64,000 nt of DNA, from assembly GCA_023269825.1 (NCBI GenBank), contig JAGDWI010000003.1, positions 186,001-250,000 on the forward strand, in the 5' to 3' direction. This document shows positions 1-64,000 of the stretch, one piece after another. The stretch is from Desulfurococcaceae archaeon (GTDB taxonomy: Archaea > Thermoproteota > Thermoprotei_A > Sulfolobales > Desulfurococcaceae). The notes under the pieces were generated by a model. It was given only the letters and a program-made list of their open reading frames with translations. It searched no databases and was not told where the DNA came from. Every line of letters starts with the position of its first letter. The stretch's first letter is position 1. The position numbers were made by a program, and so were the translations under genes.

Positions 1-459
1 TTGAGGAGTCTCAACGTAAACCATTGAGCTACCAATGATGTGACCAGCGTTGAATAACTTGATGTTAAATCCATCTATTTCCACGCTTTCACCGTAATTG
101 AGAAAAACCGAATTATTGTACATTTTATCGAATTCTCTTAACTCGTAATCTATGTAGTAGGAGTTTAGCCTCAAGAAGTCTACTGTGAGTAATTTAGCTA
201 CATCTAGTGTCGGCCTAGTAGCAATTGATTTTGGGCTACCAGTAATGTATAAGTATGGTGCAGCTCCGACATGATCTAAGTGTGCATGCGATATAACCAG
301 AGCTGATATGTCAATTGGCCGAACATGTATAGGTAACTGCGGAATATCTTTCTCGTCAAAGTTAACTCCATAATCCAGTAACACTGACCTATTGGACTCC
401 TTGAGTAAAACGGCTGATCTACCTACTTCTCTGCCTCCGCCTAGAATTCTTAATTCCAT
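1..459 (-). CDS. Beta-CASP/metallo-beta-lactamase nuclease, aCPSF2-like (C-terminus off the left edge)
   Basis: The frame is open from ATG at 459 to the window edge, giving 153 N-terminal residues. It begins with a Gly-rich strand (GGGREVGRSAVLL, residues 7-19) and carries the zinc motif SHAHLDH (His58, His60, Asp62, His63). This is the N-terminal metallo-beta-lactamase lobe typical of CPSF-type ribonucleases; the closest relation in this window is aCPSF1 at 47160. It lacks the two KH domains of aCPSF1, so it fits the short archaeal aCPSF2 type, an RNA-processing endo/exonuclease. The beta-CASP lobe and the remaining motifs are outside the window, so the subgroup is an inference. It diverges from the NAC gene across a 92-base AT-rich gap. 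Confidence 0.82.
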   Translation of the reverse strand, partial: MELRILGGGREVGRSAVLLKESNRSVLLDYGVNFDEKDIPQLPIHVRPIDISALVISHAHLDHVGAAPYLYITGSPKSIATRPTLDVAKLLTVDFLRLNSYYIDYELREFDKMYNNSVFLNYGESVEIDGFNIKLFNAGHIIGSSMVYVETPQ

Positions 460-551
460 TAGATCACCATCTAATTCGCGATGAATAAGCATGGTTGTTT
501 TTAAACATTATAAGAATTAACCTTTATAAGTAGAATAGGAGGTGTGCTTAA

Positions 552-917
552 TTGGCGTTTTTGAACCCCCACGAGTTAAGGAAACTCCTCAGAAGATACG
601 GAATAGAGGTAGAAGAACTACGTGGAGTTGAAAAAGTCGAATTATACATGGGTAATAAGAAAATCGTAGTTTCATCTCCTCAAGTCGTGGCTTTCAAAAT
701 GCAGGGTCAAGTAATATATCAGGTAACGGGGCAAGAAGAAGTAGTTAAAGAGCAACAGGAAAAAGAAGAAGTACAAGTGCCGGTATCTGAAGACGATATA
801 AAGTTCATCATTGATTACACAGGTGTTACAAGGGAGAAAGCTGTTGAAGCACTATTAAAAGCTAAAGGGGATTTAGCTAAAGCCATTATGATTATTCGTG
901 GAGAGGAGAAACCGTGA
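552..917 (+). CDS. Nascent polypeptide-associated complex (NAC), alpha-type subunit
   Basis: A 121-residue protein with an N-terminal NAC beta-barrel domain (about residues 1-70), an acidic linker rich in Glu, and a C-terminal UBA domain (about residues 80-120, around TGVTREKAVEALLKAKGD). Archaeal NAC forms a homodimer that binds ribosomes near the exit tunnel and shields nascent chains. The start is TTG at 552, placed 7 bases after AGGAGGTG. The stop overlaps the GTG start of the polymerase gene by 4 bases, so the two are probably co-translated. Confidence 0.93.
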   Translation: MAFLNPHELRKLLRRYGIEVEELRGVEKVELYMGNKKIVVSSPQVVAFKMQGQVIYQVTGQEEVVKEQQEKEEVQVPVSEDDIKFIIDYTGVTREKAVEALLKAKGDLAKAIMIIRGEEKP

Positions 918-3532
918 ATACCATGAAAACTAGCAATGGGGAATTTTCGCTTCTCCAGTCACGTGATCTCCACGTGCTTCCATATAAGAGGAGCTTCGAA
1001 AAAATCATTAAGTCACCCTGTTATCTCCTCAATGTATATTATGATGGAAAAATTGGAAAAGCAGTAATGGAGTTCCTAAGTGAAGACGGCTCGAGGATCA
1101 TTAAGGTACCTGATCCCTATGGACATAAACCCTATTTTCTAACCGATGAAAACCCAGATGAGTTGAAAAAGAAAATCACAGATGATAGTTTAGAAGGTTT
1201 CGAGGAAGTCGAGAAAATTAACCCGTTAACAATGCAAAGGATAAAATTAACTAAAGTAGTCACGAAAGATCCTCTCGCTGTTAGAAAACTGAGGAGTAAA
1301 GTCGGTAACGCGTGGGAAGCGAAGATCAAGTATCATGCTAACTACATATATGACATGGATCTCATCCCGGGAATGCGCTACGTTATCTCAAATAATGAGT
1401 CAAAAAAACCTATACTCGTTGAACCAGTAATACCCGAGGAAGTCATTAAAACCATTGAAAAAATCTTCGAGAAGGAACCTGATTTAACCAGAGCGCTAGC
1501 AAAGGAGTTCGCGAAACTCTTCGAGGAACCACCGCCTAAGGCTAAGAGAGCATCCATAGATATCGAGGTGTATACTCCATTTAGAGGTAGGGTTCCAAAC
1601 CCGAAGCTCGCAGAGTACCCTGTTATAAGCTTAGCTATCGCAGGGAACGATGGATTCAGGAAAGTGTTTATGTTTTCACGGCCATTCAAGAACTCATTTC
1701 TCTACGCGAGTGAGGAGGTTTACCCTGCGAACGCTGAAATAGAGATCTTTGACTCCGAGAAAGCAATGCTCTTAGAGTTCTATAAAGCTGTTTCCAGGTA
1801 TCCAATCATTTTAACATATAATGGAGATAAATTCGACTTGATATATCTATACACAAGATCACTTAAACTAGGTATACCGAGGTACCTTATTCCCATACAA
1901 ATAAAGGAGGATTTGGCGAGATTTGAGTCGAGCATACACTTAGACCTATACAGGTTTTTCTCAAATAAAGCGATTAAGAACTATGCTTTCGGGGGGAAAT
2001 ACCAGGAGGATAAACTAGATGCTGTATCACATGCTCTACTAGGTGTAACTAAAATAGGGTTCGAGGAAACTGTGAGCGATGTTTCAGCTGGATTACTAGC
2101 TGCTTATAACCTACGCGACGCTGAAATAACTTTAACACTAACTACTTTCAGCGATGAACTCGTGTGGAAACTAATGATCCTCATGGCTCGTATATCGAAA
2201 ACAAGTATCGAGGAACTGTGCAGGAGGCAGATATCTGGGTGGATTCAAAATCTATTCTTCTGGGAGCACAGGAGACTAAACTACCTGGTACCCAATAAAG
2301 AAGATATAGCTAAACACGTTAGAGCCTCGACTAGAGCTGTTATAGATGGTAAAAAGTATGCAGGAGCACTAGTAATTATACCTCCTCAAGGTGTTTTCTT
2401 CAACGTAGTAGTTCTCGATATCGCATCTCTGTATCCAAGCGTTATCAAGAACTATAATTTAAGTTATGAAACAGTTGACGTTGATTGGTGCAGTAGGAAA
2501 TCCGGTGTAGTTGATGAAACAGGGAAAACTATCCACGTTGTATGCACAGATTTCCCTGGTTTAACCGCACAAATAACTGGTATACTGAGAGATTTTAGAG
2601 TAGAAATTTACAAGAAGAGAGGCAAGGATAAAACGTTGCCTAGTGATCTAAGAACTTGGTACGATGTCGTTCAAAGAGCTATTAAAGTATTCATTAATGC
2701 AAGTTACGGAGTCTTTGGCGATGAGCGGTTCTCCCTTTACTCACCAGCAGTCGCCGAGAGCGTTACAGCTCTTGGCAGAAGATCCTTCATGAGCATTGTA
2801 CTGAAAGCAGCTGAAATGGGGGTTAAAACTCTCTACGGGGACACAGACTCCATTTTTGTATGGTCTCCTACACAGAAACAACTAGAACTATTACAGAAGT
2901 GGATACAGCAAAGCCTTGGATTAGATATCGAAGTGGATAAAGAATTCTCATTCGTGGTTTTCACGGGGCTTAGAAAGAATTACCTTGGTAGAACGAAAAA
3001 CGGAGATATCGAAGTAAAAGGACTCGTAGCTAAGAAGAGAAACACGCCTGAGTTCGTTAAACTGCTTTTCACTGATTTACTCGATAAATTGAAAAGCGTT
3101 GAAAGCCCAGAGGACTTCGTGGAGTTCATACATTGGCTTGAAAAAGAAATAAGGAGATACTACCACGGCTTAAAACACAAAGAGATACCTTTAGACATGT
3201 TAGCAATTAAAATGGCCATGACGAAGAATCCATCTGCTTACACTAAGAATAAACCACCCCACGTGAAGGCCGCTATGCAATTACTGAAATACGGTGTAAA
3301 CGTACAAGAAGGAGATGTGATATTAGTGGTGAAAGTTAAAGGAGGAGACGGATATAAGGCTATACAGTTAGCTAAACAATACGAAATCGACCCTGAAAAA
3401 TACATTGACACAATGAAATCCGGGCTAGAGCAACTCTTACTAGCACTAGGTATTAAATGGGAGGATATAACTGGTGGAAGCGAGTTACATAGATTCATGG
3501 ATAATAAATCTCCCCTGAAAGCAAATATATAA
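914..3532 (+). CDS. Family-B DNA polymerase, PolB1 type (replicative)
   Basis: An 872-residue proofreading DNA polymerase. The exonuclease motifs are Exo I with Asp216/Glu218, Exo II with Asn303 and Asp308, and Exo III with Tyr398/Asp402. The polymerase motifs are motif A with Asp502 (DIASLYPS), motif B with Lys591 (KVFINASYG), and motif C YGDTDS with Asp643 and Asp645. All catalytic residues are present. The N-terminal GHKPYFL block and the length match the crenarchaeal PolB1 (Sulfolobus Dpo1) type rather than PolB3, a copy of which lies at 40230. The start is GTG at 914 with a 4-base overlap with NAC; ATG at 923 is an alternative. Confidence 0.94.
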   Translation: MNTMKTSNGEFSLLQSRDLHVLPYKRSFEKIIKSPCYLLNVYYDGKIGKAVMEFLSEDGSRIIKVPDPYGHKPYFLTDENPDELKKKITDDSLEGFEEVEKINPLTMQRIKLTKVVTKDPLAVRKLRSKVGNAWEAKIKYHANYIYDMDLIPGMRYVISNNESKKPILVEPVIPEEVIKTIEKIFEKEPDLTRALAKEFAKLFEEPPPKAKRASIDIEVYTPFRGRVPNPKLAEYPVISLAIAGNDGFRKVFMFSRPFKNSFLYASEEVYPANAEIEIFDSEKAMLLEFYKAVSRYPIILTYNGDKFDLIYLYTRSLKLGIPRYLIPIQIKEDLARFESSIHLDLYRFFSNKAIKNYAFGGKYQEDKLDAVSHALLGVTKIGFEETVSDVSAGLLAAYNLRDAEITLTLTTFSDELVWKLMILMARISKTSIEELCRRQISGWIQNLFFWEHRRLNYLVPNKEDIAKHVRASTRAVIDGKKYAGALVIIPPQGVFFNVVVLDIASLYPSVIKNYNLSYETVDVDWCSRKSGVVDETGKTIHVVCTDFPGLTAQITGILRDFRVEIYKKRGKDKTLPSDLRTWYDVVQRAIKVFINASYGVFGDERFSLYSPAVAESVTALGRRSFMSIVLKAAEMGVKTLYGDTDSIFVWSPTQKQLELLQKWIQQSLGLDIEVDKEFSFVVFTGLRKNYLGRTKNGDIEVKGLVAKKRNTPEFVKLLFTDLLDKLKSVESPEDFVEFIHWLEKEIRRYYHGLKHKEIPLDMLAIKMAMTKNPSAYTKNKPPHVKAAMQLLKYGVNVQEGDVILVVKVKGGDGYKAIQLAKQYEIDPEKYIDTMKSGLEQLLLALGIKWEDITGGSELHRFMDNKSPLKANI

Positions 3533-3644
3533 GTAATAGACTTACTTGCTCTCAGTGCTTCTAGGTCCCTTGTTGGTTCCAAATATAAAATTATAAAAAT
3601 AAAAGAGGCTATTCTAACCATAGTACTAGGTAAGGGTGATCTGC

Positions 3645-3932
3645 TTGCCTAAGAAAAGAGAAAGTCGTGGACGTAGAAAAGGCGATAAAGGCTCTGTGGA
3701 AAGAATCATGTGTGATAATTGCGGCGCATTAGTACCAGCCGATAAAGCTATCTGTGTAACAAGAATGTATAGTCCGGTTCCGCCGGGCTTAGCTGAGGAA
3801 CTCGAGAAGAAGGGCGCGGTTATAATGAAATATCCCGTGGAGAAATGTTACTGTATATCGTGCGCAATACACTTTGGAATAATCAAAGTGAGACCAGAAG
3901 AAGAGAGAAAGCCAAAGCAGCTTCCAATATAA
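3645..3932 (+). CDS. rps26e: Small ribosomal subunit protein eS26
   Basis: About 95 residues with an N-terminal Lys/Arg-rich stretch, a first zinc pair Cys23/Cys26 (CDNC), the family-typical PADKAICVTRMYSPVPPGL block, and a second Cys cluster (CYCISC, Cys68/70/73). eS26 is found in eukaryotes and some archaea, notably crenarchaea. The frame is open from GTG 3636, but TTG at 3645 is preferred because it gives the family N-terminus MPKKRESRG and is preceded by the archaeal Shine-Dalgarno GGTGATC. Confidence 0.93.
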   Translation: MPKKRESRGRRKGDKGSVERIMCDNCGALVPADKAICVTRMYSPVPPGLAEELEKKGAVIMKYPVEKCYCISCAIHFGIIKVRPEEERKPKQLPI

Positions 3933-3994
3933 AATTAGATTTTTAAGTCGAAGTCCACATAGGTGGAATAAAAAGAGTTACATGGTTGATCTAG

Positions 3995-4333
3995 ATGAAA
4001 GCGAGGAAAGTGGTTGTAGTAACGGCTGAACACCACCCCTATCATAAATTATGGTTAAAACTAGCAGAGGAACTTAGCAAAGCTCTAAATGTACCACTGG
4101 AAGTTAAAGTCGAAGATTACGTGTACCTTGTCGACTATGGAGATAAAGACGAGTTCGGTATGAGTTGGTTACCGCAAATACTAGTTGAACTAGAAGATAA
4201 CAGTGTTCACTGGCTTCTATCAAGGCTTCCATTAAATGATGCTTTGCAACCGGATGAAGGGAAAGCTATTAGCGAAATGATTGAAAAACTTAAATCACTC
4301 GGAGTAGAAGTTCCTACATCTCAGTCAACTTAA
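3995..4333 (+). CDS. Conserved crenarchaeal protein of unknown function
   Basis: A 112-residue soluble protein, not assigned to a named family. It starts with an alternating strand (KVVVVTAEHHPYHKLW), followed by a helix and further strands, suggesting a small alpha/beta (thioredoxin- or Rossmann-like) fold. Acidic residues are frequent and there is no signal or membrane segment. It lies between eS26 and a methyltransferase, all on the same strand, with short gaps. The start is ATG at 3995 after GGTTGATCT. Confidence 0.7.
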   Translation: MKARKVVVVTAEHHPYHKLWLKLAEELSKALNVPLEVKVEDYVYLVDYGDKDEFGMSWLPQILVELEDNSVHWLLSRLPLNDALQPDEGKAISEMIEKLKSLGVEVPTSQST

Positions 4334-4388
4334 ATCACCATTAATACCCCCTTATTTTTAAACTCTTATATGATATGGGTTGTAGTGT

Positions 4389-4868
4389 ATGGTGTTTGTT
4401 CCATTTGTACCTACACCTTATCCTGTTGTTCGAGCAATGCTTAAAGCTGCGAATGCTGGCCCTGAAGACGTTGTCTATGATCTCGGTTGCGGTGATGGAA
4501 GAATACTCGTAGTAGCTGTTAAAGAATTCAACGTGAAGAAAGCGGTGGGAATAGAGATAGATCGTGAAAAGTACAAGCTAGCTCTACTTAGAATAAAGGA
4601 TGAAGGAATAGAGGGTAAAGCGGATGTCATTCATGGGGATTTTTTCGAAGTAGATATAAGTGATGCAACAGTTGTAACAATGTTTCTCCTAACATCTGTT
4701 AATGAGATGCTGAGACCTAAGCTTGAGAAAGAACTTAGAGACGGTGCTAGAGTCGTTAGTCACGAGTTTAGGATACCTGGTTGGCGACCAGAGAAGATCA
4801 TTGATGTAAGAGACGATAATGGATTACTTCACACTGTTATCTTGTACGTTAAGGGTAGACACTTGTGA
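4389..4868 (+). CDS. aKMT-like protein lysine methyltransferase (class I SAM-dependent)
   Basis: A 159-residue single-domain Rossmann methyltransferase. The SAM-binding motif DLGCGDG spans residues 31-37. Upstream is the VPFVPTPYPVVRAML segment, typical of the archaeal aKMT / eukaryotic FAM173-METTL group. Characterised aKMT of Sulfolobus methylates lysines of many proteins, including chromatin proteins. Size and motifs fit that family; the substrate here is inferred. The last 45 bases overlap the end of the convergent TrmI gene. Confidence 0.8.
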   Translation: MVFVPFVPTPYPVVRAMLKAANAGPEDVVYDLGCGDGRILVVAVKEFNVKKAVGIEIDREKYKLALLRIKDEGIEGKADVIHGDFFEVDISDATVVTMFLLTSVNEMLRPKLEKELRDGARVVSHEFRIPGWRPEKIIDVRDDNGLLHTVILYVKGRHL

Positions 4869-5633
4869 GATCCTTCTAGCAAATATAATGTACCCTGTAT
4901 GCCCAATCATACGTGTTAAGGGTCTTACTGCGCCTGGTTCAACTTGGTACTCTCTCAGCAGTAACTCATATACACGTACATCTCTGAATAAACCAGTGTT
5001 CTGCAAAGCTATTACTGTTCTCTCGACCTGGTTAATTGTTGGAGTATAGATCAGTATTGTTGAAGACGGTTTCAAAACCTTACTTACGTTCACCAAAGCG
5101 TTCCAAGGATCAGGTATATCTAGGAAGAATGAATCTAAGGGCTCCACGTTCAAATCCATCCTAACATCTTGCTCTTTTAAGATAACTCGATGCAGTAAAC
5201 CAGCTTTTTCAAGGTTTTCTCTGGCGCATTCTAGTGCTTTCTTCGATACATCGAAACCATATAATATGCCGTTGTCACCTATAATGGATGCGATTGCAAC
5301 CGTTAATGCGCCTGACCCAACACCAGCTTCTCCAACTCTACTACCCGGATTTATCCCTGAGAGATAAATCATGAGAGCTGCATCTTTAGGGTAAATAATT
5401 TGCGTAACTCTTCGAATACTCGTAACGTAGTCTTGTCTCAATGGTTTAAGCAGTAAAGCTGTGTAACCTCTGCTTGTTTTTATAAACGAACCGTAGGGTT
5501 GCCCTATGAGTTGATCATGTAGAATATATCCTTTGTCTGTGCCAAGTATTTTGCCTCTCTGAACTTTCACCACAAATTTTCTTTTCTCATCTATGTATAT
5601 TAATACTCCATCTCCTTCACGCACTACCTCCAA
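4824..5633 (-). CDS. trmI: tRNA (adenine-57/58-N1)-methyltransferase TrmI
   Basis: A 269-residue enzyme that makes m1A at positions 57/58 of the tRNA T loop, a thermostabilising modification. The N-terminal beta-barrel (about residues 1-75) precedes a SAM domain with GEAGVGSG at 101-108 and the active-site block LDIPDPWNAL around residues 171-180. The start is TTG at 5633, 9 bases after TAGGAGGT. The gene ends inside the convergent aKMT-like gene (45-base overlap), so the last 15 residues are encoded antisense to the methyltransferase C-terminus. Confidence 0.92.
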   Translation of the reverse strand: MEVVREGDGVLIYIDEKRKFVVKVQRGKILGTDKGYILHDQLIGQPYGSFIKTSRGYTALLLKPLRQDYVTSIRRVTQIIYPKDAALMIYLSGINPGSRVGEAGVGSGALTVAIASIIGDNGILYGFDVSKKALECARENLEKAGLLHRVILKEQDVRMDLNVEPLDSFFLDIPDPWNALVNVSKVLKPSSTILIYTPTINQVERTVIALQNTGLFRDVRVYELLLREYQVEPGAVRPLTRMIGHTGYIIFARRISQVSTLNVQDNSVK

Positions 5634-5945
5634 AGTTAAGAAACCTCCTAAGCCCCGGTATCACTCATCACTAATCAGATATACCAGCTGTCAGCACCAA
5701 TATTTTTAATTTAATTCTAAACTTTATAATTTATTTCTCTCCATGATGCCCCGCTCTGAAGATTTCTGGAGTAAAGTAACTTTATTGAAATACGCGTCTT
5801 CAATTTTTCCCACAAGTCAATACTGTGTTTTCTAGATGGAGATAACTAGGGCTTAGCGAGTTTCTCAGCGAAGAACAGATCTCGGGAATACCTTATTAAG
5901 CAGGTATCATGTACTCTTTAATAGTAAACTACGTGGTTTCAAGTA
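5634..5945. other. Divergent intergenic region between trmI and the ASCH-like gene
   Basis: A 312-base AT-rich gap that must hold two divergent promoters. TATA-like AT stretches lie around 5700-5735 (TrmI side) and at 5911-5922 (TTTAATAG, towards the gene at 5946). A C/D-box-like layout around 5649-5699 on the minus strand was considered and rejected. No open frame in this region could be supported. Confidence 0.5.
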
Positions 5946-6404
5946 ATGACGGTAATAGTGATCCCAATAAAACCGGTTTTTGCATATAAAATTTTTACTC
6001 GTAAAAAGAAATTTGAATTGCGAAAGCTTCCTCATAAGACTTCTCCCGTGAAAACTGGAGATAGAGTGGTCTTGTATGTATCGGGCAGCATTAAGGCTTT
6101 CATGGGAGAATACGTTGTAGGAGAAGTATTGATGGGTACGCCTGAGTACATTATAAGGATTTTATCCATGAGACCTGATAGTGGCGTAGGTGAACAAGAT
6201 TTCGCTTACATTAGAGGAGCTAAGTATGCTTTCGCTATGGAGATATTAAATCCATTAATTTACAAAACCCCCATCGAGATGAAGGAGGTTTTAAGAATTA
6301 TTCCAGATTATTATCCGCCGCAAGGAATACAAAAACTAGATGACTATGACCCAGTGGTTATCCTTTTATTTAATAAAGCGAGAAAAGAGACGTTGAGAGC
6401 TTAA
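5946..6404 (+). CDS. ASCH/PUA-like domain protein (DUF365-type)
   Basis: A 152-residue protein built around a PUA-like barrel. The [22 protein letters not shown]-like opening, with paired basic residues after a strand and then [10 protein letters not shown], is typical of ASCH/DUF365 proteins, which are thought to bind RNA or modified nucleotides. No catalytic residues are certain. The stop overlaps the convergent RHH gene by 4 bases. The function is inferred only from the fold family. Confidence 0.65.
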
Positions 6405-6583
6405 AGGCGTGTTACTTCAACTTCTTTCATCCAAAGCTCTTTCCTTAAAAGTTCTCTAATAGCTACTCTGATGACTTCGCTTCTATTTCTGTATTTGCCT
6501 ATTCTCACAAGTTCATCTATTCCCTCAATATATAGCTCTGGCATTTTAACGGTTACCAATTTAAGCCTCGGTCTATCGAACAC
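6401..6583 (-). CDS. Ribbon-helix-helix (CopG/Arc-type) DNA-binding protein
   Basis: A 60-residue protein with the ribbon [18 protein letters not shown] followed by two helices ([15 protein letters not shown]), the classic RHH layout. Such proteins dimerise, insert a two-stranded ribbon in the major groove, and often autoregulate. The start is GTG at 6583, just after GGTGAT. No partner toxin is adjacent; the convergent neighbour is an ASCH-like protein. A target cannot be named. Confidence 0.8.
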
Positions 6584-6727
6584 TATATCACCACTATAAA
6601 ATGGCCACGGTAATTATCTTAAAAAGACTTGGACATTATTCGTTAATCTGATCTCCTCCTTTAAGGTTAAGCTCGAGTTAAAGGATTTATCCGTGAAAAA
6701 CCTTACCCTAATTAAAGCAGAGTTATC

Positions 6728-6737
6728 ATTTAAAACC
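6728..6737 (+). promoter_or_regulatory. TATA box of the tRNA-Ser gene
   Basis: TTTAAAA (6729-6735) is centred about 29 bases upstream of the first tRNA base, matching archaeal BRE/TATA spacing for a leaderless tRNA transcript. Confidence 0.5.
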
Positions 6738-6761
6738 CTGTTCAAAATAATAAATAAATGA

Positions 6762-6845
6762 GCCGGGGTCGCCTAGCCTGGTAGGGCGCCGGCCTGCTAA
6801 GCCGGTGGGGGAAACCCCGCGCGGGTTCAAATCCCGCCCCCGGCG
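6762..6845 (+). tRNA. tRNA-Ser(GCT)
   Basis: A class II tRNA of 84 nt with long variable arm. The acceptor stem GCCGGGG (6762-6768) pairs perfectly with CCCCGGC (6838-6844), with discriminator G6845. The anticodon stem is CCGGC/GCCGG around loop CTGCTAA, anticodon GCT at 6796-6798. The T arm is GCGGG-TTCAAAT-CCCGC. CCA is not encoded. The integrase relic begins 88 bases downstream, which makes this tRNA the probable integration target. Confidence 0.95.
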
Positions 6846-6892
6846 CTCCTCCTTTAAATACCCAGATAAATTTTACTGGGCTACCCCAGGTC

Positions 6893-6915
6893 CACGCCTC
6901 CGCGGTGGGGGCGTG
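6893..6915 (+). repeat. Inverted repeat before the integrase relic
   Basis: CACGCC (6893-6898) pairs with GGCGTG (6910-6915); the stem can extend by a T-G wobble and two C-G pairs. It sits between tRNA-Ser and the integrase start, where an operator or arm-type recombinase site could lie. The role is inferred. Confidence 0.35.
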
Positions 6916-6932
6916 AACTACTAGGTGAAATC

Positions 6933-7745
6933 ATGCTTGCTAATCACTGGTACGATAGGGTCAATACTAGTGCTCTCGGGGATGATGCGGGGAGGCTTAT
7001 CCTCAAGAGGGTTAAGCGTAAACTCGGGCTCACCAAGGCCCTTGAAGCCCTAGCCATCTCCAAGGGTGCGATGTATAACTACCTACATGGCGTTAGGAGG
7101 GCTCCCGATGAAGTGGTCTACAGGGCTCTTCAACACCTAGAGGAGAGAGAGTTTAACGAAATAGTCAAGGGGATTGATAGACTTCGGGCCGTTGGGATCA
7201 TCCGTGAGGACGGGTCTATCGACTACTCTCTAATACCACAGGCCATAGCGCTTGCTACTTGAGACGAGTACTTGAAGCAAGCACTACTAAGGTTCACAGT
7301 GGAGAACTTCGGGGAGGATCTCAGGAAGATGCTTTGCTCGAGCCTAGCACACGTGGTGTTCAAGTGGGAGCCGGGCTTCGAGGAGTTACTCAGGGAGAGG
7401 AAGATGTGCCGGAGAGTGGCGAGTCCCGGTACAATGTCCTACTACCGCAACCTGTTTAAGCAGTACCTCGAGGGTAAGTCTCTAAGCGAGGAGATAGTAG
7501 ACTACGTTATCAACCACGAGAACAAGTGGCTTAGAAACGTTTTCAGACACTACGTTCAATACCTATACTACCTCAGGAGAATACCCCGGAGACATATGGT
7601 TGGTTAATGGAGGTAGTGCCCTCACGGAGCTATAGACTAGACGTGAGGCCATACCCGATAAACCCCGAGGACGTGAAGAGGACTCTAGCCTATCTAAGAG
7701 AGCGGCACGAGCTATACTACCTAGTCTAGAGGCTGATGCTAGAGG
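6933..7745 (+). pseudogene. Crenarchaeal tyrosine-recombinase (integrase) relic
   Basis: The N-terminal and core-binding part of an integrase found in many crenarchaeal genomes: an HTH-like start (LTKALEALAISKGAMYNYLHG), then helical core-binding segments. It is broken three ways. TGA at 7260-7262 lies in frame (probably former CGA, IALAT-x-DEYLKQ). A one-base deletion near 7583-7587 shifts the frame, after which PETYGWLMEVVPSRSYRLDV continues in the next frame. TAG at 7727-7729 follows YYLV. The coding similarity ends abruptly at about 7745, against the stop of the livF gene, so the whole catalytic domain with Arg/His/Arg/Tyr is missing. It is GC-rich compared with its flanks. The family assignment rests on recognition of the sequence pattern. 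Confidence 0.75.
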
Positions 7746-7746
7746 A

Positions 7747-8466
7747 TCAGTATGCGGCACGCTCGCCCATGAAGAACATCTTCTCTATTTTTGCTACTGA
7801 AAACTCCTCGCTGGTATAAGACCCTGTTATCTCGCCTCCGACTAATACGTAGGCTTTATCAGCTACTTCAAGGGTTTTCTTAACGTTCTGCTCTGCTATT
7901 AGTATCGTGATCTCGGTTGATTTACTGATTTCCTTAATTCTCTTAATTACCTCTGAGGCGAGTCTAGGTGCAAGCCCTGCTGTTGGTTCATCTAGTAAGA
8001 GTAATGATGGTTTAGCTAAGAGAGCTCTGGCTATCGCTAACATTTGCCTCTCGCCGCCACTCAGAGTCTTTGCCTTCTGTCTACGCCTTTTTGCTAGCTC
8101 AGGGAATAGAGTTAAGACCTCCCCTACATCTGAGGCTACATTTGGATCGCCTCTTCTGAGATACGCTCCCAGGGCTAGATTCTCATCGACGGTTAAATTA
8201 GGGAAAATATTGTCAATCTGAGGAACAATTCCTATTCCCAGTTTAGCTATTTCATACGGCTTCATCTCATTGAGAACAATACCGTTAAATCTTATAGTAC
8301 CATTGAAAATAGTCGTAAGATTCAACACTGTATTCAATAAAGTCGACTTACCTGCACCATTGGGACCAAGTACTGCGACGATCTCGCCCTTTAACACATC
8401 CATATTTATTCCTCGTATAACGGGTATTTTTCCATAACCAGCCGTTAGGTCGCGGATCTCTAGCAA
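7747..8466 (-). CDS. livF: ABC transporter ATP-binding protein, LivF type
   Basis: A 239-residue nucleotide-binding subunit with Walker A LGPNGAGKST, signature LSGGERQML, Walker B LLLLDEPTAGL and the H-loop region replaced by AEQN, as is usual in LivF. With LivG it would power import through LivH/LivM. It is the last gene of the ferredoxin/AOR/liv operon, 2 bases after livG, and its stop abuts the truncated integrase. Confidence 0.9.
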   Translation of the reverse strand: MLEIRDLTAGYGKIPVIRGINMDVLKGEIVAVLGPNGAGKSTLLNTVLNLTTIFNGTIRFNGIVLNEMKPYEIAKLGIGIVPQIDNIFPNLTVDENLALGAYLRRGDPNVASDVGEVLTLFPELAKRRRQKAKTLSGGERQMLAIARALLAKPSLLLLDEPTAGLAPRLASEVIKRIKEISKSTEITILIAEQNVKKTLEVADKAYVLVGGEITGSYTSEEFSVAKIEKMFFMGERAAY

Positions 8467-8468
8467 GT

Positions 8469-9251
8469 CTACTCACCTACATATGCTTTAACAACATCTG
8501 GATTCTGTATTACTTCATCTGGTTTACCTGAGGCAAGGAGCCTCCCATTATGTAACACGTATACGTAATCCACGGTCTCCATGAGGAGATCTATTCTATG
8601 CTCGATTATGATGAATGTCACGTTATAGGAGTTCCTGATTTCTTTAATGAAATTCAGTAGTCTCCGGGCTGTTGCAAAATCTAGACCTGCCAGAGGCTCG
8701 TCGAGGAGATATAGGCGTGCATTAGCCATTAACCCTCTAAGTGTTTCAACAAGCTTAATATCCGCAACTGAAAGCTGAGCAGGGTATTTAAAGGCTATCT
8801 CAAGCTTGTTAAACATTGCCAGTATACCAAGTGCTTTTTTAACTAGGTTCTTCTCCTCCTCAAGCCAAGTTCTCCACCTAACAGCATTAAGAATACTCTC
8901 ACCTCTCTGACCAACAGGGGTTACAAGTAAGTTCTCTATGACCGTTAAGCTATGGAAAAGCCTTGGTAATTGAAAAGTCCTCACGATTCTGAGTCTATAT
9001 ATTTCATGAGGGTTTAAACCGTCGATTCTAATAAACTCATTACTAGCTCGATAAAGCACTTCACCCTCAGAAGGCACATGAAACCCTGTGATAATGTTAA
9101 ATAGTGTGGTCTTGCCTGATCCATTGGGTCCTATTAAGCCGATTATTCCACCTTCCGGGATAGTTATTGAGACCTTTTCGAGTACTTTAACACCCTCGAA
9201 GTACTTCGACACATTCCTCGTGGCTAGAATATGTCTTACTTCTTTACTCAA
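8469..9251 (-). CDS. livG: ABC transporter ATP-binding protein, LivG type
   Basis: A 260-residue nucleotide-binding subunit with Walker A GPNGSGKTT, Walker B YLLDEPLAGL and switch His in IIEHRID. The signature helix, normally LSxGQ, reads LSVADIKLVE, which lacks the Gly-Gly of the canonical motif. The start overlaps the livM stop by 4 bases. Partner of LivF; the degenerate signature may shift hydrolysis to one composite site. Confidence 0.9.
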   Translation of the reverse strand: MSKEVRHILATRNVSKYFEGVKVLEKVSITIPEGGIIGLIGPNGSGKTTLFNIITGFHVPSEGEVLYRASNEFIRIDGLNPHEIYRLRIVRTFQLPRLFHSLTVIENLLVTPVGQRGESILNAVRWRTWLEEEKNLVKKALGILAMFNKLEIAFKYPAQLSVADIKLVETLRGLMANARLYLLDEPLAGLDFATARRLLNFIKEIRNSYNVTFIIIEHRIDLLMETVDYVYVLHNGRLLASGKPDEVIQNPDVVKAYVGE

Positions 9252-10285
9252 CTTGCTTCCCTTATCAACTCCTCTACAGCACTCTTGATAAACTTAGGGG
9301 GTTTCATTGAAATCAACCCTCTGGGATACTTTATGAGCACTATTGTCATGATCAACCCTATGAATACCGGTCTGAGATAATCAGGTGTAAAGGGCAAGTA
9401 CTCATTGAGTGAAGCAATGAGAGGCAGTATACGCTCGATGAGAGTTAGAATCAATGCTCCAATGATAGCGCCGATAGGGCTTTCGGAGCCGCCGATAATG
9501 ATCATCGCCCAGACATTAAAAGTCACTAACGTAACGAACATCTGCGGGTTTACGGATGATACGTAGCACGCATAAAGCGTTCCAGCAACTCCTGAAAAAC
9601 CAGAAGTTAGGAAGAATATCTTAGACTTTATTTTAGGCACATCTTTACCGAGGCATAGTGCAGCAATGTCATCATCTCGAATACTTCGAAGAGTTCTCCC
9701 AAGAGGAGAGCCTAGGATCCTGTCTGTAACTATGTAGGTTAATGCAAGGATAGTAACTGATAACAATAAGTAACATAAACCACTCAACATGGGGATACCG
9801 AGCCATATGAAGGGCTGGGGTATACCCAGCATGCCGTTGGTGCCGCCTACAAATTCCATGTTTACGTATATACCTCTGAGTACTTCTCCTACGCATAGTA
9901 AAGTAAACCCTACAAAACCAGAACCAACCCTTATTATTGGGTACGTCAGCAAGTAGCCGAAAACCCCGGTTACAATAAACGAGACTAGAATGGATAGTGT
10001 AAAAACCCCTAATACGAGAGCGGGGTTTAAGGTGCTGATCTCAATAAGAGCAATTACCCCCTCAGCAGTATATGGAGGTGCTTTAACTACATCCACACCG
10101 GAGATCGCCAGTAACAAGTAAGTGTTTATGATGGCTCCCAGGTAGGCTCCAAGCCCAAAGAATGCTACTTTGCCGAAATTAGTGATCCCGCTAATACCGG
10201 ATTCAAGGCTGAGCGTAACAGCTAGTATAGCGTAGATAGCGAAGTATTCGAGCCAGTTTATTAGGAACCCGGTAATATCTATCAT
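9248..10285 (-). CDS. livM: ABC transporter permease, LivM type
   Basis: A 345-residue polytopic membrane protein with about nine hydrophobic segments and the cytoplasmic loop characteristic of the LivM family (LGRTLRSIRDDDIAALCLG), followed by FFLTSGFSGVAGTLYA. It forms the membrane channel with LivH. Overlaps of 4 bases with livH and livG show tight translational coupling. Confidence 0.9.
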   Translation of the reverse strand: MIDITGFLINWLEYFAIYAILAVTLSLESGISGITNFGKVAFFGLGAYLGAIINTYLLLAISGVDVVKAPPYTAEGVIALIEISTLNPALVLGVFTLSILVSFIVTGVFGYLLTYPIIRVGSGFVGFTLLCVGEVLRGIYVNMEFVGGTNGMLGIPQPFIWLGIPMLSGLCYLLLSVTILALTYIVTDRILGSPLGRTLRSIRDDDIAALCLGKDVPKIKSKIFFLTSGFSGVAGTLYACYVSSVNPQMFVTLVTFNVWAMIIIGGSESPIGAIIGALILTLIERILPLIASLNEYLPFTPDYLRPVFIGLIMTIVLIKYPRGLISMKPPKFIKSAVEELIREAS

Positions 10286-11241
10286 TTCCTGCTCACCCTC
10301 TTGATAAACCTGTAGGGTAACCCTCCACCAGCCCCCATTGGAGGCCTTGCCACGAGGATCGCGAGAACTATGCCGAATACTATAGCGATCCTTACAGTGG
10401 GTTGTACACCGAAATAATAGTTAAGTACCGCTAGGAGCATGTTTTCAATTAATGCGAGAACTATTGATGCTACAGCTGTTATAGGAAGCGAGTATAGGCC
10501 TCCTATGAATGCTGCAGCAAAGTTGTCTACAACTATGTTAAGACCAAGATCTGGTGTAGTTGAGCCGGAGAAGTTAACCCATATCACACCGCTTAAAGCT
10601 GTAATCCCACCTACCAAGAACCATGTTAAATTTACAAGCCGGTTAATGGGTACACCGCAGATTGCCACTAAGGATGCATTATCCGCGATCCCTCTTAGCG
10701 ATAAGCCGAGCACTGTTTTATTGAAGAGAATGTACAGAGCTACACCTACGGAGACCCCGATCAAAGTAGCTGTTATGGTATATTGAGGCATACTATTCAA
10801 TCCGAGCACGTCTTGGAGAAACCTTACATCCTTGTACTCTATGGTAGAGTAAGAGAGGAAGTTTACATCATACCTTCTAGTAAGCAATTGGCAAACTATG
10901 TATAAAACGTATTGATATATGAACCATAAACCCATTGAAGTCACCATGTATACGTTTGAAGAAACCCTTTGATACGATAACGGCTTAAATACTAGAAGAT
11001 GGCTAATGAGGCTCACTAGGCCCCCAACGACAAAGGCTAGAAAAACGGCTACAGCTAGAGGTATTTCTCTTCCAAGTACTTCATTAACTATTATGACTAC
11101 GTATGCCCCGTATGTTATGAAAATCGGGTGTGCGAAGTTAAAGACCTTCGTTGTCCTATATGAAAGCGTTAGAGGAAGACTTGAAAGAATGTATATCCAT
11201 GAAAAAACATATGAGCATAAGATCGCACGGTAAATCTCCAT
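10282..11241 (-). CDS. livH: ABC transporter permease, LivH type
   Basis: A 319-residue membrane protein with about eight hydrophobic segments and the family loop GLSLRGIADNASLVAICG that contacts the ATPase. N-terminal LTLSYRTTKVFNFAHP matches the GLxTxxxNFAH motif of LivH permeases. It overlaps livM by 4 bases and follows the binding-protein gene by 24 bases. Confidence 0.9.
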   Translation of the reverse strand: MEIYRAILCSYVFSWIYILSSLPLTLSYRTTKVFNFAHPIFITYGAYVVIIVNEVLGREIPLAVAVFLAFVVGGLVSLISHLLVFKPLSYQRVSSNVYMVTSMGLWFIYQYVLYIVCQLLTRRYDVNFLSYSTIEYKDVRFLQDVLGLNSMPQYTITATLIGVSVGVALYILFNKTVLGLSLRGIADNASLVAICGVPINRLVNLTWFLVGGITALSGVIWVNFSGSTTPDLGLNIVVDNFAAAFIGGLYSLPITAVASIVLALIENMLLAVLNYYFGVQPTVRIAIVFGIVLAILVARPPMGAGGGLPYRFIKRVSRK

Positions 11242-11265
11242 GCTATCACCAGCTTCTAGCTCTCT

Positions 11266-12531
11266 TCAAAGCTTTTTCTCAATAACTATGTTCGAGTCAG
11301 TAATATGCCCTATATCAACATACTGGTATGTTCCATTCACGAAGGCCATAGTCCACAACCTGAAGCTTGCTTGAAGTCTGTCTCCATTCTCATCAAATAG
11401 CCCCCATCCCCCGGGGCCATAGTAAGTCTTCGCGGCTTCTATTAAAGCTCTTCTTAGTACATCGGGGTCGCTTGAGCCACCTGCTCTCAAGACCGCTAAT
11501 CCGGCTATCATTACCGCGTCATATACATTTTCACTGCACAGTGTTGGAGCTGCACCATACTTCTTTAACTTCTCCACGAACTCGTCATATAGAGGATTAG
11601 TTATTGGTACTGGTCGAATCCCAATCATTTTCACTGCTCGAGCGAAGTCCACCACCTTATGTGTGAGGACTTCGGAGGCTCCATAGAAGCCTTCAACCGT
11701 TAACCATCTAACTCCCCTTAGAGTGGGCTCATCCGCTGCGTGAGTTAGAACATTAGCTCCGTCTGTAGCATATCCGCAGTAGAAGACAGCGTCGGGGTTT
11801 AGCTTGGCAACCCAGGACGCTAGGGAGGCTACGTCTGAGCCATAGTCTGCTTGTCCCGACTGATATACTAAGTCGTATAGCACTGTTCCCCCGGATTCCT
11901 CAAAGAACTTCTTGAAGCTCTGTGCGAAGACATTACAGAACTCGTCATTCAGGTGGAAAGAAACCACGGACTTCAAGCCTTCTTGTACCGCGAGAGCAGC
12001 TAGCGCTTTGCTCTCGCCAAGAGCACTTGGTTGCGTTCTAAATATGTAGTCACCTCGTATCGCGAGAGCGGGCGAGTTTGAGCATGGTGCAATAATTATT
12101 AACTTATTAGAGTCCGAGAATGCTTTTACAGCTTTAACCTGGCTACTGAGCGCGGGACCTATGACTATTCTAACTCCTGTTGCATAGAGGGTCTGTACAT
12201 TCTTTAGTGCTCCATCTGCTGTGCCTCCATCATCGAGTATGTGAGGTTTGAATACTATATTTAAACCCATGGATTTCGCTAGGTTATTTAGGTCATCAAT
12301 GGCCATTCTAACTACAGGTTCCCATTGAACACAAACAGATGAAACTGCGCCAGATAATGCGAAGGTCACGCCTAGAGTATATGTTCGCTCAGAGACCCCG
12401 CCGGTCTGCGGTGTACCTAAACCTCCTACATAGTATCCAGTGCTGTATCCTATTATGAGACCTATTACTAGCGTGGCGAATATAAGAGCTAATAGCCTCT
12501 TACCAGCTATTGGAGGCATATTCCCACCCAA
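11266..12531 (-). CDS. Periplasmic-binding protein, LivK/type I fold (ABC importer)
   Basis: A 421-residue ligand-binding protein. Residues about 11-35 form one hydrophobic segment that anchors or exports it, followed by a short linker, then a type I periplasmic-binding fold (LGVTFALSGAVSSVCVQWEP onwards). The family binds branched-chain amino acids, amides or aromatic carboxylates; the ligand cannot be read from the sequence. The TTG start at 12531 is directly next to the AOR stop; ATG at 12519 would give a start four residues later. Confidence 0.87.
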   Translation of the reverse strand: MGGNMPPIAGKRLLALIFATLVIGLIIGYSTGYYVGGLGTPQTGGVSERTYTLGVTFALSGAVSSVCVQWEPVVRMAIDDLNNLAKSMGLNIVFKPHILDDGGTADGALKNVQTLYATGVRIVIGPALSSQVKAVKAFSDSNKLIIIAPCSNSPALAIRGDYIFRTQPSALGESKALAALAVQEGLKSVVSFHLNDEFCNVFAQSFKKFFEESGGTVLYDLVYQSGQADYGSDVASLASWVAKLNPDAVFYCGYATDGANVLTHAADEPTLRGVRWLTVEGFYGASEVLTHKVVDFARAVKMIGIRPVPITNPLYDEFVEKLKKYGAAPTLCSENVYDAVMIAGLAVLRAGGSSDPDVLRRALIEAAKTYYGPGGWGLFDENGDRLQASFRLWTMAFVNGTYQYVDIGHITDSNIVIEKKL

Positions 12532-14445
12532 TCATTCACAAGCAGGGAGTATACCGCGTGAAACAAAATCTTCTACCACGTCTAACAATCCTAGTTCTAA
12601 GAGCTTCTCCCGTGTTGGTATACCTGTTTGCTTATTCCATCCTCTAACCTCGTAATACTCCATTAACATCTCATCTAACTCGATTACATGACCCGCTGAA
12701 GGACCTTTCTTCAATGGTTCTTTAATGAATCTTTCAGGCAGAGTGTCGTGTACTCTCCTAACTCCTTCTCTAATATCGTAGGCTCTCTCGAGATTAACTA
12801 CTCTCTCACCTATCATCCTTACTTCCACGGGGGTTACCTCGAAACCTGTAACTGCTTCTATTAACTTAGCTGTTTTCGAGTAGTCCAGTATATTCATGTT
12901 TTCAGCTAAGTTTTTACACACGCCTAGAGAATCCACTAGTGCACATATGTTTTCATAGTATGCAACTAGTTTACCTTTCCCTCTTACACCGAGCCTGAGA
13001 GTTGCTTCAGGTTCACCAAACATTTTTAAACCTAACTCCGGGTCGTCGCTGAGCTCTACGAATGGCTCTGATCTAAGGTGATCCGCTCCCCGCGTTGAAA
13101 CCGCGAAGCCTAATCCATAGCCTTTTAAACCCCTTGGATCAGCTTGAATCATCTCCAATTTCTTCACGTGGAACCCGTATTCGATTCCTTTGCCCAGTTT
13201 CTCGGCGGCTTCTACTACTCCATCCGCCAGGATTCCTCCAAACCTCCTCCTATACGCTATATCTACTATTAATTCTAGAACAGCATCCATATTGCCCCAT
13301 TCGAGTTTTAAACCATGTGTTTCCTCCGTGGATAGTAATTCCTTGGAGTATAATTCCATTGCCCATGATATAACTTCACTTGTCGTTATGGCATCTAATC
13401 CTAGGTCATTCACTAATTCTATGGCTTTAAGGGCTCGGTCAAGATCACTATTACCAATTCTAACAGTCATCCCCGCTAAAGCCTCGTATTCAGGTCCCTC
13501 ACTCATGAAGGCCTCATTCTTGTTTTTAACTACGAATACTCTGCTACAAGGCACTATGCAGGAGAAGCAAGCTCTGTTTTTAACATTGTACTTTAAAGCT
13601 AGTTTTTCACCACTTACATCAAATGCATATGGTACAATTGGCTCAGTGAAGTGATTGCCGGGTAAAATACCTATCTTATTGGCAGCTAACAGTATCCTCG
13701 ATGTACCCATAATTCTTCTAGGCCAGTACTGTTCATGAGTATATACCTCTAACTCTACTTCTTCAACAAGCTTCTCGAATAAACTTGGTTTCGCGACTTC
13801 AACGTACCCTTCTCCTCTCACGGCGATTGCTTTGAGTTTTTTAGAAGCCATTACGGTTCCAAGTCCTGTTCTAGCGGCTGGCCTAGTTCTATTAAAGAAT
13901 ATCCCCGAAAACTTCACCATGTTCTCAGCTGCGGGACCTATGATCGCTATTTGAACTCTTGGGTCCCCTATTTCTTTTCTCAACGCATCGTAAGCTCTAG
14001 AAATAGGCATACCCCATAATTCATCAGCTTCTCTTACTTCAACGTTACCATCATCTATGTAAATGTACACAGGAGTCGAGCTAGCTCCCTCAATTATTAC
14101 TTGGTCGAATCCAGCGTACTTCATTTCTGCTGCGAAGTGACCGCCTACATTTGAATCCCCCAGTATCCCTGTTTGAGGTGATTTAGCTGATACATTCAGC
14201 CTTGCTCCCAACGGGAACCCTGTCCCCGCAACCGGCCCAGTTGCGAACATCAGCTTGTTCTCCGGTGAAAGCGGGCTTACGCCTGGAGGAACCTCATAAT
14301 ATAATCTAGCAATGTTGAATCCGCGGCCACCTATATACATTCTAGCGAACTTTTCATCTAATCTCTCTATTTTAATTTCTCTGTTCGTTAAGTTAACTCT
14401 AAGAATTCTCCCAGCGTACCCGTAGAGTCTACTCTGACTTAACAA
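12532..14445 (-). CDS. Tungsten-containing aldehyde:ferredoxin oxidoreductase (AOR family)
   Basis: A 637-residue enzyme oxidising aldehydes to carboxylates with ferredoxin. The N-terminal domain starts GYAGRILRVNLT and has the pterin-binding GGRGFN block. The [4Fe-4S] ligands are the CFSCIVPC cluster and the late Cys in DSLGVC; the tungstopterin motif DLGLD is present. Length is usual for the family (about 600-630). It overlaps the upstream ferredoxin gene by 17 bases and precedes the binding-protein gene without a gap, so redox enzyme and importer are one transcription unit. Which of the AOR, FOR or WOR subtypes it is cannot be decided from sequence alone. Confidence 0.92.
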   Translation of the reverse strand: MLSQSRLYGYAGRILRVNLTNREIKIERLDEKFARMYIGGRGFNIARLYYEVPPGVSPLSPENKLMFATGPVAGTGFPLGARLNVSAKSPQTGILGDSNVGGHFAAEMKYAGFDQVIIEGASSTPVYIYIDDGNVEVREADELWGMPISRAYDALRKEIGDPRVQIAIIGPAAENMVKFSGIFFNRTRPAARTGLGTVMASKKLKAIAVRGEGYVEVAKPSLFEKLVEEVELEVYTHEQYWPRRIMGTSRILLAANKIGILPGNHFTEPIVPYAFDVSGEKLALKYNVKNRACFSCIVPCSRVFVVKNKNEAFMSEGPEYEALAGMTVRIGNSDLDRALKAIELVNDLGLDAITTSEVISWAMELYSKELLSTEETHGLKLEWGNMDAVLELIVDIAYRRRFGGILADGVVEAAEKLGKGIEYGFHVKKLEMIQADPRGLKGYGLGFAVSTRGADHLRSEPFVELSDDPELGLKMFGEPEATLRLGVRGKGKLVAYYENICALVDSLGVCKNLAENMNILDYSKTAKLIEAVTGFEVTPVEVRMIGERVVNLERAYDIREGVRRVHDTLPERFIKEPLKKGPSAGHVIELDEMLMEYYEVRGWNKQTGIPTREKLLELGLLDVVEDFVSRGILPACE

Positions 14446-14944
14446 GTATACCCCACCTCTCGAGAATGCTTTTATAGTCTTCTACGGCAACAGTGTATTG
14501 TTTACCTAAATGCTCTGATTTACCAAGATGAACTTCCATTAAGGGATATATTGATAGAGCATTAGTTGGACACTTTGAAACACACACTGGTTTTCCTCCA
14601 CATAGATCACAAATTAGTGGAGTCAAGTCAACGGGGTTTCTGAACAATGCTCCATAGGAACAGGCTTCAATGCATGCACCACACTTAGTACATTTTTCCT
14701 TGAGTAGTTTCACTAAGCCGTTTTTATCTCTATATAGTGCCCCCGTGGGGCATACTTGTATACAGGGAGCGTTACTGCAGTGTTTGCATACAATTGGGTA
14801 ATCCATCCCTATTAAGTCATCTTTAATTACTCTTATTCTGGATAAGGATGGTGAGAACACTTTTTCGTGTGTATAGGAACACCAGAGTTCACAATACCTG
14901 CATCCAGTGCACTTAGAGGGGTCTACAACAATGTGACCTACCAT
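14429..14944 (-). CDS. Polyferredoxin-like electron carrier (four [4Fe-4S] clusters)
   Basis: A 171-residue iron-sulfur protein with sixteen cysteines in four CxxC-based groups: CTGCRYC..C, CKHC...C...C, CTKCGACIEAC and CDLC....C...C. This is the DmsB/HycB-like arrangement often found beside AOR-family enzymes, where it accepts electrons from the tungsten enzyme. It is the first gene of the leftward operon; the AOR start lies inside its last codons. Confidence 0.9.
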   Translation of the reverse strand: MVGHIVVDPSKCTGCRYCELWCSYTHEKVFSPSLSRIRVIKDDLIGMDYPIVCKHCSNAPCIQVCPTGALYRDKNGLVKLLKEKCTKCGACIEACSYGALFRNPVDLTPLICDLCGGKPVCVSKCPTNALSIYPLMEVHLGKSEHLGKQYTVAVEDYKSILERWGILVKSE

Positions 14945-15272
14945 TGGTACATCTGATTCACCCCACTAATAATCCATTGTGATAGAAGACCCATTATTTA
15001 AATTTTATTTAAGGCGTCCAAGTAAATAGTTCTTTTAACTCATGAATAAGGCGCTTTCAAAATTAACGTTTTTGATTCAACTTCATAATCCTGAATCTTA
15101 TTCAAGAAACCAGTTTTATTACAGAGTATTCTGTTAAAACTATCGGTTTAAATTAGAAGATTATATTGAAGTGATTTAAGTGCCTAGGCGTTCCTCCTAT
15201 AGATGGAGTGGTTTCAGAGTTAGTTCTCCGTGAAGAGTAGTTTAAACATCGAAGGACACATTCTTCATTCCA
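14945..15272. other. Divergent intergenic region with the ruined 5' part of the DUF134 gene
   Basis: A 328-base gap. The left part is AT-rich with TATA-like stretches (around 14995-15010 for the leftward operon). The right part, from GTG at 15180, reads in the DUF134 frame MPRRSSYRWSGFRVSSP before TGA at 15231 and TAA at 15243. No further gene is visible. Confidence 0.5.
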
Positions 15273-15524
15273 TTGAAACCAACCGATAATGTTGTAATAA
15301 GAGACTGCATCGAGATCTATGATTACGAAGTAGAAGCGTGTGCTCTAATTCACTATGAAGGTTTAACAACAGATGAAGCAGCAATGAAAATGAAGTTATC
15401 TAAAGCTACTTTTTGGAGAATACTGGAACAAGCAAGGTTCAAAGCAGTGAAGGCGTTAATAGAGCGTAAACCATTCAAGCTCGTGTCAACTAAGCAATCC
15501 ATGTTTCCAAGTTCAACCCAGTGA
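15273..15524 (+). CDS. DUF134-family HTH protein (5' part probably interrupted)
   Basis: An 83-residue frame with the DUF134 core: DYEVEACALIHYEGLTTDEA followed by an HTH like sigma region 4 (MKLSKATFWRILEQARFKAV). DUF134 proteins are predicted DNA-binding proteins. The frame starts at TTG 15273, but the same frame continues upstream to GTG 15180 as PRRSSYRWSGFRVSSP, stop, RVV, stop, TSKDTFFIPL. Family members normally have such an Arg-rich N-terminus, so either internal initiation yields a shortened protein or this is a pseudogene with two nonsense codons. Confidence 0.65.
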   Translation: MKPTDNVVIRDCIEIYDYEVEACALIHYEGLTTDEAAMKMKLSKATFWRILEQARFKAVKALIERKPFKLVSTKQSMFPSSTQ

Positions 15525-15616
15525 CTTCCAACGAATAAATGAAAAGAATAAATTAAACATCATTACTGGCTCCTAAGACTAGTTATCCCTGATTACATGT
15601 ATGTAAACTTATGGAG

Positions 15617-16039
15617 TTACTGCATTAACCCTTTTCTAAGCTTCTTCAACGTGTTAAATTCTCTCACAACTCCCATCCAGTACGGAGCTATAATTAAGAG
15701 TAGGAGAAGTATTAGCGGTTCCGGCGGCCTCGCTAGTAATACATATGTAGTTACTACTACTGAAGAGTATGTAGCGTAAACCAGTGATCTGGGGAACACA
15801 TATCCTTTAACTATAATGTACGATGAAAGCTCTGGAGGAAGATCTCTTCCCACGATATACCCTGACGATGTTTTCTCAACTAAACCTATTTTTTCAAGCT
15901 TTTTCAAAACTCGCTCCGCTTTACCCGGGCTATTATAGCCCATGAGCCTCTGAAATCCTCTAATGGAAACTGGTTCACCGTGCTTTCTAAGCTTTAGGTA
16001 TGCCTCTAACTCTTCTCTTCCAATAGGTATAGCTCTCAC
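15617..16039 (-). CDS. Winged-helix protein with C-terminal membrane anchor
   Basis: A 140-residue protein. Residues about 1-68 form a winged helix (IRGFQRLMGYNSPGKAERVL; wing KTSSGYIVG). Residues about 78-125 are two hydrophobic segments around a short ARPPEP loop. This layout, HTH plus two TM segments, is that of membrane-bound one-component regulators. It follows the surface-protein gene by 47 bases on the same strand, suggesting local control of that gene. Confidence 0.7.
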   Translation of the reverse strand: MRAIPIGREELEAYLKLRKHGEPVSIRGFQRLMGYNSPGKAERVLKKLEKIGLVEKTSSGYIVGRDLPPELSSYIIVKGYVFPRSLVYATYSSVVVTTYVLLARPPEPLILLLLLIIAPYWMGVVREFNTLKKLRKGLMQ

Positions 16040-16086
16040 CTATTCATCTTCATCAAGATGATTGAGGAAAAAAGTTTAGATCTACT

Positions 16087-17307
16087 TCAATACCGTTTAG
16101 AAATAATCAAGTATATAATTATTGATGCTAAAACTCCAGCTAATATAGATACCGTAACTAGTATACCATCACTACGATAAGGCGTTGAAGTTGTATACTC
16201 CATGGGTGCTGGTGAAGTAGTTGTTATCGAAGGCGTTGAAGTAACTGTTGGATATACCGATGGGCTTAGAGGCGATGTGATATGAGGCGTGTATATTGCA
16301 ATAGTAGTATTGAGTAGGGGTTTCATATACTCTACGGTATTAATTAAATCAGATGAGATACTAAATCCACATGTATTACCACGGAATAATGTTCCCTTAA
16401 TTACTCCACTATTAATAAGCTCATCGTATGGAACCCAGTATCCAAAGAGACTAGAGTATATTAGTCTACTATTCCACCCCGCTTTCCCTGGTTCAGCTAC
16501 CTGAACAATTCTATCTATATCTTCAAGACTTAACCCTACTACGACCCCGGTTTCATTTGTGAGAAATGATAAGATCCCCCTAAGCGCCATTTTATAGTCC
16601 CAGGGAGAAACCCTCATAGACTCCGTGGTCTGAGTGTTGTAAGGTGTAGTAGTTACAAATGTATTACTTAGTGAAGATGTTGTAACCGCTAGAGTGGGGG
16701 ATGGCGGCGAATAAACCGTTACTGTTACAATACTTGCTCCACCAATCTCAGTAGTAGTTTCATTAGTTATCACTATGGGGGATGGCGGCGAATAAACCGT
16801 CATAGTTGTAGTTAGAGGCGGGTGAACCTCAATGGTAGTAACTATAGTTTGTGTTGTAACGGGGTTCAATGGGCTTAGTACCGTAGTGTTTGGAGGTGTA
16901 ATCAACTCTACTCTTATCCCGAGATAGTACTCCGCTTCACCCTGATCGTTGAATCCCGGGACATATGGTGCACCATTACAGAACTTCGCTTCATATAGTT
17001 CGACGAGGAAATCTATTTTACTAGTTAACTCCCAGCTCCAAAGAGAGTAATAATACATAGTGTACTTGAATACATACGTTGAATTATCAACTTTCACGAC
17101 TGAATCTCCAGCCGCTTGTTCGAGCATCGTCAAGTTGTATTTTACACCAGGCTTATTTAAAACCACTTCCACCGCGTAAAGGCTCCTAGGATCCATACAT
17201 GCGCTAGCAGGTGTCAATACAGCTAATAGTACAGTAACTAATGTAATAAAAGCTACGCTCAGTGAACCACGCTTTAAAACACTAAACTCCACGATTTTCA
17301 CCTTCAA
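16087..17307 (-). CDS. Secreted, membrane-anchored Thr/Pro-rich surface protein
   Basis: A 406-residue protein of no named family. Residues about 13-37 are a signal peptide ending near ASA; the ectodomain contains four Cys and many N-glycosylation sequons; a Thr/Ser/Pro-rich stalk spans about residues 135-230 and contains the unit TVYSPPSP twice (around residues 172 and 197); a second Thr/Pro stalk precedes one C-terminal TM segment (about 381-402) and a basic tail SKRY. The domain between the two stalks (WDYKMALRGILSFLTNE) is unrecognised. It probably projects from the cell surface. Confidence 0.72.
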   Translation of the reverse strand: MKVKIVEFSVLKRGSLSVAFITLVTVLLAVLTPASACMDPRSLYAVEVVLNKPGVKYNLTMLEQAAGDSVVKVDNSTYVFKYTMYYYSLWSWELTSKIDFLVELYEAKFCNGAPYVPGFNDQGEAEYYLGIRVELITPPNTTVLSPLNPVTTQTIVTTIEVHPPLTTTMTVYSPPSPIVITNETTTEIGGASIVTVTVYSPPSPTLAVTTSSLSNTFVTTTPYNTQTTESMRVSPWDYKMALRGILSFLTNETGVVVGLSLEDIDRIVQVAEPGKAGWNSRLIYSSLFGYWVPYDELINSGVIKGTLFRGNTCGFSISSDLINTVEYMKPLLNTTIAIYTPHITSPLSPSVYPTVTSTPSITTTSPAPMEYTTSTPYRSDGILVTVSILAGVLASIIIYLIISKRY

Positions 17308-17820
17308 TCATTAACTACGATGATTAGACCTTATAGTACTCACCCATGATGACACAGTCGTCACTTAAACCATGACAAAGTGAAAATAAGCTTCAAACCC
17401 TGCGGGAATCGTGGAACTCGAGGTCTCAGATTACGAAGTAACATGTACAGTGACAACATGAAAATACTTACTCGTACTCATCCATGAGATCCCGGTAGCT
17501 ATGATTTCACTTCCTGAATGCCTCCGCGGATGAGAGATGTAGTCTCGAATAGATTCGGTAAATCAGTGAACCAATCCAAGGGAACTCTCGCTCTTCAGAG
17601 GGAAAGGAGGTTGTTTGGTGATTAAACTTGGTAGCAATGAGTAATGGCTGAGTTTATGCTTTAACTAGTTCTCTGTATAGTGTTGCGAGGTCTATGTGTT
17701 CTATGCAGTTGTGTAGTCTCAGACCTCGCCGCCTTACCAGAAACCCTTACTCTTTGAAGCGAGAAGGAAGTTAGAAAAGAAGACTCATTTTTAGATAGAA
17801 AGAGGGTTTTATGAGTGTTT
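17308..17820. other. 513-base gene-free region with a transposon fossil
   Basis: No intact gene. It contains the TnpB tail fossil at 17518-17625 and, on the minus strand, a 24-codon open stretch (17654-17728) reading VRRRGLRLHNCIEHIDLATL with a preceding stop and no start; I could not assign it. The remainder looks like decayed sequence. Confidence 0.5.
17518..17625 (+). mobile_element. Fossil of an IS200/IS605-family TnpB C-terminus
   Basis: Translation from 17518 gives MPPRMRDVVSNRFGKSVNQS, then KGTLALQRE and a TAA stop at 17623. This corresponds to the C-terminal tail of crenarchaeal TnpB proteins, which typically reads like APQMTDVxPNRWGEPVNxxxG. The same tail is found at 24.66-24.78 kb. 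The zinc ribbon and RuvC parts are absent. The assignment rests on recognition of this tail and its recurrence. Confidence 0.55.
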
Positions 17821-18651
17821 TCACTGGTGAGATCGGAGCCAGTTCATTATCGTATCTAAGACTACTTGGTTATTTTTCTCGTTTAAGATCTCGTGTTTCA
17901 TCTGGGGAAATATTTTTAGCTGTTTATCTTCTACTTTAAGAGCATTGTATAGTCTGTAAGAGGCCTCAACTGGAACTATTTGATCATTTTCTCCGTGCAT
18001 AATTAGTGCTGGTACTTTGATATCATCAACGTATCTCCAGACTCTCGTCGACGCACCGTAGAGCTCCGAGATAAGTTTCATTGTGAGAGTTTTAATCACC
18101 AATGGATCTTCAATATACCTTCTACCTACATCAAGATCCGTTGAGAGCTCTGAGGGATTTATCGGTATTTTCGCTCTACTCTTAGGAGAAATAGCGTTAA
18201 CTAGTGATATAAGGATCTTCATGAGAATGGGTAACGGTAAGTAAACAGCTGCTCCACTCGTAATCAATGTTTCAATGTTTTTACCGATTAAACCAGCGTA
18301 GTAAACTGATATTAAACCCCCCATGCTGTGCCCGAATAAGTGGACACTACTATACCCGGTTCTCTCAACTATGTTTTTAATGAAGAACTCTAAGTCGTAA
18401 ACGAATTCTTCAAATTTTTTCACGTAGCCTTTCTCAGTTTTCTCAGCTGTTCTACCGTGACCCCTTAAGTCCATCATGCAGAAACCATAACCGTTTTTAG
18501 CTAAGTATTCTCCTAGGTGAGTATATCTGCCACTATGCTCTGCGAGCCCGTGAACTCCTACAACAACATCCTTACTTTCACTGGGAAACCAGCACCTGTA
18601 AAACACCTCTATCCCTGTATTTAAAGACAAGAATTCTTCCACTTTGTTCAA
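17821..18651 (-). CDS. Alpha/beta hydrolase, lysophospholipase/monoacylglycerol lipase type
   Basis: A 276-residue serine hydrolase. The oxyanion segment VGVHGLAEHSGRY and nucleophile elbow GHSMGG (Ser109) match the monoglyceride-lipase/PldB group (Hydrolase_4). The acid is the Asp in HGENDQIVP and the His is in QMKHEIL near the C-terminus. Cytoplasmic, with no signal peptide. The substrate (acylglycerol or another ester) is not certain. It diverges from the PTS genes. Confidence 0.85.
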   Translation of the reverse strand: MNKVEEFLSLNTGIEVFYRCWFPSESKDVVVGVHGLAEHSGRYTHLGEYLAKNGYGFCMMDLRGHGRTAEKTEKGYVKKFEEFVYDLEFFIKNIVERTGYSSVHLFGHSMGGLISVYYAGLIGKNIETLITSGAAVYLPLPILMKILISLVNAISPKSRAKIPINPSELSTDLDVGRRYIEDPLVIKTLTMKLISELYGASTRVWRYVDDIKVPALIMHGENDQIVPVEASYRLYNALKVEDKQLKIFPQMKHEILNEKNNQVVLDTIMNWLRSHQ

Positions 18652-18778
18652 GCAACCACCCTGAATAACTATAACAGTCTCTGAGGCATTTATTCCTGGT
18701 CAATTAGTTCCATTTAAATGTCTTCCGCGATAAAATATTTTTGAAGATGAAAAATAATAACTAGTTCTGGTGCAATGC

Positions 18779-19051
18779 ATGGATATATTTGTTTTAAACG
18801 TGAATGCTTCTGATCGCTATGAACTATTATATTCCCTCGCTAAGAAACTGCATGAACTAGGCTATGTTAAAGATACTTATCTCAAAGCATTAATAAATAG
18901 GGAAGAAAACTACCCTACGGGACTAGTAGTTAATGAGAGATTCCACGTAGCTATTCCACATGCGGACGTTGAACACGTTGAAAAAGAAGCATTGGTAGTT
19001 GTTAAAACACACCGTAGAATAACCTTTAGGAAAATGGATAGGGTGGCCTAG
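18779..19051 (+). pseudogene. PTS EIIA, galactitol/fructose type, truncated by an internal deletion
   Basis: About 90 residues of an EIIA phosphocarrier (family length about 150). The acceptor His61 lies in VAIPHADVEHV, and YPTGLVVNERFHVAIPH matches GatA-type proteins. Coding similarity stops at ITFRKMD, where EIIA normally continues for 60 more residues; the frame then ends within 4 codons (TAG at 19049). The next recognisable codons belong to the middle of GatC in another frame. ATG at 18779 is preferred, with GGTG 6 bases upstream; GTG at 18770 also opens the frame. Confidence 0.8.
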
Positions 19052-20159
19052 TGCTGCAGCCATCGCTTTCGGATCCATAGTTGGAATAAGCATGATACCA
19101 ATAGTGCTAGTTGTTAACCTGGTTTTACTAGCTCTCAAAGTAACTCGCACCGTTAACATCGATGTCTGGAACTACTGGCACATGGCATTCGTTGCTAGCC
19201 TTGTCTACATATATACAGGTGATTACTTACTCGGCGTGTTAGCAGGTATAACTATGACTGTTGCACTGCTAGTCATAGCTGATGAAACAGGCCCAATGAT
19301 ACAGGAAATGCTTGGGAGCCCCGCGATATCGCTGCCACACGGTTTCTCCGCTCCCTACGCTATACTAGCATACCCATTCGCGAAGTTATTCGATAAAATA
19401 CCATTCTTAGCTAAGGTGAAAGCTGACCCTGAGACCATTAGAGCTAAACTAGGATTACTCGGTGAAACACCTGTACTAGGAGCAATATTGGGCTTCCTAC
19501 TATCCGTTATTGCCAGACAAGACTACAAAGTAGTAGCTGCTACTACAATAGGATTAGCTGCTGTAATGCTTCTACTGCCTAGGATGGTTAAAATACTTAT
19601 GGAGGGCCTTGTCCCAATAGCTGACTCTGTGAGAGACTACTTCGTTAAGAGATATGCAGGTAAGAGAGAAATATACATAGGGTTAGATTCAGCTATTGCA
19701 ACAGGGCACCCAGCAGTTATAGCTACCGCGTTGATCCTAATTCCAATATTCATAGTTGAAATGCTTGTACCGTGGAATAGAATACTATTACTAGCCGATC
19801 TCCCTGTAATAGTCTTCATGATGTGTATGGCTGTACCAGTGTTCAAGTATGATATAGTTAAAAGCGTTATATTCGGCGCCATCATAAACCTACTTGGCTT
19901 ATGGATGGGTACGAACATAATGCACATTTACACTGAGACCGCGAAATACGTTGGATTCCCAATACCATCCGGCTACGTTTACGTATCCAGTATTTGTGAT
20001 GGAATGAACCCGTTCACCTGGCTATTGGTGAGAGTCAACGATCTAGGATACATAGGCGGTATAGCGGTAATGTTGGCAATTATAGTAGTATGCAGCGTAA
20101 TAGGCTACATGAGAGAGAAGAAGCGTGGAGCAACATTAGCTCCTGCAACCACGGCTTAA
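19035..20159 (+). pseudogene. PTS EIIC, galactitol (GatC) type, missing its N-terminal part
   Basis: A polytopic membrane permease related to GatC. The coding frame is recognisable from TGG at 19035 (WIGWPSAAAIAFGS, equal to the GWPG region about residue 90 of E. coli GatC) through VNIDVWNYWHM, SLPHGFSAPYAILA, and IGLDSAIATGHPAVIATAL to the C-terminus. About 85-90 N-terminal residues are gone. The first ATG in frame is at 19092, giving 355 residues versus about 450 in the family. Together with the EIIA end, this shows one deletion removing the EIIA tail, all of EIIB and the EIIC head. A shortened protein may still be made, but transport is doubtful. Confidence 0.78.
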
Positions 20160-20247
20160 CGGAACCATTTTTACCTTCGTTTAAGTTTAATTCAACTTTT
20201 TAAATCCCTCTTACCTAAACCTAGTGATTAAGTATGTGTGAGGTTTC

Positions 20248-21161
20248 ATGGTTGAGAAACCGGTTGTCCTAGGAGGATTAAATGGAGAACACTTAGCAAT
20301 AGAATTAGCTGATCTAGGGGCTTTGAACTCGGATACGTTGAAGTAAAGAAATTCCCCGATGGAGAAACATATGTCAGGGTCTTAACTGATGTAACAGATA
20401 GAAAAGTGGTTTACATTAATAGTTTACAAAGAAACGTTAATGATTCATTAGTTGAAACAATTCTAACGCTTGATGCTCTCAGGGATCTAGGGGCCAGGGA
20501 GATCATCGCTGTAGTACCGTACATGAGTTATGCAAGGCAAGACGCGAGGTTTAACCCTGGTGAAGCCGTGAGTATACAGACAATTGCTAAAGTATTCAGC
20601 TTGCTGAGAATAGATTACTTGATTACAGTAGACATGCATTTACACAGAATAAGCGATCCGAATAAATTATTCAACACTAGGTTTTATAATATAACAGGCG
20701 TAAGAGAGCTCGCTAAATACTTCAAAACAAAGCATGAAATAAGAAGAAACGAAACAATTATAATAGGTCCAGATGAAGAAGCTGAGCAATGGGCTAAAAT
20801 AATGAGCAGTGAGCTCGGAGGACTAGAGTACTCAATACTCGAGAAAAAGAGAATTTCAGCGGAAAAAGTCTTAATCGATACACGTGGTGTTAACGTGAAG
20901 GATAAAAAAGTAATCATAGTGGATGATATAATAAGCACTGGTGGCACAATAGTGGAAGCTGTGAAAGGCTTAAGGGAGCTAGGAGCTGAAGATATCATGG
21001 TTGGAACAGTGCACCCATTACTGATTGGAGACGCGTATAATAAACTACTGCGTTTAAAGCTAAAAGACCTAGTGGGAACCAACACTATTCTGAGTCCTAT
21101 AAGCAAAGTAAGTGTTGCACCCGCTGTTCTTGAAGCATTAGCATCCATTAAAGCAATTTAG
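20248..21161 (+). pseudogene. prs: Ribose-phosphate pyrophosphokinase (PRPP synthase) with a frameshift
   Basis: PRPP synthase makes PRPP from ribose 5-phosphate and ATP. The gene starts at ATG 20248 (MVEKPVVLGGLNGEHLAIEL) and breaks at the CTAGGGGC run near 20315-20321: a one-base loss shifts the frame, after which FELGYVEVKKFPDGETYVRV continues without interruption. Downstream are the catalytic and PRPP-binding segments (YMSYARQDARF; TVDMHLHRI; VDDIISTGGT). Only one discontinuity is seen in about 304 codons and the rest is well preserved, so a sequencing error or a very recent mutation is likely. Restarting at GTG 20406 would lose the N-terminal strand. Confidence 0.82.
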
Positions 21162-21174
21162 AAAACCGAGTGAT

Positions 21175-21190
21175 GTAGATTTAAATCTAC
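21175..21190. repeat. 16-bp perfect palindrome after prs
   Basis: GTAGATTTAAATCTAC is its own reverse complement and lies 14 bases after the prs stop, before the Enzyme I gene. It could be an operator half-site pair or a weak stem; no T run follows. Confidence 0.4.
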
Positions 21191-21355
21191 TAAGATAACT
21201 TGTAAACTTTGAGAGAATGCCTGAGCGCGTTTTTAATATAACTCATCTATATGTTGAACTTTAACCCAGGCGTTCTATGAGTTTATTACAGTAATGTTTT
21301 AAAATTATATCTCAGATTTTTACTCGAGGAGAGGAATTTCAGAGGGAGAATTCTT

Positions 21356-23074
21356 TTGAAAACGTACCATGGATTACCTGCATCACCAGGCATAACAATA
21401 GCGAGAGCTAGGAAGTACGCCCGCGTGAATCTATTAAACCTAGTGCCCGAGGACTGTGCTTCAATAGATGTATCCGTTGAAGCATCTAGAATAAATCATG
21501 CTTTAATGGAGGCTAAGAGACGGTTAGAAAACATGAGAAGCATCTACGCTGAGAAAGAGCTAGTGGATGCTCTAGGGTACATTGTTGAAAGCATTGCTCA
21601 AGAAGCATTAGAATTAGTGAATAGTGAGAGAATATGCAGTAGTCTCGCAGTTAAAAGAATCTACGAGAAATACGCTGAGATGCTTAGATCTACTGGTAGT
21701 CAGTTATTCGCTTTTAGAGAAGTAGATTTAAGGGTTGCAGCTGAATTACTGCTGGGAAGTATTCTAGGTGAAAGCGGCCGCCAGTTACCAATGGAACTAG
21801 CCGATAAAGTGATTATTAGCGAAGAGCTCGGGATAACGGAGTTCTTCGAGTTACTTAAACTAAACATAAAGGGATTAGTGACGAGGAGCGGTGGAGTAAC
21901 ATCACATGTCGCTATTGTTGCCAGGTGTAATGGTATTCCATACGTTATCGTTCCACAGTTGAATATCAGTGATTTCGCGGACGACTCAAGAGTTATCATT
22001 GATGCTCTAAATGGACTGGTAATCCTTGAACCTGATGATTCAACGTTGAAAACATATGAAGTCAAAGCTGAAAACTACTGGAAAGCACTTGAACAAATAG
22101 CTAAATATGCATACGAAAAAGCTGTAACTACAGATGAGTACAGTGTAAAAGTGCTATGTAATGTGGGTAACTTAGAGGAGGCTAGACTAGCCTCCACTCT
22201 AGGATGCGACGGCGTTGGGCTTTTCAGAATAGAGTTCCTCTACATGCGGGATAAACCACCCACTGTATCGGAACTCCGCGATGTATTCGAGAAAACTGCT
22301 TCCTTCTTCGAAAACAAACCCGTGGTTATACGTGCACCAGATATTGGGGGAGATAAACCGGTTCCCTACATATCAATGAAGGAGAATAACCCGTTTATGG
22401 GTTTACGTGGAATTCGCCTCCTATTAGAGTATAAGGAGGATTTATTTATACCATTCATTGAAGCCTTCCTCGAAGCTTTCAAAAGTCACAATAACTTGAA
22501 GTTGCTTTTACCCATGGTTAGTAGAGTATCCGAGGTACTTGAAACAGTTAAGTTAATTGAGGAAACAGCTAAGAAAATGAATATTGATGACTCAAACCTC
22601 GAGCTAGGAGTAATGGTTGAAGTTCCTTCAACAGCTATACTCATCGACAAATTCGCTGAGACAGGTAAAATACGCTTCGTAAGCTACGGAACAAATGATT
22701 TAACGCAATACGTACTAGCCGTTGATAGAACAAACCCTAAAGTAGGAGTAATATATGATGATTTAGACCCATCCGTTCTAAGACTACTAAGTTTCTCGAT
22801 GAGTAAAGCCGCTGAAAACAATCTCGAAGTAGAGGTCTGCGGAGAACTTGCCAGCAGGCAACTAGCAATACCAATACTATTATCACTGGGAGTGAAAGGG
22901 CTCAGCGTTAATTACAGTGTAGTAGGAGTAGTGAAATATACTGTGCGAGGTACAAGTTTAGAAGAAGTTAAAAAACAAGTACCTCCACAAGTACTAAACT
23001 CTAGTAATAGCCAAGAAGTAAGAGAAGCTCTGAAACAGTATTTATCGTTAAAGGGGTTAGCTCTACTCGGATAG
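21356..23074 (+). CDS. ptsI: PTS Enzyme I (phosphoenolpyruvate-protein phosphotransferase)
   Basis: A 572-residue protein, full family length. It would take phosphate from PEP onto a His and pass it to HPr. The N-terminal HPr-binding helical domain spans about residues 30-145; the phospho-His domain has SGGVTSHVAIVAR with His184; the C-terminal PEP-utilising barrel has APDIGGDKP, MVEVPSTAILI, SYGTNDLTQYVLAVDR and CGELAS with the catalytic Cys. All key residues are present. TTG at 21356 is preceded by AGAGGGAG. No HPr gene is found in the window, and the nearby EIIA/EIIC are broken, so the protein may be an orphan. PTS is rare in Archaea and known among crenarchaea from Thermofilum. Confidence 0.93.
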   Translation: MKTYHGLPASPGITIARARKYARVNLLNLVPEDCASIDVSVEASRINHALMEAKRRLENMRSIYAEKELVDALGYIVESIAQEALELVNSERICSSLAVKRIYEKYAEMLRSTGSQLFAFREVDLRVAAELLLGSILGESGRQLPMELADKVIISEELGITEFFELLKLNIKGLVTRSGGVTSHVAIVARCNGIPYVIVPQLNISDFADDSRVIIDALNGLVILEPDDSTLKTYEVKAENYWKALEQIAKYAYEKAVTTDEYSVKVLCNVGNLEEARLASTLGCDGVGLFRIEFLYMRDKPPTVSELRDVFEKTASFFENKPVVIRAPDIGGDKPVPYISMKENNPFMGLRGIRLLLEYKEDLFIPFIEAFLEAFKSHNNLKLLLPMVSRVSEVLETVKLIEETAKKMNIDDSNLELGVMVEVPSTAILIDKFAETGKIRFVSYGTNDLTQYVLAVDRTNPKVGVIYDDLDPSVLRLLSFSMSKAAENNLEVEVCGELASRQLAIPILLSLGVKGLSVNYSVVGVVKYTVRGTSLEEVKKQVPPQVLNSSNSQEVREALKQYLSLKGLALLG

Positions 23075-23098
23075 CTTCTTACACTGCTTTCTCTCTTT

Positions 23099-23761
23099 TC
23101 AATTGTAAGCGCTAATGTTGCTGATTAAACCCTTCTCCACTAGGATTTTTTCTATTTCCCTGATCACCTCGTCCGTGGGCTTGGATGCATCTACTTTTAC
23201 CAGTAGGTTCTTTGTTCTATAGTAATTTATTATTGGCTGAAACGTCTCCAAGTATAGTTTATATCTTTGCTTAAGTATCTCGGGGTTATCATCGCTTCTT
23301 TTCTCTAATCGAGAACCACAATTATCGCATATGTTATCGTATCTTGGGGGTTTCCATTGGGTATTATATATTGCACCACACTTTGGGCACACTAGTCTCC
23401 CAAGCGCTCTTTCAATTATTACCTCCAGTGGTGCATCGAGAAGAATTGCAGCGTCTATTTTAGTGAAAGCATCTAATGCTATTGCTTGATTAAGAGTCCT
23501 CGGAAAACCATCCAGTATGAATCCCTTTGAGCAATTTGGTTCAAGCAGTTTCTTGAATACGAATGGTAACACTAGTTCATCGGGTACAAGTAAACCATTA
23601 TCAACATATTGTTTAATTAGTTTCCCAAACTCCGTGCTTTTAGCTACTTCTTCGCGAAAGAGACTGCCAGTTGAAATATGCGGTATTCCATACTTCGCCG
23701 AAAGAGCTTTCGCACATGTTCCCTTACCAACACTCGGAGGACCTATTAGCACTAGTTTCAC
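23099..23761 (-). CDS. adk: Adenylate kinase, zinc-binding bacterial-type
   Basis: A 220-residue nucleoside monophosphate kinase (AMP + ATP to 2 ADP). P-loop GPPSVGKGT at 7-15, AMP-binding STGSLFREE and GFPRTL, and a long LID with four zinc cysteines (Cys125, 128, 145, 148). This is the Adk form common in bacteria rather than the shorter trimeric archaeal AdkA. It converges with ptsI across a 24-base gap. Confidence 0.92.
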   Translation of the reverse strand: MKLVLIGPPSVGKGTCAKALSAKYGIPHISTGSLFREEVAKSTEFGKLIKQYVDNGLLVPDELVLPFVFKKLLEPNCSKGFILDGFPRTLNQAIALDAFTKIDAAILLDAPLEVIIERALGRLVCPKCGAIYNTQWKPPRYDNICDNCGSRLEKRSDDNPEILKQRYKLYLETFQPIINYYRTKNLLVKVDASKPTDEVIREIEKILVEKGLISNISAYN

Positions 23762-24011
23762 TACTACTCACCACTATATTGTTATCATGGCATACATAAT
23801 TAAAGAAATGGTTGCAACTGAAACACTCGCTTTTCAAGGACGGATGGAATGTAACCAGGAAATCTATAATAAGACCAGTTGCAATACTGGATTACGGTTA
23901 AAGGAGATGTAGTTTTGTTTCAGGGATGATAGACTTAGACTTGTCTCTAGGCGTGACGTTGACCGCAGACTCTATTCCCTGGTAGCGTTTTACAAAGAGC
24001 AATTTGGAGAT

Positions 24012-24674
24012 GTGTTTTTTCTTGGTCAAAGAGTCTATGATCCGAGAACCCTCTTGCTTACTCAGGAGTACCTTGAATCAGATAAACTAGCACTAGTATT
24101 GAGAAGTGTTTTATTTGAGGGTTACAATGTTCCAATAATAGTTATTACTGGTAAAAACGGCAAACACTTCGTTGTCGACGGTCACCACAGGGTCCTTGTT
24201 TACGCATGGCTCCGTAGAAGAGTACTTGGTTACACTCTACTAATACCCAAATACTCTCCACGAGTTGCCAGGACATTACTTGAAGTCAACGTAATTAATC
24301 CAATCAATACCCCCGTGGAATTATTCTGCTGGAGACACATCGTTAACACAACTAGGTTCATTGAAAAACAACATGGAATACTAGCTGAGGTTTGGTTTGA
24401 GGAAATACCAATAACTAAGCTAAAACCAACAGAGCCACCTATACGTGGATCACCTAAACCGCATGAATCATCATTAAATTGTCCTATACTAGTTTACAAG
24501 CTGAATAATGAATACTACGTTATCGATGGACATCACAGAGTTTGCGTCAAGCTTCTAGCAGGCGAGAAGAATATTTCATCCCTAGTATTCACATTGGGGA
24601 AGGAAATAGGCTTAGTGAAAACAGCTAGAACAATTGGTTGCATCGAGTTTAACGAGGAGTATTGTGGAAACTGA
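24012..24674 (+). CDS. SerK-like ParB/Srx-fold protein with two DGHHR motifs
   Basis: A 220-residue product related to the ParB/sulfiredoxin fold group that includes archaeal free-serine kinase SerK. The catalytic-type motif VVDGHHRV is at Asp56 and a second, VIDGHHRV, at Asp172, so two half-domains may be present. The frame continues upstream of GTG 24012 as coding-like sequence (RDDRLRLVSRRDVDRRLYSL), but no start codon lies between TAG at 23910-23912 and 24012. ATG at 23907 is directly followed by that TAG, and AAAGGAG lies just before it. The gene may therefore be damaged at its 5' end or start at GTG 24012 without the first about 33 residues. The kinase function is an inference. Confidence 0.6.
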   Translation: MFFLGQRVYDPRTLLLTQEYLESDKLALVLRSVLFEGYNVPIIVITGKNGKHFVVDGHHRVLVYAWLRRRVLGYTLLIPKYSPRVARTLLEVNVINPINTPVELFCWRHIVNTTRFIEKQHGILAEVWFEEIPITKLKPTEPPIRGSPKPHESSLNCPILVYKLNNEYYVIDGHHRVCVKLLAGEKNISSLVFTLGKEIGLVKTARTIGCIEFNEEYCGN

Positions 24675-24784
24675 TCCCTGAAGGAACCGGGATCCCCTCT
24701 GTTGTGGTTCACTGGTTCCCCGCATGTATTCGGGGTTACATCTATCATATGTGGGGCAGTCGGAGTGGCCAGAGATCCCTCTAC
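24660..24784 (-). mobile_element. Fossil of an IS200/IS605-family TnpB C-terminus
   Basis: On the minus strand from 24784 the frame reads VEGSLATPTAPHMIDVTPNT, then CGEPVNHNRGDPGSFRD, which matches the C-terminal tail of crenarchaeal TnpB (TAPQMTDVTPNRWGEPVN-like). A stop (TAA, 24785-24787) precedes it and the conserved catalytic part is absent. Its 3' end runs into the SerK-like gene, antisense. Confidence 0.6.
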
Positions 24785-24990
24785 TTAAACTGGTTTACAT
24801 GTTGCCCCTAAGCCCGCTACCGGATGCAGGAAGTGTAACCACATTCAACACAACTAATCACCATGAGCAATCAAGCAAAAAACTATATAAGCTCACCGCA
24901 CTCATCCATTCCTCGAAAAGTATGGCCCCCTCATAGCTTCGTTCAACTAAGTTTAATGGAGAATTATCTAAGTACTTACATCATTTATCA
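24675..24990. other. 316-base gene-free region
   Basis: Holds the TnpB tail fossil at its left end and nothing else that I can support. The right part (24850-24990) is AT-rich and would contain the terminators or promoters of flanking convergent genes. Confidence 0.4.
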
Positions 24991-25857
24991 TTAAATCTCG
25001 TAAACCACTCTGTACCCACTATGTATCTTATGCATGTTCTTCTTGAGTTTCCCCAGTAACACTGCTTCACCTTGGAGCCCGGTACAGTGGCCTGCGTGTG
25101 CTTCAATTAACCCTTCACCTAGTAACTCTCTTACAACTCTTTCAGCTTCTTCTAGATTAGAGTTTGCTAGGTGAAATCCACCAAATAATATAACGTCACT
25201 ACTTCCCGTTATCTTCCTCGCTTGCCTAGCTATATTAGATACGCCGCTGTGCGAGCAACCTGCAATAGTTAAGACTATGTCTCCTAGTTTTACCGCTAAA
25301 GCAGTATCATCCAACATTGGTTCATCCACGATTTCACCGTCTCGAATAGTTTTAAATGTTTTCACAGCGTAGCTGTTGTCGTAGTATCTTTCAATCTCAC
25401 CCAGGAACCATACTCCCGGCGATATTTCAAGTGGTTTACGAGATAATACTAGCTCGAATTCCTGGAGCACTTTCCTAGTGTCAGGTGTTAAACCTACATT
25501 AAATCTCAGGAATCCCCTTGATTCAGCGTAACAAGGTTTAAATATATCAGGGTGAGCTATGATGGGTTTATTTTTCAATGAGTTTAAGATGCTTGGTGTT
25601 CCACCCGTGTGATCGTAGTGTCTATGAGAGAATACAATATAGTTAACTCCCGCTAAATCTACGCTAAGCAGCTTAGAGTTCTCTATTAGTCCACGTCCAG
25701 TTCTACCAGTGTCGAACAAGACGCGGAGCTCTTCGTCGCTATCATAGTGAATAGTTACAAGCACGCTAAACCCGTGTTCACCAAAGAGCTCGGTGAAACC
25801 AGTATAGTCTTCAACCAATACTAATACTTCAACCTTTGAAACAGCGATCTTAGACAA
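24991..25857 (-). CDS. Metallo-beta-lactamase-fold hydrolase (MJ0301/RFAP-synthase-annotated family)
   Basis: A 288-residue protein with the metal motif SHRHYDHTGG (His78, His80, Asp82, His83), later His in GGFHLAN and AHAGHCTG. The FDTGRTGRGLIEN segment is typical of the archaeal family often annotated as dihydropterin ribofuranosyl-aminobenzene phosphate synthase, a name with uncertain support. It is cytoplasmic. The reaction is not known. Confidence 0.8.
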   Translation of the reverse strand: MSKIAVSKVEVLVLVEDYTGFTELFGEHGFSVLVTIHYDSDEELRVLFDTGRTGRGLIENSKLLSVDLAGVNYIVFSHRHYDHTGGTPSILNSLKNKPIIAHPDIFKPCYAESRGFLRFNVGLTPDTRKVLQEFELVLSRKPLEISPGVWFLGEIERYYDNSYAVKTFKTIRDGEIVDEPMLDDTALAVKLGDIVLTIAGCSHSGVSNIARQARKITGSSDVILFGGFHLANSNLEEAERVVRELLGEGLIEAHAGHCTGLQGEAVLLGKLKKNMHKIHSGYRVVYEI

Positions 25858-26101
25858 TATTTACCCCAAGTAACATGTTTAATAGCAACTAGAATATAAC
25901 GATAACGACTTTAGCTGTTATAGTGGCGGTATTATCAACTACAGTAGTAACTTATCTCACTGTAGGAAAGGAATAAACATTTTTATTTCTCGAACAATTA
26001 TTAATTATCCTTGAAACTTAGACTACTTTAACTATTAGGTACTTTTTTATAGCGTAAAATATTTCTTACTAGATGATTTCACTAATAGGGGGATTTTACA
26101 C

Positions 26102-26965
26102 GTGAGCAGAATAGTGTTAATAGCTGGTTTAATACCATATGAATCCGGTAAAACCTGGTTCACGCTTAGTTCTGCTCTTTATGCACGTAAACAGGGTTTA
26201 ATGGTGAAAGTGTTTAAGCCAGTGGCAGGGCACAATTTATGGTATAGTCCATTAGCTGTTAAAGAAACCTTGAAATTAAAATTACTCGTTGGGAATGATG
26301 TAACGATTTACTACAAGAACAATCTCGTAGAAGAACCCGCTATTGCCAATCCAATATCTATTGCGACCGCGCCCCCAGATCCTTTAATCTACTCTGGGAG
26401 AATAGATGATTACATGAGGGATCTCGAGGAAACATACTCCACGACTGTACTATCGAGGATTACTAATTGTAATAGTAAAGCAATTAATCACCACGTTCAC
26501 CTCGAGAACCTTGAGAAAACCACTCCTGAGGTAAAGAAATTCATCGTGAAACTAGCATCGCTCCTTAAAGCAGAAGAATATCCTCTACTTAAACTAGTTA
26601 ATTACATGTTTTCTAGTAGTGTTAACGAAGACTTAGATAAATGTCTTGAACACTTGGAGAAAAATAGTGAACTAGTCTTCGTTGAGAGCTTTAATGATGC
26701 GATCACACCATACCATGGTGTGGTTGAAAAAGCAGGCTTAATAGCAATAGTTGCTCCATCCAGAGTTCTAGTATACGAGGACACCGAGAAAATACGTGAG
26801 CTTTTAGAAAGGAACACCGAGAAACTGGGGTTTGAAGGATTCAGAGCAAAGTACTTTATTGATAAGTTAAAACCAGATATAGTGTTAAACACGGAGTTTG
26901 CTAGTAAACCTAGTCCTCGCAGAGCACACGCTGAATTCGTGAACTATATATTGAGGAAAACGTAG
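26102..26965 (+). CDS. P-loop ATPase of the BioD/CobQ-like group
   Basis: A 287-residue soluble protein with an N-terminal nucleotide loop LIAGLIPYESGKTWFTLSSA (P-loop variant ESGKT), followed by KVFKPVAGHN, the layout of dethiobiotin synthetase-like ATPases. A late block VFVESFNDAITPY corresponds to the Walker B/switch region. A specific substrate is not evident. GTG start at 26102; single gene between convergent or divergent neighbours. Confidence 0.65.
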   Translation: MSRIVLIAGLIPYESGKTWFTLSSALYARKQGLMVKVFKPVAGHNLWYSPLAVKETLKLKLLVGNDVTIYYKNNLVEEPAIANPISIATAPPDPLIYSGRIDDYMRDLEETYSTTVLSRITNCNSKAINHHVHLENLEKTTPEVKKFIVKLASLLKAEEYPLLKLVNYMFSSSVNEDLDKCLEHLEKNSELVFVESFNDAITPYHGVVEKAGLIAIVAPSRVLVYEDTEKIRELLERNTEKLGFEGFRAKYFIDKLKPDIVLNTEFASKPSPRRAHAEFVNYILRKT

Positions 26966-27019
26966 TCAGCACTCAATGAGTCCATCATCGCTCAGCGAGT
27001 ACAGCCTTCTTCATCCTAC
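26962..27019 (-). ncRNA. Candidate C/D-box small RNA
   Basis: Read on the minus strand: terminal stem GTAG, C box AGGATGA (27011-27017), 15-nt guide, D' box CTGA (26992-26995), 3-nt spacer, C' box ATGATGG, 12-nt guide ACTCATTGAGTG, D box CTGA (26966-26969), then CTAC, which pairs with GTAG. Box order, guide lengths and terminal stem fit archaeal 2'-O-methylation guides; the C and C' boxes each differ from RUGAUGA by one base. An AT-rich TATA-like stretch lies 20-30 bases upstream. It overlaps the stop of the P-loop gene by 4 bases. Confidence 0.5.
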
Positions 27020-27055
27020 TTACTATAGTTTTAAAAGAGCATATTAAGTATTCAT

Positions 27056-27640
27056 CTAGATGTATTCGTTGAATAGTTTTACAATGGTTTTTTCTTGATC
27101 TCTTTCTTCGCCATGAGATAGGTATATGCATACTATTTTATTGTTCTTATAAACGCATGGAATCTGCTTAGCGTTTTTCTCAAGTGCTTCAATGTTCAAT
27201 ACTATCGGTAGATCCAAGGCCTTCGATATCCTCCTCTGATACCTACTCTCGGATAGAGCTCTAGATGCCTCAATGAGCTTTGATGCTTTAACGGGGTCAG
27301 GGAACACCACGTATCCCATTTCTGCGAGAACCGTGATGTATTTTGCTGCTACTTTATAATCACTAGCTAAATCAGCTACATCTTTGAAAGCGGGAAGTCT
27401 ATTGTTCTTCGATGCTTCAATAACGGCTTTTAACAATGAGTACTCTAACTTATTGAAAACTAATTCATTTAATTCAACGAGGTTTTTACCAGTCGATCTG
27501 ACCTTTAACTTAAACCTGGGGAACTTATACACTTGGATCACTACTTTCCCGGCTTTAACTAGTTCCTCCCTTAACTTGTCAACAGCATTATTTTTAATTG
27601 CTTCCACGAGTTTCGGTACCGAGAGAACAATAGTGCTCAA
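27056..27640 (-). CDS. Archaeal protein of unknown function
   Basis: A 194-residue soluble protein rich in Lys, Ala and Val that I do not recognise. Residues 70-130 look helical with a winged-helix-like pattern (PAFKDVADLASDYKVAAKYI followed by a VVFPDP hairpin). No membrane segment or catalytic motif is visible. It is a single gene with its own promoter in the AT-rich gap to the right. Confidence 0.65.
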   Translation of the reverse strand: MSTIVLSVPKLVEAIKNNAVDKLREELVKAGKVVIQVYKFPRFKLKVRSTGKNLVELNELVFNKLEYSLLKAVIEASKNNRLPAFKDVADLASDYKVAAKYITVLAEMGYVVFPDPVKASKLIEASRALSESRYQRRISKALDLPIVLNIEALEKNAKQIPCVYKNNKIVCIYLSHGEERDQEKTIVKLFNEYI

Positions 27641-28095
27641 CGCGTAACACCCTTAACGATATCACTACTCCATTGACACGTTGCACCTTAAAATACTTTT
27701 ATATCAAAGTTCATTATCGTCTACTCAAGATTATGGGGTTCTTTGGGAACGGAGATTGCTGGGAAACAATGCTTTTGCACATCTCTTTCAATACTCGTAA
27801 ATCCTTTAATTGATCCTCTTCAAAGTACTTCTTGAATACTCACCATATACTTTGACTATGTTTTAAGAATCGTAAACCATTACGCCTGTGTAATGTATTG
27901 GTGATGAAGCACGTTGAACTAATGGATGAAGATGGCCAGGAACACTGAGTATTAATTCTCATCCACTACTCCACTGAGTTTGATCCCTGGAAACTGTTTG
28001 CTCCACGTTATGCTCAGTGATCAATATATAGTTATATATAGTTCATATAGAGACTACATAAAAGCCATTCTACTCTATTGTTAGTCAAGGGCGAC
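27641..28095. other. 455-base intergenic region with a weak sRNA candidate
   Basis: No open frame I can support. It contains the promoter side of two divergent genes and the C/D-like element at 27901-27948. TATATAGTTATATATAG at about 28025-28040 is a likely TATA region for the phosphate transporter gene. Confidence 0.45.
27901..27948 (+). ncRNA. Weak C/D-box small RNA candidate
   Basis: A perfect C box GTGATGA (27901-27907) is followed by an 11-nt stretch, CTAA (a D' variant), TGGATGA (C'-like, 27923-27929), a 15-nt stretch and CTGA (27945-27948). The D'-C' spacer is zero and no terminal stem is found, so support is weak. Confidence 0.22.
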
Positions 28096-29109
28096 ATGGA
28101 ATTACTTATCTTACTGGGATTAACGCTAGCTGCAATGTATGCTTTCGCTATTGGAGCTAATGATATGGCTAACGTTATAGCTGTTCTTATAGGAGGAAAA
28201 GTCACTAGCTTCAAGATCGCTGTTCTAATGTTCACTGTGAGTGTAACACTCGGTTCTCTTCTACAGGGATACATGGTTATGAAAACCCTTGGTAAAGGAG
28301 TTGTTAAAAACCTTGATATTTATGGTGCTGTATCAGCAAGTCTCGCAGCTTTGATCTGGGTTCTCACAGCAACGAGACTCGGGTTACCAGTGTCTACGTC
28401 TCAGAGTATAACTAGCGGAGTTCTAGGTTCTGGTTTAGCAATAGCGCTCATTTCCAATAGCTTCGAGGAAATAAATTTCACCGTTGTGGAAAACATTATT
28501 ATTAGCTGGACTATTTCACCTTTATTAGCGTTGTTTGCAGCTGCTTTAACCTACATGGTATTCGAGAAAACTAAGTTAAAGGATGAAACAGTGAAAGCTT
28601 TATCATTAGCGGTTGCTTTTTGGAACGGTTATTCCTTCGGCGCTAACGATGTTGCGAACGCGACTGGAGTATACTTGACTCTCGTTGGAACCCTTCCATT
28701 AATGTTCGGTGTTCAGGGTAATGTTTATCTTGCTCTTTATGGCGCATTGTTCATTATTCTAGGGGGTATATTAATGGGTAGAAGAGTTGTTGAAACCATG
28801 GGTTTTAAGATCACGAGGTTGGATCCTGTGGGTTCTCTTTCATCATCATTAATAACCGCTACATCGGTATGGGTGTTCACTACTATACCATACTTATTGT
28901 TCGGTTACGGTTTACCTGTTTCAACAACCTATATATCAGTTGGTTCAATTATGGGTGTAGGTGTAGCTAAGTATAGGAGTTTCAGGAGAGGATTAAACTC
29001 GAAGATAGTGTTAACGATACTGTTATCTTGGGCTTTAACGCTCCCCATTAACATTGTTCTATCCATGTGCTTTTATTATGGTTTAATAAGAGTGTTTATA
29101 GGGGCGTAG
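28096..29109 (+). CDS. Inorganic phosphate transporter, PiT family
   Basis: A membrane protein of about 337 residues with roughly ten TM segments and the duplicated PiT signature: GANDMANVIAVLIG near the N-terminus and GANDVANATGVYL in the second half. Imports phosphate coupled to an ion gradient. ATG at 28096 is chosen because it starts just before the first TM; TTG at 28078 opens the frame earlier. It is followed after 2 bases by its PhoU-like partner. Confidence 0.92.
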   Translation: MELLILLGLTLAAMYAFAIGANDMANVIAVLIGGKVTSFKIAVLMFTVSVTLGSLLQGYMVMKTLGKGVVKNLDIYGAVSASLAALIWVLTATRLGLPVSTSQSITSGVLGSGLAIALISNSFEEINFTVVENIIISWTISPLLALFAAALTYMVFEKTKLKDETVKALSLAVAFWNGYSFGANDVANATGVYLTLVGTLPLMFGVQGNVYLALYGALFIILGGILMGRRVVETMGFKITRLDPVGSLSSSLITATSVWVFTTIPYLLFGYGLPVSTTYISVGSIMGVGVAKYRSFRRGLNSKIVLTILLSWALTLPINIVLSMCFYYGLIRVFIGA

Positions 29110-29111
29110 AA

Positions 29112-29774
29112 ATGTCTACTTGGAGCTGGATCTCTAGAACAAGGGAGAGAAAAGCCCTCGAATTATATATTGAACATGTATCGAAGATCGTGAGCGTTGT
29201 AAACCATGCTTTACAAGCCATTAAAGCGTACCGTGAGGGAAACTGGGAGAAGTTTAGCGAGGAGTGGAGGAGAGTTTTCGACGAGGAGAGAGAAGCAGAT
29301 GAATTAAAGAGGAAGATATTAGCGGAACTCGCTGAGGGCGTCTTCCACCCAATTGATAGAGAAGAAGTAGTTAGATTAACTATAACGAGTGATGACATAG
29401 CTTCATTCGCGAAAGCATGGTGTAGGAGAATGAGTTTCATTAGAGAAAACGGGTTGCCCCTAGCACTTGTAGATAAGTTAATTGAGATGGCTAGCAACGT
29501 TCATGAATCAACTAGAATTATTCTCGAGGCTAGTAGGGAGCTCTTAACTGGACATAGAGGCCGTGTACTCGAGTTAGCGAACAAGATTGAATCCCACGAG
29601 GAGAAAGTAGATGATCTACACGTTGAAGCACTGCAAGAGGTATTAGCATACTGCGACTCAGCTAGAACCTCCAATTGTATTCTAGTGAAAGAAATAACGG
29701 ATACAATTGAGAACGCGGCTGATAAGTGCGAAGAAGTAGGAGACGTATTGAGATCAATTGCTCTACTCATGTAA
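29112..29774 (+). CDS. PhoU-like DUF47 (TIGR00153) protein
   Basis: A 220-residue all-helical protein with DUF47 features: Glu/Asp-rich metal-binding helices (EREADELKRKIL; ENAADKCEEVGDVL). DUF47 genes are regularly paired with PiT transporters, probably as regulators of phosphate uptake. The frame is open from 29067, but ATG at 29112 directly after the pit stop gives the family start. Confidence 0.9.
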   Translation: MSTWSWISRTRERKALELYIEHVSKIVSVVNHALQAIKAYREGNWEKFSEEWRRVFDEEREADELKRKILAELAEGVFHPIDREEVVRLTITSDDIASFAKAWCRRMSFIRENGLPLALVDKLIEMASNVHESTRIILEASRELLTGHRGRVLELANKIESHEEKVDDLHVEALQEVLAYCDSARTSNCILVKEITDTIENAADKCEEVGDVLRSIALLM

Positions 29775-29873
29775 CTAAAACATGTACTCCTAGAGTACGA
29801 AAACATGCTTCAAGCACGTATACTGCCTAGCTCGCGGAGCTCACTCATTAAATTTTGGCGCTTGGTGAAATAA

Positions 29874-30779
29874 TTGAAAGTACTTATAACCGGTGGTGCA
29901 GGCTTCATAGGGGGTCACTTAGCAATATATTTGAGAAGCAGGGGCTTTGACGTTGTAGTAGTAGATAACTTGGAGAAAGCACCAATGGTTAAAGCCGTTA
30001 GAGAAGCAGAGATACCTTTAATTATCGGGGACTTGAGAAGCAACGTTGAGTTACCTAGAGTTGATGCGATAGTGCACGCTGCAGCTTACATAGATGTTGC
30101 AGAGTCCTTTGAGAAACCATACGAGTATATAGTTAACAATGTAGCTGCAACAAGCAAAATAGCTAAAATAGCTTTCGAGAACAATTCTTACCTAGTTTAC
30201 ATTAGCTCGGCAGCTGTTTACGGGAACCCTGTTTACTTACCTATAGATGAAGATCACCCGAGAAGCCCTCTATCACCCTATGGGTTAAGCAAACACCTAA
30301 GTGAACAAGTAACCGAGTTCTACGGTAGACTAGGGTTGAAAAGCTCCGTTGTAAGATTATTTAATGTTTATGGTTCATGCCAAAGCATGGAGTACGCTGG
30401 AGTAATAACGAGGTTTATTAATAGAGTTAAACGAGGAGAACCACCAATAATATTCGGAGACGGCGAGCAGACAAGGGATTTTATACACGTTAAAGACGTA
30501 GCAGCATTCATAGAAGCAATTATAACAAGAGGGGAAACAGGAGTATTCAACGTGGGTACGGGTAAAGCTACAACCATTAATCTTCTCGCAGAACTAGTCA
30601 TAAAACTAGCCGGATTAAACTTGAAGCCTGTTCACGGCCCTCCACGAAGAGGCGACATAGAACACAGCGTTGCAAATGTGAGTAAAGCACTTAGTATTGG
30701 GTGGAAGCCCAGAATATCTCTAGAAGAAGGATTATACGAGTTACTGAGAGAACCTAGTTGCCGAAATGGACTCGGTTGA
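29874..30779 (+). CDS. NAD-dependent sugar-nucleotide epimerase (GalE-like)
   Basis: A 301-residue extended-SDR enzyme: dinucleotide motif TGGAGFIGGH at residues 7-16, Ser in SSAAVYG, catalytic Tyr-x3-Lys in PYGLSKHLSE, and GDGEQTRDFIHV substrate segment. Best fits UDP-glucose 4-epimerase or a related UDP-sugar epimerase for glycan synthesis. TTG start at 29874 fits the beta1 strand start MKVLIT. Confidence 0.88.
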   Translation: MKVLITGGAGFIGGHLAIYLRSRGFDVVVVDNLEKAPMVKAVREAEIPLIIGDLRSNVELPRVDAIVHAAAYIDVAESFEKPYEYIVNNVAATSKIAKIAFENNSYLVYISSAAVYGNPVYLPIDEDHPRSPLSPYGLSKHLSEQVTEFYGRLGLKSSVVRLFNVYGSCQSMEYAGVITRFINRVKRGEPPIIFGDGEQTRDFIHVKDVAAFIEAIITRGETGVFNVGTGKATTINLLAELVIKLAGLNLKPVHGPPRRGDIEHSVANVSKALSIGWKPRISLEEGLYELLREPSCRNGLG

Positions 30780-30958
30780 AAGATAATAAGTGACAATGCA
30801 TCATTGAATAATCCCAACTATTAACTATGTCTCTCGCTTTTCCTGGTTCAAAATACATGACATCATCGCTTTTAATAAGATGAACTAAGTATCTATAATT
30901 GATTAACTCTGGAAACAGTTAGTAGTAAAGTAGAACTCGTATTGAATGGTGATTAAAG

Positions 30959-31663
30959 GTGGATTTATTAGCGTTACTGGGATTCATTATAGCATCAGCG
31001 CTCATCGATTCGTTTGATCCTTGTTTCTATTCATTGTTTGTACTGGTGTTCACCTCAGCAATGCTGGTTAATTATACTTACGCTGTTAAAGCTGGTTTGG
31101 CATTTATAGTAGCAGTTTACATGGGTTACGTTTTACTAAGTATACTATTGAGGTACACTATTATCAAGCTACCAGTGCAGTTTCTTGCTTTATTCTTGCT
31201 TGCTTATGGCTTAATCATGCTGTTTACTACCATTGGGAAAAAAGGCTGGGAAAACATGCAGAGCGGGGAAATAGTGTGTAGAGAGAACGAGATACCCTGC
31301 AAAATAGCGTCTTATCTGAGAATTGAGCGCTTCACGAGTAAAGGTATATTACCTACATTTCTACTCGGCTTGATGTCATCTTTCACTATTTTACCTTGTT
31401 CAGCTCAACTATTATTCGTTTACATTAGTGTAACAAGGGAATACGGGTTCACGGCATGGATTCTACTTACACTATTCTATGTAGCAGTATTCGTGTTTCC
31501 CATCATACTATTATTTATTGGCTTAGTTTTCGTGTCTAAGTTAAAGAAAGTACATGTTAGCTTATTGAAACACGAGAAATTAATTAAGATTATTGGCTCT
31601 CTCATAATGATCTCTATCTCAATATATCTTCTATACACATACTCTGTTAACATTGCTTTGTAA
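30959..31663 (+). CDS. CcdA/DsbD-like thiol-disulfide membrane protein
   Basis: A 234-residue protein with six hydrophobic segments. Two Cys-containing motifs, DSFDPCFYS in TM1 and ILPCSAQ in TM4, are in the positions of the reactive Cys pair of CcdA, which moves electrons across the membrane. A further Cys pair sits in a loop (IVCRENEIPC). GTG start at 30959. The partner is not adjacent. Confidence 0.82.
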   Translation: MDLLALLGFIIASALIDSFDPCFYSLFVLVFTSAMLVNYTYAVKAGLAFIVAVYMGYVLLSILLRYTIIKLPVQFLALFLLAYGLIMLFTTIGKKGWENMQSGEIVCRENEIPCKIASYLRIERFTSKGILPTFLLGLMSSFTILPCSAQLLFVYISVTREYGFTAWILLTLFYVAVFVFPIILLFIGLVFVSKLKKVHVSLLKHEKLIKIIGSLIMISISIYLLYTYSVNIAL

Positions 31664-31702
31664 CGGGAACCCTCATATTTCAGGGGCAGAAAAGAGTTGG
31701 AT

Positions 31703-32170
31703 TCATGGATTCGTGGCGAGGATTACTGTTAGTATTGATGCATAGACGAGGCAGTCTTCCTCCATGCTCGAATTCCTGCATTCCTGTACTATTTCATCCG
31801 CTTTCTCTACACCGAGACCGGTGAGAACATTAACTAGGTTTTCACGTAGTTCCACCAGGTTATCTACTCTATTGTTCTGCTTGACCTCAATGATACTTAT
31901 TAAGAGTCTCTCTAAAGCCCCTAGGTTGAAGCTTACACCCCATAATGGGATTATTGTTTGCTCCATTAATTTATTGGCTATGCTTGGTATATATGTCACG
32001 GGTTTAACAGCGTCGAGGTATTCGTTGAGAGTTTTCAGGAACAATGAGTATGATTCATCACTCCAGGTTTTAGAGTACATGTTTAAATAGAATACTGTTT
32101 TTTCCACTAATACGTATCCTTGCTCGAAGACTTCGTTTTTCTGTGAGTAATTAACGGCATTATACTCCAA
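31703..32170 (-). CDS. Archaeal protein of unknown function
   Basis: A 155-residue helical soluble protein, not recognised. The C-terminal half contains a Cys/Glu-rich segment (IVQECRNSSMEEDCLVYASI). A TATA-like TTATAAC lies about 32 bases upstream at about 32202. No operon partner. Confidence 0.6.
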   Translation of the reverse strand: MEYNAVNYSQKNEVFEQGYVLVEKTVFYLNMYSKTWSDESYSLFLKTLNEYLDAVKPVTYIPSIANKLMEQTIIPLWGVSFNLGALERLLISIIEVKQNNRVDNLVELRENLVNVLTGLGVEKADEIVQECRNSSMEEDCLVYASILTVILATNP

Positions 32171-32389
32171 TAAACCCCCTTACACTAGATGGCATAAATG
32201 TAGAGTTATAAATAACAGTAGGTTACAACTGAGAGCTCGCATTTTAAGGCGATGACGGAGAGGAGAGCTTATAAACATTCCTTGTTTAATGTTTAATTGT
32301 TTTTGGCAATGAGTATTAAGGCTTTCGAGCTAGTGGCGATAATAAACAATCCAATCATAACCCCGAGTCCCACTTGGGATAAAGGTAAT
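32171..32389. other. Upstream part of a 320-base gene-free region
   Basis: Contains CTTATAAAC near 32269 on the plus strand, a good TATA box directed towards the hairpin region at 32390, and a TATA-like element for the gene on the left. Nothing else could be supported. Confidence 0.4.
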
Positions 32390-32484
32390 GGGCCGGAGAC
32401 CCGGCCCGGGATTGAACCCTCAGAAGCAGGAGATGTAATCCCAAACCCCTGCCCTAGCAGGAACCCTCGCTCTTTATGGCGAGG
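32390..32484. ncRNA. GC-rich hairpin array, candidate structured RNA
   Basis: Four consecutive perfect stems in 95 bases: GGGCCGG/CCGGCCC (32390-32407, loop AGAC), GGGATT/AATCCC (32408-32442), CCTGC/GCAGG (32448-32461, loop CCTA), and CCTCGC/GCGAGG (32465-32484). The stretch is far richer in GC than its surroundings, a known mark of RNA genes in AT-rich hyperthermophiles. It contains GGGTTCAATCCC on the minus strand, similar to a tRNA T arm, but no complete tRNA can be folded. A TATA box lies upstream on the plus strand. The family is unknown. Confidence 0.45.
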
Positions 32485-32490
32485 AAGAGG

Positions 32491-33348
32491 TCAGATTGCT
32501 TGAAGAGCAATGCTTACAGCTACTAGTAAAGCTCCAAGAAATGTCCTTGGAGATATTTTCTCGCCGGCTACAAGTCTACTTGTGAACTGGGAGAGAACAG
32601 GAGTTAAAGCAGTAACCACCACTGTCGCAGAAACACCAATTGTATAGATTGAGTAAACGAACAAAACCATTCCCACACCCCAGCCGAATACTCCTGTGAA
32701 GAAAGCTGCCACTAGAAGCCCCTTTGTTACCTCTAAGCTCTCTCCAAGCATTAAACTCATCAGTAGTGAGAAGATGACAACCACGCTCGTTCTAATGAAT
32801 GCAGTTGAGTATGCGTCGACGTAGTTTCTAAGAGGCCCTATTAGGGACGAAGCCAGGCCCCAGCAGAGAGCTGCTATGAAACCATAGATCAATCCGTTTT
32901 TACTAATGGAGTTTCCGGAGCTATTGTTCGTTGAAGCTATAACTATGCCCGCGAAAGCTAGTAATCCACCAATTACCGTGATGTAGGTTACTTTTTCGCC
33001 GAATATGAATGCTGAGAAGAACTGGGCAAAGAAGATGTAAGTGTAGCTTATAACCACGGCCAGCGATCCTCCTAGTATTTGAATTGAACGCGTATAAGCA
33101 ATGTCGCCTATCCCTGGTCCCAGTGCCCCGCTGAAGAGAAGCAGAAATATAATTGTGGAACTGTAATCATTTAAATGAATGCCTCCATTTAAAGCTACAA
33201 GTAAACCTGTAAAGGAGACAGCCATTAATGCTCTAATAGCTGTGAAGAGAGCTGGGGGAGCTCTTCTAGCAAACCTGTGAATTATCGCGGGATTCGTGCT
33301 CCAAATTACTCCCGCTATTACCGGGTACAATACTTCCACGTTGTTCAC
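32491..33348 (-). CDS. EamA/DMT-superfamily transporter
   Basis: A 285-residue protein of ten TM segments in two EamA repeats (GVIWSTNPAIIHRFARR and FIAALCWGLASSLIGPL both start repeats). Exporters of amino acids or metabolites belong here; the substrate is unknown. The start at 33348 lies 83 bases inside the upstream HAD gene, on the same strand, implying coupled translation. Confidence 0.85.
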   Translation of the reverse strand: MNNVEVLYPVIAGVIWSTNPAIIHRFARRAPPALFTAIRALMAVSFTGLLVALNGGIHLNDYSSTIIFLLLFSGALGPGIGDIAYTRSIQILGGSLAVVISYTYIFFAQFFSAFIFGEKVTYITVIGGLLAFAGIVIASTNNSSGNSISKNGLIYGFIAALCWGLASSLIGPLRNYVDAYSTAFIRTSVVVIFSLLMSLMLGESLEVTKGLLVAAFFTGVFGWGVGMVLFVYSIYTIGVSATVVVTALTPVLSQFTSRLVAGEKISPRTFLGALLVAVSIALQAI

Positions 33349-33880
33349 CGCGACATTGGTGTTGTACTATTACTCCACATCTTATTAAGCAATTTGAAAC
33401 AGCTTTTATAAGAGACTCTAAATCCGTGAAGTCTACTCCGGGTAGTAGACAACAAGAATCAGTAACGCTTGAGACTTGCTCCAAGTGATGCTTTGAATCA
33501 TCAATGTATACTACGCATTTCAACAAGTGGTGTAACCCATGTTCCATCAGCTTCCTCGCTAAACTCAGAAACAGTAAGTCCTTGCGGGGATGAAACTCTA
33601 TGGCAAAGTAATCAAATAAATTAACTAAACCAAGTGTCTTCAAAGCTTCCAAAGCTAACTCCGGGATATTCCAGCTTAAAACAACCACGGTTGCTTCTTG
33701 TGACTTAGCCCATTCTATGAAGTGAACCATGTATTCTCGAACTCTTATTACTCTCCCACTGGAATCCAGGAGCTGGTAGCGGTTTAGTAGCTTAAAGGGT
33801 GGTTGAGTTGCCGATATGTCGTCGCAATCCCATAAAGTTTTATCTAGATCAATTAACAGTAGCCAACCTCTTTGCTGCAT
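33266..33880 (-). CDS. HAD-family phosphatase, MDP-1-like
   Basis: A 204-residue protein. HAD motif I LIDLDKTLWD (Asp11, Asp13), motif II VVLSWN, Lys in HPRKDLLF, and motif III/IV YIDDSKHH. Length and motif spacing match magnesium-dependent phosphatase-1-like proteins of archaea. The last about 28 residues are encoded in the sequence shared with the DMT gene and look like read-through rather than domain. Confidence 0.8.
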   Translation of the reverse strand: MQQRGWLLLIDLDKTLWDCDDISATQPPFKLLNRYQLLDSSGRVIRVREYMVHFIEWAKSQEATVVVLSWNIPELALEALKTLGLVNLFDYFAIEFHPRKDLLFLSLARKLMEHGLHHLLKCVVYIDDSKHHLEQVSSVTDSCCLLPGVDFTDLESLIKAVSNCLIRCGVIVQHQCRGEQRGSIVPGNSGSNLEHESRDNSQVC

Positions 33881-34028
33881 TACTTTTCATCACCTTGACT
33901 TAAACCTTTGGAGACTATATGATGCGTTTTCATTTTTCATTTTAAAGGATTTAAACGAGATTAATCTTATTTGCGTTTTAGTGCATGCATAGATTAACTA
34001 CACTAATGTTTTTACAGGTATCGACTTA

Positions 34029-35615
34029 TTGGTAGCGGTTACATGGTGTTCACTGTTGGATAATGAGATCGCTGAGAGAATTGTTAAGGGTAGTTTTATA
34101 TTAAGCGTGGGTCAGTTTGTATCGGTGATTGTGGGTTACTTATTTAGTGTTCTAGTTGCTAATCTACTTGGCCGTGAAAACTACGGATTACTTTCAATCG
34201 CGCTAACTTATCCATCCATGATCGCGAGCTTAGTTGACCTTGGGTTAAGTGGGGTAATAACAAGGTATGTAGCTAAGCCGGGATCAAATAAAGATGTTTA
34301 TGCATGGACTGGGTTAATGCTAAGATCGATTACGAGCTTCATGGGGGGCCTCGTAGTTTACTCTCTAGCTGATTACTTCGCTAGTTTATTGAGGAGACCA
34401 ATATTAGTGGAACCTCTCAGAATACTATCCATTTACACTGTTTTCACATCACTACTAGGTGTACTAGCCGCAGTATTCAGTGGCCTAGGTAAGTACGAGG
34501 TATCAGCTTCAATTAATATTGTCCAGTACATTGTGCGAGGACCCCTCGCCATCCTATTCATATTACTTGGTCTAGGAATCAATGGAGCTGCTTTAGCTTA
34601 CTCGATTGGTTATGCTGTTGTCACAACATTGTACATGATCCTCTTTGTCTCCATGTTCAAGCACCCTGTTTTCTCACTGCTTGCAGCTGAGAAAATGATT
34701 AGTGTTTCCTGGCCTCTCTTTCTTGCATCACTAAGTTCTGTTTTCCTGAAACCAGTAGTTGACACTATTATTTCGAGGAATGTACTAGAAAGCGACCTAG
34801 GCGACTACGGGGCCGCACTTAACTCTCTAATGCCTCTGGGTATACTTTTAGGAGCTATTTCAACTGCTATATTTACTTCGCTACCGATTCTCATCGAGGA
34901 TAAAATACAGCTAAGAGAAAGCGCTAAAGACGCTGCATTCTACTCCTCAACTATTTCAACCGCGCTTGGTTTCTGCTATTTATCCGTCATTTATCCTCTT
35001 GTACGTATCTACGGAAGATCATTCGTGAATGCTCCATTTTACGCAATTATATATGGATTAAGTAATATACTACCAGTTCTCCTTGGTTCACTCGTAATAG
35101 GCAGCTATTTCATCATATTGAAAACCACGAAGTATAATGTAGCTGCAAATATACCTGGCTTCTTCACAATTATTGCATTATCCTACGTTCTAGTTCCATT
35201 AAGAGGAATTTTGGGATCAGGCTTAGCGTATATAGCTGGGAACATTGTTTCATCGATCATCGCATATGTCATCGCCCGTAGAAAACTCGGTCTCACACTA
35301 GATCTCTCGCGGAACATTAGAGCTTTTATCCCATCTTTAATAGCATTTGGAATAGGTTTCTCTGCCTCAGCGATCATAACAATATACGTGAGTAGTTTAG
35401 CAACTATATACTACTTGCTTGGATTACTCATAGCTACAATGGTGGGTTTAACAACTTATTCTGCAACATACCTCTTAATACTACCATTCTTCACCGATAA
35501 GGAAACTATTCGCAATTTAATCAATATGGCGAGTAGTTTGGAGTACGTGGGGGATATAATTAAATTCATTGGAACAAAATACCTGGACTTTGTAACGGGG
35601 AAAATCATCAAGTAG
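34029..35615 (+). CDS. Polysaccharide flippase (MATE/Wzx-like)
   Basis: A 528-residue membrane protein with about fourteen TM segments, starting with the family block FILSVGQFVSVIVGYLFSVL and LGRENYGLLSIALTYP. Proteins of this group move lipid-linked glycans across the membrane for S-layer or archaellin N-glycosylation. Start TTG at 34029. No glycosyltransferase is adjacent. Confidence 0.88.
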   Translation: MVAVTWCSLLDNEIAERIVKGSFILSVGQFVSVIVGYLFSVLVANLLGRENYGLLSIALTYPSMIASLVDLGLSGVITRYVAKPGSNKDVYAWTGLMLRSITSFMGGLVVYSLADYFASLLRRPILVEPLRILSIYTVFTSLLGVLAAVFSGLGKYEVSASINIVQYIVRGPLAILFILLGLGINGAALAYSIGYAVVTTLYMILFVSMFKHPVFSLLAAEKMISVSWPLFLASLSSVFLKPVVDTIISRNVLESDLGDYGAALNSLMPLGILLGAISTAIFTSLPILIEDKIQLRESAKDAAFYSSTISTALGFCYLSVIYPLVRIYGRSFVNAPFYAIIYGLSNILPVLLGSLVIGSYFIILKTTKYNVAANIPGFFTIIALSYVLVPLRGILGSGLAYIAGNIVSSIIAYVIARRKLGLTLDLSRNIRAFIPSLIAFGIGFSASAIITIYVSSLATIYYLLGLLIATMVGLTTYSATYLLILPFFTDKETIRNLINMASSLEYVGDIIKFIGTKYLDFVTGKIIK

Positions 35616-35809
35616 TTTCAGTGAAACCAGCGTTTCCAAGTAAGATAGAGAAATGAACCCGTAGAACCTGCGAATCCACGTGCATTCATTTTAATGATAA
35701 TTGTTGTTAAACAATTGTTTACACCGAGTTAACTTGTATGTGGTTTCAGTAGGTCCCTTTATTGATTATTTTATGGTTTTTACATATATTCAAGTTGAGG
35801 TGGTATTGA

Positions 35810-36874
35810 GTGGAGTGGGTGTGCACTTCCTGTGGTTTTACACGGGGTTTATTCGAAGAATATTACTGGAAGTGCCCTAGGTGTGGTAAACCTTTATCTA
35901 TAAGATACAGTGTGAGAGGAGAAATACTTTCCTCGAGGAATACTTGGGAGAGATACCGTGGGTTCATTCCATTCATGCCCGAGAAAACCAGGGGAGAAGG
36001 ATTAACTCCAATTGTTGCAGAGAAGTATTCGCCGCATACACTACTATTTAAACTCGAGTACATGAATCCTGGCGGGAGCTTCAAAGACCGTGGTTCCGCT
36101 CTAGCCGTCTACTATGGTTACAAAATGGGTTTTGAGAAAACCGTAGTAGATACTAGTGGTAACACTGGTATATCCGTAGCACTTTACTCTAAGCTTTATG
36201 GACTAGAGTCAATGATAATCATGCCTAGAACGGCTCCACTGGGTAAAAGGAAAGCTGTTTCGAGAATAGGAGGTAAAGTAGTTGAAGCAGAAGATAGGTT
36301 AGCAGCGTCGAGTATTGTTGAAAAATACATTAGTGATGGAGATGTTTACTATGTGGCTCACTTATGGAACCCATTGTACATAATTGGACATGCAACCATG
36401 GTTTACGAGGTCTACGAAGAATACGGTGTACCAGACTATGTTTTCGCTCCAGTGGGGTCAGGGGGTTTGATCCTGGCACTTGCATACGGTTTCGAAAAAT
36501 TACTCGAGCAAGGTTTAACCAAGAAGTTGCCGAGACTCATCGGTGTTCAAGGTTACAGTTGTCAACCAGTATATGAAGTACTGCACGGTAAGCGTATTGA
36601 AGGAGAGGACTCCAGCTTAGCGGATGGAATAATGGTTTATAATCCACCTAGAGTAAAAGAGATCGCTGAGAAAATAGATAGAAGCCATGGGGAAGTAGTG
36701 CTTGTTGGAAATAGTGAGATACAATCATCACTAGAAGAATTATGGCAAAATGGTTTCCTAGTAGAACCTACATCAGCCACTGTTTACGCAGCCTACAAGA
36801 AGATAAAGAACGAAATCCCTGGTGATGCAACCATACTCCTAGTGCTCACAGGATCTGGCCTCAAAACACTATAG
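35810..36874 (+). CDS. thrC: Threonine synthase
   Basis: A 354-residue PLP enzyme converting O-phosphohomoserine to threonine. An N-terminal zinc ribbon (Cys5, Cys8, Cys22, Cys25) precedes the fold II domain with PLP lysine 92 in NPGGSFKDRGS, TSGNTGISVA for the cofactor phosphate, and GSGGL loop. Start GTG at 35810. Archaeal threonine synthases have this compact form. Confidence 0.92.
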   Translation: MEWVCTSCGFTRGLFEEYYWKCPRCGKPLSIRYSVRGEILSSRNTWERYRGFIPFMPEKTRGEGLTPIVAEKYSPHTLLFKLEYMNPGGSFKDRGSALAVYYGYKMGFEKTVVDTSGNTGISVALYSKLYGLESMIIMPRTAPLGKRKAVSRIGGKVVEAEDRLAASSIVEKYISDGDVYYVAHLWNPLYIIGHATMVYEVYEEYGVPDYVFAPVGSGGLILALAYGFEKLLEQGLTKKLPRLIGVQGYSCQPVYEVLHGKRIEGEDSSLADGIMVYNPPRVKEIAEKIDRSHGEVVLVGNSEIQSSLEELWQNGFLVEPTSATVYAAYKKIKNEIPGDATILLVLTGSGLKTL

Positions 36875-36880
36875 CAAAAA

Positions 36881-36890
36881 ATTAATATAA
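36881..36890 (+). promoter_or_regulatory. TATA box of the SRP RNA gene
   Basis: ATTAATATAA is centred 25 bases upstream of the 5' end of the SRP RNA helix 1, the expected archaeal spacing. Confidence 0.6.
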
Positions 36891-36910
36891 GTCTAAGTCA
36901 ACACTATAAA

Positions 36911-37207
36911 ATAGCCCGCGGACGAGGGTAGGCCCGGGATACACCTGGGCAGATAACCGTGTTCCATGCATGACCGCACGCTATCCCTCACGCGCAGGCA
37001 ATGAACTTCGCCCCATGGGGCTGGCGGAGGCGGATCCCCCTCTGGAGAGAGGGGGTGAACCGCCTTAACTGGGGGAACCTGGCCAGGCCCGGAAGGGAGC
37101 AACCTAACCCTGGACGCCAGCGTTCATGGGTCACCGAAGGGAGCCGGCGTGAGATGGCTCTAGCGTCGCGGTCATGCATGGAACACGGGGCTTCGTCCGC
37201 GGGCTAT
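36911..37207 (+). ncRNA. 7S RNA of the signal recognition particle
   Basis: An approximately 297-nt GC-rich RNA. The 5' end ATAGCCCGCGGACGA pairs perfectly with TCGTCCGCGGGCTAT at the 3' end (archaeal helix 1). The S-domain helix 8 core with AGGCCCGGAAGGGAGCAACC at about 37083-37103 is the SRP54-binding hallmark. It forms the SRP with SRP54 and SRP19 for co-translational targeting. Open frames in the region are side effects of the structure. Confidence 0.96.
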
Positions 37208-37219
37208 TCTTCAATATTC

Positions 37220-38293
37220 TCATATTCTAGCACTTAGTGCAATCATTAATATTACTAACAATAATCCAACGTAGTTAACAATGTCTCCTATTTTTTCTCC
37301 CAGGATCTCCTTAACTATTCTGCCTCCATCTGTGATGAATAATGGTAAAGTATTGAAGAAAACTAGGCTGAAGTTGACGATGTAAAACCAATACATTAAT
37401 TTAAATAATTGTATAAAGAACCCTGGATCCATGAGAGCAATAATGGACCTAGATGGTGCAGGAGCGAGAAAGACTCCCAGCTTGTTCTCGTATGGTTGTT
37501 TTAATACAGTTATATTCATGAATCCTGCTCCCGGTCTATATAACTCAAACACCAGTATCGTGGATTCATTAACTGATAAGTAATTTCTCAAATTCTCCAA
37601 CGTAGCGTCCGATCCATTTATCCGGTAAACAACATCATTTACCAGGAAACCACTTTTCTCCGCTAGACTATTTCCCTCAACTCCAACTACTGTGAAACCT
37701 GTTGGAGACACCGTTAACTGCACCATTGTTGTAGCTATGAGAGCTAATATGAGGTTCGCAGCTACACCAGCAGATAACACTGCGACCTTAACTCTTCTTT
37801 TAGCTTTTACGAATACTTCTTCATCTATCTCGACGAAAGCTATGGGTAAGATGAGCGCTAATATTAAACCATATGTTTTCACGGGAATACTGGTTTTCAA
37901 AGATATCTTAGCGTGGAGGAATTCGTGTATGAAAGCTCCAATAGCTAGTGCGAAAATGAGGTAAACTAGATCCTCACCAGTTACATTCAACCCAGGTAAT
38001 AGAACCACTAAGCTCCTAGTATTTACAATTAAACTCGTGTAAATAGTTAATACGAGCACGTTTATAGATAATACGAGTGCTATTATGTAGGCTCCAATCA
38101 TGATGTAGACATAAGCAGTGTTTTCTTTTGTTGAGGGAACTCCTCTGTACCGCCTCCTCACTAGAAGTAATACGCCATACTTCACCTCGACATTAAGTTC
38201 ACTTGATTCAAAACGATTTCTAAGAAACATGACAAGTAGGTTTATAGTTAACCATAATGATAGTAAACTCAACACATATACGAGTATTTCCAT
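37220..38293 (-). CDS. Site-2-protease-type membrane metalloprotease with PDZ domain (M50)
   Basis: A 357-residue membrane protein with about seven hydrophobic segments. Zinc motif HEFLH (His123, Glu124, His127) lies in a TM segment; PDZ-like domain around residues 195-260 (VEGNSLAEKSGFLVNDVVYR); the third ligand Asp is in the TM block NTLPLFITDGGR near residue 330. Such proteases cut membrane-bound regulators. It converges with the SRP RNA with 12 bases between. Confidence 0.9.
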   Translation of the reverse strand: MEILVYVLSLLSLWLTINLLVMFLRNRFESSELNVEVKYGVLLLVRRRYRGVPSTKENTAYVYIMIGAYIIALVLSINVLVLTIYTSLIVNTRSLVVLLPGLNVTGEDLVYLIFALAIGAFIHEFLHAKISLKTSIPVKTYGLILALILPIAFVEIDEEVFVKAKRRVKVAVLSAGVAANLILALIATTMVQLTVSPTGFTVVGVEGNSLAEKSGFLVNDVVYRINGSDATLENLRNYLSVNESTILVFELYRPGAGFMNITVLKQPYENKLGVFLAPAPSRSIIALMDPGFFIQLFKLMYWFYIVNFSLVFFNTLPLFITDGGRIVKEILGEKIGDIVNYVGLLLVILMIALSARI

Positions 38294-38383
38294 TAAACAC
38301 CACTTAACTTAGACACATATTACTATGTATCCCCGATTTACGCATAATAAACATTTTCCAAAATAGTTCCCCTAGGGCTCGTT

Positions 38384-39103
38384 TTGCCGAGAACCAGAGT
38401 TAGACGCGTACCAGAATTCAATGAGGTAGTATACAGTGAACAACACTGGAGTCTACTGAAGAGTCTGAGGATGAAGGCAATTGAGATCATGAGGCCCCTC
38501 GCCGACAAGGGGATCACGGTTTGGCTTCACGGTAGTGTAGCGAGAGGAGATGTATGGGAGAAAAGCGACCTAGACATAGTTATCCCCCATAAAATTCCAC
38601 CATACATTGTTGAAACAATTATTGATCAAGCGGGGTTTAAACCATACGCTAAGTACATAGTAGCAGCTACACCAACTACTACTCTTAAGGCATATATAGC
38701 TCTAGATGAAGAAGAACGATTCACTGTTAGTTTTCCACTAGCTGAGTACAAACCACGCGAACTCGAATTCTACAAGTATGGTGGAGTATTAACGTATGAG
38801 GAACTCTTAGAAGATAAAAGAGTTCCAGGTGTAAACAAAAACTTGGTTCTAATAGTGCCTACTCAGAGGGGCCACTTAGAAGCACCCGTTATAGGTTACG
38901 AAGACTACGTTGCGAGATTACTAAATGTAAGCGTTGAAATAGTCCGTGAAAGAGTAGAGGTACTAACCAAGAGAGACCAAGTGGGAAGAACAGGTGTTTT
39001 CGCTAAAATACTACTTGCTCCAAGTGAAAGCTTCGAAGAAGGCCTTGAACGCTTGTTCCGGGAGAAACCATTACTGAGGAGGATTTTCTCGGACCTTGTA
39101 TAA
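38384..39103 (+). CDS. Archaeal nucleotidyltransferase-domain protein
   Basis: A 239-residue protein with a pol-beta-type nucleotidyltransferase motif HGSVARGDVWEKSDLDIVI (Gly50/Ser51, Asp62 and Asp64). The C-terminal part has helices and basic residues (RREKP-like). Substrate not clear; could modify nucleic acid or protein. Its last 33 bases overlap the convergent pelA gene. Confidence 0.82.
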   Translation: MPRTRVRRVPEFNEVVYSEQHWSLLKSLRMKAIEIMRPLADKGITVWLHGSVARGDVWEKSDLDIVIPHKIPPYIVETIIDQAGFKPYAKYIVAATPTTTLKAYIALDEEERFTVSFPLAEYKPRELEFYKYGGVLTYEELLEDKRVPGVNKNLVLIVPTQRGHLEAPVIGYEDYVARLLNVSVEIVRERVEVLTKRDQVGRTGVFAKILLAPSESFEEGLERLFREKPLLRRIFSDLV

Positions 39104-40150
39104 CTTAAATCTCAGTATAGCTATTATTCCACCGAAACCGCTGACTTCGTAACCTACATCGCTTTTCCCTGGTACAATTATTACTTCTGCACCTCTTTGA
39201 TGAGAATACTTCAGGGACTCATATACTTTGTTTCTTTCTTCATCATCAGGTATTTTAAGTAATTCATCTACAACTAGTAGTTTTAATACTGCACCGATCA
39301 TTGATGCCTCATATACTTCTTCGACTCCATATGCAACTAGTTCGTGTTCCTTCACAAGTAGCTCCTTGAATTCCTCGAGTATTTTTCTCGCTTTAATTAA
39401 GTTCAGCTCGCCTACCACGTTTTTAACGATTTCACGGCTTAAGACTTCTTCTACCCCTTTACATCCTCCAGTGGAAACAGTGTCCACGTAAACGGGCGTT
39501 TTCAATTTATCAACTAGTTCAGTTTTGAGTAAGTTTTTGAAGTCACCTGGACCCGCCACTATTACTGCTTTCACGTTCTCATTGTTGAGGATGTCTAAGA
39601 TTACTTTGACTACTCTAGATGTATAAGCTTTCAATAATGACTCATAGTCAACGTAATAGTGTTTACTTGGTAGGTTTAATTCTTCTTCCCAAGCATATTT
39701 TACGCCTTGCTCGCTCACAACACCCACGCAGACTTCATCGTGATCTATCGACACTACTAGTACGTTCTCTCTCTTACTCGTGTATTCTCGTAGAAGGCTT
39801 AATTCAACGCTACTCCACGTTTCTTTAACTATTGTTAAGACATCTCCAACCCCGATGGATAACGTGTGGTGTTTTCCTTTAACTCCGTATTTCTCGGGTC
39901 CTTCAATAACGATCCCCGATATCCTTAGTTTACTGCTGAATTGCTGAAACTCTATCTTCTTAACCTTTACTCCCAGAATCATGGGTAATCGAGAACCCTC
40001 TGACTCGTCTCCTACTTTGACTTCGCGAGTGGTCTTAGCATACACTACATCATTTTCCCTCAACACGTTGTACAGTGCCCAGAGGTCATCAAGTGTTTCA
40101 ATCTGTATTTTAACCACGCCGTGTTTAGTGTCTTCTTCAAGTATCTTCAT
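39071..40150 (-). CDS. pelA: Pelota homolog, mRNA surveillance factor
   Basis: A 359-residue Dom34/Pelota protein that, with aABCE1 and aEF1A-like GTPase, releases stalled ribosomes. The N-terminal Sm-like domain spans about residues 1-130, the eRF1 domain 2-like centre has VSIDHDEVCVGVVSE, and domain 3 ends GAEVIIVPGKSDVGYEVSGF. There is no GGQ motif, as in all Pelota proteins. Confidence 0.93.
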   Translation of the reverse strand: MKILEEDTKHGVVKIQIETLDDLWALYNVLRENDVVYAKTTREVKVGDESEGSRLPMILGVKVKKIEFQQFSSKLRISGIVIEGPEKYGVKGKHHTLSIGVGDVLTIVKETWSSVELSLLREYTSKRENVLVVSIDHDEVCVGVVSEQGVKYAWEEELNLPSKHYYVDYESLLKAYTSRVVKVILDILNNENVKAVIVAGPGDFKNLLKTELVDKLKTPVYVDTVSTGGCKGVEEVLSREIVKNVVGELNLIKARKILEEFKELLVKEHELVAYGVEEVYEASMIGAVLKLLVVDELLKIPDDEERNKVYESLKYSHQRGAEVIIVPGKSDVGYEVSGFGGIIAILRFKLYKVRENPPQ

Positions 40151-40229
40151 TAATAATCACTTTGAATCATGCTCATTGGAAATATTATTTTTGCCCCTAA
40201 ACAATAGTATCTATTAGAGGATATTGTTT

Positions 40230-42623
40230 ATGGAAGAACTCGAATTCTACTTACTGGATGTAACTTATGATATTGTTGGAAATGAACCACACATCATCAT
40301 GTATGCATCTACTCGAGATGGGAGGAGAGTAGTTTTAAGAGATCGCTCTTTTAGACCCTACTTCTACGTGATACTACACGTTGATGCAGACTCTGCAAGT
40401 ATTGCGAGTAAGATAAAAACAATGTCGGAATCGAGTTCCCCTATACTAAAAGTTGAGTCAGTTGATAAGTATTACTATGGGAGACCAGTTAAAGCACTAA
40501 AAGTAACAACAATTATCCCTGAATCAGTTAGAAAATACCGTGAAAAAATAAAGCTCATCCCCGGGGTTAGAGAAGTTGTTGAAGCAGACATAAGGTTCAG
40601 TATGAGGTATATTCTAGATAAAGAATTAAGGCCCTGTGGGTGGCACATAGCGCGAGTAAATAAGCTTCCAGCCACTAAATCGTTCAGAGTGAGCGATGAG
40701 TACGAAGTAGTGGGCGAAGTGCGTTCGCTAGAGGACTCTACGCCACCCAAGGATCTCAGAGTTCTAGCTGTTGACATAGAGGTATACACTGAGCATGGTT
40801 CGCCCCGCGCTGAAAGAGACCCCGTGATCATTATAGGTACTGCTACTAACAATGGGGAAGTGAAACAATTCGTAGGAAATACTTTGAACGATAAAGAGAT
40901 AATTGAGGAATTCGTTAACTACGTTATCAAAGTAGACCCCGATATTATACTAGGATATAACAGCAACATGTTTGATTGGCCATACCTACTTAGTAGAGCT
41001 AAGATCCACGGGTTAAAACTCGACATTGGTAGAAAAATTGGGGCACCTCCATCCACTAGCACTTATGGCCATGTCTCGGTACCAGGTAGGCTGAACGTTG
41101 ACTTATTGAACTACGCGGAGGAAATACCTGAAATAAAACTCAAAAGCTTAGACGTTGTAGCTGACTACCTTGGTGTAATGAAGCGAGATGAGAGAGTCTT
41201 AATAGACTACACGGAGTTCCCTAAGTACTGGAATGATCCTGGTAAAAGAGAACAACTACTCAAATACAACTTAGATGATGTATCATCAACTTTAGGTCTA
41301 GGCGAGAAGTTCTTACCATTTGCAATGCAGTTATCATACATTACAAGGCTTCCACTAGACCAAGTAGGTGCAGCCAGCGTAGGTTACAGATTGGAATGGG
41401 TATTAATGTATGAAGCCTACAAGAGAAACGAGTTAATTCCAAATAGGGAGGAGAGAGAGGCTGAACCATACAAAGGCGCAATTGTTCTTAAACCAATGCA
41501 AGGTATTCACGAAAACATCGCGGTTTTAGACTTCACGAGCATGTATCCAAGCATAATGATAAAGTATAATGTCGGTCCTGATACACTCATCGAAGGAGAA
41601 TGCATTGGGGAAGAACACAACGTTGCTCCAGAAGTAGGTCACTGTTTTCGAGTATCTCCACCAGGATTCTTCAAGAACGTGTTAACGAAGCTTCTACAAG
41701 TAAGAAAAACCATTAGAGAAGAAATGAAAAAATATCAACCAGAATCCTATGAGTATAAGCTACTGGATGAGAGACAGCGAGCAATCAAAATACTAGCTAA
41801 CGCCACCTATGGGTACATGGGTTGGGCGGGTGCGAGATGGTATTGTAGAGCATGCGCAGAAGCTGTTACAGCCTGGGGAAGACTCTTAATAGGTAAAGCC
41901 ATAAATCTCGCAACAAGCCTAGGTTTAAAAGTCATATATGGAGACACCGATTCGCTGTTCGTAACATATGTCCCAGACAAAATTAAATCGTTCACAGAGC
42001 TCGTTGAAAAAGAACTAGGGTTCGAGATCAAAGTAGACAAAGTCTACAAGAGAGTATTCTTCAGTGAAGCAAAGAAAAGGTATGCAGGATTACTAGAAGA
42101 TGGAAGAATAGATATCGTGGGTTTCGAAGCCGTTAGAGGAGATTGGGCAGAGATAGCTCGCGAAGTCCAGGAGAAAGTAACAGAGATATTGTTGAAGGAG
42201 GGAAGCGTGAATAAAGCAGTAGAGTACGTTAGATCCGTGATAACTGATCTAACTCAGGGTCGAATACCCATTGAAAAACTAATCATATGGAAGACTCTAA
42301 CTAAATCAGTTGAGGAATACGATGCCGAGACCCCTCACTTAAGTGCCGCTAGGAAAATGCTACGACAAGGGTTCAAAGTAGAAGTCGGGGATAAAGTAGG
42401 GTTCGTCGTGCTAAAGGGTTCAGGGAAGATATCTGAGAGAGCTGAACCATACATGTTCGTGAAGGATCCCCGCGCCATTGATTACAACTACTACATAGAA
42501 CACCAGATAATACCAGCTGCGCTTAGGATACTTGAATACTTCGGAGTAACAGATGCTCAATTGAAAAAAGCATCAACAGGTAAGAGAAGCTTATTTGAGT
42601 ATCTAGGTAAAAAATCACCTTGA
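40230..42623 (+). CDS. Family-B DNA polymerase, PolB3 type
   Basis: A 797-residue polymerase from ATG 40230; TTG at 40224 opens the frame two codons earlier, and that numbering is used here. The exonuclease residues are Asp184/Glu186, Asn246/Asp251 and Tyr348/Asp352. Motif A is Asp436 in DFTSMYPSIM, motif B is Lys522, and motif C is YGDTDS with Asp574/Asp576. All are intact, so it is an active proofreading enzyme. Together with PolB1 at 914 this gives the usual crenarchaeal pair. Proximity to DnaG (convergent, 3 bases apart) is notable. Confidence 0.94.
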   Translation: MEELEFYLLDVTYDIVGNEPHIIMYASTRDGRRVVLRDRSFRPYFYVILHVDADSASIASKIKTMSESSSPILKVESVDKYYYGRPVKALKVTTIIPESVRKYREKIKLIPGVREVVEADIRFSMRYILDKELRPCGWHIARVNKLPATKSFRVSDEYEVVGEVRSLEDSTPPKDLRVLAVDIEVYTEHGSPRAERDPVIIIGTATNNGEVKQFVGNTLNDKEIIEEFVNYVIKVDPDIILGYNSNMFDWPYLLSRAKIHGLKLDIGRKIGAPPSTSTYGHVSVPGRLNVDLLNYAEEIPEIKLKSLDVVADYLGVMKRDERVLIDYTEFPKYWNDPGKREQLLKYNLDDVSSTLGLGEKFLPFAMQLSYITRLPLDQVGAASVGYRLEWVLMYEAYKRNELIPNREEREAEPYKGAIVLKPMQGIHENIAVLDFTSMYPSIMIKYNVGPDTLIEGECIGEEHNVAPEVGHCFRVSPPGFFKNVLTKLLQVRKTIREEMKKYQPESYEYKLLDERQRAIKILANATYGYMGWAGARWYCRACAEAVTAWGRLLIGKAINLATSLGLKVIYGDTDSLFVTYVPDKIKSFTELVEKELGFEIKVDKVYKRVFFSEAKKRYAGLLEDGRIDIVGFEAVRGDWAEIAREVQEKVTEILLKEGSVNKAVEYVRSVITDLTQGRIPIEKLIIWKTLTKSVEEYDAETPHLSAARKMLRQGFKVEVGDKVGFVVLKGSGKISERAEPYMFVKDPRAIDYNYYIEHQIIPAALRILEYFGVTDAQLKKASTGKRSLFEYLGKKSP

Positions 42624-42626
42624 ATC

Positions 42627-43829
42627 TCAGAAGAATAATTCATTATAAGTTAATATTGTTACATCAGTCGGCTTATACTGTACTTTTCCAATTCTCGCGC
42701 CAATAATTAACTTAATGTTTTTACTCGAAGCTACATCAATTAATCTCTGCGTTATAATCCCATCCATTAGTATCGCGTACACTTTGCCCGGCTCCATTGA
42801 TTCAAGCTCTGCTACTAGGTCTCTAACCGGTAGCTTCTTAATCTCACTCCAATCAGCTGAGTATATAGTCGACTCGAGTGTACCTTGCATGTTTTTAGCG
42901 CTCTCAACTACGTTCACTGGGATACTTATTGATTCGGATTCAACGTATTCCTCCCGTATTTTATGCAGTTTCTTCTGTATCTGTAACAGTAACTCTGCTT
43001 CTTTATCCCCACTTTTAACTCTCTCCTCGAGGAAATTAAACACGGGCTGAGCATTGTTGAGTACTTCTTCTATTTCCTTACCAGTAAGTTCCTCTACTTC
43101 GCGGTTGAGGGGTGCTCGCGCAACGTAGTCTACTTTCAGTGTTCTCAGTACTTCTTTTAGAATTAAGTCTCCTCCATGGTCGCCATCTACTAGTAGCACT
43201 ATTTTCTTCGTGTTCGCAAGGTTCTTTATCGTGTCAGGTACTCTGCGGGCTCCCCCTATGGCTATCGCATTCATGTAACCATATCTCAATAGGTTTATAA
43301 CATCTGCTCTACCCTCTACGACTATTAATGTATCGCTCTTATCTACATCAGGGCCCGCAGGTAACCCCTCTGGACCATACGAGATTGGCTCGGGTGCTTT
43401 CAGGTACTCTTGTATACTTCTAACGACTTCTTTGAGGTCAGGAGTTTTCTCTTTACCCCATACTTTTAGTAACTCGACTGTTCTCTCAACAATTTTCTTT
43501 ATTTTCTCGATCCTCAAATCCTGTATATCTACTACTTTTAATTCAGCATCGTATGGTCCAACTCTATCAACGGTTTCAATCATTGCTGCTAGGAGTGCTG
43601 TTTCAATTCTGTCAAGATTGCTGGGGATAAGGATTTCACCTTGTGTTCTATTGTTTTGAACTTTTGTGTTAACAATTATTCTACCCACTCTACCCTTATC
43701 CTGTAGAGACCTCAAGTCGAACTCGCTGCCCAGTAATCCCTCTGTTTGACCAAATAATGCTCCCACGATATCGTGTTTCTCCACGATACCGTCAACTACT
43801 ATTTTCGCTCTTATCAAGTACTTAGCCAT
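42627..43829 (-). CDS. dnaG: DnaG-type primase, archaeal
   Basis: A 400-residue protein with a TOPRIM domain: Glu in LIVVEGRADVINLLRYG and the DGDHGGD acidic triad. Archaeal DnaG associates with the exosome, where it helps bind poly(A) RNA, and can synthesise primers. The N-terminal SPIRITS-like region YLIRAKIVVDGIVEKHDIVG is standard. Confidence 0.93.
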   Translation of the reverse strand: MAKYLIRAKIVVDGIVEKHDIVGALFGQTEGLLGSEFDLRSLQDKGRVGRIIVNTKVQNNRTQGEILIPSNLDRIETALLAAMIETVDRVGPYDAELKVVDIQDLRIEKIKKIVERTVELLKVWGKEKTPDLKEVVRSIQEYLKAPEPISYGPEGLPAGPDVDKSDTLIVVEGRADVINLLRYGYMNAIAIGGARRVPDTIKNLANTKKIVLLVDGDHGGDLILKEVLRTLKVDYVARAPLNREVEELTGKEIEEVLNNAQPVFNFLEERVKSGDKEAELLLQIQKKLHKIREEYVESESISIPVNVVESAKNMQGTLESTIYSADWSEIKKLPVRDLVAELESMEPGKVYAILMDGIITQRLIDVASSKNIKLIIGARIGKVQYKPTDVTILTYNELFF

Positions 43830-43918
43830 AAGTGTAACACCAATACAATATAAATTTTTGTTAAAACACCATTATAGCGTTAAATAAATCATTTTACCCG
43901 TTTAAAACAACGCTATAC

Positions 43919-44107
43919 TTATACTATTCTCACTCTATTAACTTTCTTGTTTTGCCAACTATACTTTCTAATTCTCTTACTGCGTCCAAATCCACAAGCT
44001 GCACAATATCCTTTTGAAACATTGAAGCTGTGTCTACCGCATCTTCGGCATCTAATATGTGTTTTACTTCTACCGTGTTTACCGAAACTAGTTGTACCTT
44101 TAACCAT
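43919..44107 (-). CDS. rpl37e: Large ribosomal subunit protein eL37
   Basis: A 62-residue zinc-ribbon ribosomal protein. Starts [20 protein letters not shown] and has Cys20/Cys23 and Cys35/Cys38. ATG at 44107 is chosen because GGGGGT precedes it and the family starts here; the frame is open to 44122. It follows the lsm gene on the same strand, a very conserved archaeal pair. Confidence 0.95.
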
Positions 44108-44123
44108 GACTACCCCCTTCAAC

Positions 44124-44351
44124 CTACTCTGTTATAGGTGAAATGAGTATTACGTTGTCTCCTCTTATGACAACTGTTCCTAGTTTACGTGTTGAACCAT
44201 CTCCTTTAATTTCCTCGGTGTTCTCAAGTACTATGTTGAGGTGTTGATCGAAACTCTTCAATTTACCCCTCAACGCTATTCCCTCCCTAGTTTTAATTAA
44301 TACAACGTTTCCCAAGTTTTCTTCGAGTATCTTGTGAGCAGTATCACTCAA
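44124..44351 (-). CDS. Lsm/Sm-like archaeal protein
   Basis: A 75-residue Sm-fold protein: Sm1 motif [24 protein letters not shown] and Sm2 [13 protein letters not shown]. Forms heptameric rings that bind U-rich RNA. Directly upstream of and co-transcribed with eL37. Confidence 0.94.
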
Positions 44352-44523
44352 TATTTAACACCTTTCCTTGTACCCATTATCATTAAATATCTTGTCTTAA
44401 CTAAACTACTTCATACAGGATTAAAATACCTTTTTTAACATTTTCACCACGGGAAAGCACTTATTAGGAGTATATTCACTCTTAAGTTAAACAGCGATAA
44501 AAAGTGGGTATGAGTGGTGGAAT

Positions 44524-45219
44524 ATGCCCTTCGATAAAAACGATTTTTTGCTTATAGAATACACAGTTAAAGTAAAAGATACAGGTACAATAGTGGATAC
44601 AACTGATGCGGAGCTAGCTAAACGCGAGAATATATATGAATCCAATAAAATATATGGTCCAACACTAATTGTCCTCGGTAAAAACTGGTTAAATACCTAC
44701 GTTGAAGAAGAAATCTCGAAGATGTCTGAGAACGAGGAGAAAGAAATAGAGGTTCCACCTAGTAAATCTTATGGTGAAAGAGACCCGGATAAAGTAAAAG
44801 TCTTTAGTCTAAGGGAATTCCAGAGAAGAGGTTACAGCGTCAACGTAGGGGACGTAGTTGAAGTAAGTGGTGCGAGAGGAGTTGTCAAACAAATAAGTGG
44901 AGGTAGAGTAGTAGTAGATTTCAATCACCCACTAGCAGGTAAAACACTCATATATAAAGTTAAAGTAGTTAAGAAACTCGGAGACTTCAACGAGAAAATT
45001 AAAGCCCTCGCAGTGAGACACCTCAGTATACCCAGTGAAGAAATAAGTGTAGATTACAGTGAGAACGAGAAGAAGCTACTCGTCAAAATACCTGGAAAAT
45101 ACATTGCAAGAGAGAACTTGAGTTACGCTAAGTTAGCACTAGCAGCCGATGTATTTGAATTATTCAAAGACAATGTTTCAATACTACTATACCAAGAGGA
45201 AATCAGAAAACCACAGTAG
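44524..45219 (+). CDS. FKBP-type peptidyl-prolyl isomerase, long (SlyD-like) form
   Basis: A 231-residue protein. FKBP domain with an inserted-in-flap chaperone domain (VPPSKSYGERDPDKVKVFSL region) and a C-terminal extension of about 80 residues, the usual long archaeal FKBP. Assists folding of proline-containing proteins. No membrane segment. Confidence 0.9.
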   Translation: MPFDKNDFLLIEYTVKVKDTGTIVDTTDAELAKRENIYESNKIYGPTLIVLGKNWLNTYVEEEISKMSENEEKEIEVPPSKSYGERDPDKVKVFSLREFQRRGYSVNVGDVVEVSGARGVVKQISGGRVVVDFNHPLAGKTLIYKVKVVKKLGDFNEKIKALAVRHLSIPSEEISVDYSENEKKLLVKIPGKYIARENLSYAKLALAADVFELFKDNVSILLYQEEIRKPQ

Positions 45220-45284
45220 CAATTAATTAATCAATGAAGCAAATGCGGGTTTTTCTCAGTTTTAACTACTGACCTACGTTGAGT

Positions 45285-46346
45285 TCAATCAATGATCCCT
45301 GTTTCCCTAAGAATTTTTACTGCAGCATCTTCAGGTAAACCCCTCTCACCGAGTATAGTGTAACGTTCAGGTCTAACTTTGTGAGCTATCGTGAGGGCTT
45401 TAACCAAGATATCTCCAGATAATCCAAGTTCCTTAGCTGTAGTGGGTAACCCGATCTTCCTCATTATTCTCCTGACTTTTTTCCATAAGGGGTCACCGTA
45501 AACGTATAGCATAGCTATAGTACCTATCGCCACTGCTTCTCCATGTAGTACTTTGCCGGGTACAAGTATTTCGAGAGCATGCGCGAATAAGTGTTCACTA
45601 CCGCTTGCAGGTCTACTCGACCCAGCAATACACATTGAGACACCACTACTTATTAATGCCTCTATTAGAATTCTAACTCCTTCAACGGAGCCTGTTGCTA
45701 TGACTTCATGGTATTTTATCACGTGCTTAGCGCTCAGCAAAGCTAATTGAGCCGCGTACTCGCCGTAGTATTCTCCCTTCAACCTATGTGCTAGAGCCCA
45801 ATCTCTTACAGATACTAGTTTCCCCAGTAAGTCCCCTAGCCCTGATAGTATCAACCTACGGGGAGCCTTTGACACGATTTCCGTATCCGCTATAACCGCG
45901 TATGGTACTCTAGTCCTCATACTGTAAGGTTTATCTGTTCCCTTCAAGCTGGAGAAAGGACTCGCTATTCCATCGTGGCTTGGAGCGAGAGGTATACTTA
46001 TCATAGGTATATCTGCTTTGAACCCAGAGTACTTAGCTACATCTATGGATTTACCGCCACCGACTCCAAGCACTACATCCACTTTTTTCTCCTTGATCTC
46101 CTCGGCAACTCTCTCAGCTGTTTCAATAGTTGAATCTCTTACTCTCCAAATTAATACTTCGCCTAGTTCTCTGACTAGTTTTTCAACTAGGAAGCCGCCG
46201 ACATTGTACGTTGTTTCCCCAGTTACTATTCCTACTCTTAGATCATCTCTCCTCGTCAAAGACTTAATTACATCGGGCACTGTGTTAATGGCCCCCTCCC
46301 CGGTTACTACTTTCTGAGGTAGAATTATTTCGTGGATATTACCCAT
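45285..46346 (-). CDS. egsA: sn-Glycerol-1-phosphate dehydrogenase
   Basis: A 353-residue NAD(P)-dependent enzyme making sn-glycerol 1-phosphate, the backbone of archaeal lipids. Contains VVLGVGGGKSIDVAKYS and zinc His residues in LFAHALE and LHGEAVAIG. The frame is open to 46406, but ATG at 46346 gives the typical start MGNIHEIILPQKVVTG. Confidence 0.93.
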   Translation of the reverse strand: MGNIHEIILPQKVVTGEGAINTVPDVIKSLTRRDDLRVGIVTGETTYNVGGFLVEKLVRELGEVLIWRVRDSTIETAERVAEEIKEKKVDVVLGVGGGKSIDVAKYSGFKADIPMISIPLAPSHDGIASPFSSLKGTDKPYSMRTRVPYAVIADTEIVSKAPRRLILSGLGDLLGKLVSVRDWALAHRLKGEYYGEYAAQLALLSAKHVIKYHEVIATGSVEGVRILIEALISSGVSMCIAGSSRPASGSEHLFAHALEILVPGKVLHGEAVAIGTIAMLYVYGDPLWKKVRRIMRKIGLPTTAKELGLSGDILVKALTIAHKVRPERYTILGERGLPEDAAVKILRETGIID

Positions 46347-46436
46347 GTTTTTCACTTGAAGTAACCATAAAGTATAATATTGTAAACCAAAGAAATAAAA
46401 ACCCAACAGAGCTACTATACTTTAGGTGTTTCATGA

Positions 46437-47060
46437 ATGAACAAAGAATCAAAAACAACGACCGTCGGATTAGTGATCAAAGATTACGTTGTATTAGCTG
46501 CAGATAAGAGAGCAACAGCTGGAGTAGCGGTATACCATAAAAACGTTAAGAAAATAGCGAGGATAACGGATAGAGCAGCTCTTACAATTTCAGGTCTTGT
46601 TGCAGACGCGCAGTTCATAGTAGAAAATGCTAAGTACATTGTAAGAGATTACGAGGCTTCAACGGGTAAACCAATAACCATTAAGAGCTTAGCGAACGCG
46701 TTATCAACTATTCTATCAAGTTACCTCAGAGTATACCCATTTATAGTTCAACTACTATTAGGTGGCTACGATGACGTTGAAGGCCCTGCTTTATATTACT
46801 TAGACCTCTATGGAACAATTACTCGTGAAAAATACATGGCAACAGGTAGTGGTTCACCAGTAGCATTCGGTGTTCTAGAAGCAAGCTATAAACCCGATAT
46901 GGTTTTAGAAGAAGCCGTAGACTTAGCGGTAAAAGCTGTTACTGCAGCGTTAACAAGGGATGGTTTCTCAGGTGAAGGAGTAGATGTACTAGTAATCGGT
47001 AAAGGTGGAGTAACACTGGAGAAAACAATTCAAATAAGGAAAACTCTCATATCGAGTTAA
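46437..47060 (+). CDS. psmB: Proteasome beta subunit, catalytic type
   Basis: A 207-residue beta subunit. A 6-residue propeptide MNKESK precedes the TTTVG nucleophile Thr; the other catalytic residues are at the expected mature positions, Asp17 (AADKRAT) and Lys33 (NVKK). GTGSGSPVAFGV matches the family Gly-Ser motif. Expected in the 20S core inner rings. Residue -1 is Lys rather than the common Gly. The second beta subunit is at 52660. Confidence 0.93.
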   Translation: MNKESKTTTVGLVIKDYVVLAADKRATAGVAVYHKNVKKIARITDRAALTISGLVADAQFIVENAKYIVRDYEASTGKPITIKSLANALSTILSSYLRVYPFIVQLLLGGYDDVEGPALYYLDLYGTITREKYMATGSGSPVAFGVLEASYKPDMVLEEAVDLAVKAVTAALTRDGFSGEGVDVLVIGKGGVTLEKTIQIRKTLISS

Positions 47061-47159
47061 TTTTGTTATGGCTTAATTAAACTCTAGATTTAAAAAGGCT
47101 CATATCATAATAGTAGATGGTTTAACATCACTAACGCCATCCTCGAAAAGGGGTTTTAC

Positions 47160-49100
47160 GTGACTTCAGGTAGACTAATATTAGATAAAAGTAAACTAGT
47201 ATTATTGAAGAACATAATGGAAGAAGTACCGGAAGAGCTAGAACTAGCTAACATTGAATTCGAGGGACCATTCATAGTACTATACGTTAGAAACAGGAAG
47301 ACGCTAGTGAAATATCCCACACTAGCACAAAACATCGCTAAGAAAGTTAGAAAAAGAATACTGATACGTGTTTCACCGGACGCTAGGTTGAGCCCTGAGG
47401 AAGCTAAAAAGATCATCATGGAGTATTCACCGAAAGATGCAGGCATTGATCCAAACGCTATATACTTTGACGAAGCATCAGGCGAAGTCCTAGTTAAAGC
47501 AGAGAAACCAGGATACATAGTTGGGAAAGGAAGCGTGTTCAGAAACCTCTTACTAGCTGAAACGGGCTGGAGAGTAATACCGTTGAGGACAACGCCGTTT
47601 GAATCAAAGGTATTAAAGGAAATTACATCTGTTCTACTAAAACAAAACACTTATAGAGTTGAATTCCTACGTACACTGGGAGAAAGAGTACACAGAGATG
47701 TAGTATATAAGAATAACTATGTGAGAGTTACAGCTCTCGGAGGCTTCAAGGAGGTCGGAAGATCAGCAGTACTAGTTGAAACCCGTGAGAGCAGGATACT
47801 ATTGGATTTTGGAATAAATGTTGGTGCATTCAATGACCCTAATAAAGCATATCCAATAATAGATGCGTTGAGAATAGATGAACTAGATGGAGTTATAATA
47901 TCTCACGCGCACTTAGACCACATTGGTTTAGTCCCCCTGTTATACAAGTATGGTTACAGAGGCCCCATATACACTACAAGGCCCACACGTGAACTAATGG
48001 CTATAATGTTAAAAGACCTCGTAGAGGTCTCCAAGAAATCCAGTAGGTACTTGCCTTATGGAGAAAAAGACATAGTCACAGCGCTCCTACACACCATAAC
48101 CGTGGACTACGAGGAAGTAACCGATGTTGCTCCTGATGCTAAGTTAACAATGTATAATGCAGGCCACTTACTGGGTTCTGCTATTGTTCACCTACATATT
48201 GGAATGGGGTTATACAATATCGTGTACACGGGAGACTTCAAGTACGCTGACTCAAGGCTCCTCAGCAGAGCCCACACTGAGTTCCCAAGAGTAGAAGCAT
48301 TAATCATGGAGAGCACGTATGGAGCAACTATTCAAGAGCCGAGAAATCAAGCTGAGTCGAGATTAATCGAAATAGTTAAAAAAGTAGCTGAGAGAAGAGG
48401 AGTAATACTAATACCTGTTTTCGCAGCTGGTAGAGGACAGGAAGTTCTCTTAGTGCTGAATAATGCGATGAAACAAGGATTAATACCAGAGATGAATATA
48501 TACGTTGAAGGCTTAGTAAACGAAGTAACGGCAATACACTTAGAGTACCCTGAGTACCTGAATAAAAAAGTGCGAGACGAGATCTACAATGGCGAAAACC
48601 CATTCATAACCGACCATGTTAAAATACTTGAAGGCCCGGTCGCGAGACCAGATATCGTTGAAGATAAACCATCAATAATAATTGCAACAAATGGAATGCT
48701 CAACGGGGGGCCAGCAGTTGAGTATTTCAAGTTACTTGCAAGTGATCCACGTAATGCAATAGTCTTCGTTGGTTACCAAGCCGAGGGTACTCTCGGGAGA
48801 TCCCTCAAAGATGGAATGAAGGAAGTACCCATCGTTGCGGAAAACAAGGTGGAAGTCGTTAAGGTAGAATTAGAGGTTCAGAGTATAGAAGGCTTCAGTG
48901 GTCATAGTGATCAAAAGGAATTATTATCCTACGTTAAAGACGTGAACCCCAAGCCAAAAGTTATCATGTTAAATCACGGTGAGCCAAGCGCTATTGAAGC
49001 TTTAGCTACATTATTGAAGAGAACGAGGGAGATTAAGCAGTTCGCTCAGAGAATCATTGTTCCTTCTAACCTCGACTCAATACACTTAACTTCTTTTTAA
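47160..49100 (+). CDS. aCPSF1 (FttA) transcription-termination ribonuclease
   Basis: A 646-residue protein of the standard length. Two N-terminal KH domains (about 1-75 and 75-150, with IVGKGS loop) precede an MBL lobe with SHAHLDH (His249, His251, Asp253, His254) and a beta-CASP lobe ending in SGHSDQ. aCPSF1/FttA cuts nascent RNA at U-rich sites to terminate transcription in archaea. Start GTG at 47160. Confidence 0.95.
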   Translation: MTSGRLILDKSKLVLLKNIMEEVPEELELANIEFEGPFIVLYVRNRKTLVKYPTLAQNIAKKVRKRILIRVSPDARLSPEEAKKIIMEYSPKDAGIDPNAIYFDEASGEVLVKAEKPGYIVGKGSVFRNLLLAETGWRVIPLRTTPFESKVLKEITSVLLKQNTYRVEFLRTLGERVHRDVVYKNNYVRVTALGGFKEVGRSAVLVETRESRILLDFGINVGAFNDPNKAYPIIDALRIDELDGVIISHAHLDHIGLVPLLYKYGYRGPIYTTRPTRELMAIMLKDLVEVSKKSSRYLPYGEKDIVTALLHTITVDYEEVTDVAPDAKLTMYNAGHLLGSAIVHLHIGMGLYNIVYTGDFKYADSRLLSRAHTEFPRVEALIMESTYGATIQEPRNQAESRLIEIVKKVAERRGVILIPVFAAGRGQEVLLVLNNAMKQGLIPEMNIYVEGLVNEVTAIHLEYPEYLNKKVRDEIYNGENPFITDHVKILEGPVARPDIVEDKPSIIIATNGMLNGGPAVEYFKLLASDPRNAIVFVGYQAEGTLGRSLKDGMKEVPIVAENKVEVVKVELEVQSIEGFSGHSDQKELLSYVKDVNPKPKVIMLNHGEPSAIEALATLLKRTREIKQFAQRIIVPSNLDSIHLTSF

Positions 49101-49139
49101 TTTTAAAAATAAACAATTAATGCGGAGCGGTGTAAAAAT

Positions 49140-49670
49140 TTGAGTAAGAGAGTATTGTTCCCGGGTAGATTCCAGCCCTTCCATAAAGGACACTACTCTG
49201 CCATAATGCAGCTACTTGAAGAATACGATGAAATAGTGATTGGCATAGGGAGTGCTCAGGAAGGATACACGTGTAGAAACCCATTCACTGCTGGGGAGCG
49301 ATGGGAAATGATATATCGTATAGCTAAAGGCAACAACCTCGTTGGGAAAATTTGGCCCATACCACTACCTGATATCAATATGCCGCTCACTTGGACAGCC
49401 TATATTCTCTCGCTTTCACCACGCGTTGAAGCAATTGCTTCGGGTAACCCGCAAACACTTTACTTATTCGAGTGGCTTGGATATAGAACAAAGAAAATAA
49501 AGCTCCTAGAACCCACGAAATACCATGGAACACGTATAAGGAACATCATGGTCTCCGGTAGTGATGAGTGGAGAGAATTAGTGCCACCCGAGGTCACTGA
49601 GTACATTGACGAGATAAAGGGTGTTGAACGAGTACGGAGGCTGTGTCTCGATGAGCATACTCAGCATTGA
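49140..49670 (+). CDS. nadM: Nicotinamide-nucleotide adenylyltransferase NadM
   Basis: A 176-residue enzyme of NAD synthesis. Nucleotidyl-transferase motif GRFQPFHKGHY (HxGH), and the C-terminal KYHGTRIRNIMVSG corresponding to the ISGTxxR block. Start TTG at 49140. It overlaps rtcA by 20 bases. Confidence 0.93.
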   Translation: MSKRVLFPGRFQPFHKGHYSAIMQLLEEYDEIVIGIGSAQEGYTCRNPFTAGERWEMIYRIAKGNNLVGKIWPIPLPDINMPLTWTAYILSLSPRVEAIASGNPQTLYLFEWLGYRTKKIKLLEPTKYHGTRIRNIMVSGSDEWRELVPPEVTEYIDEIKGVERVRRLCLDEHTQH

Positions 49671-50724
49671 TGGAAGTATTGGGGAAGGCGGTGGCCAAAT
49701 ACTTAGATATTCTTTAGCTATCTCCGCATTACTCCTTAAGCCAGTTGAAATTTATAATATAAGAGCGAAGAGGAAAAACCCAGGGTTAAGACCACAGCAC
49801 TTAACTGCTGTAAAAGCCATTGCTGAATTAACTAAAGCCGAGGTAGAAGGAGACTTCGTGGGTAGTACTCGATTATTATTTAAGCCGAGTAGGAGACTTT
49901 GCGGAGACTTCTATTTCGATATAGGAACAGCTGGAAGCATCTCGCTCGTCGTACAAGCTATACTACCAGTATTACTGTTTAGTGAGTGCGCTTCGAAAAT
50001 AACGATTAAAGGTGGAACAAATGTTCCTCTTAGTCCACCAGTTGATTACATGATACATGTTTTCTCATATAACGTGAAACACTTCGGTGTAAACGTTGAC
50101 CTTGAGTTTCGCAGGAGAGGACACTACCCCAGAGGTGGCGGGCTAGTAGAGTTGAGAGTTAAACCAGTTAATGAACCACTTAAACCAGTTGAGATAATAT
50201 CTCGCGGTAAACCGGTTGAAGTACACATTATAAGTCACTGTGTGAAATTACCTCACCATGTTGCGAAGAGACAGGCTGACTCCGCGCTAAATGTAATTAG
50301 AAAAATACTTAAATTAGATCCAGTGGTAGACATTGAAACGTATCCACCTGGAAGAGATCCTCACTTAGGACCCGGGAGTGGAATACTAGTATATATTGAA
50401 ACAGATAACAATGTGAGATTGGGAGGAGACTCTGTTGGTGAAAAAGGTAAACCAGCTGAAAAAGTAGGAGAAGAAGCTGCATTAATGCTCATTGAAGACT
50501 ATGAAACCGGGATGGCGTTTGATAGACACATGGGCGATATGTTAATACCCTACATGTTCCTAGCGAAGGGGTCAAGCAGAGTGGGCGTCGCCAAAATAAC
50601 TACGCATTTGTTAACCGCTATTGAAATCGCTAAAATATTCATGCCCAATGCATCAGTGGAAGTACATGGTGAATTAAATAAACCGGGAATAGTGTCAATC
50701 AAAGGCGTCGGGTTTTATCCATGA
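49651..50724 (+). CDS. rtcA: RNA 3'-terminal phosphate cyclase RtcA
   Basis: A 357-residue enzyme that converts RNA 3' phosphates to 2',3'-cyclic phosphates via a covalent His-AMP. GEGGGQILRYSLAISALL near the N-terminus and the nucleophile His in FDRHMGDMLIPY are present. ATG at 49651 is chosen because MSILSIDGSIGEGGGQ is the family start; the frame opens at 49621. RtcB is at the right end of the window. Confidence 0.94.
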   Translation: MSILSIDGSIGEGGGQILRYSLAISALLLKPVEIYNIRAKRKNPGLRPQHLTAVKAIAELTKAEVEGDFVGSTRLLFKPSRRLCGDFYFDIGTAGSISLVVQAILPVLLFSECASKITIKGGTNVPLSPPVDYMIHVFSYNVKHFGVNVDLEFRRRGHYPRGGGLVELRVKPVNEPLKPVEIISRGKPVEVHIISHCVKLPHHVAKRQADSALNVIRKILKLDPVVDIETYPPGRDPHLGPGSGILVYIETDNNVRLGGDSVGEKGKPAEKVGEEAALMLIEDYETGMAFDRHMGDMLIPYMFLAKGSSRVGVAKITTHLLTAIEIAKIFMPNASVEVHGELNKPGIVSIKGVGFYP

Positions 50725-51718
50725 GTCTTTTAACTAGGATTTCGCGTACCTTATCCAAATTGTAACCTGTAAGAGCAGAAACCGGTATTGGTTTCACATT
50801 AGTATACTTCTCGATTTCGCTCAGAGTTTTCTCTAGGAAAACATTATCAACAAGATCTACTTTATTAACGAGAACTATAACTGGTTTATCTCCCACTATT
50901 TTTCTAACAGAGTAGTAAACGTTCAACTGTTCACTTAAAGTATAATAGAAACTAGGATATATTGAGAAAACATATAACACTTGATCCGCTAAGTACTTGA
51001 CTGCAAGTATTGCTTTATACTCAATAATGTTCTTCTCCTCTATTGGTGAATCAAGTATTCCAGGTGAATCGACTAGGACTATTCTACCATAGGGTTCCAC
51101 AATTAAGTGACCAGCGATCAATGTCTTCGTTGTGAATGGATAAGTACCTATCTCAGGTTTCGCTGAAGTCAACTTTGAGAGAAGAGTCGATTTCCCCACT
51201 TGCGGTAAACCCGCGAGAACCACAACGTAGTCTCCTCTAATATCCGGCATCTTGGAGATCTCTTTCAAGTACTCTTTAAGCATAAGTATCTTCTTGTTCA
51301 TTCTCTTGTAAAGAGATAAAAGTCTCCCAATACCCTTCTTGAATACCCTAATTACCTCTCCTTTGTCCTCATTTATACGCGTAAACTCCTCAATTACAGT
51401 ATTGTAGATTATTTTAGCTTGCTTAACGCGTTTTCTGGCTTCTTTTAACGAGCACTCTACATCTTCCCCCACGTAGGCTTCATATAGTTCCCTGAAGAAA
51501 TCACCTTGCGAACGTATATCGAGTAGTGTTCGGTGAACTTGTTGAAGCTCTTTAATTAGTGTTTGATAAGTATAAGTAAATTTTCTCTTCATAAGGGTTT
51601 TAAACGATTCATTTTTCCCGGGTTTAATTTTCTTAAGGTTTTCATTTACATAATTGTAGAGTTCCACGTAGCTTTTAACATATTGTTTACTAATACTACT
51701 AGTACCTATGGTTTCCAA
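50699..51718 (-). CDS. NOG1-like GTPase
   Basis: A 339-residue GTP-binding protein. The N-terminal about 160 residues are helical, as in Nog1; the G domain has GLPQVGKST (G1), FTTKTL (G2), DSPG (G3), NKVD (G4) and SALTGYN (G5). Nog1 acts in large-subunit assembly. Converges with rtcA with 26 bases of overlap. Confidence 0.88.
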   Translation of the reverse strand: METIGTSSISKQYVKSYVELYNYVNENLKKIKPGKNESFKTLMKRKFTYTYQTLIKELQQVHRTLLDIRSQGDFFRELYEAYVGEDVECSLKEARKRVKQAKIIYNTVIEEFTRINEDKGEVIRVFKKGIGRLLSLYKRMNKKILMLKEYLKEISKMPDIRGDYVVVLAGLPQVGKSTLLSKLTSAKPEIGTYPFTTKTLIAGHLIVEPYGRIVLVDSPGILDSPIEEKNIIEYKAILAVKYLADQVLYVFSIYPSFYYTLSEQLNVYYSVRKIVGDKPVIVLVNKVDLVDNVFLEKTLSEIEKYTNVKPIPVSALTGYNLDKVREILVKRLMDKTRRL

Positions 51719-51888
51719 GATCTAGCCCCTACTTCGCAGCGTCGAAACTACTCATTAAATATCCTAGTAAATAATCCAATATAGTCGTATTAAACTAGGA
51801 GACGCCTTTTAATTAGTTTATGAGTGAAAAGCACTGCTTTTCAAGGTAAAGAGAATCAATAGTATTGAACCATGTTATTCTAGCTAAG

Positions 51889-52503
51889 TCAAATTCTTCT
51901 AAAAGCGTTTAGTGCTTTAACACACATATTATTCAGTATCTTCTCAGCTATCATGCACAATCTACGATAACTCGTGTCACTAATATTGAATACGTAGACA
52001 GCGTCTTCTTTGCTTGGATACTTACCTGTCTTAATTTTAACCGCCACAATGTAAGCGAGAGCGTATTTACTTCTCTCACTTCTAGCTAGAAAAGCTGGGT
52101 TAATGGAAGCGATGTATTTTAAGCCTTCTTGTATCATGCTCCAGTAACCGTTCTCATCGATATTTCTAAGTGCTTTCATTGATGCTCTTGATTTAATAGT
52201 GTGTATAAATTTACCGCTCTCTAGGACCTTCTCGTAGTTGATCTCAAGCCATGGTTTACCTTTAATTATTTTCACGCATTTCCTATATAGTTTAAGGTGG
52301 TATTTGTATTCTCTTGATTCCAGGCTTCTTGTTTTTCCACTTTGTTTTCTAGCTTCCTTAAAGTTACTGCAGTTATCAACTACTCTATACTCTGCTACTT
52401 CCAGTGTTGTTAGTTTCCCGTGAACTAATCCACAGTTACTGCAAACTACTTCTCCTTTCTCATAATCCCATATTAAGAGTCCTCCACAAATGCTGCATTT
52501 CAC
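51889..52503 (-). CDS. TFB-like protein with zinc ribbon and one cyclin-like domain
   Basis: A 204-residue protein. The zinc ribbon (Cys3, Cys6, Cys21, Cys24) matches TFB/TFIIB; it is followed by a linker with no recognisable B-reader and then about 130 residues with one cyclin-fold-like helical repeat (about 115-190). TFB has about 300 residues with two cyclin domains. It therefore resembles a reduced TFB paralogue; a role in activation or interference with transcription is an inference. Confidence 0.75.
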   Translation of the reverse strand: MKCSICGGLLIWDYEKGEVVCSNCGLVHGKLTTLEVAEYRVVDNCSNFKEARKQSGKTRSLESREYKYHLKLYRKCVKIIKGKPWLEINYEKVLESGKFIHTIKSRASMKALRNIDENGYWSMIQEGLKYIASINPAFLARSERSKYALAYIVAVKIKTGKYPSKEDAVYVFNISDTSYRRLCMIAEKILNNMCVKALNAFRRI

Positions 52504-52659
52504 TCTTTTTCACCATTACTTGGCTCGGTTCTCCTCGCTATTATATCGGTGTTTTCTTAAACCAGAGCCTGGGGGGTTGCCGAAAGTATTCTCTCAATAA
52601 ACTATTTTACCTACTTTAAGTCTCCATAAGTATAGTGTATAGTTGACGGTGATGCCTAC

Positions 52660-53268
52660 ATGAGCATTGTGTTACCTGGAACAGCTGTTGGTGTAAAAAC
52701 AAGAGATGGAGTAGTGTTGGCTAGTGAGAAGCGAGTATCTTATGATGGATTTATCTTAAGTAAACAAGCTAGAAAAGTGCACCCTGTTACGAGTAGAAAT
52801 GGAGTAGCGTTCGCGGGGTTAATGGGGGATATAGGGTACTTAACGAAGCTCTTGAAGCTTGAATCTAAGTACTACGAGTTACAGTTTGGTAGAGAAATGA
52901 AGACTAGGAGTCTCGCCAAAGTTCTCTCCGTTATACTTTATAGTTATAAATGGTTCCCAATGTTCACCGAGGTTATCGTTGGAGGTTACGATGAAGAAGG
53001 ACCAGGATTATACATATTAGATGCAGTTGGAAGCTTAATAGAGGAAAAATACGCTGCCGTAGGATCCGGTTCACAGCTAGCTCTCGGTTACATTGAACCA
53101 AGATATAGAGATGATTTAACAATAGATGAAGCCGAGAAAATAGCCGTAGAAACAATTAAAACAGTCATAGAGAGAGACGTATTATCCGGGGACGGAGTAG
53201 ATTTATTAATTTTCACGAAACAAGGCTACACTATAAAGGAATACGTGTTCAAGACAACTCAAACTTAG
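52660..53268 (+). CDS. psmB: Proteasome beta subunit, probable structural (non-catalytic) type
   Basis: A 202-residue beta subunit. Starts MSIVLPGTAVGVKTRDGVVL. Aligning by Glu17 (LASEKR) and Lys33 (QARK) puts Gly at position 1 and Thr at position 2, so the usual N-terminal catalytic Thr is missing or shifted. Crenarchaea carry two beta subunits, one often unprocessed. Start ATG 52660 is 6 bases after GGTGATG. Confidence 0.88.
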   Translation: MSIVLPGTAVGVKTRDGVVLASEKRVSYDGFILSKQARKVHPVTSRNGVAFAGLMGDIGYLTKLLKLESKYYELQFGREMKTRSLAKVLSVILYSYKWFPMFTEVIVGGYDEEGPGLYILDAVGSLIEEKYAAVGSGSQLALGYIEPRYRDDLTIDEAEKIAVETIKTVIERDVLSGDGVDLLIFTKQGYTIKEYVFKTTQT

Positions 53269-53285
53269 CTAGATTTATAGTACTC

Positions 53286-53295
53286 CTTTTTAAAC
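53286..53295 (+). promoter_or_regulatory. TATA box of the tRNA-Arg gene
   Basis: CTTTTTAAAC is centred about 23 bases before the tRNA 5' end. Confidence 0.5.
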
Positions 53296-53312
53296 AATAA
53301 TTACTAGAACCA

Positions 53313-53387
53313 GGGCCCGTAGCCTAGCCAGGATAGGGCGCCGGCCTTCGGAGCCGGAGGACCCGGGTTCAAATCCCGGCGGGCCCG
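53313..53387 (+). tRNA. tRNA-Arg(TCG)
   Basis: A 75-nt class I tRNA. Acceptor GGGCCCG (53313-53319) pairs with CGGGCCC (53380-53386), discriminator G53387. Anticodon stem CCGGC/GCCGG with loop CTTCGGA, anticodon TCG at 53348-53350. T arm CCGGG-TTCAAAT-CCCGG. No intron, no encoded CCA. Confidence 0.96.
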
Positions 53388-53432
53388 CGTCACTTTAAGT
53401 ATTCTTTATAAGTATTCTTTAAACCACTGATC

Positions 53433-55127
53433 TCAGGGAACTCCTCCTATCTGTACGAGGTTACTCATGAGTACCCCAATGACGTAGTTGCCAACATATA
53501 GCCCTATTCCCGTTAGTATTAAGATCGTGGACATGTAGTAGTATACCGCGTACCTGGATCCAGGATTCACGGAGCAGAGGGCCAAGATGTCTGCGATGCT
53601 TACTACTAGTAAAATCGTGTTGACTAGGAATGAGATATCGTGTTTACTTATGCTGAAGAAACTGAGTATTCCAAAGAACTCGCCGGGTAATTCACCTATG
53701 TAGGCCTGTATTATGCTGGAGAATACGTCTACGAAACTACTAACGAAAATCATGAGTAGCACGGTGACTACGTGCATGATGTAGAGCGTTATCTCGAATG
53801 TCTTAAAGACTTGAATGTAGTTAGCCCTGAGCCTGTACAATTCGTTGACATGGTCTGAGAGGAGCGCTCCAGCTTCCCCTAAGTCGCTACCCACTTCAAC
53901 TGCATCTACAAACACGTGTGTGCAACGTGAAACATTCTCACTAGCGGATTCCCCCGCGAAATTTCTCCACGCAATTCTCGGGTCAATTCTATTCGCTAGT
54001 TGCGCGTAAACACGCCTCAGCAGGTTCCTTAATTTACCGAGCTCAGCTATGAGTAGTGGCTTAAGTGATTCAACCATGTTTGGTAAGACAGCCATGTGCT
54101 CGCCGTAACTCCTAATGAACGCTGGGAAGAACATGTCGTACTCGTTTATTCTACCTTCATGTACTTTAACGAGCACAGCTGCTGGGAGTAGGGAGAAACC
54201 GGAAAACAATAGGGTTAAAGCAACGTAGTCTAAACTGAAAATCCTACCCGTTATAACGGTGTAAGCTAGTAAGATTGAGGCGAAAACAACTCCACTTAAC
54301 CCTGTAAATTTCACGGCTAGCATGAGCCTGTTACGAGCGCCCTTCCTCGCCTCGAAGAGTGGTTTCTTGATGAAAACAAAAAACAAGACGTCGAGTCCTA
54401 GTAGTGAAACACCTACTCCAGCAATCCCCGTCACCACTAGCTCGAACACGTTACCAAATATCATTCCCAGGAGCATGAGCGTGGCGAGCATAAATGTTAA
54501 GGCACCTAGTAGAGTGGTGTAAACGCCCAGAACTACTCGCATCATATCGATCATCCTCAGGTACGCTGACTTGTACTCGCTGAACAACGTGTTGTACTCC
54601 AGTCTCAAGTATTCTTTAACATCGCCGCCGGTAGCAACTATTGCGGAAAATCTCTGCAAGAACATCTCGTCAACTTTCGACTTGGCTTCCCTTGACACTA
54701 GTCTCAGCGCTTCTGGTGCACTGTAACCCCAGTTCTTCACTAAGTCCCCTATTTTAGCGAACATGGACTTGTAGTGCTTACTGTAAAAAGGTGCTTCCCC
54801 TATCTTACTAAATAGTAGCGTTAATGGAGGGTTCCCTGTAACGAGGCAGCGAGCATGTATTAGTATGAAAGTCAAGTCATCTGTGACAGGTAATACACCC
54901 AGTCTACGTATTAAGCGCGAGTAGTAAAGTAGTAAAATGGAACCAAACACAACCAGTCCTCCAAGTAACACAGTTATTTCCAGTGGAAACAGCTTTGAAA
55001 TATAGTGGATTATGATGGAGTCTACTAGTGCCACTACAAAGAGGAACCAGCGGTACTGTAATAACCTATCTAGAAAGCTCGCGAGGGCATCCTTAACTAG
55101 TGCCTTAACTCTCGACAGCGCGCTCAT
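53433..55127 (-). CDS. flaJ: Archaellum membrane platform protein FlaJ (ArlJ)
   Basis: A 564-residue T2SS-F/TadC-like membrane protein with about nine hydrophobic segments and two cytoplasmic helical domains (VSREAKSKVDEMFLQRF and ENVSRCTHVFVDAVEVGSDL). It is the platform on which FlaI acts to assemble the archaellum. Last gene of the operon, 9 bases after flaI. Confidence 0.93.
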   Translation of the reverse strand: MSALSRVKALVKDALASFLDRLLQYRWFLFVVALVDSIIIHYISKLFPLEITVLLGGLVVFGSILLLYYSRLIRRLGVLPVTDDLTFILIHARCLVTGNPPLTLLFSKIGEAPFYSKHYKSMFAKIGDLVKNWGYSAPEALRLVSREAKSKVDEMFLQRFSAIVATGGDVKEYLRLEYNTLFSEYKSAYLRMIDMMRVVLGVYTTLLGALTFMLATLMLLGMIFGNVFELVVTGIAGVGVSLLGLDVLFFVFIKKPLFEARKGARNRLMLAVKFTGLSGVVFASILLAYTVITGRIFSLDYVALTLLFSGFSLLPAAVLVKVHEGRINEYDMFFPAFIRSYGEHMAVLPNMVESLKPLLIAELGKLRNLLRRVYAQLANRIDPRIAWRNFAGESASENVSRCTHVFVDAVEVGSDLGEAGALLSDHVNELYRLRANYIQVFKTFEITLYIMHVVTVLLMIFVSSFVDVFSSIIQAYIGELPGEFFGILSFFSISKHDISFLVNTILLVVSIADILALCSVNPGSRYAVYYYMSTILILTGIGLYVGNYVIGVLMSNLVQIGGVP

Positions 55128-55136
55128 TGCTACACC

Positions 55137-56840
55137 TTAGAGTAGATCTCCCCGGATCAGCCTCCTATAGGCTTCCTCCAAGCCTAGCTCGTAGGTCTTA
55201 ACAATCGCTTTGTAAACATCGAAGTAGTCGAGAACATTCTTGTTCACTAAGTGTCTGAGAAAACTAGCTCTGAGCTCCAGCTCTTCGTATATGAGCTTTA
55301 TGTCTCTGCGTGAAATACCCCTCATTACAGCAACCTTCTCCTCGAGTAGGTAACTAGAGCCCCGGCCTGAGAACCTGTGCGTGTCCGTGACAGGGTCCCA
55401 TGTGAATACGGGTATAGAGGCTATGGAGTCTGTCCTCGGGTCGTACCCTATTATCTCGTGGATTATTATCATCCTGCGGACGAGCATGCCTTTCTTGTCG
55501 TACACGGATGACTGGAACCACGCGATATTCAAGTTGTCGAGGTTAGTCTTGGGGACACTGATGGGTGGGTTCGTTAATCTCTGCAAGAGCCTCTCTAAGT
55601 TGGCGGCGTGGAATGTTGATAAAACCGGGTGTCCTGTTTGCATAGCTTGAAACGCTATGTTTCCCTCCACGCCACGAATCTCTCCAACTATTATGTAGTT
55701 AGGGCGCTGCCTTAACGCTGCCTTAAGCAAGTCGAACATGGTTACACTGCTCTCCGGTTTCCCAGTATCCCTTGTGAGCTCTCTAACCCAGTTCTTGTGC
55801 GGTAAAACCACCTCGGCCGTGTCCTCTATGGACACGATCTTGTAGTTGGGCCTTATGAAAACAGCCAGCGCGTTGAGCGCTGTGGTCTTACCACTCGCTG
55901 TTTCTCCGCATATAAAGGCGCTCATGCCCTCGCTCAGCATGATCCACATGTACGCCGCTGCGTGCTCGTTGAAAGTGTTCCACTTGATTAGCTGAGTGAC
56001 GCTGATCGGAGTCTTAGCCACTTTGCGTATTGTAAAGTTGCTTCCAAACAAGCTCACGTCTTTTCCATACACTATATTTATCCTGCTACCATCGGGTAGA
56101 GTGGCATCCACTACTGGTCTCGCGCGCGAAATAGGTTTCCCTATTTTCTCCCCCAGCTTTATTATGAACTCGTCTAGTTCCTCCTCACTCTTAAACCCCA
56201 CGTTACTCTCCAGGGAGCCAAAGATCTTGTGAACTACGTAAATGTTGCCAACGCCCTTCGCGCTAATGTCCTCTAGGTACGGGTCTCTCAGAAAGGGCTC
56301 TATGATGCCCGTTCCCACCTTGTCTCTAACTAGGTGGTACTTGACATAGTCAACATCTTCCCTGTAAACGGGTATAGAAGTATTCCTCGGTTTCACGTCA
56401 TCGTAGTTCACCGGCTTATCTTTCACGTCAATTATTTCCTCCAACAGCTCCAGTAGCACTTTCTTGCGCTCTTCGGCTGTTTCAGCCACGTGCTGCGGCT
56501 TTATCTTCAGAGCCAAGACCTCCTCGATAACCTTGAGCAACTTAGCCGGCGGTCTCGGAGGCTCCACTACAATGTACTGGTTATATCCAGCGGCTGTTTT
56601 CACTATATTGGTGATGTGTATGAATACTCCGCCGCCCACAGGGTAAACCACGTTAACCTTACTCCACGTTTTCATATCTCCCGTGGGTCTCTCCACGATC
56701 GCTGGTTTATCCCCGTGTTGCTTCTCGAATAGCTCAATGTGCTCTACAAGGTACTTTGGCCTCTCACCAAAGTCGGGTTCCTTCGGCTCTTTACCCTCAT
56801 TTCTCCTAGTGAAAATCTTCGTAATACTTAGACTCGGCAT
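55137..56840 (-). CDS. flaI: Archaellum motor ATPase FlaI (ArlI)
   Basis: A 567-residue type II/IV secretion ATPase. Walker A GETASGKT (312-319), Asp box IEDTAEV, Walker B YIIVGEIRG (about 373-381), His box TGHPVLSTFHA. Drives both assembly and rotation. Full length for crenarchaeal FlaI. Confidence 0.95.
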   Translation of the reverse strand: MPSLSITKIFTRRNEGKEPKEPDFGERPKYLVEHIELFEKQHGDKPAIVERPTGDMKTWSKVNVVYPVGGGVFIHITNIVKTAAGYNQYIVVEPPRPPAKLLKVIEEVLALKIKPQHVAETAEERKKVLLELLEEIIDVKDKPVNYDDVKPRNTSIPVYREDVDYVKYHLVRDKVGTGIIEPFLRDPYLEDISAKGVGNIYVVHKIFGSLESNVGFKSEEELDEFIIKLGEKIGKPISRARPVVDATLPDGSRINIVYGKDVSLFGSNFTIRKVAKTPISVTQLIKWNTFNEHAAAYMWIMLSEGMSAFICGETASGKTTALNALAVFIRPNYKIVSIEDTAEVVLPHKNWVRELTRDTGKPESSVTMFDLLKAALRQRPNYIIVGEIRGVEGNIAFQAMQTGHPVLSTFHAANLERLLQRLTNPPISVPKTNLDNLNIAWFQSSVYDKKGMLVRRMIIIHEIIGYDPRTDSIASIPVFTWDPVTDTHRFSGRGSSYLLEEKVAVMRGISRRDIKLIYEELELRASFLRHLVNKNVLDYFDVYKAIVKTYELGLEEAYRRLIRGDLL

Positions 56841-56867
56841 AGCTAGACCACCCGTCCTCCACGCACT

Positions 56868-57578
56868 CTACACCTTGGCTAGGGCCATTGGTACGAGCTT
56901 GATGCCGAAAGCAGGGTCAACGTCAAACGTGATCACATTGTCGAAAACCGTGGGTACACCCTTCATTTTTATAATGTCCATTGCCTTTAAAGCCCTACCC
57001 CCCATTTCAACATTCTTCAACACTATGTAGCCGTCTGCAACCGCTTTCAGTGTGACGTATATGGGTTCTACGAGCTTCCCTGGGTGTATTGTGAGAATTA
57101 CTTGTTTACCCCTGTCAACGACTCTCTTCGTGGTAGTCAAGAAGTTCGCTATGTCCTCGAGCTTAGACCCCTCTATTGGTAGGCTAAAGGAATCAACCAC
57201 GTACACGTCGTATTTCTCAATAGATTCAACCATGTGGTTTAGAATTAAGCCAAGGATATCTTTGCTCGTTGAAGAAACCCACTTTATTCTAGGTATTTGA
57301 GTAGAGTACACTGTTAACTGCCCTTTCACATAGTACTCCAAGACATCGAAGCCCGCGCTCATCATGGACCTAACGTAGCCTATGGTAGTGTTTTCCGTGG
57401 TGATAACGACTACTCTAAGACCCGATTTCAAGGCCCCATACACGAATTGCTGCACTACGATTGTTTTACCCGAGCCATGAGCACCCTCGATTACTATTAG
57501 GGCTGGAATTGGCAAGCCGCCGGCGAGTTTCTGGTCTAGTTCCTCGTTCCCCGTGCTCACTATTTTCACTTTAAGCAC
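56868..57578 (-). CDS. flaH: Archaellum ATP-binding regulator FlaH (ArlH)
   Basis: A 236-residue RecA-like protein with Walker A GAHGSGKT (32-39) and Walker B VYVVDSFSL, lacking the catalytic Glu of active ATPases, as known for FlaH. It binds FlaI and sits inside the FlaX ring. GTG start at 57578 overlaps the flaF stop by 8 bases. Confidence 0.93.
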   Translation of the reverse strand: MLKVKIVSTGNEELDQKLAGGLPIPALIVIEGAHGSGKTIVVQQFVYGALKSGLRVVVITTENTTIGYVRSMMSAGFDVLEYYVKGQLTVYSTQIPRIKWVSSTSKDILGLILNHMVESIEKYDVYVVDSFSLPIEGSKLEDIANFLTTTKRVVDRGKQVILTIHPGKLVEPIYVTLKAVADGYIVLKNVEMGGRALKAMDIIKMKGVPTVFDNVITFDVDPAFGIKLVPMALAKV

Positions 57579-58113
57579 TGTAAAGCACCCATTTAGATCC
57601 CCTTGTCCCGTAGTGGCTTACAAATATAACTTTAAAGGGCTTATTCAAGTCTATATTGCTCGCTGTGAAAACCGCGTGTATGACTCCCACTTCCCCGCTA
57701 CCTATTAGGCGCCTCTCCGGAAATATAACACTGTAATTACCCGCTATTAAAACATACTCAACAAACCACTCAGCACCATACATTAACCTACGCGCCACAA
57801 CGCCGGAGCCGGTGGTACTATACTCCACGATGAGGTCGCATTTATCCATTAAGTACACTGGGTCTTCTCCCTCGTTTTTAACTAGTAGAGTCAAGTCTAG
57901 TGTGCCAGTATTGTTATCGTAGGCGTTTACCCGCGCATCCACTATTTCCACCTTATTGTACAACTTGGCCATGTTCTCGCTGTGTGCTCTCAGCGCATCG
58001 GCTAGTGCTGAAATAGTGCCCGTGAGCACTGTTACGGCGTAAATGGAGACTACTAGTAGCACAGCGATGACTACGAACCCGGGAATAATGACCTCGGAGG
58101 GCACTGCGAGCAC
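57571..58113 (-). CDS. flaF: Archaellum stator protein FlaF (ArlF)
   Basis: A 180-residue protein with a type IV pilin-like N-terminal hydrophobic helix (VIIPGFVVIAVLLVVSIYAV) and a beta-rich pseudoperiplasmic domain. FlaF binds the S-layer and works as stator with FlaG. Follows flaG by 5 bases. Confidence 0.88.
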   Translation of the reverse strand: MLAVPSEVIIPGFVVIAVLLVVSIYAVTVLTGTISALADALRAHSENMAKLYNKVEIVDARVNAYDNNTGTLDLTLLVKNEGEDPVYLMDKCDLIVEYSTTGSGVVARRLMYGAEWFVEYVLIAGNYSVIFPERRLIGSGEVGVIHAVFTASNIDLNKPFKVIFVSHYGTRGSKWVLYSA

Positions 58114-58118
58114 CTCAC

Positions 58119-58586
58119 CTAGCTAATGATGTACATGGCGCTGTAACCGTTGGATAACACTACTTTAACTTCAAGTGGAGTAGTGTAAGCTGTGGAAGCT
58201 GTTATCTTTAATAGCACTGTTTCACCCTTCTCCAGGACACCGTTCACTACCCCGTACTCCACAATCTCCACTCCAGTTGAGTTCGTCTTGTAGTAGTCTA
58301 CTTTACCCGCGTAGTCCCTTACAAAGACATCTATGTTTGCTAAGTCGTTGTACGGGACTTCACCAGTGTTCTTGAGGTATATGTAAACCGTGTTGGTGCC
58401 CGCGTCGTATAATGCGTGCACTATAGTCATACTCATCCTGTACGTGTCCGACCTGTTCTTTATTGTTATCGAGAGGTAATTTATCACGTTATTTAACTGG
58501 CTTAGAACAGCTGCTGCGAACACTGAGGCCATTAACACTGCTACAATTGTTAGTATTGCATGAGTTATTGTGGTTGACTCTCCCAT
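58119..58586 (-). CDS. flaG: Archaellum stator protein FlaG (ArlG)
   Basis: A 155-residue protein with N-terminal pilin-like helix (ITHAILTIVAVLMASVFAAA) and a beta-sandwich domain. Forms filaments capped by FlaF. Start ATG 58586 lies 22 bases inside the coiled-coil gene. Confidence 0.87.
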   Translation of the reverse strand: MGESTTITHAILTIVAVLMASVFAAAVLSQLNNVINYLSITIKNRSDTYRMSMTIVHALYDAGTNTVYIYLKNTGEVPYNDLANIDVFVRDYAGKVDYYKTNSTGVEIVEYGVVNGVLEKGETVLLKITASTAYTTPLEVKVVLSNGYSAMYIIS

Positions 58587-59446
58587 TTATTGCTACCACC
58601 CTCACTACTACTCGTGCTTACAGGTGTTCCCTGTTCCCCTCGGGGTTTTTTCCTCATAGTGGAGAGGGAATCCATGACTGTTCTCAACACTTCCTCCTCG
58701 AGCGCTTCGTCCCTCACGCCGAGGTTTCTGAGAAGTAGGTATATGAGTAACATGTTTTCCTCTGGTTTAATGTTCTCTCGGAGAGAGTTCTCCACAGTGT
58801 TCATGGCAGCCTTGAGTATTGAAACCTCGTTCTTGTTTATTATGGACAATTGATCCAGTAAGTTAATGACATCCTCAACGCTCGCTTTCGGGTAAAGTCT
58901 CCTAATCTCGTAAAGGGTTTTCATCAAGCCCAGTACTCTCTTCAAACTAGCACCCACAAGCCTACTTCTCTCTTCCCTAATAATGCGCTCCGCTTCCTCC
59001 ATGGCTGGCAACACTTTCTCGAGAACCGGTGTACTCGGCTTCTCCCCTTCTCTCGCTGGTGAAGTAGGCTTCTCGGGCGCCCCCGGTGTAGCTGTAGTTG
59101 CGGGAGGCACTGGTTGCTGGCTTGGGACGGGTGTTAATTGCGCTTCCCTCTTCTCCTCCACTGGTGGCTTGTAGTAGCTAAAGGGGCCTGTTAAGTCCGC
59201 TAGGGCTGCCTTGATCTCTGCCAGTGCAGTTTTCAACTCGTTAACTGTGCTCTTGAGCTCTTTTAGCTCCTTCACGAGGTCGAGTTCCGGGGAACCCATG
59301 CTCACTACACCTCTCTCTCCACCCACCTGCACTGACCTGTAAGCAATGCTCCTGGACACGAAGTACTCGAGCACTCTCCTCGCAACGAGCCTGCAAAACC
59401 AGGCCTTACAGGGCCAGACTTGGTTAAGTAGCTCTCTCTCATCCAC
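58565..59446 (-). CDS. Coiled-coil archaellum cytosolic-ring protein (FlaX/FlaD-E-like)
   Basis: A soluble protein of about 293 residues. An N-terminal heptad region (LVKELKELKSTVNELKTALA) leads to GPFSYYKPP, then a Pro/Thr-rich linker and a helical C-terminal domain (about 190-290). FlaD/E proteins of euryarchaea have this kind of coiled coil, and crenarchaeal FlaX has a TM plus coiled coil. GTG at 59446 overlaps the previous stop (GTGGATGA), implying coupling; ATG at 59302 after GAGGTG is an alternative start. Its position between flaB and flaG equals that of FlaX. Confidence 0.7.
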   Translation of the reverse strand: MDERELLNQVWPCKAWFCRLVARRVLEYFVSRSIAYRSVQVGGERGVVSMGSPELDLVKELKELKSTVNELKTALAEIKAALADLTGPFSYYKPPVEEKREAQLTPVPSQQPVPPATTATPGAPEKPTSPAREGEKPSTPVLEKVLPAMEEAERIIREERSRLVGASLKRVLGLMKTLYEIRRLYPKASVEDVINLLDQLSIINKNEVSILKAAMNTVENSLRENIKPEENMLLIYLLLRNLGVRDEALEEEVLRTVMDSLSTMRKKPRGEQGTPVSTSSSEGGSNKWESQPQ

Positions 59447-59720
59447 ATGTCTCAAACCCCCTAAGCATACTTGAGAGCATGTCGCCGCATAGCAGTACGG
59501 AGTCAACGAGGGCGTGTACCACATCTACGCAAACAAGGGACAAGAGTACACCCGTCGAGGACGCGACTAGAGTAGCGTGAAGCAGGGGCAGAATACCCGG
59601 AAGCAGCAACACGAAGTAAACGTACAGCGCGATGAGAGAAGCAAGCACGGAGAGGGAAACCAGTGCCAACACTAAAAGCCCCTTCTTCAACACATTCACC
59701 CTAACACACAAACCCATCAC
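59439..59720 (-). CDS. Small two-TM protein in the archaellum operon
   Basis: A 93-residue protein with two hydrophobic segments (about residues 14-38 and 42-70) and four Cys. It sits directly between flaB and the coiled-coil gene, with its stop overlapping the latter's GTG. No family is recognised. It may supply the membrane anchor that FlaX has in other crenarchaea. Confidence 0.7.
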   Translation of the reverse strand: MMGLCVRVNVLKKGLLVLALVSLSVLASLIALYVYFVLLLPGILPLLHATLVASSTGVLLSLVCVDVVHALVDSVLLCGDMLSSMLRGFETCG

Positions 59721-59809
59721 TAATCACCCCGAGCATAAGCACGAGCACTGAACATGGATGAGGAGGAAATAAAAAAGATTGGAATTGAGTACAGGGTACT
59801 TCACAGAGA

Positions 59810-60439
59810 TCACCCTAGAGCCGTGAACTCTCCTGGTGACAGCGTTGGAGGTATACTTCTCTCAATTACTAGTGGAGCACCCTGCAATGGCCTGATCTCG
59901 ACTGTGAAAGACTGGTACTGCGTTAATTCATATTCACTTGGTAGTGCTATTACAACCATGAATTTCTCGCCAACCTCCAATACAGTGTCGTCGTCTCCTT
60001 GTATAATGTAAACCGTGGCGTTTGGTGCATCCGTAGCTTCAGGTATTAAATTGGCGAGATTAACTGTTCCCTCTAGAGTTGTACTGCTTGGATCATTACC
60101 TCTGTTTATTTTGCTAAAGGCTCCACTAGGTATTTTTAGTACAATATCTATTTTCGTATTATTAAAGTCTACTGCGAGCTGTCCTGGCGACACTTTTAGT
60201 GGTATATAGATAGCTGTTACTTTAGGACCAGTTTCAACGTATCCTAGTACAGTGCCGTCTACTTCTAGTGCGGTAGTTGCCTCGTTTAGTGCTTGGCCCA
60301 TTACTTCCTTGCTCTTCTGTGTGGTGTACATGCCCATGTTTATTACTACGAATGCTAGGGCTGCTGCTACAATGACGAATGCTATTAAGACAATGGCGGC
60401 TTCAATGCCCACAATACCCTTTTTCTTCTTGCTGGGCAT
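59810..60439 (-). CDS. flaB: Archaellin FlaB (ArlB)
   Basis: The filament subunit, 209 residues from ATG 60439. Class III signal peptide MPSKKKKG with prepilin-type cleavage after Gly8, followed by IVGIEAAIVLIAFVIVAAAL. The C-terminal domain is beta-rich with N-glycosylation sequons. The frame is open to GTG 60457, but ATG 60439 has GGGTGA 8 bases upstream. Only one archaellin gene is present. Confidence 0.93.
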   Translation of the reverse strand: MPSKKKKGIVGIEAAIVLIAFVIVAAALAFVVINMGMYTTQKSKEVMGQALNEATTALEVDGTVLGYVETGPKVTAIYIPLKVSPGQLAVDFNNTKIDIVLKIPSGAFSKINRGNDPSSTTLEGTVNLANLIPEATDAPNATVYIIQGDDDTVLEVGEKFMVVIALPSEYELTQYQSFTVEIRPLQGAPLVIERSIPPTLSPGEFTALG

Positions 60440-60481
60440 GTACTTTTTCACCCTCACTCGATCTAGTCTTTACTTATTGTT

Positions 60482-60491
60482 ACTAAAATAG
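60482..60491 (-). promoter_or_regulatory. Probable TATA box of flaB
   Basis: On the minus strand CTATTTTAGT, centred about 47 bases before the flaB ATG, placing transcription start at about 60461. Upstream is a 90-base GC-rich tract with repeated GTGTCG-type words, where a regulator such as ArnR could bind. Confidence 0.35.
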
Positions 60492-60634
60492 TTGGCTTGC
60501 TTGTCGCCGCGTTGCAGGCTATTTAGGGGTTAACTGGGGTGTCGGCGTGTCGCCGAGTCCGCTGAGCGTGTTCGCGTGTCTGCGGGTTAGTGGTTTTAAG
60601 GGTTAGCCTAGAGATCTTTTAGTGGTGCTATGCT

Positions 60635-61000
60635 TTGAGCCATGAGAGGGCATGGGAGGGTTTAAGTATACTCGTGGATGGTGTTGTCGTCAAGTCAGTG
60701 CTAGTTGCTAGTTTCAGGGAAGGTGTTCTCGCTCACTGGCCTCCCCTAGTAGACGAGGAAATGCTGTCCATTAGCAACGAGCTCTACATACCTAGCCGCG
60801 GCCCCGGGTACTCGGTTATAGAGTACCTGGGTTCCTCCCACAAGTACATTGTAATAGTGCTAGGGGAGAAAGTAGTGGTTTTCCAAGTTGATAAGAGAGT
60901 GCAAGGGGAATTCATGGGTAAGAAGCTACTGGAAGTCTTCTCTGGAGCTTACTTGGGCTTAAACGTGAAGAAAGGAAAGCTTGTGCAAGAAGAGGTTTAA
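60635..61000 (+). CDS. Unknown protein between flaB and the ArnR-like gene
   Basis: A 121-residue soluble alpha/beta protein. The pattern (ILVDGVVVKSVLVASFREGV, then KYIVIVLGEKVVVFQV) is compatible with a roadblock/longin-like sheet, but I cannot assign a family. Diverges from flaB and converges with the ArnR-like gene with 42 bases of overlap. TTG start at 60635 preceded by GGTG. Part of the archaellum neighbourhood, so a regulatory or accessory role is possible. Confidence 0.65.
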   Translation: MSHERAWEGLSILVDGVVVKSVLVASFREGVLAHWPPLVDEEMLSISNELYIPSRGPGYSVIEYLGSSHKYIVIVLGEKVVVFQVDKRVQGEFMGKKLLEVFSGAYLGLNVKKGKLVQEEV

Positions 61001-61807
61001 GCCTACTTGTAGAGCAAGCATTATGGCCGCGGGCACGGCCAGGATATACCATTGAGTAACCGCGGTGATCGCAGAGAGAACCAGTACTATTATTGAGAAA
61101 ACAGTATTCAGCCTGGTTGATAACTCGCTAATTAAGGGTGTCCTGAAAACCTCGACTAGGAGCCTGTAGACACGGCTCGAAGAGTACACTTGGTAATACG
61201 GGGTTTTCTTAAGCAGCATTAATCCAGCCTTATCCAAGGCTAGGAGCTGTGCTTTCCCCGCACCAATAACCTTGAATAGCCTAGTCGGGTTCTTAGTGAA
61301 AGACTCTAACACTATTTCGGAGACTTTCTCGTCGCTAAGGATTCTCTGCAACTTGTTCACGCTAATAGCGTGAGGTGGCGTTAATCCCACTTTAACCAGT
61401 AACTTGAACACGCTTAGTGAAACCATCATTTCCTTGACAATGTTTAACCTAACTGGGGTTTCAAGAACACTGCTGGTTGAAGTGTACACGGGCTTAATGA
61501 GCTCCAAGAGCTTAGCAACGAATTTCCTACCCTCCTCACTTAACTCAACGTAAAGCCTCCCATCCACTTCCCTCTTAACGACTAGGTTTTTCTTCTCTAG
61601 CTTTCTAATGGAGTCGAGAACGCTTTTCTTGCTGTCAACTATGTCTCTCGCCAAGTCATCCGTGGAGAGAGGCCTATTCTGATTATATAGGTGAAGTATT
61701 ATTGCTAGCTGATTACTGGCTCTCGCGAAGTCTATTACACTATCAAGGTCTCTCAACAACATCAACTTACTGAAGTAGTTACCTACATCACTGGAATACG
61801 TTGACAA
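60959..61807 (-). CDS. ArnR-like membrane-bound archaellum regulator
   Basis: A 282-residue protein. N-terminal winged helix (LSTDDLARDIVDSKKSVLDS; wing KREVDGRLYVEL) is followed by a helical linker and two C-terminal TM segments (about residues 240-275). This is the layout of Sulfolobus ArnR, which activates flaB transcription under starvation. Located directly upstream of the archaellum operon, with one small gene between. Confidence 0.78.
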   Translation of the reverse strand: MSTYSSDVGNYFSKLMLLRDLDSVIDFARASNQLAIILHLYNQNRPLSTDDLARDIVDSKKSVLDSIRKLEKKNLVVKREVDGRLYVELSEEGRKFVAKLLELIKPVYTSTSSVLETPVRLNIVKEMMVSLSVFKLLVKVGLTPPHAISVNKLQRILSDEKVSEIVLESFTKNPTRLFKVIGAGKAQLLALDKAGLMLLKKTPYYQVYSSSRVYRLLVEVFRTPLISELSTRLNTVFSIIVLVLSAITAVTQWYILAVPAAIMLALQVGLNLFLHKLSFLHV

Positions 61808-61837
61808 CTACTTCACCTAAATACTATTCCAAGCCCT

Positions 61838-62008
61838 TCACTTAAAAAACAAAGGAGGAATCCCGTGAACAAGCACGCTGAAGTCTACTCCTGTAGCCAA
61901 CAGGCCTCCTCTCCGCGTTATAAGAGCGGGGTTTTCAGTTGTTAAAGAAAGTCTTTTCACGGCTTGGTTGAGGCCGAGTTCTTGTATTACCTTGAGCTGA
62001 CTATAGCT
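61838..62008 (-). other. Open coding-like stretch without a start codon
   Basis: On the minus strand 56 codons are open, ending at TGA 61838-61840 and reading VIQELGLNQAVKRLSLTTEN, then PALITRRGGLLATGVDF. It overlaps the PsiE-like end in another frame and has no start. It could be the C-terminal tail of a decayed transposon protein of another TnpB subgroup, but I am not sure. Confidence 0.3.
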
Positions 62009-62441
62009 CAGTGGGTTTTCTTATAGGTATTATGTACTTGCGCATTATTAACAGTATGCTTGCGAAAGCAAGTGCTGAAACGGATGCTAAGATAAGGTCT
62101 TGCGCTGAACCAGAAATAGATGCTTTAATAACTTCTCGAACCGCAATAATGAAACCTACTTCACCTATTGATCCTACATACATTTCAGGTTTTCGTCTAG
62201 CTGCAATAACCGTTCTAAGCACCTCTACGTAAACGAATAAGAACACTATTTTATTCGCTTATTCTTGTATGAAAGCGAAATCATATGATCTCCCAGTAAT
62301 TAATGGTGAATAAATATCATATGCTATCGTTCCCACAGTAATGACCGTAGCAATGGTCGTCAAGATCACTATGACTGAGTTTAGAATGTCCATTATTTTT
62401 CTACCGAGAAAGAATATGGAAAATCCTTTCTCAGATGTCAC
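62001..62441 (-). pseudogene. PsiE-like membrane protein interrupted by TAA
   Basis: One frame contains an N-terminal TM half (62259-62441, 60 residues) and a C-terminal half with two more TM segments (62001-62246, VFLFVYVEVLRTVIAARRKP). They are separated only by TAA at 62259-62261 with no shift. The joined product of about 146 residues has the size and layout of PsiE-like proteins. A point mutation or sequence error is the simplest explanation; separate expression of both halves (GTG at 62246) is also possible. Confidence 0.6.
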
Positions 62442-62743
62442 GCCTTCTCAGTCACGACCAGGTAAATCTATATGGCTCTCCACACTATTAATAATTATAC
62501 GTAAACACCTTGCTTATATTATTTTTCATCCAACACATTCAAAACTGAAAAATTCACTATTCGTAGCTGAAGCAATATCTCAAATAGATGCAGTGAAGCA
62601 GTGAACTATAAAATGCATTTAATCCATGGCTAAGTAAATACTAATGCTAATTTACCGCGTTGAATCGAAGGCTATTTGGGGGACTCTTAGTGAAAATTAT
62701 TTTGGATTTGCGAGTGGGAGTTCGCTGAGGAGAGCTAGTTATT
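62442..62743. other. 302-base gene-free region
   Basis: AT-rich intergenic sequence between the RtcB stop and the PsiE-like start. TATA-like stretches lie around 62490-62510 for the leftward gene. No gene or RNA could be supported. Confidence 0.4.
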
Positions 62744-64000
62744 TTATCCTTTTACAACTCCTATTGGTACTAATCTAGCAACTGGTTTAGCTATTTTTAC
62801 TTTCTCGGCTACGAACACTACTCTATCTACGTCTTTGTAGGCTTCTGGGGCTTCCTCGCTTACAACTCTTTTTGTAGCAGCTCTTACAACTATTCCTCTA
62901 TTACTTAGCTCCGCTATGACTCTGTCAGGTGAGTAAGATCTAATGGCTTCCCCTCTACTAAGCCATCTCCCAGCTCCGTGAGGAGCACTATACCATGTTC
63001 TAGCGCCCTCTGGTATTCCAACTAATATGTAACTTGCTGTTCCCATACTACCCGGAATTAATACTGGTTGACCAATGGACTTGTAATCTACTGGTATATC
63101 CGGGTGTCCAGGTGGAAACGCTCTCGTTGCACCTTTCCTATGCACTACTACTCTGTATCTCTCACCGTTAATTACGTGTTCCTCGATTTTAGCAATATTG
63201 TGTGCAACATCGTAGATTACCTCTAATCCGAGTTCCTCTGGATCCTGTTTATATACTTTCCTAAAGCTTTCCCTAACCCAGTGTGTTATGATCTGTCTAT
63301 TAGTCCACGCGAAGTTCGCTGCTGCCGCCATTGCCGCGAAGTAATTCTGTGCTTCAGGACTATTGAAAGGTAATGCTGCTAGTTCTCTATCTGGTACACT
63401 TATGCCATATTTCCTCATTGCTCGCTCCATGACCTGTAAGTAATCGCTTGCAACTTGGTGACCTAACCCTCTGCTCCCAGTGTGAATCATTATGGTGATC
63501 TGACCTAAGTGAGTTATACCCATAATTTTCGCTATGTGGGGATCATATATTTTATCAACCACTTGTATCTCGAGGAAGTGGTTTCCAGCTCCCAGTGTTC
63601 CAAGTTGTTCGTGTCCCCTCTGTTTAGCTACTTTACTGACTTTATCCGCGCTAGCGCCCTTCATTGAACCCTTTTCCTCGGTGTGCTCAGAGTCTCTTTT
63701 CCACCCAAAACCGTGTTCAATAGCCCATTTGACACCGTGCTCTAATACTTCATCTAGATCTCTAAACGTCAACTTCAATTGACCCGTGGAACCTACGCCG
63801 CTTGGAACATTTCTAAATATTGCTTCAACGAGATCCTTTAACTTATCTTTGACATCGTCAACGGAGAGATTAGACCTTAAGACTCTTACTCCGCAGTTAA
63901 TATCGTAGCCTACTCCTCCAGGACTTATAACGCCTTCTTCGACGTCGAATCCCGCTACTCCTCCAATTGGGAACCCGTAGCCCTGGTGACCATCAGGCAT
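62744..64000 (-). CDS. rtcB: RtcB-type RNA ligase (N-terminus off the right edge)
   Basis: 418 residues, corresponding to residue about 63 onward of the 481-residue Pyrococcus enzyme; the Met at the window edge (MPDGHQGYGFPIGG) is internal. Metal and guanylate residues are present: GVGYDINCGVR, GAGNHFLE, HTGSRGLGHQ, and the nucleophile His in APHGAGRWLSR. RtcB joins 2',3'-cyclic phosphate/3'-phosphate to 5'-OH RNA, for example tRNA exons. No intein is present in this part. Confidence 0.95.
   Translation of the reverse strand: MPDGHQGYGFPIGGVAGFDVEEGVISPGGVGYDINCGVRVLRSNLSVDDVKDKLKDLVEAIFRNVPSGVGSTGQLKLTFRDLDEVLEHGVKWAIEHGFGWKRDSEHTEEKGSMKGASADKVSKVAKQRGHEQLGTLGAGNHFLEIQVVDKIYDPHIAKIMGITHLGQITIMIHTGSRGLGHQVASDYLQVMERAMRKYGISVPDRELAALPFNSPEAQNYFAAMAAAANFAWTNRQIITHWVRESFRKVYKQDPEELGLEVIYDVAHNIAKIEEHVINGERYRVVVHRKGATRAFPPGHPDIPVDYKSIGQPVLIPGSMGTASYILVGIPEGARTWYSAPHGAGRWLSRGEAIRSYSPDRVIAELSNRGIVVRAATKRVVSEEAPEAYKDVDRVVFVAEKVKIAKPVARLVPIGVVKG

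Follow-up and report, generated by a model that had tools for sequence, protein, structure and literature searches.

Sugar phosphotransferase systems (PTS) are rare in crenarchaea. One of the closest described counterparts of the locus reported here is the GatABC galactitol-type PTS (PF00359, PF02302 and PF03611/TIGR00827). Permease-less PTS have been described in Brucella melitensis (PMC2937029) and in Haloquadratum walsbyi, the latter with EI and HPr only (PMC3189178); the present case is similar in that it has EI, HPr and EIIA proteins but no intact permease. A third point of comparison is provided by the archaeal 2-oxoacid dehydrogenase complexes of the PDH/acetoin-dehydrogenase type; a 2014 survey found that E2 was lost in most anaerobic Desulfurococcales while LplA was kept (PMC3904984). 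A literature search, with most subscription journals outside its scope, found no paper naming both Desulfurococcaceae and the phosphotransferase system.

We analyzed a 64,000-nucleotide stretch of the genome of a Desulfurococcaceae archaeon, termed the window (positions 186,001 to 250,000 of contig JAGDWI010000003.1). Our main reading, to which we assign a probability of roughly 70%, is that one recent illegitimate deletion of ∼4.84 kb occurred in a sugar-PTS island and that the phosphorelay most likely still feeds a PTS-type dihydroxyacetone kinase, DhaKLM.

Results

Two incomplete PTS genes on the plus strand meet at a single join. The upstream gene is a truncated EIIA (PTS_EIIA_2; 18779 to 19051), assigned from its PF00359 coverage, its alignment to the intact locus of a relative (L028, below) and an active-site His motif. 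This reading frame matched PF00359 with 66.7 bits (E = 2.8e-18) over only positions 8 to 88 of the 144-position profile, and corresponds to the first 87 of ∼151 residues; the active-site His is retained (VAIPHAD), but a complete EIIA is absent from the window. After the join, the frame reads RVA from EIIC sequence (MDRVA) and then a stop codon at 19049 to 19051. The downstream gene is a 5′-truncated GatC-type EIIC (19040 to 20159) with native residues from ∼88 onward and 91% identity to L028 and L029. It matched positions 70 to 393 of the 394-position PF03611 profile (E = 8.2e-52; match beginning at C3:205038, window position 19038), whereas the L028 protein covers positions 2 to 393; thus, the EIIC-GAT membrane domain is incomplete, with positions 1 to 69 missing. 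The first two hydrophobic (membrane) segments are absent, and the first start codon in the frame, an ATG at 19092, corresponds to a Met inside the native protein. Similarity to EIIA stops at 19039 and similarity to EIIC begins at 19040 to 19041 in a different frame. The preliminary description of this DNA, a crenarchaeal GatABC-type PTS with EIIA fused to the middle of EIIC in another frame, is therefore borne out by the matches of both fragments to PTS families (PF00359 and PF03611), by the Pfam coverage and by the L028 alignment, its coordinates and frames being right. Continued production and use of the truncated proteins, for example of EIIA as a phospho-sensor or of the EIIC core as a facilitator, would be consistent with the two open frames and the retained His but is highly improbable for a single-domain EIIA lacking 64 of 151 residues and an EIIC lacking two membrane segments and its native start codon.

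When genome contigs were compared with the EIIC fragment, three archaeal loci were detected at 89 to 91% amino acid identity, while the remaining EIIC loci among the matches listed were bacterial and had ≤48% identity. Two of the archaeal loci are intact, namely L028 (JAUQPA010000008.1, MAG DRTY-1, genome G162) and L029 (JAJHQS010000029.1, MAG Bin S21, genome G049); the third, L030 (JANXDZ010000001.1, MAG SKYB35, genome G145), is an island without eiiA. The gene order in these relatives is eiiA on the plus strand, followed by genes for ribulose-phosphate 3-epimerase, EIIB, a lipoyl protein, E1-beta, E1-alpha and an E2 core, all on the minus strand, and then eiiC on the plus strand. The opposite-strand block, from epimerase to E2 core, is intact in L028 (1365 to 5590), L029 (1432 to 5621) and L030 (1331 to 5586). 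EIIA is complete in L028, and EIIB is present in all three loci with the motif CGTAIATAT. This arrangement differs from that of bacterial loci L031, L032 and L035, in which eiiA, eiiB and eiiC are adjacent, as the archaeal eiiB lies on the opposite strand within the six-gene block. The EIIA, EIIB and EIIC proteins of the relatives all matched galactitol-type models, and their EIIC aligned with the GatC structure 9u82 over residues 15 to 453, but all three scored below the NCBIfam cut-offs, so that galactitol is not implied as the substrate.

Alignment of the DNA placed window positions 18779 to 19039 on L028 positions 847 to 1107 (76% identity) and window positions 19041 to 21148 on L028 positions 5950 to 8099 (77.5%), leaving L028 positions 1108 to 5949 (4,842 bp) with no counterpart in the window. 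The prs, ptsI and adk genes downstream of eiiC are common to both, indicating that L028 is the true counterpart. The flanks are therefore collinear and interrupted by one gap relative to an intact congener, as expected for a single deletion, which relative to L028 removed ∼4.84 kb, comprising 64 EIIA residues, six whole genes and 87 EIIC residues. L028 nearly qualifies as a close relative in which the block is entire and the flanks are the same, but the species are well separated. Provided that the gap does not stem from an assembly fault, these results uphold the earlier proposal of one internal deletion that took the end of EIIA, the whole of EIIB and ∼90 EIIC residues. The size of the loss had been underestimated, as the ∼250 codons originally proposed compare with an actual ∼4.7 to 4.8 kb, about six times more. 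The intact locus for which a search in relatives had been suggested does exist, with prs-ptsI-adk downstream, but not in the gatA-gatB-gatC order that had been taken as ancestral; an ancestor of that kind with a 250-codon loss is ruled out by L028 and L029 and the six opposite-strand genes between their eiiA and eiiC.

The deletion junction (GGAT/AGGGT; 19036 to 19044, no strand assigned), which reads ATGGAT/AGGGTGG in slightly wider context, was compared with L029 as a stand-in for the exact ancestral bases of the window strain; on this comparison, we infer a microhomology of ∼1 bp at the join. Within 60 bp of the breakpoints there was no in-register repeat, and the longest shared words were of 7 to 8 bases and out of register, which rules out repeat-mediated recombination. 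The lack of such a repeat and the ∼1 shared base fit illegitimate joining. A series of successive losses, with, for example, the opposite-strand block decaying or being excised first and eiiA and eiiC being trimmed later, would be in keeping with the recurrence of PTS loss in this genus and with the variation of the island among relatives, exemplified by L030. This sequence of events is, however, improbable, given the lack of intermediate debris at the junction and the lack of time for EIIC to have decayed.

The EIIC remnant was compared with its three intact relatives and gave dN/dS values of 0.03 to 0.05, with silent sites near saturation. For codons at which the other three sequences agree, changes found only in the window consisted of 19 silent changes and 1 replacement, whereas under neutrality ∼4.5 replacements would be expected for each silent change; from these counts, the unconstrained share of the branch leading to the window is at most ∼6%. 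The remnant still shows purifying selection, and hence, either the deletion is very young, or only part of the population carries it, or it is an artifact of assembly. The neighboring prs gene (ribose-phosphate diphosphokinase; plus strand, 20249 to 21161), which anchors the L028 comparison, lacks one base near 20325 in comparison with L028, ∼1.3 kb downstream of the scar, and its frame is thereby broken. Either an assembly error or the onset of decay would be compatible with this frameshift. Another prs copy is present at G000 C2:340883-341209.

Both of these observations count against the deletion being real, as the frameshift indicates a stretch that either contains assembly errors or is decaying and as an EIIC without any decay is also expected from an assembly artifact or from an allele carried by part of a population. 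The one serious rival to our reading is, therefore, that the island is intact in the genome and that the assembler either joined across it or picked a deletion allele of part of the population. The assembly is 96.6% complete and consists of 3 contigs, which also leaves room for this explanation. Against it, the missing genes were found nowhere else in the assembly, though an assembled alternative allele would often show them, there is no breakpoint repeat to mislead the assembler, and a second PTS of this genome lacks its permease too. We consider a fault or minority allele a real but distinctly less probable explanation than a recent deletion.

The genome-wide absences rest on profile searches of the whole assembly, in which EIIB (PF02302), E1_dh and Ribul_P_3_epim had no match; hence, there is no EIIB with a phosphorylatable Cys in this genome, and relocation of the missing genes for EIIB, E1 and epimerase is ruled out. 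The general phosphorelay proteins are present, with scores above curated cut-offs and with active-site His residues. Enzyme I is encoded by an intact ptsI on the plus strand at 21356 to 23074 (TIGR01417, 384.8 bits versus a cut-off of 341.7; active-site motif GGVTSHVAIVAR), and HPr is encoded at C3:64253-64489 (TIGR01003, 85.0 versus 47.9; GLHARPA). The HPr gene adjoins genes for DhaL, DhaM and DhaK, which lie side by side (L150 1719-4520; G000 C3:61718-64519) and make up the gene set of a crenarchaeal dihydroxyacetone kinase of the PTS type. DhaL (TIGR02365) and DhaM (TIGR02364) scored above their cut-offs, and DhaM has an EIIA-Man domain, while DhaK was slightly below its cut-off (TIGR02363, 398.9 versus 406.25; Dak1, 390.9 bits). 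The predicted chain from PEP through EI, HPr and DhaM to DhaL-DhaK is complete on paper. With DhaKLM as a candidate user, it is less likely that EI and HPr are idle leftovers, and the gene content suggests that a permease-less PTS probably remains in operation and supplies dihydroxyacetone kinase.

The second PTS (L026 7020-10694; G000 C2:445019-448693) has an intact EIIA together with NagA and two SIS proteins, is without EIIB and EIIC, and lies alongside an ABC sugar transporter cluster. The matching EIIB and EIIC of this NagA-linked PTS are present in a congener, G124. The G124 EIIC (L017 5565-6854) contains an in-frame TAA and is either decaying or misread. Two other congeners, G095 and G118 (98 to 99% complete), yielded no EI, HPr, EIIB or EIIC in profile searches. 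The missing EIIB and EIIC of the second PTS, the stop codon in G124 and the lack of these components in G095 and G118 indicate that PTS loss or absence is common in this genus. In a family sample of 40 genomes, HPr was detected in 11, EI in 9 and EIIB in 7. Older papers (PMC2678158 and PMC3189178) are in accord with the view that Thermofilum is the main known source of crenarchaeal PTS, but in light of these counts that view is overstated.

The block retained by the relatives encodes E1-alpha with a ThDP motif (ending in EDN instead of ENN in L029), E1-beta, an E2 catalytic core with a DHRxADG motif and, as a separate protein of 80 to 83 residues, a lipoyl protein with its lysine motif, such that the components of a 2-oxoacid dehydrogenase are all present apart from E3 dihydrolipoyl dehydrogenase, for which no gene was found within the block. 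It resembles archaeal 2-oxoacid dehydrogenase complexes in these four components and differs from them in having the lipoyl domain as its own protein, in lacking E3 and in being located inside a PTS locus. A gene for lipoate-protein ligase (LplA; profile match) adjoins the island in L029 and is apparently also nearby in L030. This E1 is confined to the three island carriers in the family sample, with two other genomes having a more distant E1. Several bacterial GatC loci have an epimerase and transketolase-like subunits nearby, the transketolase reading being based on 22 to 26% matches to E1-beta. In the archaeal island, the epimerase is likewise present, but E1-alpha/beta, the lone lipoyl protein and E2 occur where the bacterial loci have these subunits. 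One speculative explanation, which we regard as doubtful, is that the lost block was a PTS-coupled, lipoyl-dependent ThDP complex with the role that a putative split transketolase may have beside homologous bacterial PTS genes, and that its reaction might be the oxidative cleavage of a pentulose phosphate, yielding an acyl-CoA. In a Tepidanaerobacteraceae MAG (L034 660-8206), gatB and gatC are located ∼3 kb from E1-beta, E2 and E3 genes of the 2-oxoacid/acetoin-dehydrogenase type; an apparent transposase lies between them, and the proximity may be due to chance.

Discussion

The deletion scar is well defined and exceeds the preliminary description in both size and information, but it is of an ordinary kind. 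In the mechanism that we favor, a single illegitimate deletion would have taken everything between the EIIA and EIIC breakpoints. As EIIB is gone and the first two membrane segments of EIIC are missing, the sugar of this island would no longer be taken up and both remnants would be pseudogenes. Transfer of phosphate from PEP to DhaM by EI and HPr most likely continues, with DhaK-DhaL predicted to phosphorylate dihydroxyacetone. The cell would thereby have exchanged a sugar-importing PTS for a permease-less one, which would explain why ptsI, beside the scar, is undecayed; judging from the genes present, use by DhaKLM may be what keeps ptsI and HPr alive. The preliminary description had viewed the locus as capturing both the acquisition and the loss of a PTS; the permease parts were indeed lost, but the PTS as a whole was kept, as EI, HPr and DhaM remain. 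Unlike in Brucella melitensis and Haloquadratum walsbyi, the relay here probably ends in a dihydroxyacetone kinase of the PTS type, and a fresh permease scar is visible.

What this locus illustrates cleanly is recent gene loss, and no novel type of gene is involved. More unusual is the island that the relatives retain, in which a lipoyl/ThDP dehydrogenase-like complex is encoded within a PTS locus, in a group whose anaerobic members are for the most part without such complexes. If the ThDP-complex reading is true, the organism analyzed here would be a natural knockout of that pathway. Complete island, truncated island and absence of any PTS are all represented within this genus, and if the deletion is real, the permease branch was removed by one recent event, with the phosphorelay staying with dihydroxyacetone kinase.
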